Positions 1 to 53,966 of a DNA stretch of 53,966 bases are shown here, piece by piece. Position numbers and translations under genes: made by a program. The DNA comes from an uncultured Clostridia bacterium (GTDB taxonomy: Bacteria; Bacillota; Clostridia; Oscillospirales; Acutalibacteraceae): assembly GCA_947589415.1 (NCBI GenBank), contig CANQBP010000013.1, positions 1-53,966 on the forward strand. Reading direction: 5' to 3'. The notes beneath the pieces are model-generated. The model did no database searches, had not been told where the DNA came from, and worked only from the letters and a program-made list of their open reading frames with translations. Position 1 is the first letter of the stretch. Every line of letters begins with the position of its first letter.

Positions 1-852
1 GGTAATGACACATGGACTTGCCCGAAATGCGGTAAGGTTATGCCGAAATATGTTGGTACTTGCGGCTGCGGTGAACCGCAACCTTTTAACTTTGACGATA
101 CGCCACCCGCTTTACAGCCTGCTCCCGCCACTCCCGTCGCTCCTATGGTTGACCCCGCACCGGAGAAAAAAGGTATTTTCGGCGGTAAGGTAAAAGAACC
201 TCCGAAACCAAAGAGTGACGGTACAATCAATACCGCCGCTCCGATACAAGGTAACGACACATGGACCTGTCCGAAATGCGGTAAGGTTATGCCGAAATAT
301 GTGGGTACTTGCGGCTGCGGTGAACCGCAACCTTTCAACTTTGACGATACACCGCCGGCTTTACAGCCTGCTCCCGCCGTTCCTGCCGCTCCCACGGTTG
401 AACCCGCACCGGAGAAAAAAGGTATTTTCGGCAGTAAGGTAAAAGAACCGCCAAAACCGAAGAGTGACGGTACAATCAATACCGCCGCTCCGATACAAGG
501 TAATGACACATGGACTTGTCCGAAATGCGGTAAGGTTATGCCGAAATATGTTGGTACTTGCGGCTGCGGCGAACCACAACCTTTTAACTTTGACGATACG
601 CCACCCGCTTTACAGCCTGCTCCCGCCACTCCCGTTACTCCTGTGGTTGACCCCGCACCGGAGAAAAAAGGTATTTTCGGCGGTAAGGCAAAAGAACCGC
701 CAAAACCGAAGAGTGACGGCACAATCAATACTGCCGCTCCGATACAAGGTAACGACACATGGACTTGCCCGAAATGCGGTAAGGTTATGCCGAAATATGT
801 GGGTACTTGCGGCTGCGGTGAACCGCAACCTTTCAACTTTGACGATATGCCG
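1..852 (+). repeat. Tandem 249-bp coding repeat with ABAB higher-order pattern
   Basis: Units start at 1, 250, 499 and 748 (period 249 bp, 83 codons); the fourth is cut after about 35 codons. Silent and coding differences show that units 1 and 3 match each other best (aatgac, gttggt, ttttaac, gatacgccaccc). Units 2 and 4 likewise share aacgac, gtgggt and tttcaac. This is a 498-bp two-unit duplication. The array may continue upstream of the window. Confidence 0.93.
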
Positions 853-1479
853 CCCGCCGCAAACAATACAAATTCCGTTACTCCAATTACAAATAACAAT
901 ATGACTGCCAATGATGACGAATATGAAGATAACAGGATAACAGATGAATCCGAATTTTATCTTTCCGCTCCGTCTATCGAATCATACAGTCCGCAGACAT
1001 CAAATAACAATAATGTAAAAAATACAACGAATTTTGCAAATGCGGCAAACATAAGGGGAGACAAACCTTTTTCAAAAAACAGTTCTCCTGCATATGAATC
1101 GTCCGAAAATTTGACGGATAATGACGATGATGTACCCGGTTACAACTTTGACAATACACCTCCTCCAACACCAATGCGTTTCAGCGATATACCTGACATT
1201 TCTGATTCGGAAGATAATTTTACGGGGCTTAATTTTGAAAATATGCCTGCCCCGGCTCCGATGAGATACACGGATATTCCCGAAAATACGCCGCCGTCAA
1301 ATCCCGAACCGGCAAAAAAACATTTTTTCGGCGGATTTAAAAAACCCGGAAAATCCGAAACAGGTACGGCAGAGAGTACTGTTAAAGAAAAAACATGGAC
1401 TTGCCCGAAATGCGGTAAGATCATGCCGATGTATGTAGGTACCTGCGGCTGCGGTGAACCTCAACCGTTTGATTTTTAA
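1..1479 (+). CDS. Tandem zinc-ribbon repeat protein, 5' end outside window
   Basis: The frame is open from base 1, so the first ATG (base 40) is internal and the gene is 5'-truncated. The visible 492 residues hold four copies of an 83-residue unit. Each unit has a ribbon with a CPKCG pair and a CGCGEPQPF pair (C-x2-C ... C-x-C), then a Pro/Ala linker and a basic KKGIFGGK...KEPPKPKSDG stretch. An acidic, Asn-rich spacer of about 180 residues follows. It contains two ribbon-less relics (NFDNTPPP and NFENMPAP). A fifth ribbon forms the extreme C-terminus. No membrane segment or signal is visible in this part. The four cysteines per unit probably bind zinc; the function is unknown, and a multivalent scaffold is inference. 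The gene is convergent with the spoIIIA operon across a shared terminator. Confidence 0.8.
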   Translation, partial: GNDTWTCPKCGKVMPKYVGTCGCGEPQPFNFDDTPPALQPAPATPVAPMVDPAPEKKGIFGGKVKEPPKPKSDGTINTAAPIQGNDTWTCPKCGKVMPKYVGTCGCGEPQPFNFDDTPPALQPAPAVPAAPTVEPAPEKKGIFGSKVKEPPKPKSDGTINTAAPIQGNDTWTCPKCGKVMPKYVGTCGCGEPQPFNFDDTPPALQPAPATPVTPVVDPAPEKKGIFGGKAKEPPKPKSDGTINTAAPIQGNDTWTCPKCGKVMPKYVGTCGCGEPQPFNFDDMPPAANNTNSVTPITNNNMTANDDEYEDNRITDESEFYLSAPSIESYSPQTSNNNNVKNTTNFANAANIRGDKPFSKNSSPAYESSENLTDNDDDVPGYNFDNTPPPTPMRFSDIPDISDSEDNFTGLNFENMPAPAPMRYTDIPENTPPSNPEPAKKHFFGGFKKPGKSETGTAESTVKEKTWTCPKCGKIMPMYVGTCGCGEPQPFDF

Positions 1480-1557
1480 AATATTACCGCAAATTGGTCA
1501 AAACTTAAATTAACATTCGATTTTATCTCTAAATACAGCATACAACAAAATCAACAG

Positions 1558-1606
1558 ACAAGGGCTTCGATTATGTTTTAACATAATGCGAAAGCCCTTG
1601 TTTTTA
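1558..1606 (+). terminator. Intrinsic terminator between convergent genes
   Basis: ACAAGGGCTTCG pairs with CGAAAGCCCTTGT (one bulge). It encloses a further palindrome, ATTATGTT-TT-AACATAAT, and is followed by TTTTTAT on the plus strand. The minus-strand side is moderately T-rich, so it may also end the spoIIIA transcript. Confidence 0.85.
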
Positions 1607-1649
1607 TATTCGATCCGATAAATTACCGCAAACAACAGGAAATAATTTG

Positions 1650-2267
1650 CTATTTAGACTCGGAAACCGTAATTTTATCAAATGCCGTTCCAGTCTGACG
1701 GTTTACTATGTCCTTTATGGATATTGCAGATGCATCATCAAGTTTTCCGCCATATACCAAAACATTACAACAATCGTTGTTGATTGATACAAATACATCT
1801 TCAAATCCCTTTGACTTTATTTGACTTTCAATATCACTTTGAGCTTTGATATTTTTCGCCAGACTTTCTGCGGCGGATACGGCTTCCTTTTTTGCACTTT
1901 CACTCGATGATGCCGCTTCAATTATGTCTGAAAGTGTTTCTACCGCTTTTGCGTCACTTTGTGAGCGCTTTACCTTTTCGTCCGCAAAATGCCCGCTTTC
2001 TTCCGCCTCGTTTGCTGCAACGGGTTTGGTTTTGTCAACGGTAGCTGCCTTACTGCTTTCTTCAGCCTTGCTGTCGGATTTTGAAGTCTGCGATGTTGTT
2101 ACCTCTGTATTGACATATGTCGTCTGTCCGAGCTGTTTTGCCGAACTTTCTTCAGTCCCCGCAACGACCGTCGGATCATTGCCGGAAAACTGCCAATTCA
2201 GATAAACCGCCGCACCGAGTGCTACAACCAAAGCCGCAATAACAAGCTGTCTTTTTCCGAATGTCAT
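1650..2267 (-). CDS. spoIIIAH: Stage III sporulation protein AH
   Basis: SpoIIIAH is the mother-cell membrane protein that pairs with forespore SpoIIQ to form the channel across the intermembrane space during engulfment. This 205-residue product has a short cytoplasmic start, one membrane helix (about 8-25) and a long Ser/Glu/Lys-rich linker. The C-terminal domain of about 80 residues is of the YscJ/FliF-like type (SQIKSKGFEDVFV...). I chose the ATG at 2267 (MTFGKRQ) because GGGGGC lies a suitable distance upstream; a longer frame to 2318 would overlap spoIIIAG and lacks a ribosome site. It is the last gene of the eight-gene operon. Identification rests on operon position as well as sequence. 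Confidence 0.9.
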   Translation of the reverse strand: MTFGKRQLVIAALVVALGAAVYLNWQFSGNDPTVVAGTEESSAKQLGQTTYVNTEVTTSQTSKSDSKAEESSKAATVDKTKPVAANEAEESGHFADEKVKRSQSDAKAVETLSDIIEAASSSESAKKEAVSAAESLAKNIKAQSDIESQIKSKGFEDVFVSINNDCCNVLVYGGKLDDASAISIKDIVNRQTGTAFDKITVSESK

Positions 2268-2296
2268 TATAAATGCCCCCTGTTTATTATATATAT

Positions 2297-2914
2297 TCAA
2301 TTTAATTTGCTCACACAAATATGTGTTTCAGAAATATCGAGTGCAGCAGAAACCGCCGAAATTATATTTTTCTTAACCGACTCATTATCGCCGCCTTCAC
2401 ATATAACAAGTACACCCTTAATTTGAGGCATAAGCTGACCGATAGTGAGGGCCTTTTCCGAGCCGTCATTCTGCCGTATTACAATACACGACTTTTTCTC
2501 TGTGTTTTGCTTATCCGCATCTTCATTTTCTCCGTTCTTTCGTGAAGTTTCCCTTCCGTTCGTATCCACATCTGTCGCATATACATTTCTGACCGAGCCT
2601 TCGAGAGTCACCATGACTTTCGTTTTTCCGACTCCCTCCATACTTGCAAGCATATTTCCGAGTTCTTCACTTATACTGCTCCTGTATATTTCCATTTCCG
2701 AAGCAACAGGAATATTGCTTACTTCTTCTTCCTTGCCGGAATTTTGAGCAGCGGCGGGATTTATATATGATGATATAAAAATAAGAAAAATACCCGCAAG
2801 TCCCAATACAACTATTATTCCGAGCGCCCTTTCGTTATTCAGCAGACCGGATATAATTCCCTTGCGGGAATTTTCTTTTTTCTTATCCTCTTTTTCCGTG
2901 TTTTTATCATTCAT
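2297..2914 (-). CDS. spoIIIAG: Stage III sporulation protein AG
   Basis: SpoIIIAG forms a large oligomeric ring in the mother-cell outer forespore membrane, part of the SpoIIIA-SpoIIQ transport complex. The 205-residue product has a charged N-terminus, one membrane segment (about 34-52, IIVVLGLAGIFLIFI) and a ring-building-motif type exported domain. That domain carries the family stretch LASMEGVGKTKVMVTLEG near residue 90. A Lys/Glu/Asn-rich insertion near 115-140 is likely a surface loop. The ribosome site GAGGTAGC precedes the ATG. spoIIIAH starts about 30 bp downstream and spoIIIAF ends about 70 bp upstream, consistent with one transcript. Confidence 0.93.
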   Translation of the reverse strand: MNDKNTEKEDKKKENSRKGIISGLLNNERALGIIVVLGLAGIFLIFISSYINPAAAQNSGKEEEVSNIPVASEMEIYRSSISEELGNMLASMEGVGKTKVMVTLEGSVRNVYATDVDTNGRETSRKNGENEDADKQNTEKKSCIVIRQNDGSEKALTIGQLMPQIKGVLVICEGGDNESVKKNIISAVSAALDISETHICVSKLN

Positions 2915-2984
2915 AATGCTACCTCTTAATATTGATCAGTCATGCTCTTGTTTACATATTATGCCCTATGTTTTATTTTAATGC

Positions 2985-3449
2985 CTAATATATGCTCACG
3001 TTACATTCTATTCCAAGTTCCGTGCGAATAAGTTTTTCAGCATTGACAGCCGCTTGCGCATCTGCATCTTGCAGTGTTACAGATGCGTTAATTGATTTTA
3101 TATTACTGTTATCATCAATATCTATCGTTATAAGCGTTACAAGAGGTTTTATGTCATTTTCACCCAAAGTCTTTTCTACAAGCTCTTTTATACGGCTTTT
3201 TAATATTTTTATTTGAGCTTCTTTCATTTCGTTACTGTTTTCGTCATATTCGTATTCCGTAGAGATATCTATATCTTCTATTTGCGTTACAGTATCCATA
3301 ATAGGAACCGTTATAACACAAAGCATAAATACTCCGAGAACAAATCTTACAGTTTTTTCAAGACTTGAATTACTTGTAAGTATTTCTACTATACAGGCGA
3401 TAACCGAACATACCGTAACGGTTGCCGCCCATGAATATACGTTCTCCAT
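2985..3449 (-). CDS. spoIIIAF: Stage III sporulation protein AF
   Basis: A 154-residue SpoIIIAF-type protein: two N-terminal hydrophobic helices (about 8-25 and 34-52), then a soluble domain containing EAQIKILKSRIKELVEKTL, and a terminal IECNVSIY. In the family this is a membrane component of the SpoIIIA complex with a ring-forming-like soluble domain facing the intermembrane space. GGAGG sits just upstream of the ATG. It lies between spoIIIAE and spoIIIAG in the canonical order, which gives much of the confidence. Confidence 0.92.
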   Translation of the reverse strand: MENVYSWAATVTVCSVIACIVEILTSNSSLEKTVRFVLGVFMLCVITVPIMDTVTQIEDIDISTEYEYDENSNEMKEAQIKILKSRIKELVEKTLGENDIKPLVTLITIDIDDNSNIKSINASVTLQDADAQAAVNAEKLIRTELGIECNVSIY

Positions 3450-3467
3450 ATTTTCCTCCGACTTATT

Positions 3468-4628
3468 TTATTTCCCAACCATCAGAATTATAACCGTAGA
3501 TATAATGAAAATAGTAAGTATGCAAAGCAAAATTGCCATTAACATGGAGGCTACCGTTGAAATTGTTGTATATACACTTTTCATTTTCACCAGTCCGAGT
3601 ATATCCGAAACCGATGTAAGAAGAAACAGCGAGAATTTCCATAGCATACATTCAATAATTACAGGCAAAAATATGCAGGCAGACGCTATTATAACAAAAA
3701 CTCCCGCCCCGGATTTAAGCAGCTCCAGACTTCCGCTGAATGCTGTAATTGTTTCGCTTAAAACTCCGCCGACAACGGGGACAAATGAACTTACCGTAAA
3801 TCTCAAGGCACGTTTGCTCACATCATCAAGTGAAGATGATATAAAAGTTTGTGCAGACAAAACCGTTACAAACATACTCATAACTAAAGTTAATATCCAT
3901 TTTGCACATTTATGGAGCATTGTACATAATGATGAAAGGTTAAGTTTTGGAGAAAGAGATGATGTTATGGAAAGGGCAAGGAACATATTCATAATCGGTG
4001 CTATCAGCTTTGAGGACAGTTGAGTTATTATTTGACCTGCTCCCATTAGCATTGTATAATATGAACCGCCGCTTATTTGGTGACCCGATGATACAACAAG
4101 CCCCGCCATTATAGGAACATACAGCAGTATAAAACCGGAAGCACCATTGATTATTTCGACTGCTCTTGATATCATATTACACATCGGAACGACTATCGCT
4201 GTTGAAATACAGAGTGCCCCGACTGCCGAGCTTACGCCCTCAAGCGTTCTATCACCTATTGTTATGTCTGTCCCTTCAACAAGCGAACAAAGAAGCATTA
4301 TTCCAAGACAGAGTGCAAGAGTACCTATCGGCCCGGAAGCCTTCTCACCTATCAGGTCAACCGCTTGTCTGAAAATTCCCATAGCTTTCATTGATGTTAC
4401 ACTTTCATATTCCAATGCATTTATTCCCATATCAGAAAGCATAATTTTGGTTTCTTCGGGAAGTGAAGAATATAATTTATCCGCACTGCTTGCTTTTAAC
4501 TGCTCATCAAAGATTTCGGCAGCGTCACCGTCCGACTCACTGCTTTGTGTATTTGCCGCATTTACGGGTATGCTGAGGAAACACGCCGATAAAGTCAGAA
4601 GTATCAAAATTATTATTCTTTTTTTCAT
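3468..4628 (-). CDS. spoIIIAE: Stage III sporulation protein AE
   Basis: SpoIIIAE is the large polytopic permease-like subunit of the SpoIIIA complex. The 386-residue product starts with a clear signal sequence (MKKRIIILILLTLSACFL, cleavage likely near VNAA). An exported linker of about 90 residues follows, then about seven to eight hydrophobic segments through the C-terminus. Family features include the VSSFVPVVGGVLSETI stretch near residue 290. It lies 11 bp downstream of spoIIIAD and 18 bp upstream of spoIIIAF, so translation is probably closely linked. Confidence 0.95.
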   Translation of the reverse strand: MKKRIIILILLTLSACFLSIPVNAANTQSSESDGDAAEIFDEQLKASSADKLYSSLPEETKIMLSDMGINALEYESVTSMKAMGIFRQAVDLIGEKASGPIGTLALCLGIMLLCSLVEGTDITIGDRTLEGVSSAVGALCISTAIVVPMCNMISRAVEIINGASGFILLYVPIMAGLVVSSGHQISGGSYYTMLMGAGQIITQLSSKLIAPIMNMFLALSITSSLSPKLNLSSLCTMLHKCAKWILTLVMSMFVTVLSAQTFISSSLDDVSKRALRFTVSSFVPVVGGVLSETITAFSGSLELLKSGAGVFVIIASACIFLPVIIECMLWKFSLFLLTSVSDILGLVKMKSVYTTISTVASMLMAILLCILTIFIISTVIILMVGK

Positions 4629-4639
4629 TTTTACTCCTC

Positions 4640-5026
4640 TTACTGCAACAGAGCCGTTGCGGTTGTAAGTATTTTTTCAAACAGAGGTAATGATATCAAT
4701 ACAATAGTCAGCTTTGCCCCTAACTCCACACGGGAGGCAAGGGATTGTTGTCCCGTATCACGGCAGCAATCAGCCGTAAAACGGCAAATAGCACATATTC
4801 CGGTTGTCTTTATAAGTATAAGTCCGTAGTCCGAGCTTATTCCCGCACTTTCCGTTAATCTGTTTATTTCATTTATGAAAGGCGATACTTGAACAAGTAC
4901 GGATAAAAAAATCATTGCACTTCCCGCTATCGCAATAACAGCGGAGGTTTCGGGGGAATATTTTTTCAAACCGGCAGCAGCTAATGCGGCAACGATTGCC
5001 GCCCCGCATATTGACAATATATCCAT
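4640..5026 (-). CDS. spoIIIAD: Stage III sporulation protein AD
   Basis: A 128-residue, very hydrophobic protein with about four membrane segments that matches SpoIIIAD. It contains the family stretch LIKTTGICAICRFTADCCRDTGQ near residue 75, and the C-terminal segment AKLTIVLISLPLFEKIL is typical. Its start overlaps the last base of spoIIIAC, indicating coupled translation. It acts in the mother-cell membrane as part of the SpoIIIA channel apparatus. Confidence 0.95.
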   Translation of the reverse strand: MDILSICGAAIVAALAAAGLKKYSPETSAVIAIAGSAMIFLSVLVQVSPFINEINRLTESAGISSDYGLILIKTTGICAICRFTADCCRDTGQQSLASRVELGAKLTIVLISLPLFEKILTTATALLQ

Positions 5027-5220
5027 CAGAAACCGAATAGGGTTTCTATCGTGGTGAAGAGGTCTGATATCTGCTCTACAAGCATTAAAAGCACCACGAT
5101 AAGACCGGCAAGAGTTGTCATCATAGCCTGTTCTTCCCTCCCCGAACGTGAAAGAACAAGACTAAGCACCGCAACGATTATTCCGATAGCGGCAATCTTG
5201 AAGATAAAATCCACATTCAT
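5026..5220 (-). CDS. spoIIIAC: Stage III sporulation protein AC
   Basis: A 64-residue protein with two membrane helices (about 5-23 and 33-52) separated by a short polar turn (SRSGREEQA), the size and topology of SpoIIIAC. AC and AD are related small membrane subunits of the SpoIIIA complex. A strong GGAGG lies just upstream of the ATG. The gap of 57 bp or more to spoIIIAB is the largest within the proximal half of the operon. Confidence 0.94.
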   Translation of the reverse strand: MNVDFIFKIAAIGIIVAVLSLVLSRSGREEQAMMTTLAGLIVVLLMLVEQISDLFTTIETLFGF

Positions 5221-5277
5221 TTTTTACCTCCGATAAATCCTATCCGCATTAAAAACAGTATTTTACGCACAATTATT

Positions 5278-5793
5278 TTATAACATAACTGCGGCAGCCA
5301 TTGCCCCGCAAAATGTTCCTACCACACGATACAGCCTTTTTTTAGTATTGCTTTCCGGCTGCAGTTCGGAAAGTCTTTGCTCTGCCATAGATTTGTGCAG
5401 CCTTATCTTTCCTATCTCTTCATCAGCCCCCAAAGAACCAAATCCCTCGGAAAATGAACATATCATGTTTAGATCGCTTTCACGTATCAGTTTTTTTGAA
5501 CAAAACTCCTCTGCCGCACAACACCATGCCGCTGTAAAATCACTTCCCGCCTCCATTTGTTCAAGACAAGAGGATATCATCGGACACATAAGGGGTATCG
5601 AATTGATACTCTTTAATATTTCTATTATATCGGCATTACAGTAACTTATCATCGTTTCCGCTTGTGTCAGAAAGATAATATACTGCTTTATGAAATCCGT
5701 CTGACGTTCTATCCTCTTTGCTGCATAAAGTCCGCCTAACGCACCGCAAAATATAAGTATAATCCCGCCTGTTATCTTTAATCCTGTCATCAT
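5278..5793 (-). CDS. spoIIIAB: Stage III sporulation protein AB
   Basis: SpoIIIAB is a membrane-anchored mother-cell protein of the SpoIIIA complex; its cytoplasmic part resembles a type II secretion GspF-like domain. The product has about 171 residues: an N-terminal hydrophobic helix (LKITGGIILIFCGALGGLYAA), a helical soluble domain, and a hydrophobic tail. Two adjacent ATGs (5793 and 5790) overlap the spoIIIAA stop as ATGATGA behind GGGGAAGGA. The second ATG has better spacing. The frame running back to 5832 lies inside spoIIIAA and was rejected. Confidence 0.9.
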   Translation of the reverse strand: MMTGLKITGGIILIFCGALGGLYAAKRIERQTDFIKQYIIFLTQAETMISYCNADIIEILKSINSIPLMCPMISSCLEQMEAGSDFTAAWCCAAEEFCSKKLIRESDLNMICSFSEGFGSLGADEEIGKIRLHKSMAEQRLSELQPESNTKKRLYRVVGTFCGAMAAAVML

Positions 5794-6737
5794 TCCTTCC
5801 CCGCTTCCGATATATTTATTACTTTTGAACATACCCCCGGTTTATCTGACGAACCGAGAAATATCAATCTGTTAAACGCTCCTGTTTCAAGGAGTTTACG
5901 TGCCTGTTTCCTTTGCATAAGCGAATTATAATCCTGCGCATGAATAGTTGCTATTATATAAGCACCGGCATTTGCGCCCTGAGCTATTGCTTGGGCATCT
6001 TCCTGCGTACCCACCTCATCGCATATTATAACCTGCGGAGAAAGTGAACGGATTGCCTGCATTATGCCCTCATTTTTCGGATATCCCCTCATAACATCGC
6101 AAAGACCAAGGTCGATATTACCATCATCACGATATCCTCCGGAAAGTTCTCCCCTTTCATCTATAACACAAGTTCTCATAATCTTAATTCCGTTACCTTG
6201 TGAAAGTCTGAACGCTATATCACGCAAAATTGTCGTCTTTCCCGTTGACGGCGCTCCCACTATCAATACGCCACCGCATAACGGCGATATATAAGGCATA
6301 ATTTCTTGAGCTGCACCCGGTATCTGCCTTGCTATTCTGACATTAAGTGACGTTATATCCGTAACTGTGGTTATTTCTCCGTTTTTGACTTCTGCCGTAC
6401 CGCAAAGACCTATTCTGTGTCCGCCTCTTACGGTTATATAGCCGTTCTTAATTTCGCTCTGACGGCTGTATATCGAATATGAGCAAAGCTGCTTAAAAGT
6501 ATCAAAAATATGCCTCTGTGTGCATATAAAACCCCGTTCCGGCGTATAAACTATTTCTCCGTCCCTGCATACGAAAAGAGTATCTGTCCCATCACTCAAC
6601 GCCACGGGCTTTCCGGAACGCAGTCTTATTTCCTGTATGGTTTCTTTTCTTACATCAGACACCTTCATCAATACTAAAGACAATTCACCGCACAGCATTT
6701 GTACAGCCAAATCAAAACATTCTGTTTTATTTTTCAT
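5790..6737 (-). CDS. spoIIIAA: Stage III sporulation protein AA, secretion-type ATPase
   Basis: SpoIIIAA is the ATPase that energises the SpoIIIA complex and resembles type II/IV secretion ATPases. The 315-residue product has an N-terminal domain with the family stretch EIRLRSGKPV, then a RecA-like core. The core has Walker A GAPSTGKTT near residue 160, a VIDERGEL loop, and Walker B-like QVIICDEVG. Late motifs are GANAGAYIIATIHA. AGGGAG precedes the ATG. It is the first gene of the operon. I could not pick out a convincing sigma-E promoter in the short upstream region, although sigma-E control is what is known for the family. Confidence 0.96.
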   Translation of the reverse strand: MKNKTECFDLAVQMLCGELSLVLMKVSDVRKETIQEIRLRSGKPVALSDGTDTLFVCRDGEIVYTPERGFICTQRHIFDTFKQLCSYSIYSRQSEIKNGYITVRGGHRIGLCGTAEVKNGEITTVTDITSLNVRIARQIPGAAQEIMPYISPLCGGVLIVGAPSTGKTTILRDIAFRLSQGNGIKIMRTCVIDERGELSGGYRDDGNIDLGLCDVMRGYPKNEGIMQAIRSLSPQVIICDEVGTQEDAQAIAQGANAGAYIIATIHAQDYNSLMQRKQARKLLETGAFNRLIFLGSSDKPGVCSKVINISEAGKE

Positions 6738-6837
6738 TTCTTATTCTCCCTGCTGTTAGTCGTTCGTTCTGATATTAAATCTATATTTAACAGGCAAGGA
6801 TTTTATTCCCGATAAAGATTGAATATATAAATATAAC

Positions 6838-6876
6838 AAAAAGTTCGGACAACTCTTTTAGTCGTCCGAACTTTTT
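6838..6876 (-). terminator. Bidirectional intrinsic terminator after the 46-aa gene
   Basis: GTTCGGACAACT pairs with AGTCGTCCGAAC around a CTTTT loop and is flanked by A5 and T5. It can act on either strand. On the minus strand it separates the 46-aa gene from the spoIIIA operon. Confidence 0.85.
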
Positions 6877-6898
6877 AAAACTGATTTTCCTTAATTTT

Positions 6899-7039
6899 TT
6901 ACTGTTTGCCTTTTCTGTCGAAAGCCTTTCCGACAATTTTTCCCGCACTGTCATCTGCACTTGATGCGGCACACAATAGAGCCATACAAACTACGCCGAG
7001 TACAGTACCTGCTATCATTCCAACAAAAAATCCTGCCAT
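6899..7039 (-). CDS. 46-residue membrane miniprotein (DUF3789-like)
   Basis: ATG at 7039 is preceded by GAGGGGTG with good spacing. The 46 codons give MAGFFVGMIAGTVLGVVCMA..., a single membrane helix (about 3-24) followed by a short polar tail ending DRKGKQ. Size, the N-terminal pattern and the -SAD- after the helix resemble the small DUF3789 family seen in Clostridia and their phages; this family call is from memory. It lies directly downstream of the 188-nt RNA candidate and ends at a strong terminator. The function is unknown. Confidence 0.75.
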   Translation of the reverse strand: MAGFFVGMIAGTVLGVVCMALLCAASSADDSAGKIVGKAFDRKGKQ

Positions 7040-7122
7040 TTTTTGCACCCCTCGTTTTTCAAATTGGGTATATATTTATATATATGCAAAAAATATAAGC
7101 ATTATTCATTCTCGGTCAGTAC

Positions 7123-7310
7123 AAAAAAGCGACTCAACTAAGAGCCGCTTTTTCTATCGTAATTTTCTTTCAGCTAAAGCCTATGCAAGTCTGGTTTATT
7201 ACGAACCACTTATAGCTCTATGTATGGTCTGCCTTGCCCGAGCATACACTTCAACACTAGGCGTCCTCATTATCCCTTGAGCGACTACCGGCAAATGAAA
7301 CTCATTCACT
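7123..7310 (-). ncRNA. Structured non-coding RNA candidate, distal copy (about 188 nt)
   Basis: No good ORF with a ribosome site covers this stretch. A sigma-A promoter lies just upstream (7317-7345), and the RNA would end at a strong hairpin (AAAAAGCGGCTC / GAGTCGCTTTTTT). Internal helices can be drawn: TGTATG/CATACA, TGGTT/AACCA, GTCgCTCA/TGAGGAC and GCCTA/TAGGC. The GTTGAAGT...GCTCGG stretch recurs in the neighbouring RNA. Length would suit 6S RNA, but the ends do not pair in the rod shape expected. The family is not assigned. Confidence 0.65.
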
Positions 7311-7316
7311 GTTCAT

Positions 7317-7345
7317 ATTATATGTTATAATCCCAAAAAAATCAA
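7317..7345 (-). promoter_or_regulatory. Sigma-A promoter of the distal RNA candidate
   Basis: On the minus strand, TTGATT (7340-7345), a 17-bp spacer, then TATAAT (7317-7322). The start site is expected near 7310. The -35 region and upstream flank are nearly identical over about 24 bp to the promoter at 7625-7652. Confidence 0.8.
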
Positions 7346-7376
7346 GCCTTTTTCAAAATTATTTAATATGTACAAT

Positions 7377-7618
7377 AAAAAAACCTGCTCCCATAATTTG
7401 GCTGCAGGACTTTTTAACTTACATTTTGTAGGCGGAGGACGTACCAATCCTCAAGTTGATCTCGATTGTGTCCGAGCCTACTCTCTTTCACAACTTCAAC
7501 AATCTGTACGAAAACGCTACGACTGTTAAGTTTCGTCGCTCCGTCAATAGCACCAGGCTATCTGATCAAATAAGACTCGTTTAATTTACGGTACAATAAA
7601 TATAAAGTCCTACCCGCT
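7377..7618 (-). ncRNA. Structured non-coding RNA candidate, proximal copy (about 242 nt)
   Basis: Transcription from the promoter at 7625-7652 would run to a hairpin CCTGC..GCAGG followed by TTTTTTT (A tract 7377-7383). No convincing ORF is present. The 5' AGGACTTT can pair with 3' AAAGTCCT, closing the whole molecule. Inner helices include GTAGGC/GCCTAC, CTCG/CGAG, GAGGA/TCCTC and ACGAAAC/GTTTTCGT. The closing helix competes partly with the terminator stem. It shares a GTTGAAGT...GCTCGG element with the distal RNA. The family is not assigned; 6S-like or another clostridial structured RNA are options. Confidence 0.65.
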
Positions 7619-7624
7619 GTTGAT

Positions 7625-7652
7625 ATTATAATGCTATAATCAAAAAAATCAA
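7625..7652 (-). promoter_or_regulatory. Sigma-A promoter of the proximal RNA candidate
   Basis: TTGATT (7647-7652), 16-bp spacer, TATAAT (7625-7630) on the minus strand. It is almost the same promoter as at 7317-7345, including the flanking AAAAAGGC just upstream of -35. Confidence 0.78.
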
Positions 7653-7702
7653 GCCTTTTTCAAAAATTTGTAAAATTATTTTATATGTTCCCGTTTTTCC
7701 TA

Positions 7703-8116
7703 TCATTCATATTCTGATCTGTCTGCCTGGCCGAATATATCAACGGGTACACCGAGCAGACTCATTATTTCCACATAACCGTCATATACTTCATCTCGTG
7801 AAAAACCGCCCGCTTCAAGTTCATCATCACTAAGACGGTTAAGTCTGCGGTAAAAATCCGATGAGAGTTCAATATATTTATCCGAATATTCCATATTGTC
7901 AAAAAGAATATCCTCCGCCTGACCTATTTTGCCCTCATTAACAAGCGAACACAATTCTAAATATATTTTGTCTGTTGAAGCTAACGAATCCGTGTCCTCA
8001 ATATTTCCGATTATTTCATATTTTATTTCTTCCTCATTTTTCCCGAATACGACATTTGCAATAAACCTTGTCATCATTTCAATTTGCCGCATCATCCAAT
8101 CATCTTGAAATCCCAT
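7703..8116 (-). CDS. DUF6483-like hypothetical protein
   Basis: A 137-residue acidic, soluble protein beginning MGFQDDWMMRQIEMMTRFIANVVFGKNEEE. This start is typical of DUF6483 proteins of Clostridia, as I recall the family. The remainder is helical, with TPR-like spacing (LCSLVNEGKIGQAEDILFDN) near residues 55-80. No catalytic motif is visible and its role is unknown. It is transcribed with the flavoprotein upstream, about 80 bp away, and ends just before the promoter of the proximal RNA. Confidence 0.75.
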   Translation of the reverse strand: MGFQDDWMMRQIEMMTRFIANVVFGKNEEEIKYEIIGNIEDTDSLASTDKIYLELCSLVNEGKIGQAEDILFDNMEYSDKYIELSSDFYRRLNRLSDDELEAGGFSRDEVYDGYVEIMSLLGVPVDIFGQADRSEYE

Positions 8117-8194
8117 AATCTCCCTCCAATAGCTATACTCCGTACTTTTCCCGTAATCCCTTTTATGGCTGCTGTATTCATAATATACCGCAAT

Positions 8195-9424
8195 TTAACT
8201 TATTCCTGCAAGAATACCGGTAGAAAAAGCCGTCTGCAAATTAAACCCTCCCGTGTAGCAGTCCACGTCTATCACTTCCCCTGCAAAATACAATCCGCTG
8301 ACGAGCTTAGACTCCATAGTTTTAGGATTTATTTCTTTTGTATCCACCCCTCCGGAGGTTATAATCGCCTCCTCAATCGGTCTGAAACCCGTTACGGTTC
8401 TCGTCATGCATTTTAAAAGCCTTAGTATATACTTTCTTTCCAACTTTGTTATCTCACCGCAGCGTTTAGCTGCAGCTATCCCCGAAAGTTTAACAAAATC
8501 CTCAATAAGTGCTTTCGGCATCAGCTTTGCAAGAATATCCGCATACACTCCCGCCCCTGCCGCTGCAATCTCACGGATAAGTCTTTGATCCAATTTTTGT
8601 TCGGTCAAAGCCGGTTTCATATCTATTTCTACCCTGTATCTGCCGTTTTCCATATTTCTCATATGTGCCGAAGCACTCCTTGCCGTTGCACCGGAAAGCC
8701 CGTACCTTTTAAGCTCAATTTCCCCAAAGTCCGTATATATTATTTCATTTTTTTTCGTATCAATAACTTTTACGGCAACATTTTTAAGCAAAAGACCGTC
8801 CGCATCATAGCCGAAATGTTCTTTTGTTTCCAACGGTACAAGTGAGGGTCGAAGCGGTATTATTGTATGTCCTGCCTTTTGTGCAAAACGATAGCCGTCA
8901 CCGGTCGAACCCGTCAACGGGTAGGATTTTCCTCCCGTTGCTATTATAAGTTTGTTACACTCTCTTATACTCCCGTTTTCAAATATTACCCCTTTCACCT
9001 TTCCGTTGACCACGACTATATCCTCAGCACAATCATGTACTATCTTACAGCCCGCAATTTTCGCTCTTCTCTTTAGTGTTTCGACAATATCCGCCGCTTT
9101 ATCGGAAACCGGAAAAACACGACCCCCACGCTCGGTTTTAAGGGGGCAACCGTTTTCTTCAAAAAAATTCATCGTATCTTTCGGTGCAAAATTATTTAAA
9201 GCACTATACAGAAACTTTCCGTTGGTCGGTGTATTTTCGATAACTGTTTTCACATCGCAGTTATTTGTTACGTTACACCTGCCTTTTCCGGTTATATATA
9301 GCTTTTTTCCGATTTTGGGATTTTTTTCAATAATAACGGTTTCATGTCCGAGGTCAGCCGAAAAAATCCCCGCCATTATACCTGCGGCCCCTCCGCCGAT
9401 TATAATCGTATCAGCTGATGTCAA
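8195..9424 (-). CDS. BaiN/HI0933-family NAD(P)/FAD-dependent oxidoreductase
   Basis: A 409-residue flavoprotein of the HI0933/BaiN (YhiN) family. It has an N-terminal FAD-binding Rossmann motif (IIGGGAAGIMAG), then IEKNPKIGKKLYITGKGRCNVTN, ATGGKSYPLTGSTGDGY near 165-185, and a C-terminal FAGEVIDVDCYTGGFNLQ. BaiN from bile-acid-inducible operons has been linked to bile-acid double-bond reduction, but most family members have no known substrate and none is inferred here. The start is TTG at 9424 with GGGGAGG eight bases upstream, overlapping the stop of the RpiR gene as TTGA. The two are co-transcribed. Confidence 0.92.
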   Translation of the reverse strand: MTSADTIIIGGGAAGIMAGIFSADLGHETVIIEKNPKIGKKLYITGKGRCNVTNNCDVKTVIENTPTNGKFLYSALNNFAPKDTMNFFEENGCPLKTERGGRVFPVSDKAADIVETLKRRAKIAGCKIVHDCAEDIVVVNGKVKGVIFENGSIRECNKLIIATGGKSYPLTGSTGDGYRFAQKAGHTIIPLRPSLVPLETKEHFGYDADGLLLKNVAVKVIDTKKNEIIYTDFGEIELKRYGLSGATARSASAHMRNMENGRYRVEIDMKPALTEQKLDQRLIREIAAAGAGVYADILAKLMPKALIEDFVKLSGIAAAKRCGEITKLERKYILRLLKCMTRTVTGFRPIEEAIITSGGVDTKEINPKTMESKLVSGLYFAGEVIDVDCYTGGFNLQTAFSTGILAGIS

Positions 9425-10290
9425 GTCTTTTCCTCCCCGCTTTTATTTCGATATACGTCATATTCCTCCCATATTGATTCGAGCTTTCCGAACGTATTTT
9501 CAACTTCCGGGCCAAGCTCCAGTACCGTTGCAACAATAAGGGCATTGATAAGACTCAAAGGTGCGACCAATGAATCGACTACGGATGCCATATCACTTTT
9601 GGCTATAAGAACATAATCCGAAAGGCTGCACAACGGACTTGTCATACTGTCCGTGATAGCAATTACCTTTGCCCCCCGTCTATGTGCAAACGTCATAGCC
9701 TTTATGGCAGCATTTGAATATCTCGGAAAGCTGATTCCTATTATCACATCATTTTCATCTATACGAAAAAGTTTTTCATATATTTCCGTTTCCCCGTAAT
9801 TGTTTATCACTTTTACGTTTTCAAATATCAAAGAATAATAATAACCGAGGAATGATGCCAGTGCCGCCGCACTTCTCACGGCAAATATATAAATCGTTCT
9901 TGCATTTGCAATTGAAGTTACTGCTCTTGCAAAATCCTCCTTAGAGGTTTCCTCTATGGTTTTGCGTATTTTTTCCGTATCCTTATTCAAAACATTAGAG
10001 ATTATATCAGAAGTACCGATTCTGTTTTTTGTCACTTCAATGCGCTGGACGGAAGTTAGCTTATCACGTATCATTTCCTGCATTGCTTTCTGCATTTTAG
10101 GATATCCGTCATAGCCGAGTTCGGTCGCAAAACGTACAACGGTAGACTCACTGACGCCAACCGTTGTTCCGAGCTTCGATGCTGTCATAAAAGCCGCCTT
10201 GTCGTAATGCTCGGTTATGAAATTAGCTATCAGCTTCTGCCCCTTTGAAAACCCCGACATTCTGTCATTGATTTGTGTTAAAAGGTTCAT
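9421..10290 (-). CDS. MurR/RpiR family transcriptional regulator
   Basis: A 289-residue regulator with an N-terminal RpiR helix-turn-helix (about 1-75, including KLGTTVGVSESTVVRFATELGY). The C-terminal SIS sugar-phosphate-binding domain spans about 120-260 (IYIFAVRSAAALASFLGYYY; VIGISFPRYSNAAIKAM; VIAITDSMTSPL). Family members sense phosphosugars. AAGGGA lies before the ATG. A 34-residue membrane peptide is encoded just upstream and the flavoprotein just downstream, with overlapping stop and start. The regulated genes are not evident from context. Confidence 0.93.
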   Translation of the reverse strand: MNLLTQINDRMSGFSKGQKLIANFITEHYDKAAFMTASKLGTTVGVSESTVVRFATELGYDGYPKMQKAMQEMIRDKLTSVQRIEVTKNRIGTSDIISNVLNKDTEKIRKTIEETSKEDFARAVTSIANARTIYIFAVRSAAALASFLGYYYSLIFENVKVINNYGETEIYEKLFRIDENDVIIGISFPRYSNAAIKAMTFAHRRGAKVIAITDSMTSPLCSLSDYVLIAKSDMASVVDSLVAPLSLINALIVATVLELGPEVENTFGKLESIWEEYDVYRNKSGEEKT

Positions 10291-10313
10291 TTTATTCCCT
10301 TCTTTGTTTTAAT

Positions 10314-10418
10314 TTAAACACCCATTACATACATCAGTATTGAAAATACGCCCAACACCATAAGCAAACAAAGCACAATTGCTGTTATTCTTATTATCAA
10401 TTTACGTCTTTTAAACAC
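10314..10418 (-). CDS. 34-residue single-helix membrane peptide
   Basis: GTG at 10418 stands seven bases after a perfect AGGAGG. The 34 codons give MFKRRKLIIRITAIVLCLLM... ending FSILMYVMGV: a basic N-terminus (KRRK) then one hydrophobic helix to the end. The stop lies 23 bp before the RpiR gene, so it would be the first cistron of that operon. No homologue is recognised. The strong ribosome site and positive-inside topology argue that it is translated. Confidence 0.65.
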   Translation of the reverse strand: MFKRRKLIIRITAIVLCLLMVLGVFSILMYVMGV

Positions 10419-10559
10419 AATATAACCTCCTGTATCCCCAAGAATTATTTTCATATTCAATCTTATACCAACTCGTCAAAAAATGCAAGTAAACGGAAAA
10501 AATATTTCAGGAAAATTTCCCTTTTTTCCGCAATTACTTTTTAATAATCGGAAAGAATA

Positions 10560-10588
10560 TTGACAAATTGTACATTTTGTGGGATAAT
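10560..10588 (+). promoter_or_regulatory. Sigma-A promoter of the aconitase gene with palindromic operator candidates
   Basis: TTGACA (10560-10565), 17-bp spacer, GATAAT (10583-10588). An 18-bp imperfect palindrome centred on GTAC (10563-10580, two mismatched positions) overlaps the -35 and spacer. A second site, TTGT-N3-ACAA, lies at 10607-10617 near the start of the transcript. Both contain AATTGTAC. Confidence 0.75.
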
Positions 10589-10636
10589 ACAAGGGTATAA
10601 TGATAATTGTACGACAAATAAAAAGGGGGAAGGATC

Positions 10637-12577
10637 ATGGGCTTTACTATTGCTCAAAAAATCATCAAGGATCATCTGCTCAGCGGTGAAATGACCGTAG
10701 GCAGTGAGGTAGGTCTGAAAATTGATCAGACTCTTACACAAGACGCAACAGGAACTATGGCTTATCTTGAATTTGAGGCTATCGGTGTTCCGAGGGTTAA
10801 AACGGAAAAGAGCGTCGCTTATATCGACCATAATACTCTTCAAACAGGTTTTGAAAATGCGGACGACCATCGTTTCATTCAGTCTGTCTGTAAAAAACAC
10901 GGTATATATTTTTCAAGACCGGGTAACGGTATATGTCATCAAGTACATCTTGAGCGTTTCGGAAAACCCGGAAAGACTCTTATAGGTTCGGATAGTCATA
11001 CCCCCACGGGCGGCGGTATCGGTATGCTCGCTATCGGTGCGGGCGGACTTGACGTTGCAGTTGCTATGGGCGGCGGTGCGTATTACATATCAATGCCTAA
11101 AATGGTTCGTATAAACCTTACCGGCAAACTCCAACCATGGGTTTCTGCCAAAGATATTATTCTCGAAGTGCTGAGGATCATGTCTGTCAAGGGCGGTGTA
11201 GGCAAGATAATCGAATACGGCGGAGAGGGTGTTAAAACTCTTACCGTTCCCGAAAGGGCCACAATAACAAACATGGGTGCGGAGCTTGGCGCAACGACAT
11301 CAATTTTCCCGTCTGATGAGATAACACGTTCATTTATGAAAGCACAGGGACGTGAGCAGGATTGGACAGAACTTTCGGCAGATGCAGATGCAATATACGA
11401 TGAAACTATAAACATAAATCTTTCGGAACTTGTTCCTATGGCAGCTTGCCCCCACAGTCCCGATAATATAAAGACTATTGAAGAGATCGGCCCGCAGACC
11501 GTAGATCAGATATGCATAGGCTCATGCACAAATTCATCGTATCTTGACCTTATGCGTGTTGCTGCTATTCTTAAAGGCAAAACCGTTGCTCCCAATGTAA
11601 GTCTTGCTATTGCACCCGGTTCAAAACAGGTTTACAATATGCTCGCAAGAAACGGCGCTCTTGCCGATATAATCGAGGCAGGCGCAAGAATACTTGAATG
11701 TGCCTGCGGCCCGTGTATCGGTATGGGTCAGTCACCGAACAGCAAGGGTATATCTTTGCGTACATTCAACCGTAACTTTGAGGGACGTTCCGGCACACGT
11801 GACGGTCAGATTTATCTTGTAAGTCCCGAAACTGCTGCCGCTTCCGCGCTGACCGGCGTATTCACCGATCCCAGAACACTCGGTGATGCCGTAAATATCC
11901 CGCTTCCCGAAAAATTTGAATATAACGACAATATGATTATTGCTCCCGCTCCCGTTGAGGAAATGGACAACGTTGAAGTTCTTAGAGGGCCTAACATAAA
12001 GCCCTATCCCAAAACAGCACCTCTTACAGATAATATTGATGTTCCGTGTTCTCTGAAGGTGGGCGATAATATAACTACTGACCACATCATGCCTGCGGGC
12101 GCAAAAATACTTCCGCTGCGTTCTAACATTCCCGCTATATCGGAACATTGTTTTACGGTATGCGATAAGGAATTTCCTGCCCGTGCAAAAGCACTCGGCA
12201 GCAGTATAATTGTTGGCGGCGTAAACTACGGACAGGGTTCTTCACGTGAACACGCTGCTCTTGCTCCGCTTTATCTCGGAGTTAAGGCTGTTGTTGTTAA
12301 GTCATTCGCCCGTATTCATAGAGCAAATCTTATCAATGCGGGAATATTGCCTCTTACCTTCGTCAATGAAGCCGATTACGATGCAATAAATCAAGGTGAT
12401 GAGCTTTCTATTCCTAATGTGCGTCAGCTTATTTCCGACGGAAAGGAAGATCTTGTCATTGTAAACAAGGCAAACGGAAAAGAAATTCCGGTCAAGTGTG
12501 AGCTTTCGGACAGAACAAGGGATATTATACTTGCAGGCGGTCTGCTTGATTACACGAGAAATACAAACAGCAACTGA
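10637..12577 (+). CDS. acn: Aconitate hydratase
   Basis: Aconitase isomerises citrate to isocitrate via cis-aconitate using a [4Fe-4S] cluster. The 646-residue protein has the short, roughly 640-residue domain order found in Clostridia and related bacteria. The cluster cysteines are visible: Cys297 in SCTNSS, then Cys357 and Cys360 in CACGPCIGMG. Substrate-binding stretches include GSDSHTPTGGG, RTFNRNFEGRSG, and, in the swivelling C-terminal domain, GVNYGQGSSREHAAL. The ATG at 10637 follows GGGGGAAGG. The isocitrate dehydrogenase gene follows on the same strand. No citrate synthase is present in the window. Confidence 0.96.
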   Translation: MGFTIAQKIIKDHLLSGEMTVGSEVGLKIDQTLTQDATGTMAYLEFEAIGVPRVKTEKSVAYIDHNTLQTGFENADDHRFIQSVCKKHGIYFSRPGNGICHQVHLERFGKPGKTLIGSDSHTPTGGGIGMLAIGAGGLDVAVAMGGGAYYISMPKMVRINLTGKLQPWVSAKDIILEVLRIMSVKGGVGKIIEYGGEGVKTLTVPERATITNMGAELGATTSIFPSDEITRSFMKAQGREQDWTELSADADAIYDETININLSELVPMAACPHSPDNIKTIEEIGPQTVDQICIGSCTNSSYLDLMRVAAILKGKTVAPNVSLAIAPGSKQVYNMLARNGALADIIEAGARILECACGPCIGMGQSPNSKGISLRTFNRNFEGRSGTRDGQIYLVSPETAAASALTGVFTDPRTLGDAVNIPLPEKFEYNDNMIIAPAPVEEMDNVEVLRGPNIKPYPKTAPLTDNIDVPCSLKVGDNITTDHIMPAGAKILPLRSNIPAISEHCFTVCDKEFPARAKALGSSIIVGGVNYGQGSSREHAALAPLYLGVKAVVVKSFARIHRANLINAGILPLTFVNEADYDAINQGDELSIPNVRQLISDGKEDLVIVNKANGKEIPVKCELSDRTRDIILAGGLLDYTRNTNSN

Positions 12578-12637
12578 TAATTTCGGTTTGCGGTAAAACG
12601 AGCTTACGAAAATATGTAATTCAATGGGGAATTAGGT

Positions 12638-12668
12638 AATAAGAGCGGTTTTCGCTGTTGCTTTTATT
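12638..12668 (+). terminator. Possible hairpin terminator after aconitase
   Basis: AATAAGAGC pairs with GCTTTTATT and AGCG with CGCT inside, followed by a modest T-rich run (TTTTATTGATTTT). It might attenuate rather than fully separate acn from icd. Confidence 0.45.
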
Positions 12669-12779
12669 GATTTTACTATCTGTTTATAAGGTATGTATCA
12701 TCGGATAATTGCAGCCTGCACACCGCCTGTCCTCGTTCCCCGTTTTATTTTATATAATTACCGAAAGGAAAGATGTAAA

Positions 12780-13997
12780 ATGTCAAAAATTCAAATGACC
12801 ACACCACTCGTTGAGATGGACGGAGATGAAATGACCAGAATTATCTGGAAAATGATTAAAGATAAGCTGATTCTCCCCTATGTTGACCTCAAGACGGAAT
12901 ATTATGACCTCGGTCTTGAAAACAGAGAAAAAACCAAGGATAAGGTAACAACCGATTCGGCCGAGGCTACAAAGAAATATGGTGTTGCCGTTAAATGTGC
13001 TACAATAACACCCAATGCCGAACGTGTAAAAGAATATAACCTCACCCAGATGTGGAAATCTCCTAACGGCACTATACGTGCAATTCTTGACGGTACTGTT
13101 TTCAGAACTCCTATACTCGTTAAGGGTATTACACCGTATATTTCTACATGGAGAAAACCTATTACTATCGCACGTCACGCATACGGTGATGTATATAAAA
13201 ATACCGAAATGGTTGTATCCGACGGCAGCAAAGCCGAGCTTGTCGTTACAGACAGTGAAGGAAACGAAACCCGTCAGCTTATCCATGAATTTAAAGGTTC
13301 GGACGGTATTATACAGGGACTCCATAATATAGACAAGAGCATAGGCAGTTTTGCAAGAGCTTGCTTTAACTTTGCACTTGATTCTAAAAAGGATTTGTGG
13401 TTTGCTACAAAAGATACCATTTCAAAGAAATACGATCATCGTTTCAAAGATATTTTCAACGAAATTTTTGAAAACGAATATAAAGAAAAGTTTGAAAATG
13501 CCGGAATTGAATATTTCTATACGCTTATTGATGATGCGGTTGCCCGTGTTGTACGTTCCGAGGGCGGATATATCTGGGCCTGCAAGAATTACGACGGCGA
13601 TGTTATGTCCGACATGGTTGCGACTGCATTCGGATCACTTGCAATGATGACATCCGTACTTGTTTCACCTGACGGAATATACGAATATGAAGCTGCACAC
13701 GGAACCGTACAGCGTCATTACTACAAATATCTGAAAGGCGAAACTACTTCTACAAACTCCGTTGCAACACTCTTTGCATGGACAGGCGCACTGCGTAAAA
13801 GAGGTGAGCTTGACGGCAACAGTGAGCTTTCCGCATTTGCCGATAAGCTGGAAAAAGCTACAATAGATACCATTGAGGACGGTATTATGACGGGCGACCT
13901 TTATCTGCTTTCAACTCTTGAAAATAAGAAAAAGGTTGACAGTGAAACTTTCCTTGACGAAATCAATAACAGGCTTGAAAAATTGATGAATGCCTAA
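12780..13997 (+). CDS. icd: NADP-dependent isocitrate dehydrogenase (eukaryote-like type)
   Basis: A 405-residue enzyme that decarboxylates isocitrate to 2-oxoglutarate with NADP. The N-terminus [23 protein letters not shown], the [17 protein letters not shown] substrate loop and the [25 protein letters not shown] metal/substrate region match the eukaryote-like homodimeric class, not the E. coli Icd class. [10 protein letters not shown] belongs to the coenzyme site. I chose the ATG at 12780 behind AAAGGAAAG. The frame extends to 12693 but that extension has no family resemblance or ribosome site. With aconitase it would supply 2-oxoglutarate for glutamate synthesis, the usual role of such a partial pathway in anaerobes (inference). 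Confidence 0.96.
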
Positions 13998-14110
13998 ACT
14001 GATATATCAGGTTCGACTTGAAATTACACATTTCAATGAGCTGCTTTTGATTTTGTTTTAAAGATGTATTATCTTTTCATTTCCGGTAATACTTATCTTG
14101 AGGTGTTTAT

Positions 14111-14287
14111 ATGGATACAAGAGATTTACCGCTCGGTTTCGGAATGGCTCTTGCACAAAATGAGCCTGCTATGAAAAAGTTTGAATCCCTTTCGGAAAAT
14201 GAAAAAATGTCATTTGTAGAAAAAACTCATTCGGTAAATTCCAAGTCGGAAATGCAGTCACTTGTTGAAAGTCTTGTAAGCGGCTGA
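14111..14287 (+). CDS. 58-residue conserved-type small protein
   Basis: ATG at 14111 follows GAGGTG with good spacing. The 58 codons begin MDTRDLPLGFGMALAQNEPAM and continue with a charged helical stretch (SLSENEKMSFVEKTHSVNSK) to SLVSG. I recall many small clostridial proteins with this GFGMALAQN start and a LSxxEKxxxxxxxHxVxSKxEM pattern, none with a known function. It is soluble, with no cysteines. A strong terminator follows 64 bp after the stop. Confidence 0.75.
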   Translation: MDTRDLPLGFGMALAQNEPAMKKFESLSENEKMSFVEKTHSVNSKSEMQSLVESLVSG

Positions 14288-14350
14288 TTATGCTGATAAA
14301 ATATCCGCAGTTCAAATTATCAAAAATGATAAATGCACAACGGAAAAGTA

Positions 14351-14391
14351 CTCCCTTACGGTTTAACGTCAACTGCCGTAAGGGAGATTTT
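14351..14391 (+). terminator. Intrinsic terminator
   Basis: CTCCCTTACGG pairs perfectly with CCGTAAGGGAG, followed by ATTTTTAT. It ends the transcript carrying the 58-aa gene. Confidence 0.88.
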
Positions 14392-14395
14392 TATA

Positions 14396-14614
14396 TCAAT
14401 TTTTGTTTTTACGACTTACCTCGTTTTTCTTCCAATTATCAAGAATTTCATTGTATTCACAATACTTATACGGTCTTATCGGTCTTTCAAACGGGGGTGT
14501 AGAAAAATGAAGTAAAAGACATTTTCCGATATTACGATAATTTTCCGCATAATCAAATCCGATCAGTTCGCCGTTCCTTATCCTCTTCTTTATTGTATTG
14601 TGGTATGAATACAT
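14396..14614 (-). CDS. 72-residue conserved-type small protein
   Basis: The product starts MYSYHNTIKKRIRNGEL and contains NIGKCLLLHFSTPPFERPIRPYKYCEYNEIL. I recognise this arrangement from short uncharacterised proteins of Clostridia; no function is known to me. GGAGG lies about ten bases before the ATG. The tail is basic (KKNEVSRKNKN). There is no signal or membrane helix. It converges with the 58-aa gene across the terminator at 14351-14391. Confidence 0.7.
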   Translation of the reverse strand: MYSYHNTIKKRIRNGELIGFDYAENYRNIGKCLLLHFSTPPFERPIRPYKYCEYNEILDNWKKNEVSRKNKN

Positions 14615-14765
14615 ATCAGCCTATCCTCCAGTTTCCTATAAAGTCACATTATAAATATTTCCGTTCGGATCTCTATATATCCGCAAAACCATGAAAAAGT
14701 TTTAGATTATTATTTTTAATTCCGTAATAACGGATTTCATTATAATATAATGCCAGAATAATGCC

Positions 14766-14802
14766 AAAGGCATGAGTGATATTTAAACACCCACGCCTTT
14801 TT
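14766..14802 (-). terminator. Possible terminator of the sbcDC operon
   Basis: An interrupted stem (AAAGGC.TGAGTG with CACCCA.GCCTTT, two mismatches) lies 11 bases past the sbcC stop. The T run is short on the minus strand and better on the plus strand. Confidence 0.4.
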
Positions 14803-14812
14803 AAATGACAAT

Positions 14813-17605
14813 TCATATTTCTACTTTTGCGGTAGTAATATTATTTTCACACTTTATTGATATCCTCTTATCTATCATCTCTTTTAACTTTCCTACGTGT
14901 GAAATAATTCCTATAAGACAATCCTCCGTACTAAGCTCCTTTAGAGTCTGTACTGCCCTCACCAAATTATCCTCCGAAAGCGAACCGAAACCCTCATCTA
15001 TAAACATTGTATCGAGATGTACACCTCCCGATCTTGACTGTATCTCATCTGATAAACCAAGAGCCAAAGCAAGAGCCGCCATAAATTTTTCACCGCCCGA
15101 AAGAGTGGAAACCCTCCTCGTTGTACCGCTTGTATTATCAAATGCATTGATATCAAGACCGTATGACTTTCTTCCGTCATCGGCATATTCGCTGCGGATA
15201 AGTCTGTATCTGCCCTCTGTCATTTTTTTCATACGATTATTTGCCCTTAAAAGTATTCGGTCAAAACATGACACCAAAGCATATGTATCAAATCCTATTT
15301 TGCCGTTTGCAACATCAGAAAGCTCTTTACAATTTATATAAAATTCTATTGCCTTTTGACAGCTATCTCTCTTTGAAACAAGATTTTCCGCGGCATTCAT
15401 ATTGCTTTTTGTTCTTGTAGAGATAATTGTCTTTTCCTTGTCCAGTTTGTTGTACACTTCCTCAAGCCTGCTATATTGCTCATTTAAAAGTGTAATATCA
15501 AAGTTTTCGTTATCGGCTATCTGCTTTTTAAGAATTTCTTCTTCTGCCTTTAACTTTTCTATTTCAATGTTTTGATCCTTTATTGCCTGTTCTGTTTCTT
15601 CGTATTTTTTTCTTAGGTCTTGTGATCGTTTTATAAGCTCATTTATATTTTTTTGTGCTTCCGCTTTAGAATTAAATTCAAGGTTTTTTCTAAGCTCCTC
15701 TAACTGTCCGCTGTATGCTGATACTTTTTCCGAAAATGTATTTTTCTCACCCGTAAGAAGTACCTCTTTTTCATGTAATTCATCTGATTTTTTTCTCATA
15801 TCCCCTAAGCGTTTTTTAATTTTATTCTTTTCATCTAACTCTTTTGAACACTTCTCTTTTTTACGTTTTAATTCTTTTGCTTTTTCAAGGTACTCATTGA
15901 TTTTTTCTTCGATATATGTTCCAATCTCATTATAATCATCTATATCCAGTAACCTTTTGGCATTTTTCTTAACACTATCGACCGAGTTATCATATTCAGT
16001 CTTACTTTTTACACATTCCACATTGTCCGACTTCATTTTTTCATTTAGTTTTTCCTTACGTTTTTTAGCACTGTCTACATCATCACGAGATGGTGCATCA
16101 TTCCTACAAACAGCCGGATTAGGGTGATGTACGGAACCGCAAACCGGACAAGGTTTTCCGGCTTCAAGACTTTGTGAAAGAAAACCTGCCTGATCGTCAA
16201 GAAACCGCAAATAAATCTCTTCATATATCTCCTCCTGCCGCTTATATTCATTTTTTGAAGCGGCATAATCATCTTTTGCAATCTCGAAGAGCTGCTTTAA
16301 TTTATTGCTTTCCTTGTATTCTTCCTGCAGACGCCTTAACTCTTTTCCTCGTTCAACAACATTATCATATAAGTTACTTTGAGTTTGAAGTTCCGCCTCA
16401 ACCATATCAAGGTCATTGAGTCGTTTATCCGACTCATCAATATCATTTTTCAGCCTTTTTGTTTCATAATCAATTTTTTCAAGTTCCGAAGTACATTCGG
16501 TAAAACCGGCCCTTGCTTTTTCCAAATCAGACGTAAGTTTGTCCAGTCTGTCATAGTCCTCTATCTTTGAACGAATAATTCCGGCTTTTATATCATATTT
16601 TGATGCAATTTCCGGGTATTCCTTTGTTTTATCGTGTTTTTCTTTCAATATCGGCAATTCATTTTCCAATACAAGTCTTGTTTGATTTTTTTCGCTCAAC
16701 TGTTTTTTATAGCCCTGTACTATTGATGCCGTATGTAATTTCTTCTTTACAATATCCTTTTCTTTCTCATTTTCAAGTATCTGTTCTTTAAGTACTCGAA
16801 GGCTTTCATTGTCCTCATCAACTATTTTCGTTATAATTTCAACTATTCTGTCAATATCTTCAGCAGAGTTGATCCCCAAAGAAATTCTTGTTTCCGCATC
16901 TTTGTAATAAACACTTTCGCCGTTACATGATACAAGGCTAAGGAAAGTAGAAATTTCATTAAGTATTTCATTTTTCTTTGTTTCTGCATTAGATTTGTAC
17001 ATTTTTAGCGTTTCGGTAAGTTTTTCGTATTTATTTGTTCCGAATATATCATTAAGCAGACGTTTGCGCTCTTTCGTACCCTCACAAATAACAGACATAA
17101 AATCGCCCTGCGCAATCATACAGATCTTTTTGAAATTATCTTTCAAAATTCCTGTAATACTCTCGACTTTAGCTGTTCCCTCTTTTTCCTTTGTGTAGAC
17201 CTCACCGCTGCTTATACAATTAAGCTCAAGTTTGCTTTCATGTGTTTCATACTCCGGCTCACCTGATGCAATACTTTTCTTTCTCGATTTTTTCAGTTTA
17301 TTTAACTTATACTTCGGTGATCTGAATATGTGATAGCACTTTCCTTTTTCGATAAAATCCAACTCTACATATGTTTCAAGAGTGTCATCCGCACTTTTAT
17401 TTCTTAACATAGATGCACTTCTGTCACTTCCGCTAACGGTTTCACCATATAAAGCATAGCTTAATGCCTCAAAAATTGTTGTCTTTCCCGAACCGGTATC
17501 TCCCGTGATAAGATATATCCCGCTTTCTCCGAGTCGTGAAAAATCTATCTCTGTCCTCTCAAGATACGGCCCGAATGCCGACATGACAAGTTTTACAGGT
17601 TTCAT
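14813..17605 (-). CDS. sbcC: DNA repair exonuclease ATPase subunit SbcC
   Basis: SbcC is the SMC/Rad50-like partner of SbcD; together they cleave hairpins and ends at stalled forks and palindromes. The 930-residue product has Walker A GDTGSGKTT near residue 36 and long coiled-coil arms. The zinc-hook CPVCG is near residue 487, the ABC signature LSGGEKFMAAL near 830 and Walker B FIDEGFGSL near 865. I chose the ATG at 17605 (MKPVKLVMSAFGPY), which overlaps the sbcD stop as ATGA; an ORF start 15 bases earlier is less likely. The length is typical for Firmicute SbcC. Confidence 0.96.
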   Translation of the reverse strand: MKPVKLVMSAFGPYLERTEIDFSRLGESGIYLITGDTGSGKTTIFEALSYALYGETVSGSDRSASMLRNKSADDTLETYVELDFIEKGKCYHIFRSPKYKLNKLKKSRKKSIASGEPEYETHESKLELNCISSGEVYTKEKEGTAKVESITGILKDNFKKICMIAQGDFMSVICEGTKERKRLLNDIFGTNKYEKLTETLKMYKSNAETKKNEILNEISTFLSLVSCNGESVYYKDAETRISLGINSAEDIDRIVEIITKIVDEDNESLRVLKEQILENEKEKDIVKKKLHTASIVQGYKKQLSEKNQTRLVLENELPILKEKHDKTKEYPEIASKYDIKAGIIRSKIEDYDRLDKLTSDLEKARAGFTECTSELEKIDYETKRLKNDIDESDKRLNDLDMVEAELQTQSNLYDNVVERGKELRRLQEEYKESNKLKQLFEIAKDDYAASKNEYKRQEEIYEEIYLRFLDDQAGFLSQSLEAGKPCPVCGSVHHPNPAVCRNDAPSRDDVDSAKKRKEKLNEKMKSDNVECVKSKTEYDNSVDSVKKNAKRLLDIDDYNEIGTYIEEKINEYLEKAKELKRKKEKCSKELDEKNKIKKRLGDMRKKSDELHEKEVLLTGEKNTFSEKVSAYSGQLEELRKNLEFNSKAEAQKNINELIKRSQDLRKKYEETEQAIKDQNIEIEKLKAEEEILKKQIADNENFDITLLNEQYSRLEEVYNKLDKEKTIISTRTKSNMNAAENLVSKRDSCQKAIEFYINCKELSDVANGKIGFDTYALVSCFDRILLRANNRMKKMTEGRYRLIRSEYADDGRKSYGLDINAFDNTSGTTRRVSTLSGGEKFMAALALALGLSDEIQSRSGGVHLDTMFIDEGFGSLSEDNLVRAVQTLKELSTEDCLIGIISHVGKLKEMIDKRISIKCENNITTAKVEI

Positions 17606-18756
17606 TTTACTTCCCCCCAAACTTCATTTATTGCTTTATTAAGAATATCGATCTGTTCATCATTCATTGATCTGCCGTTTGTTATATTATCAAAAAAATC
17701 CGAAAACATTTCAAAAGGTGTTTTGCGATCCGATACCTTTTCAAGATCCGATATACTTATGTTCATATCCTGACCGATTGAGCCATAGCTTACATTCATC
17801 AGCCTCGGATAAAGTTTTCGCAGCCTTGCTGCGGCATTATCAATATAATCTTTGTCCGTAAGTGTAATATATACATAATCATCACATAAAATACCGTTTT
17901 CGTCAAGCTCGGCAGACACTATTTCTTCAAAACTGCCCGTGATACTTACCATATCATGCTGCGGTTCAAGATCTACGACCTTTATATCAATATCACATAA
18001 ATTTTCGCCCTCTTTATTTCCGAGCGTAACTATTGTGTAGGATTTTCTTTGATTTGTTTCTTTAACGGAATATTTGAGTTGTGTGCCGCAGTACCTTATT
18101 CTGTTATCGTTAAATCCCTGCGCCTTGTGTATGTGTCCGAGGGCAACATAGTCAAACGGCTCATATACCCTTTTTTCTATATGCTCAAGTCCCCCAACGC
18201 TACTTTCCGACTCGGAAAATGATGCTCCCGCAACAAATTGATGTGAAAGCAGTACATTACGCTCGGATCTGTTTATATTTAGATTTCTCACAACAAGTTC
18301 AAATGCCTCCGTATAATCCCGAACATCAGTACCGTAAACGTTATTTACATCGGTAATTCTTATGTATGGAACAGAATAAAAATTTACCTTGCCGTAAGCA
18401 TCATTTAAAACCACCGGCTCCTGTTTACCCGTTAAAATACTGTTTATACGGACTCCGCTTTTGCCTATAAGATCCGCACAAAATGAAAGCCGTCCGGAGG
18501 AATCATGATTTCCGCTTATAAGCAGAACCTTAACATTATTCTCCGCAAGCTCCGTAAGAAATCCGCTAAGAAGTTTTACAGCTTCCGGCGATGGAGCAGT
18601 TTTATCATATACATCTCCCGAAATTAGTATTGCTTCAGGCTTTTCTGTTTTTATATCATCAAGAATTTTTTTCAATATATAATTCTGCTCTTCAAGCATT
18701 GAAAAGTTATTTACCGTTTTTCCGATATGTAAATCGGATAAATGAAAAAATTTCAT
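17602..18756 (-). CDS. sbcD: DNA repair exonuclease nuclease subunit SbcD
   Basis: A 384-residue Mre11-type metallophosphoesterase. Motifs in order: HLSDLHIGK at the N-terminus, ISGDVYDKTAPS, ISGNHDSSGR, VLLSHQFVAG and DYVALGHIHKAQ, which supply the two-metal nuclease site. The ATG at 18756 starts the conserved MKFFHLSDLH and is preceded by GGTGA. The ORF runs six codons further, but that start has no ribosome site. It is translationally coupled to sbcC by a four-base overlap. Confidence 0.96.
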   Translation of the reverse strand: MKFFHLSDLHIGKTVNNFSMLEEQNYILKKILDDIKTEKPEAILISGDVYDKTAPSPEAVKLLSGFLTELAENNVKVLLISGNHDSSGRLSFCADLIGKSGVRINSILTGKQEPVVLNDAYGKVNFYSVPYIRITDVNNVYGTDVRDYTEAFELVVRNLNINRSERNVLLSHQFVAGASFSESESSVGGLEHIEKRVYEPFDYVALGHIHKAQGFNDNRIRYCGTQLKYSVKETNQRKSYTIVTLGNKEGENLCDIDIKVVDLEPQHDMVSITGSFEEIVSAELDENGILCDDYVYITLTDKDYIDNAAARLRKLYPRLMNVSYGSIGQDMNISISDLEKVSDRKTPFEMFSDFFDNITNGRSMNDEQIDILNKAINEVWGEVK

Positions 18757-18840
18757 TAAAATCACCGTCCTCATTTATTATAGATTTATTTTAACATATT
18801 TTTTTACATGAGTAAAATATTTTTTATCTTGACCTGTACA

Positions 18841-18870
18841 ATAAAACCGCCACCAAAACGGCAGCGGTTT
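18841..18870 (-). terminator. Intrinsic terminator after GNAT gene
   Basis: AAACCGCTGCC pairs with GGTGGCGGTTT around GTTTT on the minus strand, followed by TTATTG. It separates the GNAT gene from sbcD. Confidence 0.75.
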
Positions 18871-18948
18871 GAGTTCCTGCAAATTTTTATACAAACAGAA
18901 AAAGCCTTGTTGTATCATGGGCGGCAGGCAGTTTTCTGTCTGCTCATT

Positions 18949-19398
18949 TTAATCAATAGGATAAAGTTCTTTTTTCATGTATCTCGGTTCATATTCACAA
19001 TACCCATTCTTCGGATAAAATGAATATGATTCGAACCATTGCTCCTTTGGGAAACCAAGGTGAACCTTTGATATGGTTACGCCGTTATCTCGCATTGATG
19101 ATTCGGCAGTTTTAAGAAGTGCAGTTCCTATTCCTTTACGCTTTTCAGAGGGTTTGACATATAGTCTATGGAGAAACGCTTCTGTTGTATCGGCTATTTT
19201 AGAATATCCGACGCACCCTATCACTCTGTCATTTTCATCGACCGCAATCCAAAACATATCACCACGATCTATGTAGTTTGCCTTTATATTCAATAAATCC
19301 TCATTGATTGTCGGCTTTCTCCCTAATGCATCTTTGGCTTGTAAAACCATAAAAATCAAATCATCTCGATAGCCTTCATCAAATTTCTTGATTACCAC
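18949..19398 (-). CDS. GNAT family N-acetyltransferase
   Basis: A 149-residue single-domain GNAT. Motif A is LYVKPSEKRKGIGTALLKTAE (residues about 93-113), the acetyl-CoA pyrophosphate loop. A preceding strand IGCVGYSKI and the C-terminal YPKNGYCEYEPRYMKKEL complete the fold. The start is GTG at 19398 with GGAGG seven bases upstream. The substrate cannot be deduced. It is apparently a single-gene unit, with its own terminator at 18841-18870. Confidence 0.88.
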   Translation of the reverse strand: MVIKKFDEGYRDDLIFMVLQAKDALGRKPTINEDLLNIKANYIDRGDMFWIAVDENDRVIGCVGYSKIADTTEAFLHRLYVKPSEKRKGIGTALLKTAESSMRDNGVTISKVHLGFPKEQWFESYSFYPKNGYCEYEPRYMKKELYPID

Positions 19399-19576
19399 TC
19401 TATTCCCTCCAAATTACCGCTTACAGTGTCGAACACACCCCTATTCCGATATATCCTATCAAAAAATCGTGAATAAAGTCACTCCCTGTACACATTTTAC
19501 ACCGCAAGGGCGCACTTTTGGGTTTTCCTCGGCTTTGTATCCAAGTCTGCAAGATTATATCTTACTGCTATAAATT

Positions 19577-20470
19577 TTATTTATGAGATTTTTTTAATTT
19601 CACCGTTTTCTTGCTATCAATGAAATTTGCAAACCGCTTACTTCCAAAAAGTATTGAAATTCCAAATCCTGCCAAAAGAACCGCAATGGAAATATAGCCC
19701 TCAATATTAAATACAAAACCCGAATTTTTGAAAAGGGATATAAGTGAGCCGGTCATCAGTCCCATTATTCCGAAAAAAGTCATTTGCGGGAATTTTTTTA
19801 TGCAAATATCAATCAGCTTTGCCCCGCCCAATATTCCTATTATAACCCCAAGGCCCACCGGAATCAGAACGGATATAGAGTCGGCAGGACTCTTTGTGAG
19901 GTGAGAAATTGAAATCAGCACTGTCGGATAAAGACCGATAATCATAAGTATCATTGAACCGCTTACTCCGGGGATTATCATACACATTGCCGCAAGTATC
20001 GAGCCGAAAAACAGATAAAACCAATTCAATACGTTAATTTCAAGAACAGCCGAGCTTTCTCTTGAAACATCGGCATCGACATTGACAAAAGTCAATACAA
20101 CCATTACAGCAAAAAAAATCACAAACGGTATAAGTGAAACGGGCTTAAATTTTGTTTCTGAAGCCTTTCTGAAAACAAGCGGCAGACTTCCCGCTATAAG
20201 ACCCGTAAAAAACAGAAATGTAGGCATCGGGTGTGAGTCAAGAAGATACTCAAGCAGTTTTGAAAAAGCAATTATTCCGATACCGGCACCTATGACTAAA
20301 GGTATCAAAAACAAAATACTTTTCTTAAAATTCTTTCTCAAATCGGTCACGGAAGAAATCAACTTATCATAAATATTAAGCATGACAGCCATTGTTCCGC
20401 CGCTGACACCGGGGATAATATTTGCAATTCCGATTATTGCTCCGCAAATTATATTGATAACAAAAGACAT
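19577..20470 (-). CDS. DUF368 membrane protein, undecaprenyl-phosphate translocase candidate
   Basis: A 297-residue polytopic protein of about eight to nine helices with the two inverted DUF368 signatures: IPGVSGGTMAVM near residue 19 and IPGVSGSMILMI near residue 165. DUF368 proteins (PopT) have been reported to return undecaprenyl phosphate across the cytoplasmic membrane for cell-wall synthesis; that role is transferred from the family. A small Cys-rich gene lies 12 bp upstream on the same strand, with no gap for a separate promoter. Two LCP ligases, which release the same lipid, lie about 1 kb away on the other strand. Confidence 0.9.
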   Translation of the reverse strand: MSFVINIICGAIIGIANIIPGVSGGTMAVMLNIYDKLISSVTDLRKNFKKSILFLIPLVIGAGIGIIAFSKLLEYLLDSHPMPTFLFFTGLIAGSLPLVFRKASETKFKPVSLIPFVIFFAVMVVLTFVNVDADVSRESSAVLEINVLNWFYLFFGSILAAMCMIIPGVSGSMILMIIGLYPTVLISISHLTKSPADSISVLIPVGLGVIIGILGGAKLIDICIKKFPQMTFFGIMGLMTGSLISLFKNSGFVFNIEGYISIAVLLAGFGISILFGSKRFANFIDSKKTVKLKKSHK

Positions 20471-20482
20471 AAAAAACTTCCT

Positions 20483-20665
20483 TTACATTTGTTTTTTTAC
20501 AATTCCGTATTCATCATATGATCTGAAATACGGGCAGCATTTATGATTTTCATTTACTAATTTATAATATTCATCTTCATCAAGCGTAACAGTACAACTG
20601 TATTCCTCGCTATCATCGTCATATGCATAATAACAGCAGTTTTCACATTCATTATAACCTGTCAA
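20483..20665 (-). CDS. 60-residue Cys-rich miniprotein (DUF6472-like)
   Basis: The product has a CENCCYYAYDDDSEEYSC cluster near the N-terminus and CCPYFRSYDEYG near residue 43. This five- or six-cysteine, acidic pattern recalls DUF6472 of Clostridia and suggests metal binding. The start is TTG at 20665, preceded by AGGGGGGAT. It lies immediately upstream of the DUF368 gene and is probably co-transcribed. The function is unknown. Confidence 0.75.
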   Translation of the reverse strand: MTGYNECENCCYYAYDDDSEEYSCTVTLDEDEYYKLVNENHKCCPYFRSYDEYGIVKKQM

Positions 20666-20816
20666 ACCTTATCCCCCCTCGCACTCAAACATATTACCAC
20701 AATTAAGCAAAAAATTCAACCCGCAACACATATTTTACAAAAAGACTTGTAATATAAATAAAAATGTGTTATTTTATATAGGAAAAATCATAAATGTTAA
20801 TAAAAGAGGAGCTTAC

Positions 20817-21410
20817 ATGGAAAAATATCATTTTTTTGCAATAATGTCAAGAATGAAATATATCAGTCGCTGGTCACTTATGAATAATACAAGACTTGAA
20901 AACGTAAGTGAACATAGCCTTACGACAGCCATTATCGCACACGCATTATGTATTATAAATAATAAAAAACTGGGAGGTGACACAAATCCCGAACGTGCCG
21001 CCGTTATTGCCCTTTTTCATGACTGTACGGAAATAATCACGGGGGATCTGCCTACTCCGATAAAATATTCAAGCAAAACATTAAGAGGGGCATATTCGGA
21101 TATTGAAAATGAGGCTTCAAGACAGCTTTTGTCAACACTTCCGGATTATATGAGAGAAGAATACGAAAAACTTATCGTACACGAAAATGAGGATAAACAC
21201 CTTCTTGCGCTTGTTAAGGCTGCGGATAAGATTTCCGCACTGATTAAGTGCATCGAGGAAGAACGTATGGGAAACAATGAATTTTCCAAAGCAAAAGAGC
21301 AGACACTTAAATATATAAATAACCTTGACATGGAAGAGGTTAATATTTTTATGCGTGATTTCCTGCCCTCATACAGTCTTTCTCTTGACGAACAGCATAT
21401 ATCCTTGTAA
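20817..21410 (+). CDS. yfbR: HD-domain 5'-deoxynucleotidase, YfbR family
   Basis: A 197-residue HD hydrolase. The metal ligands are visible in NVSEHSLTTAIIAHAL (about 23-38), ALFHDCTEIITGDLPTPIKY (about 60-80) and LVKAADKISALI (about 130-141). This arrangement is that of YfbR-type enzymes, which hydrolyse 5'-deoxynucleoside monophosphates. I chose the ATG at 20817 (MEKYHFFAIMSRMKYI) behind GAGGAG; the frame continues 17 codons upstream without a ribosome site. It is expressed divergently from the Cys-rich/DUF368 pair. Confidence 0.9.
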   Translation: MEKYHFFAIMSRMKYISRWSLMNNTRLENVSEHSLTTAIIAHALCIINNKKLGGDTNPERAAVIALFHDCTEIITGDLPTPIKYSSKTLRGAYSDIENEASRQLLSTLPDYMREEYEKLIVHENEDKHLLALVKAADKISALIKCIEEERMGNNEFSKAKEQTLKYINNLDMEEVNIFMRDFLPSYSLSLDEQHISL

Positions 21411-21476
21411 AAATATACAAGCAAATGTGCTTTTTTGCACCAAATATATAAATCATGCCGTTTTTTTGAATTTTAT

Positions 21477-21505
21477 TTGAATATTTGCAAAAACTATTTT
21501 ATAAT
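21477..21505 (+). promoter_or_regulatory. Sigma-A promoter of first LCP gene
   Basis: TTGAAT (21477-21482), 17-bp spacer, TATAAT (21500-21505), about 40 bp before the LCP start codon. Confidence 0.75.
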
Positions 21506-21545
21506 ATTCGTGTTAAACAAAATCGTGTTTAAGGAGAATTTTATT

Positions 21546-22844
21546 ATGTCCGATGATAGAGAGAATTTCAATCCCGATACGTCAGATGATGTTGTTTTTA
21601 ATACAAAAAAAACAAATGAATTACGCATCAATGAAAATTCGCAAAAGACCACCGAAAAAAATACTTCACGTCCTGTTCACGCTGCAAATATAAAATCTCC
21701 GAAAAAACAGGATAAAAACACGCCTAAACTCAAAAATTCGGCTGTTTCCAAGAAAAAACTGATTGTAAATATTACGGGAATAACTCTTTCGTCAATTTTT
21801 ATTATTGCAGGAATTGTGCTTCTTGTTGTTTTCTATATGTTTACTGCCAGAATTAACTATTTTTCTATTGATAATAATATGTCCGAAAATTCATTTAGTA
21901 ATGTGTCCGCTTCAGAGTCGAATACAAATGAAAAAAGTACGGATACTTATGAAGGTAATTTGCTTAACGACAGACAGATTTTGAATATTTTGCTAATCGG
22001 GGCGGATACGAGATATAATCAGGACAGAGGAAACTCGGATACAATGATTTTAATATCGGTAGATACAAAGCATAAAAAGCTGAAAATGCTTTCCTTTATG
22101 CGTGATACCTACGTAAGTATCCCCGGATACGGAAGCACTAAGCTGACCCATTCTTTCTCTTACGGGGGCGTCGAGCTTACCGTACGTACGGTTCAGCTTA
22201 ATTACGGTATTCAAATAGACCGTTATGCAATTGTTGATTTCAATAGTTTTAAAGGTATTATAGATAAATTGGGCGGTCTTGATATTGATCTGACACAAGA
22301 AGAAGTTGACTATATAGACTGGCAGACATGGAAAAACCATCAGGCTGATACAAGACACGAGCTGAACGCTTCAAGCTATACCTACAAACCGAACAGCGAG
22401 GGCGTTGAAGTTGCAAACGTACACCTTAACGGCAGACAGGCTTTATGGCACGCCAGAAACAGAGGTGAGGACGGTATTTGCAGCGGTGATGACTATGTGA
22501 GAACCGAAAGGCAAAGAAGTGTTATCACCCTTATGATAAATAACCTTAAAAAATCAGACTTTACAACCATTATGAACGTCATATATGAAATAGGGCCTAT
22601 GGTAACGACTAATCTTAAAGCATCCGAGTTGACAACGCTTGCAACAAATATAACAAAATATCTGAAGTATGACATAGTTTCTCAGTCAGCTCCGGATTTG
22701 GGAATGATCGGTGAGGATTTTACCTATGAAGATTATTACCCGAACGGAGAACGTCTTAATGTTATTGATATAACGGATTGGGACAACTTTAGGGAGAAAA
22801 TAGCTGATTATGTTTTTGGCGACACGAACCGGTTGAAACCGTAA
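21546..22844 (+). CDS. LCP (LytR-CpsA-Psr) family protein, first copy
   Basis: LCP enzymes attach lipid-linked wall polymers such as teichoic acids or polysaccharides to peptidoglycan. The 432-residue product has a long Lys/Asn-rich cytoplasmic start, one membrane helix (about 75-98) and the extracellular LCP domain. The domain shows LLIGADTR, GNSDTMILISVD, SFMRDTYVSIPG and HLNGRQALWHARNR, including the phosphate-binding Arg and Asp residues. I chose the ATG at 21546 behind AAGGAG; 37 further upstream codons are AT-rich noise crossing the promoter. A second LCP gene follows on the same strand. Confidence 0.93.
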   Translation: MSDDRENFNPDTSDDVVFNTKKTNELRINENSQKTTEKNTSRPVHAANIKSPKKQDKNTPKLKNSAVSKKKLIVNITGITLSSIFIIAGIVLLVVFYMFTARINYFSIDNNMSENSFSNVSASESNTNEKSTDTYEGNLLNDRQILNILLIGADTRYNQDRGNSDTMILISVDTKHKKLKMLSFMRDTYVSIPGYGSTKLTHSFSYGGVELTVRTVQLNYGIQIDRYAIVDFNSFKGIIDKLGGLDIDLTQEEVDYIDWQTWKNHQADTRHELNASSYTYKPNSEGVEVANVHLNGRQALWHARNRGEDGICSGDDYVRTERQRSVITLMINNLKKSDFTTIMNVIYEIGPMVTTNLKASELTTLATNITKYLKYDIVSQSAPDLGMIGEDFTYEDYYPNGERLNVIDITDWDNFREKIADYVFGDTNRLKP

Positions 22845-22853
22845 TAAAAGTTC

Positions 22854-22901
22854 CGGACACGGTACACGGCATTATTTATGCCTGCTGCTGTGTCCGATTT
22901 T
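22854..22901 (+). terminator. Hairpin between the two LCP genes
   Basis: CGGACAC pairs with GTGTCCG, enclosing GGCAT/ATGCC, followed by ATTTTAC. The T run is short. It sits between the first LCP stop and the second LCP ribosome site, so it may be an attenuator or mRNA-processing point. Confidence 0.6.
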
Positions 22902-22917
22902 ACAAGGAGGTATAAAT

Positions 22918-24087
22918 ATGTCTGACAGGGATATATACAGCAACGGTTCTGATGATTACGGCGACGGTTACTATAACGACGAACAAAATAAATACAGCAC
23001 CGATACGGATATCGGAAATTATTATCAAAATGACAGCGGGGACAACCGTAACCCGAAAAGACAACCCGTCCGCGGTCGTAATAACAGGAAAAATAAAGGC
23101 ACATTCAGGGTAATATTAAAAGTCTTTTTTATTGTACCGGCATTATTGATACTGTCTTTAGTTATTTTTATGACAGTCGTACTCGCAAGGGTACATTATT
23201 CCGAGGAAAACCCCGATCATTCAATATCAGAAAATGACGGTATAAATCTCCGAAGTGAAAGCGGTATTGAAAATATACTTATTTTCGGTGAGGATAATCA
23301 TCAAGACGGAGAACACGGACGTGCCGACACCATGATACTCCTTACGTTGGATAAAAAACGGGGTATGCTTAAACAAACATCATTTATGCGTGATATTTAC
23401 CTATACATTCCCGGATATTATTATGCAAAGCTGAATGAAGCGTATGCCGTAGGGGGAGCAAAACTTTCGGCAGAAACAATAGAGTATAATTTCGGGATTA
23501 AAATAGACAGCTATATAATTGTAGATTTTAACAGCTTTACCGATATTGTAAATTCTCTCGGCGGAATAGACATTGATCTGACATATGACGAAATTGAATA
23601 TATAAATTGGCAAAGCTACCGAAACAATCAGACTGATACGGAACATGAGATCGATCCCGACAGCTTTAACTATGAATATAACGACAACGACGAATATGTA
23701 ACAACCGTTCATTTAAACGGCAGGCAGGCACTTTGGTATGCCCGTGACAGGGACAGCGCAGGCTCGGATTTTGACAGAACCAAAAGACAAAGAATAGTCA
23801 TTGATACTATCCTCTCTAAATTCAAAAATTCAGATCCGATAAAACTAATGGCTGCCATGTATTCGTCCTCCGAATACATTACAACAAATATGAATGCATT
23901 TGCACTTTGCGGTAAATCATTAGACCTCCTGTCGGCTCTCGGATACGAACGAAGCGAACACCGTGTCCCTACCGGTGATAATTATTATGATGTCCGGAAC
24001 GAAACGGGAGAAGCCTTACAGATAGACAATCAGGAACTCGAAAATCAAAGACTTTATGATTTTATTTTCGATAGTGTCGGTGAATAA
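22918..24087 (+). CDS. LCP (LytR-CpsA-Psr) family protein, second copy
   Basis: A 389-residue paralogue of the preceding gene. The acidic, Tyr/Asn-rich cytoplasmic start ends in a basic patch (RGRNNRKNKG), followed by one membrane helix (about 62-92). The LCP domain has ILIFGEDNH, HGRADTMILLTLD, SFMRDIYLYIPG and HLNGRQALWYARDR. The catalytic Arg of FMRD and the Asp of ADTM are kept. A perfect AAGGAGG precedes the ATG. The two copies differ mostly in their cytoplasmic tails, which suggests different partners or polymers (inference). Confidence 0.93.
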   Translation: MSDRDIYSNGSDDYGDGYYNDEQNKYSTDTDIGNYYQNDSGDNRNPKRQPVRGRNNRKNKGTFRVILKVFFIVPALLILSLVIFMTVVLARVHYSEENPDHSISENDGINLRSESGIENILIFGEDNHQDGEHGRADTMILLTLDKKRGMLKQTSFMRDIYLYIPGYYYAKLNEAYAVGGAKLSAETIEYNFGIKIDSYIIVDFNSFTDIVNSLGGIDIDLTYDEIEYINWQSYRNNQTDTEHEIDPDSFNYEYNDNDEYVTTVHLNGRQALWYARDRDSAGSDFDRTKRQRIVIDTILSKFKNSDPIKLMAAMYSSSEYITTNMNAFALCGKSLDLLSALGYERSEHRVPTGDNYYDVRNETGEALQIDNQELENQRLYDFIFDSVGE

Positions 24088-24092
24088 CAAAA

Positions 24093-24132
24093 ATCCCGAA
24101 GGATACCCTTTGATACGGATATTCTTCGGGAT
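24093..24132. terminator. Bidirectional terminator between convergent genes
   Basis: ATCCCGAAGGATA pairs over 13 positions with TATTCTTCGGGAT (one G-U). The flanks are TAATTTTAT on the plus strand and TTTTTGTTATT on the minus strand, serving both the LCP operon and the opposing G3E operon. Confidence 0.9.
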
Positions 24133-24152
24133 AATTTTATATCCTGCCCGGT

Positions 24153-25103
24153 TTATGTAAGGTACACTGTTTCCTCTTCAGGTTTAACCGAGGGCTTAAC
24201 ATCTTCTACATAAAGAATAGGCCCTTTTTCGCCATTAAAGAGTCTGTCCCTTTCCGCTTTAACTTGTGCCGTAACAAGATACCAACCTTTATTTTTGAGG
24301 GAATCCGCCTTGTTCCACCTGCACATAAATCCTGTATATCGGATATCTTCAGCACAACAAGCCATAACAAAACGACCGCCTACAAAACTCCCCTTCGGCA
24401 GCTTTGGGTTTCTTGCCACAAGTGCTTTGAACTGTATGGTTTTTCCGTCATAATTTTCGGGTTTCTCCATTGCATCAAGATACAGCAGACCAAAGTCCTC
24501 ATCTTCAACCTTGGCTATCGGCAGACTTAAATCATACGGCAAAGGATCCTCTATCGTGTCATTCTCAACCGTGCCGTCCTTGTATTCATAAACAATTGCA
24601 GTACGTCTGCTGACCCCGCGAACAATGGAATGCAGAGGCATTTTATCAATATCACTGTCGCAGCGATTAAAGAATACCACTTCCGCCGCATTCAGCTTAT
24701 CATAAACAAGCTGGCGCATATTATTATTATAGCTTACAAAGCTGTCAGCATCTGCAAACATCATTATTTGATAAATCTGCCAGTTTCTCGGCAGAACGGC
24801 GGCGAGATCCTGCAAAAGCCACATTCCGTTATACTCTATCATAACTCTTTCCGCCCTGCTGCTTTTCAAACAATCCTCAAGAAATTTTCGGGTAAGACTT
24901 TCCTTTCCCTCCGCAATTACGACCGTGACCCTGTTGCCGTTTTTATACTGCGAGGTATCAAGCTCTTCTTCTCCGTCCTCAAAAAGTATGCATAGAGTTC
25001 TTTCGTTTGTCTGAAATCTCTGATCCGCAAGAGTTTCATGTATAAATTTAGTTTTGCCGCCGTCAAGAAATCCTAAAAACAGATATACCGGTATTTCCGT
25101 CAT
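24153..25103 (-). CDS. Divergent G3E (COG0523-like) GTPase fused to a TIGR03943-like C-terminal domain
   Basis: The 316-residue product starts with a P-loop GFLDGGKTKF (residues about 11-20) and a G3E-like core of about 190 residues. It lacks the CxCC metal motif of typical COG0523 proteins. The C-terminal part (about 210-300: YDGKTIQFKALVARN, GRFVMACCAEDIRYTGFMC, GWYLVTAQV) resembles the soluble domain of TIGR03943/DUF1980 (YcgQ-type) proteins. In bacilli these are encoded beside zinc-related COG0523 genes. A role in metal allocation is inferred from this and from the His-rich G3E gene ending 15 bp upstream in the same operon. Confidence 0.78.
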   Translation of the reverse strand: MTEIPVYLFLGFLDGGKTKFIHETLADQRFQTNERTLCILFEDGEEELDTSQYKNGNRVTVVIAEGKESLTRKFLEDCLKSSRAERVMIEYNGMWLLQDLAAVLPRNWQIYQIMMFADADSFVSYNNNMRQLVYDKLNAAEVVFFNRCDSDIDKMPLHSIVRGVSRRTAIVYEYKDGTVENDTIEDPLPYDLSLPIAKVEDEDFGLLYLDAMEKPENYDGKTIQFKALVARNPKLPKGSFVGGRFVMACCAEDIRYTGFMCRWNKADSLKNKGWYLVTAQVKAERDRLFNGEKGPILYVEDVKPSVKPEEETVYLT

Positions 25104-25118
25104 TTATCTCAACTCCGT

Positions 25119-26231
25119 TCATATTCCGAAAAGGTTTTTAAGTTCTTCCTCATTGAGTTTTGAACCTATAACACATATTCTTCCGGTATAATCGGCAGAA
25201 CCGTTTCTTACGGATATTTCTTCGGGTACAAAGTCATAATGTATCCAACTTCCGTCACGATCTGCTACTATACCTTTAGCCCTGAGAACCACACCGTATT
25301 TGTCGCTGTCGGAAAGAGCCGCAAGTATATTTTTTATCTCTTCCTGCGTAAATTTTTTAGTCGTTTCTGCTCCCCAACTCGTAAACACATCGTCAGCATG
25401 ATGATGGTGGTGATGGTGGTGTTCATGGTCATGGTCGTGGTCGTGGTCATGTTCGTGTTCGTGGTCGTGACAATGACATTCCTCCCCGTCCTCATGATGA
25501 TGGTGATGTTCATGCTCCTCATCATGGTGGTGTTCATGTTCCTCATGGTCGTGATCGTGACAATGACACTCCTCACCGTCTTCATGGTGATGATGATGCT
25601 CATGTTCCTCGGCTTTTACATCATCAACAGTAAGCAATGCCTTACCGTCTGTTGCCGAAAGAATCTGTTCGCCCGTAAGCTCGTCCCAAGGGGTCGTTAC
25701 AATCGAAGCCTTTGTATTATGCTGCTTTATAAGTTCAAGTGCTTTATCGAGCTTTTCATCGGTAATATTTTGTGTCCTGCTAAGGATAATCGTACTTGCA
25801 TACTCGATTTGATTATTATAAAACTCTCCGAAATTTTTCATATACACCTTAACCTTTGATGCATCGGCTACCGTAACAAAGCTGTTAAGGACAACATCGT
25901 CACTCGCAACGCTTTTAACGGCATGAATAACGTCAGAAAGTTTTCCGACACCCGACGGCTCGATGAGTATTCTGTCGGGGTGATACTGTTCAAGAACCTT
26001 GTGAAGTGCTTCTCTGAAATCCCCCACGAGTGAACAGCATATACAGCCGGAATTCATTTCATTTATTTGAATACCCGCCTCTTTGAGAAAACCTCCGTCT
26101 ATTCCTATTTCTCCGAATTCATTCTCAATGAGTACTATTTGTTCGTCTTTATACCCCTCTTTTATGAGTTTCTTTATAAGCGTTGTTTTTCCTGCTCCGA
26201 GAAAACCCGAAAAAATATCAATTCTTGTCAT
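25119..26231 (-). CDS. G3E/COG0523 metal-chaperone GTPase with His-rich tract
   Basis: A 370-residue COG0523 (CobW/ZNG/ZagA group) protein. It has Walker A GFLGAGKTT (9-17), a switch region ENEFGEIGIDGG, the metal-binding CxCC at 63-66 (GCICCSL), ILIEPSGVG as Walker B region, and the CobW C-terminal domain after about residue 290. Between these lies a tract of about 80 residues (about 205-285) composed mainly of His, Asp and Glu. It contains an exact duplicate of HEHHHHHEDGEECHCHDH. Such proteins hydrolyse GTP while delivering zinc or related metals. The ATG at 26231 follows AAGGAG; the frame extends 14 codons upstream into the promoter region. Confidence 0.93.
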   Translation of the reverse strand: MTRIDIFSGFLGAGKTTLIKKLIKEGYKDEQIVLIENEFGEIGIDGGFLKEAGIQINEMNSGCICCSLVGDFREALHKVLEQYHPDRILIEPSGVGKLSDVIHAVKSVASDDVVLNSFVTVADASKVKVYMKNFGEFYNNQIEYASTIILSRTQNITDEKLDKALELIKQHNTKASIVTTPWDELTGEQILSATDGKALLTVDDVKAEEHEHHHHHEDGEECHCHDHDHEEHEHHHDEEHEHHHHHEDGEECHCHDHEHEHDHDHDHDHEHHHHHHHHADDVFTSWGAETTKKFTQEEIKNILAALSDSDKYGVVLRAKGIVADRDGSWIHYDFVPEEISVRNGSADYTGRICVIGSKLNEEELKNLFGI

Positions 26232-26278
26232 AAAACTATCTCTCCTTTTAAATTCACTTAATGGTGTGTCCACAAGAT

Positions 26279-26307
26279 ATTATATAACTTTACCGTAAAA
26301 AATTCAA
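26279..26307 (-). promoter_or_regulatory. Sigma-A promoter of the G3E operon with palindromic spacer
   Basis: On the minus strand, TTGAAT (26302-26307), 17-bp spacer, TATAAT (26279-26284). The spacer holds a perfect 11-bp palindrome TTTAC-G-GTAAA (26289-26299), placed where a repressor would block polymerase. Confidence 0.75.
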
Positions 26308-26346
26308 GAGAATTTGAATATATATATCGGGTATTGCCCCACTACA

Positions 26347-26982
26347 TCATTCAACATCTCCCCTGACCGGTGCAGCCGGACAGGTATCAAATACTTCAGC
26401 CACCCTGTCCCTCATCCAAAGAAACGGATTTATGCGCACCGAAAATCCGTATCCGTTATCCATTCTCCATTGATAACTCGGCGCCTGCGGAAGTCCGTAT
26501 AGGGCAAGTATCGTCATTATGACCCCGCCGTGAGTTATAACGGATACATTTGTTGTCCCTTCGGCGGAAACCTTTTCAACAAGGCGTTCAAAACCGCTGC
26601 TTATTCTCGATGCAAACTCTTTCCCGCTTTCTCCGCCCGGAGGCGGCGTTTTGTCCGAATTTTGCAGCCAATCTCCAAATCTCTTGTCACCTGCAAGCTC
26701 CGCAGCTCCTTTCCCTTCCCACTCACCGAAATTACACTCGGAAAATGCATTTATTATTTCAATATCCGTTTTCGGATATATTATTCCGCAGGTTTCCGTA
26801 CAACGCAGCAGCGGACTGCTGTATAATTTATCCGGACGGGGATATCCTATGTCATCTCTTATCCTTATCAGATCCCTTTTTCCCCTTTCGGACAGACAAA
26901 CATCGGTAACACCTATGTACTTTCCTTTAAGTGTTTCTTCAACTGCTCCATGTCTTATCAAATTGATAACGTATGACTGCAT
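26347..26982 (-). CDS. Histidine phosphatase family protein (alpha-ribazole phosphatase/PGM-like)
   Basis: A 211-residue phosphohistidine-type phosphatase. The catalytic RHG (NLIRHGAVE, residues 9-13) accepts the phosphate. SSPLLRCTETC near 60, the acidic FGEWEGK near 93 and SVITHGG near 150 complete the site. Alpha-ribazole phosphatase (CobC) and phosphoglycerate-mutase-like enzymes share this pattern and cannot be separated here. No cobalamin genes are nearby. A small His/Arg-free tail ends PAAPVRGDVE. It lies upstream of the G3E operon, which has its own promoter. Confidence 0.85.
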   Translation of the reverse strand: MQSYVINLIRHGAVEETLKGKYIGVTDVCLSERGKRDLIRIRDDIGYPRPDKLYSSPLLRCTETCGIIYPKTDIEIINAFSECNFGEWEGKGAAELAGDKRFGDWLQNSDKTPPPGGESGKEFASRISSGFERLVEKVSAEGTTNVSVITHGGVIMTILALYGLPQAPSYQWRMDNGYGFSVRINPFLWMRDRVAEVFDTCPAAPVRGDVE

Positions 26983-27036
26983 TTTTTACAACTCCTTTAT
27001 AATATTATTTTTTAATAACAAAAATTCAAAAAAAAC

Positions 27037-27065
27037 TTTACAAACTGTTTTAAATGTTATATAAT
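27037..27065 (+). promoter_or_regulatory. Promoter candidate upstream of the XRE gene
   Basis: TTTACA (27037-27042), 17-bp spacer, TATAAT (27060-27065). The transcript would have a 105-nt leader containing an inverted pair TTACTTA / TAAGTAA (27066-27106), a possible operator. Confidence 0.6.
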
Positions 27066-27176
27066 TTACTTACTGTTTACGGGTCGTACCATGTCGTAAT
27101 AAGTAAAAAACTTGCTCATTTGTATCTGTAATATATAATATTAGTACGGCAAATTATTAAAGTCAAGAGGTGTAAT

Positions 27177-27875
27177 ATGAATAATGACTTTCCGAGGATA
27201 ATCACCCTGCTCCGCCGAGAGAGAGGATTAAGCCAAAAGCAGGTCGCTTTGGAATTAGGAATTTCGCAGGCTTTGCTTTCACACTATGAAAAAGGAATAA
27301 GGGAATGCGGTCTTGACTTTGTTATTCATATTGCCGATTATTACAATGTATCATGCGACTATCTTTTAGGCAGAACTCCGGATCGTGCCGGTGCAACCAT
27401 AAAAATTGACGATATTCCCGAAACACAAGCATCTTCCTCACACGATGACGAAAATAAGGCGAATACGCTCGTATCTTTGAACAAGAAACTGTTGCTTAAT
27501 TCAATAAATATCATATATGAGCTTCTTGCTCAAACGGGAAGCAAAGGACTAACGACCGAAATTTCCTCCTACCTTATGGTATCCGTATATAAAATGCTCC
27601 GTGTCATATATTCGTCAAACCCTAAAAATCCTCAAGCTATGTTTTCAATAATGCCGGAGCTTTACAGCGGACTGTCCTCGGCATTACAGACTATTATAGA
27701 AACCAATGTCGACAGAATTTCGTTTGGAAAACCGGCAGACGGTTTTAAAGGTGTGAGTGCTTCCTCTGCACCCGAACTTTCACCGGATATTATTTCCAAG
27801 GAATTTCCCGAACTTGCACCTTCACTTTATAATTTGATACAAAAAACCGAGGAAAAAATTAAAAAACTGATTTAA
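27177..27875 (+). CDS. XRE-family transcriptional regulator
   Basis: A 232-residue protein with an N-terminal HTH_3 domain (about 6-63: LRRERGLSQKQVALELGISQALLSHYEKG, then YYNVSCDYLLGRT). This is followed by a linker and a helical domain of about 130 residues with no recognised fold (KLLLNSINIIYELLAQTG...; MFSIMPELYSGLSSALQTII). GAGGTG precedes the ATG. The C-terminal part may sense a ligand or dimerise. It stands alone between divergent and convergent neighbours, so it is probably autoregulatory (inference). Confidence 0.9.
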   Translation: MNNDFPRIITLLRRERGLSQKQVALELGISQALLSHYEKGIRECGLDFVIHIADYYNVSCDYLLGRTPDRAGATIKIDDIPETQASSSHDDENKANTLVSLNKKLLLNSINIIYELLAQTGSKGLTTEISSYLMVSVYKMLRVIYSSNPKNPQAMFSIMPELYSGLSSALQTIIETNVDRISFGKPADGFKGVSASSAPELSPDIISKEFPELAPSLYNLIQKTEEKIKKLI

Positions 27876-27909
27876 AAAGCATCATGCGACAGCAGCCGGT
27901 GCTTTTTTT
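27876..27909 (+). terminator. Intrinsic terminator after XRE gene
   Basis: AAAGCATC pairs with GGTGCTTT (one G-U), followed by TTTTTATTTTA. Confidence 0.8.
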
Positions 27910-28070
27910 ATTTTATTAACACCTTATATACGGCTGTCAAAACAAGTTGATACATCAATATAAAGAAAGGAACCGTCCCATAAAAAGACGACTCCTTTTT
28001 TCATTTTCTGCGCAAAGCGTGTTACCCGTATTGTCACCATTCATACATTACATCATCGAATTTCCGACTT

Positions 28071-28091
28071 TAAAACAATGCCGAAGCATTG
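28071..28091 (-). terminator. Intrinsic terminator after flavoprotein gene
   Basis: On the minus strand, CAATGC-TTCG-GCATTG followed by TTTTAAA: a compact stem with a stable TTCG loop, only a few bases past the stop codon of the flavoprotein gene. Confidence 0.85.
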
Positions 28092-28094
28092 AGC

Positions 28095-28712
28095 CTATCT
28101 TATAAAATGTGTGGAGATACGCGGCTCACATTCCGGAAGTCCGAACCGCTCTTTACCTATGGAGATACTTTTAATTAAAAATGACATATTCCTTGCAAGG
28201 GTACGCATTGTTTGCAGTCCCTCCGCATCTTTTTCCGCCTCTCCCTGTTCCATGCCGTGAACACTGTTCCAATACTGACTTGAGGCAACGGGCATACCGC
28301 ATATAGTAAAATATTTGTTAAGCTCATCGAATGCGGCAGACAAACCGCCGCGTCTTGCTGCGACAACCGATGCCCCTACTTTCATAGTTTTATCAAAATG
28401 CGTTGAATAGAAAAGTCTGTCAAGAAATGCAACAAGTGTTGCATTGGCAGAAGCATAGTAAACCGGAGAAGCAACGACCAGTCCGTCTGATTCTTCAAAC
28501 TTTACCGCCGCCTTATTGACCTCGTCATCAAACACACATTTCCCCTTTTCATGACAGCCGCCGCAGGCTATACAGCCTCGTATCACCTTGCTGCCAATGT
28601 GTATCGTTTCAACATCAATACCGTTTTCCTTAAAAATATTTTCCATTTCACCAAGTGCAATAGCCGTATTCCCGTTTTTATGCGGGGAACCGTTGATCAT
28701 CAGCACTTTCAT
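28095..28712 (-). CDS. Flavodoxin-fold NAD(P)H reductase, iron-sulfur flavoprotein type
   Basis: A 205-residue FMN protein. The FMN phosphate loop INGSPHKNGNT (residues 6-16) and the ring-binding SPVYYASANATLVAFLDR near 82-99 are typical of the NADPH-dependent FMN reductase fold. The cysteine cluster GCIACGGCHEKGKC (47-60) is the compact 4Fe-4S motif of archaeal and clostridial iron-sulfur flavoproteins. It probably transfers electrons or reduces small redox substrates; the actual partner is unknown. It is a single gene with its own terminator. Confidence 0.9.
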   Translation of the reverse strand: MKVLMINGSPHKNGNTAIALGEMENIFKENGIDVETIHIGSKVIRGCIACGGCHEKGKCVFDDEVNKAAVKFEESDGLVVASPVYYASANATLVAFLDRLFYSTHFDKTMKVGASVVAARRGGLSAAFDELNKYFTICGMPVASSQYWNSVHGMEQGEAEKDAEGLQTMRTLARNMSFLIKSISIGKERFGLPECEPRISTHFIR

Positions 28713-28795
28713 AACAACACCACCCTAAACCTGACGCATATACAGAAATTCGCATTTTAAAATTTCTCTCGACCCGTCACATACTTACATCAATT

Positions 28796-30427
28796 TCAGC
28801 TATTTGAACTTTCCGGCCCCGTGGATATGTTAAGGCTTATCTTTGCACCGTACGGAGCCATATCACCGGCATTATAATTCTCGTATCCTATTACCTTTCC
28901 GTTTTCGACCGTATCACTTGACGTATAATTACCCGGTGATGCTATAAATCCTTGTGCGTTAAGTGCCTCAACGGCAGCCTGCACGGGCTGTCCGGCAATT
29001 ACCGGCAATTCCCTTTGTGCAGAACCCTTACTTACCTTTACGACTATGGTTACTTTCTTGTTAGCTTTGGTATTAACCTCCGGACTCTGTTCGGCAATTT
29101 CACCCTCTTTGTACTTATCGCTGAACACATCTTCGTTTGCTTTTATAACTACGAAATCCGACTCGGCGTTCTGTTTTGCAACTACATCATTGTACTTCTG
29201 TCCCAAAAGATCGGGAACAAAAATCATGTTCGGGTCGATACTTTCCTGTACGGAAACTTCGCTCGGTTCTTCCTGATTATTTATAACTATTCCCAATCCG
29301 GTCGGATTTTGATATATCCACAATATGCCTGCAACGGCAAGTATAAGCAGGCAGGCAAGAACCGAAAGCACACCCCATGCGTATCCGGGAACACCGCCTT
29401 TTTTCGGTGAATATCTGTTTGCCGCCTCGCTCTGCATTGCGTTTCTGTTTGCTTCCGTGCGCATTGCCTTTACTGTCGGAGCTGCCGAAAGGTGCGTCCT
29501 CATTTCTTCAAAGGTCTGTATCCTCTTTTTGGGTGAAACCTGAAGTCCTCCCGCAAGTGCCGTAACAACGTGGGACGGCAGACGTTTGAAAACGGCAGTA
29601 GGTATCGGCAGTTTTCCGTCGGGCTTTCTATCGCAGCTGTTTTCCGGCAGTCTGCCCGTCAGGGCATAAAACAGAGTTGCCGTAAATCCGTATATATCGG
29701 TCGCCTCGGTTATTTCACCGCCGTCCATGTACTGTTCCATTGCCGCACAGCCGTCCATAAGCTCAGGCTCAAAATTAGTGCCCGAACGACGTATATCATC
29801 AATTGAAAAGCCCGTGAGTCTTAACTTACCCGATGTTGTTACAACTATATTCTCCGGTGATACGCCATAATGTCCTATTCCCGCCGAGTGCAGCGTGGAA
29901 AGTGCGGAAATAAGCGGCATAAAAAGCTGACGTGCCGTATTCCAATCGACACTTCCTCCCCTGCGCTCAATATACTCGGTAAACGGTATGGAATCGTAAT
30001 ACTCTTCTACCGTATATGAAACTCCGTTTTCCGTAAATATATCATAAATCGGCGCAACGGCAGTAAGCTCACGCATTCTCGCTATTGTCCTGTAATAGCT
30101 TAAAAACTTATCGTTGATTTCCTTATATCTTTCCTCATAACCGCCTCGTATAACGATGTTTGTTTTTCCTTTTGCCCTTCCGCATATACCTGCCGGCAAA
30201 AATTCATGAATAATTACAGGTGAGGACATTGTTTCACTGTATGCTATATATCTCGCACCCTCGGAACTGTTACTGATTTTCCTGCCCACAAGATAATTAT
30301 CCTGCTGAAGTTTTACTCCGAGAGGCAAAAATGGGGCCGGCTGTTCACTTGAACGGTCAAAACCGCAAAGGGGACAAATCTGTTCTCCGAGATTTTCCTT
30401 CATGCATCCCAAACAAAGCTGTGTCAT
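28796..30427 (-). CDS. Membrane pseudokinase with zinc ribbon and two PASTA domains
   Basis: A 543-residue protein: a zinc ribbon at the N-terminus (CLGCMK ... CPLCGF), a Hanks-type kinase fold (about 45-315), one membrane helix (about 350-372) and two extracellular PASTA domains (about 403-470 and 473-540). The family normally couples peptidoglycan binding to Ser/Thr phosphorylation. Here the glycine loop has no glycine pattern (RKISNSSEGA), the VAIK lysine is His74, HRD reads H186-Y-G188, and DFG reads G206-F-S208. Asn193 and the DIYGF segment remain. Catalysis looks lost, so a sensor or scaffold role is inferred. GAAGGCGG precedes the ATG. Confidence 0.9.
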   Translation of the reverse strand: MTQLCLGCMKENLGEQICPLCGFDRSSEQPAPFLPLGVKLQQDNYLVGRKISNSSEGARYIAYSETMSSPVIIHEFLPAGICGRAKGKTNIVIRGGYEERYKEINDKFLSYYRTIARMRELTAVAPIYDIFTENGVSYTVEEYYDSIPFTEYIERRGGSVDWNTARQLFMPLISALSTLHSAGIGHYGVSPENIVVTTSGKLRLTGFSIDDIRRSGTNFEPELMDGCAAMEQYMDGGEITEATDIYGFTATLFYALTGRLPENSCDRKPDGKLPIPTAVFKRLPSHVVTALAGGLQVSPKKRIQTFEEMRTHLSAAPTVKAMRTEANRNAMQSEAANRYSPKKGGVPGYAWGVLSVLACLLILAVAGILWIYQNPTGLGIVINNQEEPSEVSVQESIDPNMIFVPDLLGQKYNDVVAKQNAESDFVVIKANEDVFSDKYKEGEIAEQSPEVNTKANKKVTIVVKVSKGSAQRELPVIAGQPVQAAVEALNAQGFIASPGNYTSSDTVENGKVIGYENYNAGDMAPYGAKISLNISTGPESSNS

Positions 30428-30542
30428 TTTTATATACCGCCTTCTCTGTACATTTTAATATCTGACGGCAACATAGAAACTTAAATGCCATATTGCCGAA
30501 AATATTTCGTTTAGTGCTTCTAAAATTGAAGCTACTCAATGA

Positions 30543-30572
30543 ATTATAACATAATAAATACCTAAATTGCAA
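30543..30572 (-). promoter_or_regulatory. Promoter candidate of the pseudokinase gene
   Basis: TTGCAA (30567-30572), 18-bp spacer, TATAAT (30543-30548) on the minus strand, about 115 bp before the start codon. Confidence 0.6.
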
Positions 30573-30702
30573 GTTTTTACGTGTCAATGATTACAGTAAT
30601 TACAAAATTGTAAATATAAACGGTATTTTATACCGAAATTTCCAAAGAATTTGAATATAATGTTATGATTTGTAAAATTTCAACAAATTATTCGCTTTTT
30701 AT

Positions 30703-30731
30703 TTGACATAATATAAATCGGTTGATAAAAT
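30703..30731 (+). promoter_or_regulatory. Promoter of the phosphopantetheinyl transferase gene
   Basis: TTGACA (30703-30708), 17-bp spacer, TAAAAT (30726-30731). The leader of about 100 nt contains a stem AAAAGCC/GGCTTTT before the ribosome site CGGAGG. Confidence 0.75.
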
Positions 30732-30837
30732 TTAATACATAATTAACAAAATTAAAAGCCTGCTTTTGACCGACAAACATATGCCGAACACGGCTTTTAA
30801 GACAGCGGGCAAAAATAATTTTTTCGGAGGTATTTGA

Positions 30838-31458
30838 ATGGTTTATATATTGGAAGATACGGATACGCTTGACGAGGAATTTATAGATTCGTCATACAAA
30901 CTTCTCAGTCTGCAAAGACTCCAAAAACTCGATTTGCTCAGAAAAACTCCGGCAAGAGCAAATGCGGCAGCTGTATATCTCCTTTTGAGATATGCTCTAA
31001 AAAAGGAATACGGTATTGATGAAGCACCCGAATTTGTATTCGGAAAAAACGGAAAACCCTACCTCAAAGACCATGGAGAAATCTATTTTAACATGAGTCA
31101 TTCACGAAATTCGTGCGCCTGCATAGTAGCACAAAAGGAAACCGCAGCAGATATAGCGGAATTTCGTAAAATCAGCTCAAATACGGCTAAATACTATTGT
31201 TCCCCCAAAGAGTTTGCCGAAACGGAAAGCATTGAGGATATGAATGAAAGAAATGACCGTCTTGTGCGTATCTGGGCAATAAAGGAATGTTATTCAAAAA
31301 TCGACGGTTCGGGACTCGGCATGAACTTCAAAAGCATAGAAAGTGAAAACCTTGACAGTATTCATGTTGTAAAGGGAAAGAGATACTATGCGGCGTATTA
31401 TTCCGAAACGGAAGAAAAAATAATAAAACCTGCGTTAAGTGATTTACTTGAGAACTAA
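30838..31458 (+). CDS. 4'-phosphopantetheinyl transferase superfamily protein
   Basis: A 206-residue Sfp/AcpT-type enzyme, which moves phosphopantetheine from CoA to a carrier-protein serine. Visible motifs: FGKNGKPYL near 68, FNMSHSRNS near 84, and IWAIKECYSKIDGSGLG near 146-162, holding the catalytic Glu and Lys. The Mg-binding loop usually reads GxDxE; here it reads TAADIAEFR, keeping the Asp but shifting the acidic partner by one. Activity is therefore slightly uncertain. No NRPS, PKS or carrier-protein gene lies in the window. CGGAGG precedes the ATG. The HAD gene ends 21 bp downstream on the opposite strand. Confidence 0.85.
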   Translation: MVYILEDTDTLDEEFIDSSYKLLSLQRLQKLDLLRKTPARANAAAVYLLLRYALKKEYGIDEAPEFVFGKNGKPYLKDHGEIYFNMSHSRNSCACIVAQKETAADIAEFRKISSNTAKYYCSPKEFAETESIEDMNERNDRLVRIWAIKECYSKIDGSGLGMNFKSIESENLDSIHVVKGKRYYAAYYSETEEKIIKPALSDLLEN

Positions 31459-31479
31459 ACTAAATGTAAGTCAACCACA

Positions 31480-32307
31480 TCAGCAACGGTCAGAACATTC
31501 ATTTAACAAAAACTCTGCAACACTGTCATCAAAGCTGTTTCCGATCACTATATCGGCAACAGCCTTGACTTCTTCTGCGGCATCTTTTACCGCCACCGCT
31601 ACATCTGCACTTTTGAGCATATCAATATCATTACAATTATCCCCGAAAGCCACTACCCTATCCGCACCGACCATATCTTTTATTTTGAGCATACCTGCCG
31701 ATTTCGATGCATTGCTTGAGAAAATTTCAAGGTAGTATAAATCGGAATAATTATCGCTGTAAAGTGTCGAGCTTACGCCCTCTGTAAGCTCGATTTCTTT
31801 GTGTATAGGTAAAAGCCTTGCATATGTATCAACCATTGTAAAGTAAATTACCTTGTCTGTGTTTTTGATTTCAATATGGTCACTTCTGACAAAACTTCTA
31901 TAATCATTTTGCCTTGACAGGAAAAACTTTCTTTCGGGTTCGTTCCTCAACTTTTCAAATTCTACATGAATACCGTATTCATCATCAACTTTATACATAA
32001 AAGACATTCTGTCGTATTTTTTAAGAATTTTAATTACTTTTTCGGCAGAAGAACTTTCTATATGTGTACAGTCAATATATTTATCCTTTGTGAAGTCATA
32101 TATGAGTACACCGTTAAGCTGAACAAAAGGAAGTGTCAATCCTAAACCCTCAAGTATCTTTATCGAACTTTTACTGCGAGCAGTAGCGGCGGTAAACATC
32201 ACACCTTTTTTAATAAGACTGCTTATTATATTTTTAGTTTTTTCCGTAAGACGGGCATCTTTGTTGAGTAATGTCCCGTCAAGGTCGGATATGTATAATG
32301 TTGACAT
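31480..32307 (-). CDS. HAD-superfamily Cof-type phosphatase
   Basis: A 275-residue class IIB HAD hydrolase. Motif I SDLDGTLLN (residues 7-15) has the nucleophile and acid/base Asp pair. Motif II is FTAATARS near 39, motif III is the Lys of SASKSAGMLKIKDM near 204, and motif IV is VVAFGDNCNDIDML near 218. The cap domain lies between. Such Cof enzymes dephosphorylate sugar phosphates, FMN or other small phosphates; the substrate is not inferable. It follows the MORN gene by 12 bp and is co-transcribed with it. Confidence 0.93.
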   Translation of the reverse strand: MSTLYISDLDGTLLNKDARLTEKTKNIISSLIKKGVMFTAATARSKSSIKILEGLGLTLPFVQLNGVLIYDFTKDKYIDCTHIESSSAEKVIKILKKYDRMSFMYKVDDEYGIHVEFEKLRNEPERKFFLSRQNDYRSFVRSDHIEIKNTDKVIYFTMVDTYARLLPIHKEIELTEGVSSTLYSDNYSDLYYLEIFSSNASKSAGMLKIKDMVGADRVVAFGDNCNDIDMLKSADVAVAVKDAAEEVKAVADIVIGNSFDDSVAEFLLNECSDRC

Positions 32308-32319
32308 TTTTTAATACCT

Positions 32320-34941
32320 CTATTCGGTTATAACATAATAGGTCATATCTGTAAATTTCAAAGTCTTACTCCCCTCGACCGGTTCTGCAAAAAATTCACC
32401 TTTAATTTCCATTCCGTCATTCATATAAATCATTCCCGTACCGACCGCATAGCCTTTTGAAAATACTCCGGTATATCTGTGGTCGCAAAACAGTAACGTG
32501 CCTTTCCCGTCAGGCATACCTTCGGAAAGACAACCCGTATATTTTCCGTGCATATAATCCTTATCAACTGCATATTCGGGCGTATGTCTGTACTTCTCAT
32601 ATTCGCTGCCGTTAAGAGGTTCGCATACGGGAAGATCACTCGGCTGCATAAAAAATACCTGCATTGCCTTTTCGGGCATACCGTTCCTGAATATCCCCTC
32701 AAATTCTTTTTCACATTCATCATTATACGAACAACCCATGCCGTTCTTTTTACCGTCGGCAATATTCCCGAAAAATGTCATTATATTATCCTGCGAATAT
32801 TCGCACATATACGTAAGAACATCATCAACATATATACACTTTCTTATTACTCTTTCATTGAATATTTCATTTATTCTGCCGTTACGTTTTCCGCTGCGGA
32901 ACTGACCGACATATTTTACCGTACCGTTATCATAAAGCAATCCGCAGCCGTTATAACAGTTATTTTCCCACATTCCGAAATACTCCGCCTCATCATCTCT
33001 ATATCCTGTTCCTATTCCGCAGCGTTCACCCTTTTTAAATTCTCCGGAATAAATAAGTTTGCCGTTGTTGTAGAGTTTTCCCGCACCGTCATACGCAGAA
33101 TTAACAAAACTGCCATCGTATATTTTTACTCCGTCTTTATATTCGATCCCCTTGCCGTTTCTGCGCATATTCCTCCATTCTCCGCAATATACAAGGTGAT
33201 TGTTTACATCGTACTCATTAAACACACCCGTAGGTTCCCCGTCTGCAAATCGTCCCTCAACGTATGCGCCGCCGTCAAAAAATAATCTGCCCGCACCGTT
33301 ATACATATTTTCTCCGAAACCGCCCATATATATGAGCCTGCCAGTGCGGTCTGTGAGGGAACATTGACCTTCAGCCTTTCCGTTTTTGAATGTACCTCTT
33401 AAAACGGTTCCGTTCTCAAGATAAAGTGTTCCTTTACCGTTGTAAAGATTATTTTTCCATTCTCCTCTGTAACATACAGAACCGTCGTCTTTGTATGATA
33501 TACCTCTTCCAATCCTTACATTACCCTCATATTCCCCGACATACACCATATTTCCTTCGCTGTCAAATTGTGTTCCCGTACCGAGAAATTGACCGTCCTT
33601 GTATTTTCCGACAAAAAAGTTATCCCCGTCTGCCGAATATGTAACACCTGCTCCGTTAAGTTTTCCGTCTTTTGTTTTACCGAGATATAAAAGTTCCCCG
33701 TTCTTATCAAAACACGCACCAATTCCGCATGATTTGTTATCCTGCCATTTTCCCGCAAAAACACTTCCGTCGTTCGGTGAAAACGATACTCCGACACCTT
33801 CACGCTTGTTTTGATTCCATGTACCTGCATAACACAACTTACCGGATTTAAAGTAATAAACTCCGAAACCCTGACGTTTATCGTCCTTATATCCGCCCTC
33901 GTATGCGGTTTTACCGTCCGACATTGCGGTTCTTCCCATACCGTTTCGTTTATCGCCTGCAACATCTCCATAGTAATAGTACTTGCTTTCACCCGACTCG
34001 ATTATAAGTTTCTCTTTTGCTTCATAAGGACATTCAGTCGAAAATGCACATGGCTGATTTTGCTCACCGGTTACGACTTTATCATAAACATAGCTTTCGA
34101 CCGATTCAGTAACCGATGTATTTTCATTTTTGACATTTTCATCAAATAATTTTTTATCCTCCGAATTTGTATCGTTATCTTCTGACAAAGAATTACTGTT
34201 TTCCGCAAAATTATCCTTATACTCTGACTGTTCCTCATTAAGCAAAGTATTATCTATATTGAATGCCGGCTCTATATCTTCATCAGGTTCACCGCTCGTA
34301 TCTGCATAATTTTCATTTTCAAATATTTTATCGAGCATAATTTCTCTTTTTTTTGCATCGGGTTCATTACAAAAATAGTAATTCCCGCTGTTTGTACGGC
34401 AAAAAATATTCGGTTCTCCTAATGCATGGTTAAGCTCCTCCGTATAAACCTTATCAACGACCTGTTCAAACGGATAAAGCACATCTGTAACACTATTGTT
34501 TTTGCTTACCAAAACACTTCTCTCTCCGTCCGAAGAGGGTATGACTGTACATATAGGAACAGTTTTGTTTTTCTTGGAAAAAAATTCGGCTTTGAGAAGT
34601 TTGTGTGAATTATCATAGTATGTTTTTTTATATGTATTTCTTTCCTTGTCGAGTGATACCACATAATAGCCATCCCCATCTGTAACAGAATACTCCGCAA
34701 GTTGAGAACCTATCATTTTTTTCCATTTAAGAGGTCTGCCGTTTTCCATATGGTACGAACAGCGGTAAACATTGCCCATTATATTATAGGTACTTCGATT
34801 TTTCTGGCGCTTTTGCGTTTCAAAATATTTCTGCCTTATCTTGCTTAAAATATCCCCCTCATCTATACTTTCGACAAGTGTATTGTAAATTCCGTAATAT
34901 ATAAGCTCTCGGTCGGCTTTCTGCACTAATTTGTAATCCAT
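32320..34941 (-). CDS. Large MORN-repeat protein
   Basis: An 873-residue soluble protein with no signal or membrane helix. Residues 1 to about 200 form an unrecognised domain (starting MDYKLVQKADRELIYYGIYN). Residues about 215-300 are acidic and low-complexity. From about 320 to the C-terminus there are some twenty MORN repeats of 20-24 residues with the Y-x-G-x-(W/Y/F)-x-x-x-x-x-x-G-x-G pattern, for example YVGEYEGNVRIGRGI and YRGEWKNNLYNGKGTLY. MORN arrays form elongated sheets binding partners or lipids. GAGAGGG precedes the ATG. It heads an operon with the HAD phosphatase, whose substrate or client link to it is unknown. Confidence 0.9.
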   Translation of the reverse strand: MDYKLVQKADRELIYYGIYNTLVESIDEGDILSKIRQKYFETQKRQKNRSTYNIMGNVYRCSYHMENGRPLKWKKMIGSQLAEYSVTDGDGYYVVSLDKERNTYKKTYYDNSHKLLKAEFFSKKNKTVPICTVIPSSDGERSVLVSKNNSVTDVLYPFEQVVDKVYTEELNHALGEPNIFCRTNSGNYYFCNEPDAKKREIMLDKIFENENYADTSGEPDEDIEPAFNIDNTLLNEEQSEYKDNFAENSNSLSEDNDTNSEDKKLFDENVKNENTSVTESVESYVYDKVVTGEQNQPCAFSTECPYEAKEKLIIESGESKYYYYGDVAGDKRNGMGRTAMSDGKTAYEGGYKDDKRQGFGVYYFKSGKLCYAGTWNQNKREGVGVSFSPNDGSVFAGKWQDNKSCGIGACFDKNGELLYLGKTKDGKLNGAGVTYSADGDNFFVGKYKDGQFLGTGTQFDSEGNMVYVGEYEGNVRIGRGISYKDDGSVCYRGEWKNNLYNGKGTLYLENGTVLRGTFKNGKAEGQCSLTDRTGRLIYMGGFGENMYNGAGRLFFDGGAYVEGRFADGEPTGVFNEYDVNNHLVYCGEWRNMRRNGKGIEYKDGVKIYDGSFVNSAYDGAGKLYNNGKLIYSGEFKKGERCGIGTGYRDDEAEYFGMWENNCYNGCGLLYDNGTVKYVGQFRSGKRNGRINEIFNERVIRKCIYVDDVLTYMCEYSQDNIMTFFGNIADGKKNGMGCSYNDECEKEFEGIFRNGMPEKAMQVFFMQPSDLPVCEPLNGSEYEKYRHTPEYAVDKDYMHGKYTGCLSEGMPDGKGTLLFCDHRYTGVFSKGYAVGTGMIYMNDGMEIKGEFFAEPVEGSKTLKFTDMTYYVITE

Positions 34942-35091
34942 AACAATATCCCTCTCATGTTTTATACATTAACTATAATACAATAATTATCGTTTTTTTG
35001 CAAGAAAAAGCAAGATAAATACAGTCAAAAATCTTTTAAAAATCTTTGGTATGTGATATAATTTACTTATATTCGATTAAGGAGGTATTCT

Positions 35092-36015
35092 ATGGATTTT
35101 TTATTTCTTGATAATGTAATTACTGCTCCCGATGTAGAAAAGCAAATCAGTCATTTTCAGGAATGGTTTAATTCTTTTATAAATTGGCTGGTAGGAATGC
35201 TGCCTAATATCATATCCGCCATTGTGATCCTCGTCGGAGGTTGGTGGCTTATTAAACTCATACTTAAAATAATGGTACGTGCGCTTAACAAAGGAAAAGC
35301 GGATCAGACGGTTATCAGCTTTCTTAATTCGATCGTAAAAGCTGCTTTGTTTATTTTTTTGGGTGTATGTGTGCTTTCGGCATTAAATTTCGATGTGTCC
35401 ACGCTTATTGCCGCCATAGGTGCGGCTACCGTAACTATCGGTCTTGCCCTTAAAGACAGTCTTTCAAATGTTGCAAGCGGAACACTTATTATTATAAATA
35501 AAAAATTCAAAACCGGAGATTTTATTGAAACCGAGGGGATAATCGGTGAAGTCATAAAAATCGACATGATGTACACCACACTCCGCACCTATGATTATAA
35601 AGAGGTCATTATACCCAATTCGAGGCTAACATCAAATAATATTATAAATCATTTCACGCTCGACATAAGAAGGCTCGAAATTCCCGTGCCGATTTCTTAT
35701 GAGGAAGATATTGCAAAAGCCAGAAGCGTTATTATGGAGCTTATAAAAAATGACGAACGTGTTATTGAAGATAAGGACAACAAAATTGTAGTTGATAAAT
35801 TCAACGAAAGCAGTGTTGATCTTACAGTATGGATATGGTGCGCTTCCGATGATTACTGGACACTTCTGTTTGATATGAGAGAAAAAATCAAATCAGCCCT
35901 CAACAAGGCAAACATAGAAATACCTTTCAATCAGATTGATGTACATATCGACAACTGTATAAATGACAAAATAGATTTCATTAAAAATTTTAAAAAAGGA
36001 GAAGATAAAAGATGA
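35092..36015 (+). CDS. mscS: Small-conductance mechanosensitive channel (MscS family)
   Basis: A 307-residue MscS-type channel that releases solutes on hypo-osmotic shock. It has an amphipathic start and three membrane helices (about 30-60, 75-100, 108-125). The pore helix region is AAIGAATVTIGLALKDSLSNVASG, followed by the beta domain KTGDFIETEGIIGEVIKID and TTLRTYDYKEVIIPNS. A soluble vestibule domain completes the family length. AAGGAGG lies upstream of the ATG. Its stop overlaps the coaX start (ATGA), so the two are co-translated. Confidence 0.94.
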   Translation: MDFLFLDNVITAPDVEKQISHFQEWFNSFINWLVGMLPNIISAIVILVGGWWLIKLILKIMVRALNKGKADQTVISFLNSIVKAALFIFLGVCVLSALNFDVSTLIAAIGAATVTIGLALKDSLSNVASGTLIIINKKFKTGDFIETEGIIGEVIKIDMMYTTLRTYDYKEVIIPNSRLTSNNIINHFTLDIRRLEIPVPISYEEDIAKARSVIMELIKNDERVIEDKDNKIVVDKFNESSVDLTVWIWCASDDYWTLLFDMREKIKSALNKANIEIPFNQIDVHIDNCINDKIDFIKNFKKGEDKR

Positions 36016-36779
36016 TACTTGCTATTGATGTCGGTAATACTAACATAGTTTTCGGAGGAATTGAAAACTCCGTCCCGGTATTTATTACAAGAATAAATAC
36101 CGACAAAAACAAAACCGAGGACGAATATGCCGTTATATTCAAAACGCTTATAGAAATAAACGGAGGCTCTCCGATCGACTTTGACGGGGCAATAATATCT
36201 TCGGTCGTTCCGCAGCTTAATGAAGTACTCAAAAAAGCAGTGTGGCTTCTTACAAAATGCGAAGCTCTTATTGTCGGCCCCGGAGTTAAAACAGGACTTA
36301 ATATAAAAATTGACAACCCCGCAACACTCGGAAGTGATATTGTCGTCGGTTGTGTTGCTGCACTTGCACAATACCCTAAGCCGTTTATCGTAATAGATAT
36401 GGGAACCGCAACAACAATGGTCGTTGTTGATAAGGACGGAATTTACAGGGGCGGTATCATAGCTCCCGGAGTAGAGGTTGCAATGGAGTCGCTGACGGGC
36501 AATACCGCTCAACTGCCCGCAATAAGTCTTGATGCCCCCAAAAAGGCAATAGGAACAAATACTGCCGACTGTATGCGTTCGGGAATAGTTTTCGGAAACG
36601 CTGCAATGATTGACGGAATGATAGACAGATTCTCCCTCGAAATTGAGGGAGAACCGTCAATAGTTGCAACGGGGGGACTATCCGCAAAGATCATACCTAA
36701 TTGCAAACATAATATTTTTATTGATAATGATTTGCTTATAAAGGGACTTGAAATTATTTATAAAAAGAATAACGAATGA
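36012..36779 (+). CDS. coaX: Type III pantothenate kinase
   Basis: CoaX phosphorylates pantothenate, the first step of CoA synthesis. The 255-residue product has the ASKHA nucleotide-binding signatures: AIDVGNTNIVFGG (residues 4-16), GPGVKTGLNI near 93, VIDMGTATTMVVVD near 124 with the catalytic Asp, GGIIAPGVEVAMESL near 146, and ATGGLSAKI near 217. AAAAGGAGAAG precedes the ATG, which overlaps the mscS stop. It supplies CoA, the donor used by the phosphopantetheinyl transferase 5 kb away, though no direct link is shown. Confidence 0.96.
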   Translation: MILAIDVGNTNIVFGGIENSVPVFITRINTDKNKTEDEYAVIFKTLIEINGGSPIDFDGAIISSVVPQLNEVLKKAVWLLTKCEALIVGPGVKTGLNIKIDNPATLGSDIVVGCVAALAQYPKPFIVIDMGTATTMVVVDKDGIYRGGIIAPGVEVAMESLTGNTAQLPAISLDAPKKAIGTNTADCMRSGIVFGNAAMIDGMIDRFSLEIEGEPSIVATGGLSAKIIPNCKHNIFIDNDLLIKGLEIIYKKNNE

Positions 36780-36887
36780 CATTTATTTAAACCCGAACGT
36801 ACATTTGCAGCTTTGAAATAACTGCAAAATACACATTCACAGTATGGCTGAAAGGGAAATTTTTTCATATATTTAAGGGTGAATGTT

Positions 36888-37448
36888 ATGACCGAAAAAG
36901 AAAAAATGCTAAACGGAGAATGGCACGATGCCAATTTTGACGAAAATCTGCTCAAAGAACGTCAAAGAGCCGAATTGCTCTGTTATAATTTTAATATGTC
37001 CAAACCGGGAAGTACGGAACAGCTTTCCGCTTTAAAGACACTTTTGGGTGTTGATTTACCGAAAGGGCTTACTATACTTGCACCTGCTTATTTTGATTAC
37101 GGTACACAAACACATTTTAGTGAGGGTGTATTTGTTAATCACGGCTGTTATTTTATGGACGGCGGCACAATTTACATTGGCAGGAATGTTTTCATAGGCC
37201 CGTTCTGCGGCTTTTACACTGCCGGACACCCCATAAATTTTACGGACAGGAATAAGGGGCTGGAGAGAGCATTGCCAATTCACATAGGTGACAACTGTTG
37301 GTTTGGTGCTAACGTATCCGTTCTGCAAGGCGTTACGATCGGAAACGGTTGTGTGATTGCTGCCGGAAGTGTGGTCACAGAGGATCTTCCCGAAAACTGT
37401 TTGGCAGCCGGTGTTCCCGCTGATGTAAAAAAATATATAAATCAATAA
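36888..37448 (+). CDS. Maltose/galactoside O-acetyltransferase family protein
   Basis: A 186-residue left-handed beta-helix acetyltransferase. The N-terminal maltose-acetyltransferase segment TEKEKMLNGEWHDANFDENLLKER is followed by hexapeptide repeats: FVNHGCYFMDGGTIYIGRNVFIGPFCGFYTAGHPI, HIGDNCWFGANVSVLQGVTIGNGCVIAAGSVVTEDLP. The catalytic His is in TAGHPI near residue 114. It acetylates sugar hydroxyls from acetyl-CoA. I prefer the ATG at 36888 (spacing from AAGGGTG) to the GTG at 36879. A terminator follows at 37506. Confidence 0.92.
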   Translation: MTEKEKMLNGEWHDANFDENLLKERQRAELLCYNFNMSKPGSTEQLSALKTLLGVDLPKGLTILAPAYFDYGTQTHFSEGVFVNHGCYFMDGGTIYIGRNVFIGPFCGFYTAGHPINFTDRNKGLERALPIHIGDNCWFGANVSVLQGVTIGNGCVIAAGSVVTEDLPENCLAAGVPADVKKYINQ

Positions 37449-37505
37449 ATACTGTCGTTTATTAAAATAAGCCGCTTAAAAGTTCCGCTTCTGCTAAAAT
37501 AAATT

Positions 37506-37538
37506 AAAAAAGCCGTCCGCTTGAAGGACGACTTTTTT
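37506..37538. terminator. Bidirectional intrinsic terminator
   Basis: AAAAAAGcCGTCC pairs with GGACGaCTTTTTT around GCTTGAA. It has A and T tracts on both sides and separates the acetyltransferase (plus) from the end of rluD (minus). Confidence 0.9.
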
Positions 37539-37557
37539 GGTTTTAATTGGTTTAAAA

Positions 37558-38472
37558 TCACTTATCCAAAAATTTAAGAAAATCCGAAAAATATTCGGGC
37601 AAATCGGTCGACAACTCAATCATATTACCCGTTCTCGGATGCTTAAAGGCTATGTAGTAAGCATGAAGACACTGACCGCCAAGTGAGGAAATAACTTTTT
37701 TCGGGCCGTAAACCGGATCACCTGCGACAGGATGCCCTATATGTGCCATGTGTACACGAATTTGATGTGTTCTGCCGGTTTCAAGAATAAGCTCAAGATG
37801 AGTAAAACCCCGATACCTGCCCAATACCCTATAATGGGTTACAGCATTTCTGGAATTTTTCTCCGTTACCGCCATCTTCTTTCTGTCAACAGGATTTCTG
37901 CCTATCGGCGCATTTACGGTACCTTCGTCATCTTTGAAATTACCGTAAACAACAGCTTGATATTTTCTCGTAAAGCTGTGTTCCTTTATCTGTTCCGCAA
38001 GCAGTCTGTGAGAAAAATCGTTTTTTGCTGCTATAAGCAAACCGCTTGTATCCTTGTCTATTCTGTGAACTATCCCCGGACGAAGCACACCGTTTATCCC
38101 GGAAAGATTGTCCTTGCAATAATACAAAAGGGCATTTACAAGTGTGCCCGAATAATTACCCGCAGCAGGGTGAACGACCATGCCCTTGGGCTTATTCACA
38201 ACCAAAAGGTCATTGTCCTCATAAACAATATCAAGCGGTATATTTTCGGGTACAGCCTGCGGCAATACAGGATCCGGTACAGTCACCGCTATAACGTCCC
38301 CTGTTTTTATCCTGTAATTTTTTGCGGGTACTTTCCCGTTCACACATACCAAACCGTCCGATATCAGTTTTGCGGCAGCCGAACGTGAAATTTCGCTGTC
38401 TGCGGAAGATATATAGCTGTCTATCCTTTGACCGTCGTCATCACGGCTTATCAGATAAGTTTTTTCATTCAT
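37558..38472 (-). CDS. rluD: Ribosomal large subunit pseudouridine synthase, RluD family
   Basis: A 304-residue RluA/RluD-type pseudouridine synthase. It has an N-terminal S4 RNA-binding domain (about 15-75, AAKLISDGLVCVNGKVPAKNYRIKTGD) and a catalytic domain with VVNKPKGMVVHPAAGN and HRIDKDTSGLL near residue 140, whose Asp is the nucleophile. The HQIRVHMAHIGHPVAGDPVYG segment is near 245. The ATG at 38472 lies inside the last codons of lspA (eight-base overlap) behind GAGGAAG. The ORF continues 30 codons further within lspA and was trimmed. Confidence 0.95.
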   Translation of the reverse strand: MNEKTYLISRDDDGQRIDSYISSADSEISRSAAAKLISDGLVCVNGKVPAKNYRIKTGDVIAVTVPDPVLPQAVPENIPLDIVYEDNDLLVVNKPKGMVVHPAAGNYSGTLVNALLYYCKDNLSGINGVLRPGIVHRIDKDTSGLLIAAKNDFSHRLLAEQIKEHSFTRKYQAVVYGNFKDDEGTVNAPIGRNPVDRKKMAVTEKNSRNAVTHYRVLGRYRGFTHLELILETGRTHQIRVHMAHIGHPVAGDPVYGPKKVISSLGGQCLHAYYIAFKHPRTGNMIELSTDLPEYFSDFLKFLDK

Positions 38473-38965
38473 CTGATACTTCCTCGCACTCATCATCAAC
38501 GAGCTTCTTTTTTTCGGATTTATCAGGCAGGAAAATCGCATAAATAATAAACAATACCGCACCTATTGTAATGCAGTAGTCGGCGAAATTGCACACCGGA
38601 GGAAAAAAGGAAACCGAAATATAGTCTATTACAAAACCTCTGAATATTCTGTCGATAAGATTTCCTACACCGCCGCCCAAAATAAACGTAACAGCAGTAT
38701 AAAACAGCATACCACTACATTTTTTGCTCAAGAGAAGATACAGAAAAACACCAATAAGCGCAGCGGTCAAAACAGCAAATACAAGTGTTCCATTCTGAAA
38801 AACGCCGAATGCTGCTCCCCTGTTCTCGGTATAAACAAACGAAAGCAAATTATCTATTATAGTAATACTGCCGTCCGGACGTAAATGTATATAGATAAGT
38901 ATTTTTATCATCTGGTCGGCAGTTGCCAAAAGACCCGCAATTACAAGTACCAAAGCAAAAGTCAT
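38465..38965 (-). CDS. lspA: Lipoprotein signal peptidase II
   Basis: LspA removes the signal peptide of prolipoproteins in the membrane. The 166-residue product has four membrane helices. The aspartic dyad region shows as GNLIDRIFRGFVIDYI near 113-128 and VCNFADYCITIGAVLF near 138. The C-terminus is unusually charged (PDKSEKKKLVDDECEEVSDE). It overlaps rluD by eight bases; ileS ends about 85 bp upstream with a hairpin between. Confidence 0.95.
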   Translation of the reverse strand: MTFALVLVIAGLLATADQMIKILIYIHLRPDGSITIIDNLLSFVYTENRGAAFGVFQNGTLVFAVLTAALIGVFLYLLLSKKCSGMLFYTAVTFILGGGVGNLIDRIFRGFVIDYISVSFFPPVCNFADYCITIGAVLFIIYAIFLPDKSEKKKLVDDECEEVSDE

Positions 38966-38987
38966 TTCTCTCCCCCTTTATTTAAAC

Positions 38988-39015
38988 AGGCGGTGTATCC
39001 GCAGAAACACCGCCT
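38988..39015 (-). terminator. Hairpin between ileS and lspA
   Basis: AGGCGGTGT pairs perfectly with ACACCGCCT. On the minus strand it is followed only by GTTTAAATAAAG, so termination would be partial; it may instead be a processing or stability element. Confidence 0.5.
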
Positions 39016-39050
39016 AATATATTTTTGCCTTTATATCAGTTGGCGAATTT

Positions 39051-41831
39051 TCAAATGTTCATAGCCTCAATAACACTTGCGCAGCGGCTGCAAAGAGAAG
39101 GATGACTGCAATTTTTTCCGACAGTATCGCTGAATACCCAACAGCGTTCGCATTTTTTACCCTCTGCCTGAACAACTTCAACCTCAAGACCGTCATTATC
39201 CGTATTCACAATTTCAACGGCAGATACGATAAATGCAGCGGAAAGCTCCTGCTCAACGGATTTAAGAAAATCATACTGTTCGCCGCAGCATTTGAGAATA
39301 ACTTTTGCTTCAAGGGAAGAACGGAGCTTTTTACTCTTTATCTCAACCTCAAGTGCTTTTTTAACGATATCCCTCGTTTCATGTATTCTGTCCCACATTG
39401 AGGTAAAACTCTCATCAAACTCAATACCCGTGAGTTTCGGCATATCGTTGAACAGCACATTTTCGGGATTTGCGGAACTGTCATGCGGCATATGCTGCCA
39501 TATCTCATCAGACGTATACACAAGTATCGGTGATATCAACCTTGTCATGGCATCGAGTATGGTATATATAGCCGTTTGAGCGGCACGGCGTTCCTTTCCG
39601 TCAGGTTTTTCGGTATAAAGTCTGTCCTTGAGAACGTCAAAGTAGAAGTTACTCATATCCACAACGCAGAAATTATGAATAGCCTGATACACTATATGAA
39701 AATCATAAGTATCATATCCGTGCCTTACCTTTTGATTAAGACTGTCAAGTTTCATCAGCGCCCACTTATCAATAGGCATCAAATCACTTTCGGGAACTCT
39801 ATCCTTATCGGGATCAAAATCACTTATGTTTCCGAGAATATAACGTGCCGTATTTCTGATTTTTCTATACGCCTCACTGAGTTGTGCAAGAATTTCATTT
39901 GAAATTCTTACGTCTGCATGATAATCACTCGATGCTACCCACAATCTTAAAATATCCGCACCGTACTTATTGATTATCTCGGCAGGCATAATACCGTTTC
40001 CGCCGGATTTCGACATTTTCTTTTTCTCCATATCGACAACCCAGCCGTGTGTTACTACCGATTTATACGGAGCTTTGCCCATTACGGCAACAGACGTAAG
40101 AAGTGATGACTGAAACCAGCCTCTGTACTGATCCGCACCTTCAAGATACATATCTGCCGGGTGCTTAAGATAAGGACGCATCTGACATACGGCAGCGTGA
40201 GAAACACCCGAATCGAACCATACGTCCATTATATCCTTTTCCTTATCAAATTCGGCAGCACCGCACTTCGGACATACCAATCCCTCCGGGATAAGCTCCG
40301 AAGCATCTTTTTCATACCAGACGTCCGAACCGTACTCACCGAATAATTTTGAAACATGGAGCATTACCTGTTTATCGAGAATAGGCTCGCCGCAATCCTT
40401 ACAGAAAAATATCGGTATAGGAACGCCCCATTTTCTCTGACGTGAAATACACCAGTCTTTTCTTTCACGAATCATTGCCGAAATTCTGTCCTCGCCCCAT
40501 GCGGGAACCCACTCGATATTTTTTATTTCATTTATTGCCGCATCTTTTATATCATCAACCGAACAAAACCATTGTTTGGTTGCTCTGAAAAGAACGGGCT
40601 TTTTACATCTCCAGCAATGCGGATATTGGTGGATAATCTTTTTAAGCGCAAACAAAGCACCTGTTTTTTCAAGATATTCCGCAATAGGCTTATTTGCATC
40701 ATCTGTAAGCAGACCCGCAAACATTCCCGCCTCTTCCGTAAGTCTGCCTTGTGCATCAACGGGTACAACCATGGGAAGCTCATCATAGTTTCTGCATACA
40801 TTATAGTCATCGACACCGTGACCGGGTGCTGTATGAACGCAGCCGGTACCGCTTTCGAGCGTTACATGATCACCAACGATAACGAGTGATGTCCTGTCTA
40901 TAAAAGGATGTGCGGTTTTCATATATTCAAGCTCCGAACCCTTTATAGTACCTATAACTTCATAATTATCCTTATTTGCAGCCTCCATTGCCGAAGCATA
41001 AAGATCTTCTGCCATTACATAATACTCACCGTCACACTTAATAAGACTGTAATTAAATCTCGGACCGACACATATTGCAACATTTGCCGGAAGTGTCCAT
41101 GTTGTCGTCGTCCATATTACAAAATAAGTATTTTTTATATCCGCACCCATTGCGGTCAACTTGCCCATATCATCAGTAACTCTGAACTTTACATAAATTG
41201 AATGGCAGGGGTCTTCCGCATATTCTATCTCCGCCTCGGCAAGGGCTGTCTGACAATCGGGACACCAATACACAGGTTTAAGTCCTCTGTAAATATATCC
41301 CTTATCTGCCATTTCAGCAAAAACCTCTATCTGCTTTGCCTCAAAATCATGAGTAAGCGTAATATAGGGATTATCCCACTCTCCTATCCCGCCAAGACGT
41401 TTGAACTGCTCACGCTGGTTATCAACATAGCTCATTGCAAACTCACGGCAAATCTTACGCAGCTCGACATCTGATATGGCATCGCTGTTGCTCACACCTG
41501 CTTTTTTTCTTGCTTTGAGTTCGGTGGGAAGTCCGTGTGTATCCCAACCGGGAACATACGGTGCTTTAAAGCCCGTCATATTCTTATATCTTACGATAAT
41601 ATCCTTGAGTGTTTTATTCATAGCATGACCGAGGTGTATATCTCCGTTTGCATACGGAGGACCGTCATGAAGAACATACAGCGGCTTTCCGTCGTTAAGC
41701 TGCATCAGCTTCTCATAAGTACCATTGTCCTGCCAACGTTTGAGCGTTACAGGCTCGGACTGCGGAAGTCCGGCTCTCATCGGAAAATCTGTCTTTGGCA
41801 GATTTAGTGTATTATTATAGTCCTGCGACAT
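39051..41831 (-). CDS. ileS: Isoleucyl-tRNA synthetase
   Basis: A 926-residue class I synthetase. Its HIGH-type motif is DGPPYANGDIHLGHA near 57-71, the editing-domain GTGCVHTAPGHG is near 330, and MSKSGGN is near 600. A C-terminal zinc motif (CERCW ... CSRC) lies near 895-918. This is the bacterial IleRS type with zinc tail. It lies between divIVA and lspA, the order common in Firmicutes. Only 81 bp separate it from divIVA, too little for a T-box leader. Confidence 0.97.
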   Translation of the reverse strand: MSQDYNNTLNLPKTDFPMRAGLPQSEPVTLKRWQDNGTYEKLMQLNDGKPLYVLHDGPPYANGDIHLGHAMNKTLKDIIVRYKNMTGFKAPYVPGWDTHGLPTELKARKKAGVSNSDAISDVELRKICREFAMSYVDNQREQFKRLGGIGEWDNPYITLTHDFEAKQIEVFAEMADKGYIYRGLKPVYWCPDCQTALAEAEIEYAEDPCHSIYVKFRVTDDMGKLTAMGADIKNTYFVIWTTTTWTLPANVAICVGPRFNYSLIKCDGEYYVMAEDLYASAMEAANKDNYEVIGTIKGSELEYMKTAHPFIDRTSLVIVGDHVTLESGTGCVHTAPGHGVDDYNVCRNYDELPMVVPVDAQGRLTEEAGMFAGLLTDDANKPIAEYLEKTGALFALKKIIHQYPHCWRCKKPVLFRATKQWFCSVDDIKDAAINEIKNIEWVPAWGEDRISAMIRERKDWCISRQRKWGVPIPIFFCKDCGEPILDKQVMLHVSKLFGEYGSDVWYEKDASELIPEGLVCPKCGAAEFDKEKDIMDVWFDSGVSHAAVCQMRPYLKHPADMYLEGADQYRGWFQSSLLTSVAVMGKAPYKSVVTHGWVVDMEKKKMSKSGGNGIMPAEIINKYGADILRLWVASSDYHADVRISNEILAQLSEAYRKIRNTARYILGNISDFDPDKDRVPESDLMPIDKWALMKLDSLNQKVRHGYDTYDFHIVYQAIHNFCVVDMSNFYFDVLKDRLYTEKPDGKERRAAQTAIYTILDAMTRLISPILVYTSDEIWQHMPHDSSANPENVLFNDMPKLTGIEFDESFTSMWDRIHETRDIVKKALEVEIKSKKLRSSLEAKVILKCCGEQYDFLKSVEQELSAAFIVSAVEIVNTDNDGLEVEVVQAEGKKCERCWVFSDTVGKNCSHPSLCSRCASVIEAMNI

Positions 41832-41876
41832 GGGTTCATTCTCTCCTCTTGCTTATAAATATAATTACAATCCAAA

Positions 41877-41897
41877 TTCCGACACACCGGTGTCGGA
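41877..41897 (-). other. Palindromic hairpin between divIVA and ileS
   Basis: TTCCGACAC pairs with GTGTGTCGGAA around CGGT. There is no T run on either strand. A role as weak attenuator or mRNA processing site is possible. Confidence 0.4.
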
Positions 41898-41912
41898 AAA
41901 TGCTGTTATATT

Positions 41913-42752
41913 TTATTTTTTCTTTTTATCTGCGGCAGAAATGACAACGGGCTGTCTTTTATTCAAGACTTCTTCTCCCGAATTTTCTTCCTGTCCGTCC
42001 GAAACTTCGGAAACAGACTCTGTATCAAAATTGATCTCTTCGTCCGCTTTCTCATCAAAAACCGAATCCTGTTCGGCATGAGAAAGTGTTTCTTCCGAAT
42101 CGTCTGTTGAAGATGATTTTGTATCCTTTATCACGGTTTCAGGTTTATTGCCATGCATCGGGGGATAATTATCTTCAATCTCTTTTTGATACTTTTTGAA
42201 ATCCTCACCCTTAGCCATGGAATTGATAACGCTCAAGTGTTCCTTGTATGCTCGCATCAAAGAACTTCTGAAATTAAGCGCCTCACCCATCAAACCGATA
42301 ATCTTCTTTTTCTGGGCATCAAGAATTTCATTATTTTCCTCAATTTTATCTGACGATTCCCTAAGAGCTTTATTAACACGCTGTTCTATTTCCTCGTCTG
42401 CCTGTTTATTCAGCTTTTTACTGCGTTCCTTTGCCTCATTCAAGATCCTTTGTGCTTCTTCGTTCGCTTCGGAAAGCTGCTCCGTTGATTTTTGAGCTGC
42501 CTCCATAACAATTTGCTTTGCCGTCATTTGTGCGGTTATAATAGCATCTTGCACACTATCTTCTTTTTCTTTATACTCTTGAATTTTTTCGTTTAAGTTA
42601 TCAATTCTGCTCTCTAACTCTCTGTTTTCACTTTCAAGAGCCTTAACCTTTTTTATAACCTTATCCACAAAATCATCTACCTCTTCGGCTCTGTAACCTC
42701 CGGGTCTGGATTTGCGGAATGATATATTTTCTATTTCTTCTAAAGTAAGCAT
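41913..42752 (-). CDS. divIVA: DivIVA-domain cell division/polarity protein
   Basis: A 279-residue coiled-coil protein with the DivIVA membrane-binding N-terminus (MLTLEEIENISFRKSRPGGYRAEEVDDFVDKV). Long coiled coils follow (about 30-65 and 75-160), then an acidic Ser/Glu-rich tail ending in AADKKKK. DivIVA marks negatively curved membrane at division sites and poles. Firmicute gene order (sepF upstream, ileS downstream) supports it, although the usual yggT and ylmH genes between sepF and divIVA are missing. Confidence 0.93.
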   Translation of the reverse strand: MLTLEEIENISFRKSRPGGYRAEEVDDFVDKVIKKVKALESENRELESRIDNLNEKIQEYKEKEDSVQDAIITAQMTAKQIVMEAAQKSTEQLSEANEEAQRILNEAKERSKKLNKQADEEIEQRVNKALRESSDKIEENNEILDAQKKKIIGLMGEALNFRSSLMRAYKEHLSVINSMAKGEDFKKYQKEIEDNYPPMHGNKPETVIKDTKSSSTDDSEETLSHAEQDSVFDEKADEEINFDTESVSEVSDGQEENSGEEVLNKRQPVVISAADKKKK

Positions 42753-42800
42753 ACAGCGACCCTTTCTTCATAAATATACAGGAAAAACAAAAACATCAAA

Positions 42801-43274
42801 TTAAAAATAAACGTTATCGCTTCCGACTTCGTCCATCGCATCCTGACCGGAAAGTGTGACATTGCTCGGCATTATAATGAAGGTATCCTCTGCTACTTTC
42901 TTTACACTTCCGTTTTGTGCATACGCAACCCCGCCGAGAAAGTCGATAATCCTTTTCGACACATCTTTGTTCGTATCCTCAACGTTAAGTATGACGGTAT
43001 GTCTTTTAATAAGCTCATCCGCCATATCCTTTACCGACGGGTCAAATGCCTCCGGTTTGAAAAGCACAAACTGTACATTCACTCCCTCATTCATATTTAT
43101 AACATTGTCGGAAGACTCTTCCTGTTCCTGTTCATCAGAAAATTCGTATTCCTCTTCGGTCTGCTCATCTTCTTCCGAACTTTCCTCGTCATCGTAGTAA
43201 TCGTCGTAATTATTGTTTTCCTCCTCCGGCTGTTTCAGTATGCTCTTAAACTTTCCCATAAGTTTGTTAGCCAT
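42801..43274 (-). CDS. sepF: Cell division protein SepF
   Basis: SepF tethers FtsZ to the membrane and aligns the Z-ring. The 157-residue product has the N-terminal amphipathic membrane anchor (MANKLMGKFKSILK), a very acidic linker of about 50 residues (Glu/Asp/Ser), and the SepF core from about 62. The core includes FDPSVKDMADELIKRHTVILNVED and RIIDFLGGVAYAQNGSVKKVAEDTFIIMP. I chose the ATG at 43274 behind AGGAGAGG; a longer frame overlaps the intergenic region. The yggS-type gene lies 19 bp upstream. Confidence 0.95.
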   Translation of the reverse strand: MANKLMGKFKSILKQPEEENNNYDDYYDDEESSEEDEQTEEEYEFSDEQEQEESSDNVINMNEGVNVQFVLFKPEAFDPSVKDMADELIKRHTVILNVEDTNKDVSKRIIDFLGGVAYAQNGSVKKVAEDTFIIMPSNVTLSGQDAMDEVGSDNVYF

Positions 43275-43293
43275 AATAATCCTCTCCTTTAAT

Positions 43294-44028
43294 TTATCTG
43301 TAAACTCTGGCACCGAAAAGCCGTGAGCCGACTCTTATCATATTAGCGCCACACAGGATAGCCTCCTGATAGTCATCGGACATTCCCATTGACAGAAAGT
43401 CCATACATACATTATCCGATTTTTTCGGTGAAATGTCAATAAATAGTTTATACATATTATCAAAAAATTTTGAAATTTCCGTTTTTGTGTCGCAAATCGG
43501 CGGTACTGACATCAATCCTCTTATTTTTATATTCTCTAAAAGACTTATTTTCCCGATAAGTTCCTCTAAATTTTCTGTCAGGACACCTGACTTATTTTCC
43601 TCCCTGCCTATATTCACCTCAATAAGCACATCTGTCGTGACTCCGTTTTTTACGGAAAGTCTTGATATTTCTTTTGCAAGATGAAAACTGTCCACCGATT
43701 GTATCATAGACACCTTTCCTATTATCTGCCTCACCTTATTTGTTTGAAGATGACCTATAAAGTGCAGTTCACAATTATCGAGGTTATATTCATCATATTT
43801 CGATAAAAGCTCTTGTACCCTGTTTTCACCTATTTGTTTCAAGCCGAGGGATATCGCATAGTTTATAAATTCGGGTTCTACTGTCTTTGTTGCAGCAAGA
43901 AAGGAGATATCTTCGGGTTTTCTCCCGCTTTTTTCTGCTGCCCTCGCTATATTTTCGGTTATTTGAGAATAATTTGATTTAATCGCATCAAACATTTCCT
44001 TTTTTTTAATCGACAATTCTTCCGTCAT
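43294..44028 (-). CDS. YggS-family PLP homeostasis protein
   Basis: A 244-residue PLPBP/YggS protein with a single-domain alanine-racemase-like barrel that binds pyridoxal phosphate without known catalysis. The PLP lysine is in FLAATKTVEPEFI near residue 43. GENRVQELLSKYD, HFIGHLQTNKVR and a C-terminal SMGMSDDYQEAILCGANMIRVGSRLFG are typical. The ATG at 44028 (MTEELS) follows GGAG and overlaps the upstream gene by 23 bp. An internal ATG at 43995 has poor spacing. This gene sits directly before sepF in most Firmicutes. Confidence 0.93.
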   Translation of the reverse strand: MTEELSIKKKEMFDAIKSNYSQITENIARAAEKSGRKPEDISFLAATKTVEPEFINYAISLGLKQIGENRVQELLSKYDEYNLDNCELHFIGHLQTNKVRQIIGKVSMIQSVDSFHLAKEISRLSVKNGVTTDVLIEVNIGREENKSGVLTENLEELIGKISLLENIKIRGLMSVPPICDTKTEISKFFDNMYKLFIDISPKKSDNVCMDFLSMGMSDDYQEAILCGANMIRVGSRLFGARVYR

Positions 44029-45310
44029 ACAGATTTGCTCCTTCCACCACGACATCGTCATAAACCTTCAGAACTCCGTATTCATCTGTAACGATATCTT
44101 CTTTTTCGGGCGAACTTTTTGATATAACAAAATCATCACCCGTATATTGTTCTATAATTTGCTTAAACTGTAATTCGTTTCCGATAAGCACATAAACTCC
44201 CTGCACGGTTTTTGTTTCTGTTTTTTCTTTTCCGTTCTCGTCCGTAAATGTTTCTGTCACCTGCTTTTCGTGAACCGAGCTTTTGGGTACATATATACCC
44301 TCATATGTATTTATTACAATAGAAATATTTTCTTTTCTTACATACGACATTTCCGGGTTCATGTAATTCCCGCGCAAAATCACAACGGCATCGGAGGTTT
44401 TCGATTCTTGATTTACGGAATAAACATCAACATCTATTTTTCTGTTATTCACCGTCGGAATATCGACCCTTAAATTATACGCTGTCTTTATTCTCAATGC
44501 ATCTTCGGCGCTCACCTTACAGGCTATATACCAATAAACCCCCTGTATGGTTTTTCCTATAACGTTACTATCCACATCTTTAGGCTTCCACTTTTTATCC
44601 GATAAGTCATCGGGAGTTATTCCCTCAAGATCTTTCGTATTATAAATGCCCTCGAAACCGTCCGCACAACTTACAAAATATCCCGAAACAGGTGATTTGA
44701 CCTGTTTTCCTTTAGAATTTGAGTAATTTTTTTTAAGCTCATCAATCTGTTTTTTGAGCTGATCGATTCTTTCGTCAAATTTTTCGGCTTTCCCGGTCAA
44801 TATCTGTCTTTCATTTATATTATACAGTATATTTTCAACACCATTGTCCGCTTCAGCCATATTTCCGTTGCTTACGCTGTAATTTATTTGAGAAAGATAT
44901 GCATTTATATTCTTATCCAAACTTTCCGGTGTTGCCGAGATATTCTCCGTCAAACCGTCAAGCTGTTCAAGTGCATCGACCTGCGATTGAAGTTTGTCTA
45001 TTATCTTTTTATCGGCAGCAGCATTTTCGTTTGAGTAGATATCCGCAACCGCTTCGTTTTTGGATATTCTTCCGCCGTCATCGGTTCGGTATGTAATATA
45101 ACCGTCCGCATCGCTTGTAATCAGCTTTTCATCACGGATAAAATATCCCGTTACTTCCACGGAATCGGAAACTGTCATTATACTTGCCGACTGCGTTTTT
45201 ATCTGGGCAAAATTTGCCTTTATTATAACCGAAACGATGTACGCTAAAATTAAAAGCGTCATCACTGCGATAGCAACCTTTTTTATTATCAATGTCTTAT
45301 CCTTATCCAT
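44006..45310 (-). CDS. HlyD-like membrane protein of the sepF region
   Basis: A 434-residue protein with one N-terminal membrane helix (about 10-32). A large extracytoplasmic part follows, with a barrel-sandwich-type strand pair (VEVTGYFIRDEKLITSDADGYITYRTDDGGRISKNEAVADIY), a coiled-coil hairpin of about 100 residues, and a second half-motif (SPVSGYFVSCADGFEG). This is the layout of HlyD/secretion-adaptor proteins. Such proteins are regularly encoded beside sepF in Clostridia, as I recall, without a matching ABC pump. The role is unknown; a division-linked envelope function is speculation. Start at 45310 behind GGGGG. Confidence 0.8.
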   Translation of the reverse strand: MDKDKTLIIKKVAIAVMTLLILAYIVSVIIKANFAQIKTQSASIMTVSDSVEVTGYFIRDEKLITSDADGYITYRTDDGGRISKNEAVADIYSNENAAADKKIIDKLQSQVDALEQLDGLTENISATPESLDKNINAYLSQINYSVSNGNMAEADNGVENILYNINERQILTGKAEKFDERIDQLKKQIDELKKNYSNSKGKQVKSPVSGYFVSCADGFEGIYNTKDLEGITPDDLSDKKWKPKDVDSNVIGKTIQGVYWYIACKVSAEDALRIKTAYNLRVDIPTVNNRKIDVDVYSVNQESKTSDAVVILRGNYMNPEMSYVRKENISIVINTYEGIYVPKSSVHEKQVTETFTDENGKEKTETKTVQGVYVLIGNELQFKQIIEQYTGDDFVISKSSPEKEDIVTDEYGVLKVYDDVVVEGANLYDGRIVD

Positions 45311-45371
45311 TTTTACCCCCGATTTAAACAATCTATGACTATTTTACCACCTTACATCAGTTTTGTAAATA

Positions 45372-46310
45372 TCATACATTATTTTCGTATTCAAAAATTC
45401 TTGCAGCCTCTTCAAAAACATCATCACACCTGTCAATTTCGATCCAATTTACATATTCATCACGTCTGAACCAAGTAAGCTGTCTTTTGGCATAATGTCT
45501 TGTTGCCTTTTTAAGACTGTCAACAGCCTCCTCCAATGATATATTGCCGTCAAGGTACGGCTTTAGTTCCTTATATCCTATTGCCGCAGATGCCGTACTC
45601 CCGGCACTTGTGCCGTAAAAATTCCTTGCCTCATCTATAAGACCCTGTTCGAGCATTTTATCCACACGTTTATTTATCCTGTCATACAGTATCTGCCGAT
45701 CCGAATACGTAAGTCCTATAACCGTAGATTTATAGGGTGAGGGTGTCAATTTTGAACGTCTGATATGTTCACTCATTGTAATTCCCGTTATTTCATATAC
45801 CTCTATCGCACGTATTATTCTTTTACGGTTCTGCGGCAGCAAACAAGCGGCAGTTTCCGGATCAAATCCCGCAAGATATTCTATCAGCTTTTCGCCGCCA
45901 TCGGACTCATAACGTTCATTGAGCTTTTCTCTTATATCCTTATCGTAGGCGGTTTCGGAAAATTTTATATTTTCAAGAAAAGAACGGACATAAAGTCCTG
46001 TCCCGCCGCAAAGAATCGGCAGCTTTCCCCTGCTGTATATATCCGCAGCCGCCTTATTCGCAAGGTCAACATAGTCTGCTACCGAAAATTCCTTATCGGG
46101 TTCGAGAAAATCCATTAAATGATGTACAACCCCCTGTTTTTCTTCATCAGAGGGTTTTGCAGTGGCAATATTCATACCCTTATATATCTGCATAGAATCT
46201 GCGGAAATTATCTCCCCGCCGTAATATTTCGCAAGCCTTACCGAAAGATCCGTTTTTCCCGATGCGGTCGGCCCGACAATTGCTAAAAGTCTGATTTTCG
46301 CATCACCCAT
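45372..46310 (-). CDS. miaA: tRNA dimethylallyltransferase
   Basis: MiaA adds the isopentenyl group to A37 of tRNAs reading UNN codons. The 312-residue product shows the P-loop GPTASGKT (14-21), SADSMQIYKGMNIATAKPS near 36, HHLMDFLEP near 64, CGGTGLYVRSFLEN near 102 and the C-terminal RHYAKRQLTWFRRD. The start lies four bases after the uridine phosphorylase stop, so the two are tightly linked. Confidence 0.96.
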   Translation of the reverse strand: MGDAKIRLLAIVGPTASGKTDLSVRLAKYYGGEIISADSMQIYKGMNIATAKPSDEEKQGVVHHLMDFLEPDKEFSVADYVDLANKAAADIYSRGKLPILCGGTGLYVRSFLENIKFSETAYDKDIREKLNERYESDGGEKLIEYLAGFDPETAACLLPQNRKRIIRAIEVYEITGITMSEHIRRSKLTPSPYKSTVIGLTYSDRQILYDRINKRVDKMLEQGLIDEARNFYGTSAGSTASAAIGYKELKPYLDGNISLEEAVDSLKKATRHYAKRQLTWFRRDEYVNWIEIDRCDDVFEEAARIFEYENNV

Positions 46311-46314
46311 ACAG

Positions 46315-47070
46315 TTATCTCCCGTTACCGCAAATTATTGTTCTTAACCCTTCGACTGCCGTCATTATTGCGATATCCGTTTTATCCGAGCCGTAAGCGG
46401 CAGTTTTTTCTTTCGCCTGATTCCACATCACATGGAGAACACAACCTATTTTTATTCTTCTTACCGATGCAACGGTAAATAATGCAGCACTTTCCATTTC
46501 GGAGGCAAGTACATTAAGTTTCTTCCATGCCTCCCACTTATTTTCAAGTTCATATGACACGGGCATACTTTCGGGTCTATGCTGACCGTAAAATGAATCC
46601 TTGCTTTGTACCACACCGGTATGATATTTCACACCGTTTCGTTTTGCAGCTCCCGCAAGTGCGCAAATAACATCAAAATCGGCACAAGCGGGATATTCAA
46701 CGGGGGCGTATTCCTTTGACGTCCCCTCCATGCGTATTGCGGCAGTCGGTATGACTATATCCCCGCATGATACATCTTCGCTTATTCCTCCGCAAGTACC
46801 TATACGAACCGCTGTCTTTACACCGATAAGGGCAAGTTCCTCAAGTGCAATAGCTGCTGACGGCCCACCAATTCCCGTGGAGGTTATTATTACGGTTTCT
46901 CCCTCTATTTTTCCCGAAAACGACCTAAACTCCCTGTTTTGTGCAATAAAGCGGGGTTCTTCAATATACTCCGCAATCTTGTCAACTCTCCCCGGATCAC
47001 CCGGAAGAATTGCATATTTTATATTCGTTTCAACAGGGATATTCAAATGCATAAGCGTTTTTTCATTCAA
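46315..47070 (-). CDS. udp: Uridine phosphorylase family nucleoside phosphorylase
   Basis: A 251-residue NP-I family enzyme that splits nucleosides with phosphate to ribose-1-phosphate and base. ILPGDPGRVDKIAEYIE (phosphate Arg), TSTGIGGPSAAIALEEL, RIGTCGGI and ASEMESAALFTVAS match uridine phosphorylase. The best start is TTG at 47070 behind AGAGTGA. An in-frame ATG at 47052 is an alternative and would remove six residues. It lies just upstream of miaA and 24 bp downstream of corA. Confidence 0.9.
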   Translation of the reverse strand: MNEKTLMHLNIPVETNIKYAILPGDPGRVDKIAEYIEEPRFIAQNREFRSFSGKIEGETVIITSTGIGGPSAAIALEELALIGVKTAVRIGTCGGISEDVSCGDIVIPTAAIRMEGTSKEYAPVEYPACADFDVICALAGAAKRNGVKYHTGVVQSKDSFYGQHRPESMPVSYELENKWEAWKKLNVLASEMESAALFTVASVRRIKIGCVLHVMWNQAKEKTAAYGSDKTDIAIMTAVEGLRTIICGNGR

Positions 47071-47093
47071 TATAAATCACTCTTTTCGCAGTA

Positions 47094-48023
47094 TCAAAAC
47101 ATATCTTTTCGTTTCAGTATAAGATACATTATCAGCATAAGTGCCGCCGACAATACAATCGGAAACCACCAAAAACCGTCAAACGGCAAACCGCCGATTA
47201 TGTTCATTCCGTACACGCCGGTTATTACCGTAGGAACGGACACCAAAAGCGTAAGCGACGCTTGAATTTTCATAACTACATTCAGATTATTCGATATTAT
47301 GGAAGCGAATACATCTATCGTTCCATTCAAAATATTAAGATAAAGGGCAGCCATATCAACCGCCTGCTTTATCTCGATAAGTACATCTTCAAGAAGATCC
47401 TGATCATCTTCATAAAGTTTTATATACCTTCCCCTCATGATTTTTTCAAGAGCCACCTCGTCGGCTTTAAGAGAGGAGGAAAAATAAACAAGGGATTTCT
47501 CCACATCAAGAAGTTGGTTAAGTTCTTTATTCTTTGTAGAGCGGCGGAGATTTCTTTCAAGACGGTTGCTTATCATATCAATCTGTTTGAGGTACTGTAA
47601 ATATTTTGTTGCCATTCTAAGCATAATATGCAAAACAAAATGCGTCTTATAGTGCGTCATAACATTACGCACAACACCCTCGGAAAATTCCGTGAGGATA
47701 GTACTTTCTCTTACCGATACCGTTATAACATTGTTTTTAGTTATCATTATGCCTATCGGCATTGTGGAATATGATATGCTGCCCGACGTTTTTTCCACAA
47801 CAGGAACGTCCATAATAATGAGAGTTGTGTCGTCCTCACTATCAATATGCGCCGACTCCTCTTCATCAAGTGCCGAGCGGAGAAGCTCCGGCGGTATGTT
47901 GAAAGAATCAAGAAGGTATTGTACTTCATCATCTTCGGGTGCGGTACAGTTCACCCAGCAGCCTTCTTCATATTCATTGATTTTCTCAATTCTGCCGTTT
48001 ATTGTTTTGTAGTAATTTATCAC
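47094..48023 (-). CDS. corA: CorA-family divalent cation transporter
   Basis: A 309-residue CorA-type Mg/Co channel. The cytoplasmic N-terminal domain is followed by the long stalk helix (about 190-250). Two C-terminal membrane helices carry the selectivity motif YGMN near residue 276 (TGVYGMNIIGG). The basic tail KRKDMF is at the end. I prefer the GTG at 48023 with AAGGA eight bases upstream; another in-frame GTG at 48065 has a weaker site. The start lies inside a 44-codon ORF that has the stronger ribosome site, suggesting coupled translation. Confidence 0.92.
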   Translation of the reverse strand: MINYYKTINGRIEKINEYEEGCWVNCTAPEDDEVQYLLDSFNIPPELLRSALDEEESAHIDSEDDTTLIIMDVPVVEKTSGSISYSTMPIGIMITKNNVITVSVRESTILTEFSEGVVRNVMTHYKTHFVLHIMLRMATKYLQYLKQIDMISNRLERNLRRSTKNKELNQLLDVEKSLVYFSSSLKADEVALEKIMRGRYIKLYEDDQDLLEDVLIEIKQAVDMAALYLNILNGTIDVFASIISNNLNVVMKIQASLTLLVSVPTVITGVYGMNIIGGLPFDGFWWFPIVLSAALMLIMYLILKRKDMF

Positions 48024-48120
48024 ATAGCTCGTCCTTTCCGTATGCAGAGTTGCGCAGTAATGCACAATACTCTTTATTTTCTAAAAATATAAAATGTTGA
48101 CCGTAAGGGTCTGTACTCAT
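47986..48120 (-). CDS. 44-codon ORF overlapping the corA start
   Basis: ATG at 48120 follows GGAGGTGG with six bases spacing, the strongest ribosome site in the area, and starts about 42 nt after the promoter's expected start site. It encodes MSTDPYGQHFIFLENKEYCA... ending NNKRQN, with no membrane helix. The stop lies 38 bp inside corA in another frame. It could be a small protein or a regulatory leader ORF controlling corA translation. No homologue is recognised. Confidence 0.6.
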   Translation of the reverse strand: MSTDPYGQHFIFLENKEYCALLRNSAYGKDELCDKLLQNNKRQN

Positions 48121-48168
48121 GCATTACCACCTCCACATCGGATCAAGCTGACACAAAACGCTATAATA

Positions 48169-48197
48169 ATTATAATCATTTTCGCCTATATAATCAA
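48169..48197 (-). promoter_or_regulatory. Sigma-A promoter of the corA unit
   Basis: On the minus strand, TTGATT (48192-48197), 17-bp spacer, TATAAT (48169-48174). It starts a unit of leader ORF, corA, udp and possibly miaA. Confidence 0.78.
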
Positions 48198-48270
48198 GGG
48201 TAATTTTAATATCACAATTTATTTTAAACAATCGGAATATCGCTGATATTTTTAAACTAATCGTATTCGG

Positions 48271-51200
48271 TTATTTTACATAGCTCACATTTTCTTCCCC
48301 TATCCTTTTCTTCAGTTCTCTAAGCATAACATCGTTTACATCTACCCGCATTGATGCAGGAGTACGCCACAACTTTCTGCTGTCCGTAAAAAAGATATAC
48401 AGAGGTTCAATTCCGTCAAATATATCAATAATTTGTTTTGCCCTTATATATTCCGTACAGGTGTCATTTGCAACACGCAAATATAATCCTGACGGATTGT
48501 TTTTCTTTCGCATATCGGAAGTTTTAGAAACTGCATCGGGTTGTTTTAACGCAGGCATGACCTTATCACATATAATCTGTGGTGTTTCTTCCTCACGTCT
48601 GCTTATTGTTCCGAATACCCTTAATATATTTCCCTCGCAAATCATACCACCGTATTCGTCAAGAATTTTCGGAAACACAATCATTTCCGCCGAACCGTAT
48701 TTGTCCTCAATATTTACAAATTCCATTCTTGCGTTATTTTTGGTTATTTTCGATTTTATGCCTGATATCATGCATATAACATCGACCTTTTTTCCGTCAA
48801 AATATACATTCGTATCCTCGCTGAGTATATCGCACAATCTGTCCGTCCCGGCTGAAGCAACCAGATCGTCATATTCCGACATCGGGTGACCGCTCAGGTA
48901 TATCCCTGCCGTTTCCCTCTCCATATCAAGAATTTCACGCTTTGTAAACTCCTCAACGTCAGGGAGCGAAGGCTCATCATGAAATTCACCGTCATCTCCG
49001 AATAAATTCATTTGCCCCTCTATGGTCACTTTTTTTTCTTCCGCTATACTGTCAAGCACACTCGGAACAGCCATAAGCATTTGTCTGCGATTTGCCCCCA
49101 TTCCGTCTAATGCCCCGCATTTTATAAGATTTTCAACAGCCCGTTTATTAAGCTCCTTACCGTAGACTCTCCTGCAAAAGTCATAAAAAGAAACAAATTT
49201 ACCGTTCTGTCTTTCCTGTATTATCAATTCAATAAGATTTCTGCCAAGACTTTTTATTGCCATAAGACCGAAACGTATATTTTTACCGCTGACTGTAAAG
49301 CCTATATCACTTTCGTTAATGCTCGGAGGCAATACCTCTATGTTTTTTTTTGAACATTCATCAATATACGATGCTACCTTACCGCTGTCACCGAGAACGC
49401 TTGTCAATAACGCAGCCATAAATTCACAAGGGTAATGATATTTTTCATAGGCTGTTTGATATGAAATATACGCATATGCAGCTGCGTGCGCCCTGTTAAA
49501 AGCATATGAAGCAAAACTCTCCATTTCCGAAAAAATATCAAGCGCCGTCTTTTTCGGTATCCCCCTGCGTATGCAGCCGTCAACCGCAACATTACCGTTT
49601 TCGTCAACAAGTCCGTTTATAAATATTTTCTTTTCCTGCTCCATAACACTTTTTTTCTTTTTAGCCATAGCCCTGCGAACGATATCGGCTCTTCCGAGAG
49701 AATAACCCGCAAGCGTTCTGAATATCTGCATAACCTGTTCCTGATACACTATGCAGCCGTAAGTCACATCAAGAATCGGCTTGAGAAGCGGGTGTTTATA
49801 CGTTATTTTTTCAGGATTATGCCGATTTTCTATATACCTCGGTATGCTGTCCATCGGCCCGGGACGGTACAGGGAAATTACTGCGATGATATCTTCAAGA
49901 CTTTCGGGACAAAGACGTGTGAGAACATTTTTCATTCCTTTCGATTCAAATTGGAACACACCGTCGGTATCTGCCCTTGAATACATTTCAAATACCCCTC
50001 TGTCATTATCGGGAATATTATTTACCGAAAAATCTCTGTTATGTTTCTGTATCATTTTTTCCGCTTCACGGAGTACCGTAAGGTTTCTAAGCCCGAGAAA
50101 ATCCATTTTCAGCAGTCCGAGTTCATCAAGCTCGGTCATCGTAAATTGTGTTACAACAGTATCGTCATTTTTTGCAACAGGTACATAATCCGTAACCGCC
50201 CTATCGGTTATAACAACTCCGGCAGCATGGGTTGTTGTATTCCTCGGCATACCCTCAAGTTTTATTGCTGTATCTATCAGACTGCGGATCTGTTCGTCAC
50301 CGTCATAAAGCATTTTCAATTCTTTTGATACATTTAATGCTTTTTCTATTGTCATACCGATATCACGTGGTATCAGCTTTGCCACTTTGTCGCACACATT
50401 ATACGGGACTGCCAACGCTCTGCCAACGTCACGTACAGCTCCCCTTGCCGCCATTGTACCGAATGCTGCTATCTGCGCAACATGATCGGAACCGTATTTC
50501 CTTATAACGTAATCTATGACTTCCTGCCTGCGTTCTGTACAAAAGTCTATATCAAAGTCGGGCATACTAACCCTTTCAGGATTTAGAAAACGCTCAAAAA
50601 GCAAATTATACTTTATCGGGTCAATTTCGGTTATACCGATACAATATGCCGCAAGGCTTCCTGCTCCCGAACCTCTTCCCGCTCCAACGGGAATACCGTG
50701 TGTCTTTGCATAGTTCACATAATCGGCAACTATAAGGTAATAATCTATATACCCCATTTGCGATACTATGCCTATCTCATATTCAAGCCTTTCCGTTACG
50801 GAATTGTCGGGATTATCTCCGTAGTATTTCCTTAGTCCGTTATAGCAGCACTTTCTAAAATACTCTAAATGATCCTCATTATTAGGAACATCAAAATGCG
50901 GCAGCTTTATTTTCCCGAATTCTATTTCTACATTACAACGCTCCGCAATTTTTACGGTGTTATCTATGGCTTCGGGTATTCCGGGAAATACTGCCCGCAT
51001 TTCCTCCTCGCTTTTCAAATAAAATTCACTTGTGGGAAAAGCCATAGGATTTTCCTCATTGACGGTTTTATTCGTTTGAATACACAATAGTACATTTTGA
51101 GTTTTGCTGTCCGCTTTTTTTATATAATGACAGTCATTTGTTGCAGCGAGAGGAATATTTAACTCCTTTGACAAACGCATTATAAGGGGATTTATTCTTT

Positions 51201-51750
51201 TCTGCTCCGATATTCCATGATCTTGGATTTCAAGAAAATAATTATTCTCACCGAATATTTTTTTATATTCAAGTGCCTTAGCTTTAGCTCCGTCATAATC
51301 ATTATTCATAAGCAGCCGCGGAATATCGCCCGCAAGACACGCAGACAGCGCAATAAGTCCCTCATGATATTTTTCCAGCAGTTCCATATCTACCCTCGGT
51401 TTACCGTAAAAGCCCTCCGTCCATGCAAGGGAATCGAGCTTTATAAGATTACGGTATCCCGTATTATTCTCGCAAAGAAGTATGAGATGACGGTTATCTC
51501 TGTCTATCCCGACTTCCCTGTCCGCACGTCCTCTCGGCGAAACATATACTTCACAACCGATTATCGGCTTTATTCCCTCTGCCCTTGCAGTTTTATAAAA
51601 ATCTATAACACCGTACATAACACCATGGTCTGTTATAGCTATACTGTCCTGTCCCAATTCCTTTGCCCTGCTTATCAGTTCCTTTATTTTACACGCACCG
51701 TCAAGCAGGCTGTAAACAGTATGCACATGAAGATGAACAAAGCCGCCCAT
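48271..51750 (-). CDS. dnaE: DNA polymerase III alpha subunit, DnaE type
   Basis: A 1159-residue DnaE polymerase. It has an N-terminal PHP domain (FVHLHVHTVYSLLDGACKI, ITDHGVMYGVIDFY), then the polymerase core with GRGSGAGSLAAYCIGIT and PDFDIDFCTERRQEVIDYV near 400, whose Asp residues are catalytic. The helix-hairpin-helix and OB-fold C-terminal parts follow (LFGDDGEFHDEPSLPD linker, IKSKITKNNARMEFVNIEDKYG). Length matches DnaE1/DnaE3-type enzymes of Clostridia, not PolC. It is 33 bp downstream of a GNAT gene on the same strand. Confidence 0.96.
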   Translation of the reverse strand: MGGFVHLHVHTVYSLLDGACKIKELISRAKELGQDSIAITDHGVMYGVIDFYKTARAEGIKPIIGCEVYVSPRGRADREVGIDRDNRHLILLCENNTGYRNLIKLDSLAWTEGFYGKPRVDMELLEKYHEGLIALSACLAGDIPRLLMNNDYDGAKAKALEYKKIFGENNYFLEIQDHGISEQKRINPLIMRLSKELNIPLAATNDCHYIKKADSKTQNVLLCIQTNKTVNEENPMAFPTSEFYLKSEEEMRAVFPGIPEAIDNTVKIAERCNVEIEFGKIKLPHFDVPNNEDHLEYFRKCCYNGLRKYYGDNPDNSVTERLEYEIGIVSQMGYIDYYLIVADYVNYAKTHGIPVGAGRGSGAGSLAAYCIGITEIDPIKYNLLFERFLNPERVSMPDFDIDFCTERRQEVIDYVIRKYGSDHVAQIAAFGTMAARGAVRDVGRALAVPYNVCDKVAKLIPRDIGMTIEKALNVSKELKMLYDGDEQIRSLIDTAIKLEGMPRNTTTHAAGVVITDRAVTDYVPVAKNDDTVVTQFTMTELDELGLLKMDFLGLRNLTVLREAEKMIQKHNRDFSVNNIPDNDRGVFEMYSRADTDGVFQFESKGMKNVLTRLCPESLEDIIAVISLYRPGPMDSIPRYIENRHNPEKITYKHPLLKPILDVTYGCIVYQEQVMQIFRTLAGYSLGRADIVRRAMAKKKKSVMEQEKKIFINGLVDENGNVAVDGCIRRGIPKKTALDIFSEMESFASYAFNRAHAAAYAYISYQTAYEKYHYPCEFMAALLTSVLGDSGKVASYIDECSKKNIEVLPPSINESDIGFTVSGKNIRFGLMAIKSLGRNLIELIIQERQNGKFVSFYDFCRRVYGKELNKRAVENLIKCGALDGMGANRRQMLMAVPSVLDSIAEEKKVTIEGQMNLFGDDGEFHDEPSLPDVEEFTKREILDMERETAGIYLSGHPMSEYDDLVASAGTDRLCDILSEDTNVYFDGKKVDVICMISGIKSKITKNNARMEFVNIEDKYGSAEMIVFPKILDEYGGMICEGNILRVFGTISRREEETPQIICDKVMPALKQPDAVSKTSDMRKKNNPSGLYLRVANDTCTEYIRAKQIIDIFDGIEPLYIFFTDSRKLWRTPASMRVDVNDVMLRELKKRIGEENVSYVK

Positions 51751-51783
51751 AGTTACTATCCTTTCCTGATATGATTTTTTCAG

Positions 51784-52302
51784 CTAAATAAATAATTCAT
51801 ACATAACTTCTTTTCTTATTTCATCGGAAATACGGTTTTTCCTTCCGCTGTATATATTTAAAAATGTCATACCCAATTTTTCCATTATGCGTATTGAAGC
51901 ATGATTTTCACTGTCCGCATGGGCTATATAATGCGTAAGACCGTAATTCTCCCTGCAATATTCCATAAATGCCTTTACAGCCTCAAATGTATAACCGTTT
52001 CCCCAATAATTTCTATCAATTATCCACCCGAACTCACCTGTTTTTCCGTTATCGACAAATTCTATGCTTACAGCACCTATATGTACCCCGTCAAGTATCA
52101 CCGCCACATCAAGATACTCCGGTTTTTCCTTTTCCCATTGCATAGCTGCTTTTCGGAGATAATCCGTTACCTCCTTATCGTCCCCGCATGGCAGAAATAT
52201 CATCATTTCTGCATTTTCGGCGTCCGTCATATATTTGCAGGCTGTCTTAAAATGTTTTATACCAAGCGGTTCAAGGATAAGTCTGTCGGTCTTTATTATC
52301 AT
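51784..52302 (-). CDS. GNAT acetyltransferase, RimJ/RimL type
   Basis: A 172-residue GNAT of the Acetyltransf_3 group. It starts MIIKTDRLILEPLGIKHF and has the strand IGAVSIEFVDNGKTGEFGWIIDRNYWGNGYTFEAVKAFMEYC, containing the CoA-binding turn. The C-terminal HADSENHASIRIMEKLGM is the usual RimJ/RimL signature, with Asn and Ser at the active site. These enzymes acetylate N-termini or small amines; the target is unknown. It lies between the rRNA methyltransferase and dnaE. Confidence 0.9.
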   Translation of the reverse strand: MIIKTDRLILEPLGIKHFKTACKYMTDAENAEMMIFLPCGDDKEVTDYLRKAAMQWEKEKPEYLDVAVILDGVHIGAVSIEFVDNGKTGEFGWIIDRNYWGNGYTFEAVKAFMEYCRENYGLTHYIAHADSENHASIRIMEKLGMTFLNIYSGRKNRISDEIRKEVMYELFI

Positions 52303-52367
52303 ATCAAATCCTGCTCTCCTTTTAATTCCATGAAAATAATCATCGGAACATCATATATAATCACTTT

Positions 52368-53495
52368 TTATGCGGGATTTTTAAAGTACATATACACCTG
52401 ACATTTTATCATACCGTTATACAGCTTTCTTCTTTTATCTGCCCGCCTGCCGAAAATATTTTCAAAGCTGTCGTCGGGACTTATTATTGTGTAGCTGTAA
52501 CCCTGCCGTCTTTCAAATTTCCTGCCCATTATTCGGTATATATCCCTTGAACGGTCTACATCAAGAAGTCTTTCACCGTAAGGCGGATTACATATTACTG
52601 CCGCCCTTTCAAATTCCGCTTTAAAATCCGAAATATTACGTCTTTCTGCATGAATACGCTTTTCCACCCCTGCTTTTTTAGCGTTCGCCAATGTAAGCTC
52701 GACAGCATCGTTGTCTATATCATAGCCGTAAGCGGTAAATTCTGCGTTATGATTTACAAGATCTAAACATCTCTCCCTTTCTCTTGACCATATTTCCGCA
52801 GGTATGACATTCCATTTTTCCGCTGCAAATTTCCTTAATATTCCCGGCGAAATGTTTAACGCCTTTAGTGCCGATTCGATAAGTATTGTACCCGAACCAC
52901 AGAACGGATCTATAACCGTGCCGAACGGGCGTACATGGGAAAGATCCGCCATAGCTGCGGCAAGTGTTTCCTTTATCGGTGCTGCCGCAGACTCCCTGCG
53001 ATAGCCTCTTTTATGCAGACCCTCACCTGAGGTATCAAGCATTATGCTTACCTTATCTTTCATAATAAGAAATTGTATCTGGTGCTTACCGCCTGTTTCA
53101 TCAAACCAATCCTTATGATATTTTGACGAAAGATGCTTTACAACCGCCTTTTTTATTATTTTCTGACAAACCGGAATGCTTGCGAGCTTTGAACTTACCG
53201 AATGACCCTTTACGGGAAATGCATCTTCCTTTCCGATCCACATCTCCCATTCAATTTTTTCCACACCACGGAAAAGCTCATCAAAATTGTATGCATAAAA
53301 TTCTCCGAGAAGTATCTGTACCCTTTCCGCATAACGTGAGCAAAGATTTACTCTTGCAAGAGTGGAATAATCACCCTCAAAAAGCACTCTGCCGTTTTCT
53401 GCCCTTACATTGTCTATATCCATTCTTTTAAGCTCGTCTGCACATATACCCTCTAAGCCGAAAAGACATGGTGCCGAAAATTGTATTTTTTCCAT
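52368..53495 (-). CDS. THUMP-domain class I SAM-dependent rRNA methyltransferase (RlmL/YpsC family)
   Basis: A 375-residue enzyme. The N-terminal ferredoxin-like and THUMP domains span about 1-160 (FSAPCLFGLEGICADELKRM). The Rossmann methyltransferase domain has DPFCGSGTILIESAL near residue 195 and the catalytic ICNPPYGERL near 305. Family members make m2G in 23S rRNA. The ATG at 53495 follows GGGGAAG. The open frame extends 50 codons upstream into the intergenic region and the IS remnant and was trimmed. Confidence 0.93.
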   Translation of the reverse strand: MEKIQFSAPCLFGLEGICADELKRMDIDNVRAENGRVLFEGDYSTLARVNLCSRYAERVQILLGEFYAYNFDELFRGVEKIEWEMWIGKEDAFPVKGHSVSSKLASIPVCQKIIKKAVVKHLSSKYHKDWFDETGGKHQIQFLIMKDKVSIMLDTSGEGLHKRGYRRESAAAPIKETLAAAMADLSHVRPFGTVIDPFCGSGTILIESALKALNISPGILRKFAAEKWNVIPAEIWSRERERCLDLVNHNAEFTAYGYDIDNDAVELTLANAKKAGVEKRIHAERRNISDFKAEFERAAVICNPPYGERLLDVDRSRDIYRIMGRKFERRQGYSYTIISPDDSFENIFGRRADKRRKLYNGMIKCQVYMYFKNPA

Positions 53496-53577
53496 AATTC
53501 TTCCCCATTTACATTTTTTATACCATCTAATTGTACTCCATTCGGCAATAAAAAGCAATATTATTGAAATACAAAAA

Positions 53578-53966
53578 CAGGGCAACCGCATGAAATAATT
53601 ATGAAAATTTGTTAAAAATAACGCTTGACAAAAATTCATCATCAAAAGAACATTTGAAGCGTTTAGCTTTCAGGCTTAACTTAACCGAAGTAAAGGATTT
53701 ATAGATGTTTGTTGCAATATGACGCAGAACAGCAAAATTTTCACCACTATTATCTACCCGCATACGACAATGATCTTCGTCAAAGCACAAATCCAGACAC
53801 CAATGCAGAGAGTTTTCAATACCCCAATGTTGCCGGACAGCCTTAGCAAACAATTTAACATCTGTAAGAGATGTTATGAAATATCTGACTTTTTGATTTT
53901 CTTTTAATGCAAGAATATAATCCGCTCCATTGTCGATTATGGATTTTGCAATATTTGTTTGTGTAC
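53578..53966 (-). mobile_element. Remnant of an ISAs1-family insertion sequence, cut by the window end
   Basis: It comprises the degraded transposase gene and the sequence to a possible terminal repeat starting CAGGGCAACCGCATG at 53578. The matching left end lies outside the window, so the repeat could not be verified. Confidence 0.6.
53599..53966 (-). pseudogene. ISAs1-family transposase, internally deleted and 5'-incomplete in the window
   Basis: The minus-strand frame is open to the window edge. Translation reads TQTNIAKSIIDNGADYILALKENQK and then directly VRYFITSLTDVKLFAKAVRQHWGIENSLHW, followed by LCFDEDHCRMRVDN. In intact ISAs1 transposases, the LALKENQ strand and the RY(F/Y)ISSL strand near the last catalytic Glu are separated by roughly 80-100 residues. 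An in-frame deletion has removed this piece. The WGIENSLHW signature identifies the family. The protein is very probably inactive. Confidence 0.75.

Follow-up and report, generated by a model that had tools for sequence, protein, structure and literature searches.

Type III toxin-antitoxin (TA) systems provide the closest described architecture for the genes discussed here. Their defining features, as given in the accessible part of PMC5086642, are a small RNA gene directly 5' of a toxin gene on the same strand, an intrinsic terminator between the two, a tandem-repeat antitoxin and a ToxN-family toxin. The drum-PBECR4 arrangement described below is like ToxIN, CptIN and TenpIN in its order of RNA gene, terminator and toxin on one strand, in its pseudoknotted RNA and in its spread over plasmids and chromosomes, but its toxin candidate is PBECR4 and its RNA is usually one drum of ~110 nt rather than several repeats of 34-50 nt. 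By analogy, the closest tested precedent for drum-PBECR4 is AbiF: in Clostridioides difficile, the available text of PMC12373285 describes a non-coding RNA, RCd22, with two abiF motifs that neutralises AbiF via direct binding. Both arrangements place a non-coding RNA ahead of the gene for a toxic protein, whereas AbiF carries a HEPN-type RNase motif (available text of PMC12373285).

Drum (RF02958) is a small RNA for which the accessible portions of PMC7657543, PMC11974997 and PMC7779021 give a structure or an Rfam listing and no function; a kink-turn is previously listed for it in PMC11974997. In the portions of the literature searched, we found no link between drum and a toxin, and PBECR4 is not named there; the original drum description could carry a remark on neighbouring genes. 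PBECR4 (PF18813) denotes phage-Barnase-EndoU-ColicinE5/D-RelE-like nuclease 4 and is used here as a domain name only, matched by the toxin candidates downstream of drum.

The window, by which we mean the whole 53,966-nt stretch analysed, comes from an uncultured clostridium of the Acutalibacteraceae. On its minus strand, two complete transcription units, RNA A and RNA B, lie between a DUF6483 gene (8116-7703) and a 46-aa ORF (7039-6899). The features are as follows.

7703..8116, minus strand: DUF6483 gene, left neighbour of the RNA pair (PF20092, E 6.6e-33)
7643..7666, minus strand: conserved flank and -35 region of promoter A, TTTTTGAAAAAGGCTTGATTTTTT (promoter scan; identity with promoter B over 24 bp)
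7652-7647 and 7630-7625, minus strand: promoter A boxes, -35 TTGATT and -10 TATAAT (promoter scan)
7377..7617, minus strand: RNA A, very probably a divergent drum-family RNA, ~241 nt from promoter to terminator (fold z -2.94, drum model R1, alignment)
7508..7540, minus strand: 5' domain hairpin of RNA A, AGCGACGAAACTTAACAGTCGTAGCGTTTTCGT, common to drum 2 of genome G024
7458..7504, minus strand: core of RNA A, with P1, kink-turn GUU-GA..GA, P2 and apical loop (structural descriptor)
7481-7476, minus strand: 5' strand of the RNA A pseudoknot, GUAGGC, in the apical loop
7422..7452, minus strand: P3 of RNA A, GAGG/CCUC (7452-7435), and pseudoknot 3' strand GCCUAC (7433-7428)
7377..7410, minus strand: terminator hairpin of RNA A (fold; missed by a simple terminator scan)
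7336..7353, minus strand: conserved 18-mer of promoter B, AAAAAGGCTTGATTTTTT (scan and exact-copy search)
7345-7340 and 7322-7317, minus strand: promoter B boxes, -35 and -10 (promoter scan)
7123..7310, minus strand: RNA B, a drum RNA, ~188 nt from promoter to terminator (Rfam RF02958; fold z -3.22)
7155..7259, minus strand: drum core of RNA B, kink-turn AGU-GUU-GA..GA-GCU and pseudoknot
7237-7233 with 7189-7185, minus strand: pseudoknot of RNA B, GCAAG with CUUGC (structural descriptor, alignment)
7123..7153, minus strand: terminator hairpin of RNA B (fold; missed by the simple terminator scan)
6899..7039, minus strand: 46-aa DUF3789-like ORF, right neighbour (PF12664, E 0.014, under cut-off)
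5790..6737, minus strand: ORF that we take to be spoIIIAA-like and to head a spoIIIA-type operon; it adjoins DUF6483 in relatives

Elsewhere in the window, an ORF at 40-1479 is built of repeated CxxC zinc-ribbon-like units (TCPKCGKVMPKYVGTCGCGEPQPF).

A first-pass annotation made from the letters alone had proposed two tandem, structured, minus-strand RNAs, each with its own promoter and terminator, -35 regions nearly identical over about 24 bp and no plausible ORF, and all of these points held. Promoter A (TTGATT/16/TATAAT, 7652-7625) and promoter B (TTGATT/17/TATAAT, 7345-7317) both score 10/12 and are two of the top three among 17 promoter-like sites between 6000 and 9000, where shuffles average 8.1; aligned, their -35 regions with upstream flank are identical at 24 of 24 bp. 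Compared with dinucleotide shuffles, the folds of RNA A (7617-7375) and RNA B (7310-7123) give z of -2.94 and -3.22, with one of 200 shuffles equally good in each case, and neither RNA contains a minus-strand ORF of at least 50 aa. The folds place a hairpin and U-run at the 3' end of both RNAs. The simple terminator scan listed neither terminator, perhaps because the U-runs were counted within the stems. The exact 18-mer AAAAAGGCTTGATTTTTT has four copies in the assembly, every one ahead of a non-coding RNA: RNA A, RNA B, a drum on contig C21 and a three-repeat ToxIN-like array.

The sequence element that the annotation saw in both RNAs survives in part: GUUGAAG is the kink-turn strand of each, but GCUCGG occupies non-homologous positions, before the pseudoknot strand in RNA B and overlapping and following it in RNA A, and is probably a coincidence. 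Its suggestion that an Rfam search might turn the pair into known RNAs proved right for RNA B, a strong drum match, and not for RNA A, which has no Rfam match. Neither 6S nor raiA, both named as candidates, reaches its gathering score in the window, and drum is the sole Rfam family reported; sub-threshold matches to PK-HAV, STnc230, Thr_leader and others were rejected as chance.

Judged by its sequence, RNA B is a standard drum and a member of RF02958. The match (7155-7259) scores 52.8 bits, where the gathering score is 43, and spans model positions 1-112 of 112; RNA B has the kink-turn, the pseudoknot, the P4 hairpin, the GAAAGAAAA tail and P5. The only other RF02958 match in the assembly, the C21 drum (G000:C21:1410-1531), scores 38.2 bits, under the cut-off.

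RNA A has no match to the Rfam drum model at the gathering score or up to E 5, and is thus filed as drum-related rather than as a member of RF02958. Four lines of evidence place it near drum. First, BLAST across 64 genomes of the genus, its own included, finds a single near-full-length homologue in any other genome (G075:C419, 77% identity); in addition, a 26-bp stretch of RNA A is 96% identical (E 4.9e-5) to the leader of G024 drum 2, itself recognised by Rfam at 52.9 bits. Second, R1, a genus-inclusive drum model whose training set takes in genus sequences and RNA B itself, scores 18.2 bits on RNA A (7425-7504; E 5e-4 in 1,201 nt) and 20.8 bits on the G075 copy (E 0.016 in 139 kb). Third, a descriptor of kink-turn plus pseudoknot, strict enough that 15 of 32 recognised drums match it, fits RNA A once and 39 of 5000 dinucleotide shuffles. 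Fourth, a three-way alignment of the two A copies with G024:C112 drum 2 shows a common promoter, 5' domain, kink-turn strand, P3 and pseudoknot. In RNA A the pseudoknot strand GCCUAC makes six Watson-Crick pairs with 7481-7476, and between the A copies and G024 the pairing changes in compensated fashion from GUAGG/CCUAC to GUGGG/CCCAC. The window and G075 copies, 77% identical, retain P2, P3 and the pseudoknot for the most part, with, by eye, a few two-sided changes and the loss of one P1 pair and one P4 pair; in the G075 copy, the descriptor chose a different 5-bp loop pairing from GUAGG/CCUAC.

A genus-free model, R2, gives RNA A 9.7 bits (E 0.74 in the window), and three unrelated places in the window score 13.7-15.2 bits, above it. 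R2 thus gives no support of its own, and the placement of RNA A rests on BLAST, R1, the descriptor and the alignment. Weak R2 matches elsewhere in the genus (E 0.01-0.42), one of which overlaps a DUF6483 match, were treated as chance. RNA A has the features by which we recognise drum homology, namely the kink-turn core, the loop-to-3' pseudoknot, the promoter and the 5' domain, but departs from RF02958 in its longer 5' domain, in escaping Rfam detection and in lacking P5. By eye, the alignment shows neither a P5 helix nor the GAAAGAAAA tail, the terminator following directly after P4. These resemblances make it very probable that RNA A is a drum that has diverged and has no P5.

The G075 homologue of RNA A is closely followed by a drum (67.8 bits, R1), and this drum lies upstream of a PBECR4-like gene. 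Pfam gives no match for that protein itself, but it is related to two drum-linked proteins that Pfam does recognise, those of loci L005 and L004 (E 3e-12 and 5e-12, blastp among four proteins), and a fragment from G002 that is 92% identical to it matches PBECR4 at E 1.6e-5 and 25.8 bits, where the cut-off is 27. The 146-aa ORF that follows G024 drum 2 was set aside, its sole Pfam row being weak and unrelated.

In the R1 alignment of 66 drums (63 distinct) from 65 loci of our choosing, 94.1% of cells in P1, P2, P5 and the loop-to-3' pseudoknot are paired. Two-sided changes number 284, where shuffles give 71 and slid controls no more than 65. The pseudoknot comprises five pairs with two-sided changes in every one and 89.5% of cells paired; P1, P2 and P5, but not the pseudoknot, guided the fitting of the alignment, and the pseudoknot columns were picked from that same alignment. 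The drum helices and the pseudoknot covary.

At many loci, drum sits next to a candidate nuclease gene. A profile built from PBECR4 proteins found by Pfam in a class-wide genome sample matches a same-strand downstream ORF at 17 of 32 drum places, including two truncated genes (L083, L090) and one cut by a contig end (L006); among the other 15, two end too soon (L082, L095), one has a short start fragment by eye (L084) and 12 have nothing. When the proteins downstream of the first drums were compared with Pfam, three of the four matched PBECR4 and none ToxN (L004, 61.4 bits; L005, 99.7 bits; L006, 25.8 bits, under the cut-off; L011, no Pfam match). In 391 genomes drawn from the class, the window's own included, drum occurs in 20 (19 over the cut-off) and PBECR4 in 28, the two lists being taken as the same draw through their shared genome handles. 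Both occur in 14 genomes as against 1.4 expected, a nominal P of 7e-14 that is not a true probability since the genomes are related. In 12 of the 14 the two are adjacent.

The association was also approached from the protein. A search of 84,980 species genomes with an alignment (A1) of ten PBECR4 proteins linked to drum gave 143 relatives. We kept the best 80 of the 143, a set biased towards drum-type PBECR4, and R1 finds a drum at 75 of these 80 loci. In 74 of the 75 the drum lies upstream of PBECR4, in 73 within 250 nt, with a median gap of 63 nt; at L207 drum and protein match overlap, at the start of the latter. Every one of the 81 drum hits in the best 80 of 143 loci lies on the toxin strand. 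Of the five loci without drum, L138 and L146 are at contig ends, L184 has only 277 nt before the match, and L167 and L205 have a toxin start that looks damaged by eye. A terminator-like hairpin separates drum from toxin in 34 of 38 gaps tested, and the other four have hairpins with shorter U-runs by eye. The hosts include Lachnospiraceae, Oscillospiraceae, Treponema, Selenomonas and Tissierella.

In the Pfam-based sample, drum is found at 12 of 30 PBECR4 loci by RF02958 (11 over the cut-off) and at 17 of 30 by R1, a count in which some loci hold drums from the R1 training set; of the R1-only additions (L114, L115, L116, L120, L125), R2 kept L114 and L120. Eight PBECR4 proteins reached no NCBIfam cut-off, and seven gave no convincing PADLOC row. 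No strong fold match of PBECR4 to Barnase, EndoU, ColicinE5/D or RelE was obtained, which is not evidence of a new fold.

These neighbourhoods bear on the first-pass view of the pair as abundant regulatory RNAs, which is not the reading that fits best. Since drum is most often partnered in genomes by a nuclease-toxin gene, an RNA antitoxin is likelier than regulation of the 6S or raiA kind. A related alternative, that both RNAs are trans-acting small RNAs of housekeeping genes and that the nuclease link is incidental, would account for the strong independent promoters and terminators and for the chromosomal site beside sporulation-type genes. We consider it very improbable, given that PBECR4 adjacency extends across Lachnospiraceae, Oscillospiraceae, Treponema, Selenomonas and plasmids, far beyond chance, and that the pair is missing from the site in the relatives compared.

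Held against the type III features, drum-PBECR4 shares two and lacks two. The small RNA gene lies directly 5' of the toxin on the same strand in 75 of 80 loci (the best 80 of 143), and an intrinsic terminator intervenes in 34 of 38 gaps. Most drum loci are single-copy rather than tandem repeats, and Pfam places the toxin in PBECR4 for three drum-linked proteins, and nowhere for a fourth, rather than in the ToxN family. Because of these two differences, we describe drum-PBECR4 as type III-like rather than as a type III system.

A link to ToxIN exists within the genus. The ToxIN-type locus of the window's genome has the exact promoter 18-mer, a three-repeat array and then a ToxN gene (PF13958, E 1.1e-30). 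This ToxN and the drum-linked PBECR4 protein of G024 have C-terminal stretches that are 68.5% identical over 54 columns. The common promoter and common C-terminal tail suggest that toxin tails and promoters have been exchanged between the type III locus and drum-PBECR4 loci. The ToxIN-type locus (L046, G000:C51, 212-1191) consists of the drum-type promoter, three ~56-nt repeats by eye, a terminator and the ToxN with the PBECR4-shared C-terminal tail. Elsewhere, L051 (G000:C22, ~1501-1740) has by eye a similar promoter, then ~36-nt repeats in tandem with a terminator behind them; we saw no ToxN-like ORF downstream, and the locus is possibly an orphan type III antitoxin array; in L006 (G002:C4, ~1150-1300), a repeat array like that of L046 lies, by eye, just upstream of a drum-PBECR4 module.

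The drum-before-toxin layout is that of a type III operon, which makes it most likely that drum RNAs are RNA antitoxins, and we think it probable that they act by binding and neutralising PBECR4, an activity we infer from this layout. In many loci, drum is the first gene of a two-gene module of promoter, drum, terminator and PBECR4-domain nuclease. As in type III systems, the terminator would stop most transcripts, so that the kink-turned, pseudoknotted drum RNA would be made in excess and could bind and mask the nuclease. If the RNA is short-lived, its loss upon phage transcription shut-off, or upon loss of the mobile element, would free the nuclease.

The same layout, with drum directly 5' of the gene and a terminator between, could instead mean that drum acts in cis as a leader to the toxin gene, with a structure that controls terminator read-through by attenuation or as a sensor, and never binds the protein. 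Several loci make this improbable. Orphan drums with their own promoter and terminator have no PBECR4 to regulate, both in the window and at the C21 copy of the same genome. Two drums stand ahead of one toxin in L155 and L181; with these, tandem copies before one toxin are found in G007, G075, L155 and L181. In L145, an insertion of ~1.5 kb with two ORFs, presumably IS3-type transposase genes, separates drum from toxin. Other variations on the module include L187 and L189, with two drum-toxin modules each, and L156, with two extra drums after the toxin and no further PBECR4 match in the locus. Near-identical orphan drums, with flanks that by eye are similar on both sides, occur at L091-L094 (G305) and L089 (G101); those of G305 lie at four places in one genome, as if on a dispersed element.

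Taking drum RNAs as antitoxins, the window pair is an orphan. No toxin gene follows it, the next genes being the DUF3789-like ORF and the spoIIIAA-like gene, and PBECR4 was not found in the assembly, which is ~96% complete. DUF6483 is present in 55 of the 64 genomes of the genus, from which 30 loci were kept for comparison; R1 finds drum at this site in one of the 30, the window's own. The gap between DUF6483 and the small ORF is 666 nt in the window as against 72-233 nt in the 12 relatives for which both genes were located in the kept loci; in the three closest relatives, the small ORF lies 80-93 nt from the DUF6483 match. The two RNA genes account for essentially all of the extra ~570 nt, and in the 12 relatives compared the pair is absent from the site, with no room for it. 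From its absence in relatives and the lack of PBECR4 in the assembly, the pair is most simply an acquired antitoxin pair that lacks a toxin; its loss from all compared relatives is less likely.

What an acquired pair does today is, we infer, one of two things: it may be either a toxin-less remnant or a chromosomal protector acting in trans against incoming drum-PBECR4 elements. The pair may now be no more than the inert residue left by a drum-PBECR4 module after loss of the toxin, a reading compatible with the antitoxin explanation and one to which we give a little less than an even chance. The lack of a toxin in the assembly speaks for decay, as do the truncated toxins beside drums elsewhere (L083, L090 and, by eye, the start fragment at L084) and the occurrence of the pair at this site in one genome only, whereas both promoters, kink-turns, pseudoknots and terminators are intact, and the A copies of the window and G075 have kept most of P2, P3 and the pseudoknot at 77% identity.

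The module also occurs on plasmids. Among 72,556 plasmids, 20 carry a relative of one PBECR4 protein (19 from Enterococcus, one from Streptococcus suis), and the three loci examined out of these 20 all have a drum-like RNA in front (44-58 bits, R2). On one Enterococcus faecalis plasmid (L210, 2989-4986), the drum-like RNA and PBECR4 are followed by an AbiH-family gene. Phage records contain no relative of the one PBECR4 protein searched; one viral contig has a PBECR4 relative with a drum-like match ahead of it (36.4 bits, R2).

PBECR4 genes without drum may have other partners. Clear two-copy repeats, with periods of 33-65 nt, lie upstream of five of ten such loci (L103, L105, L108, L109, L118) and are candidates for further antitoxin RNA families. 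Repeats at L098 and L117 score near, or do not exceed, a chance repeat seen in a control drum locus (L101) and were set aside; no upstream two-copy repeat is present at L104, L119 or L121. A broader and more doubtful idea is that PBECR4 represents a large, unrecognised class of RNA-neutralised toxins served by several unrelated antitoxin scaffolds (drum, two-copy repeats and others), with orphan drum pairs kept as trans immunity against mobile elements equipped with the same module.

Drum is an Rfam small RNA with no function stated in the accessible parts of the papers that list it, and its frequent placement ahead of a nuclease gene makes a function testable. If drum RNAs are indeed antitoxins, RNA-antitoxin systems would gain a new toxin family, with examples in gut Clostridia, in Treponema and on enterococcal plasmids, and toxin-less drum copies such as the pair described here would gain a meaning, as remnants of the module or as anti-addiction protectors.
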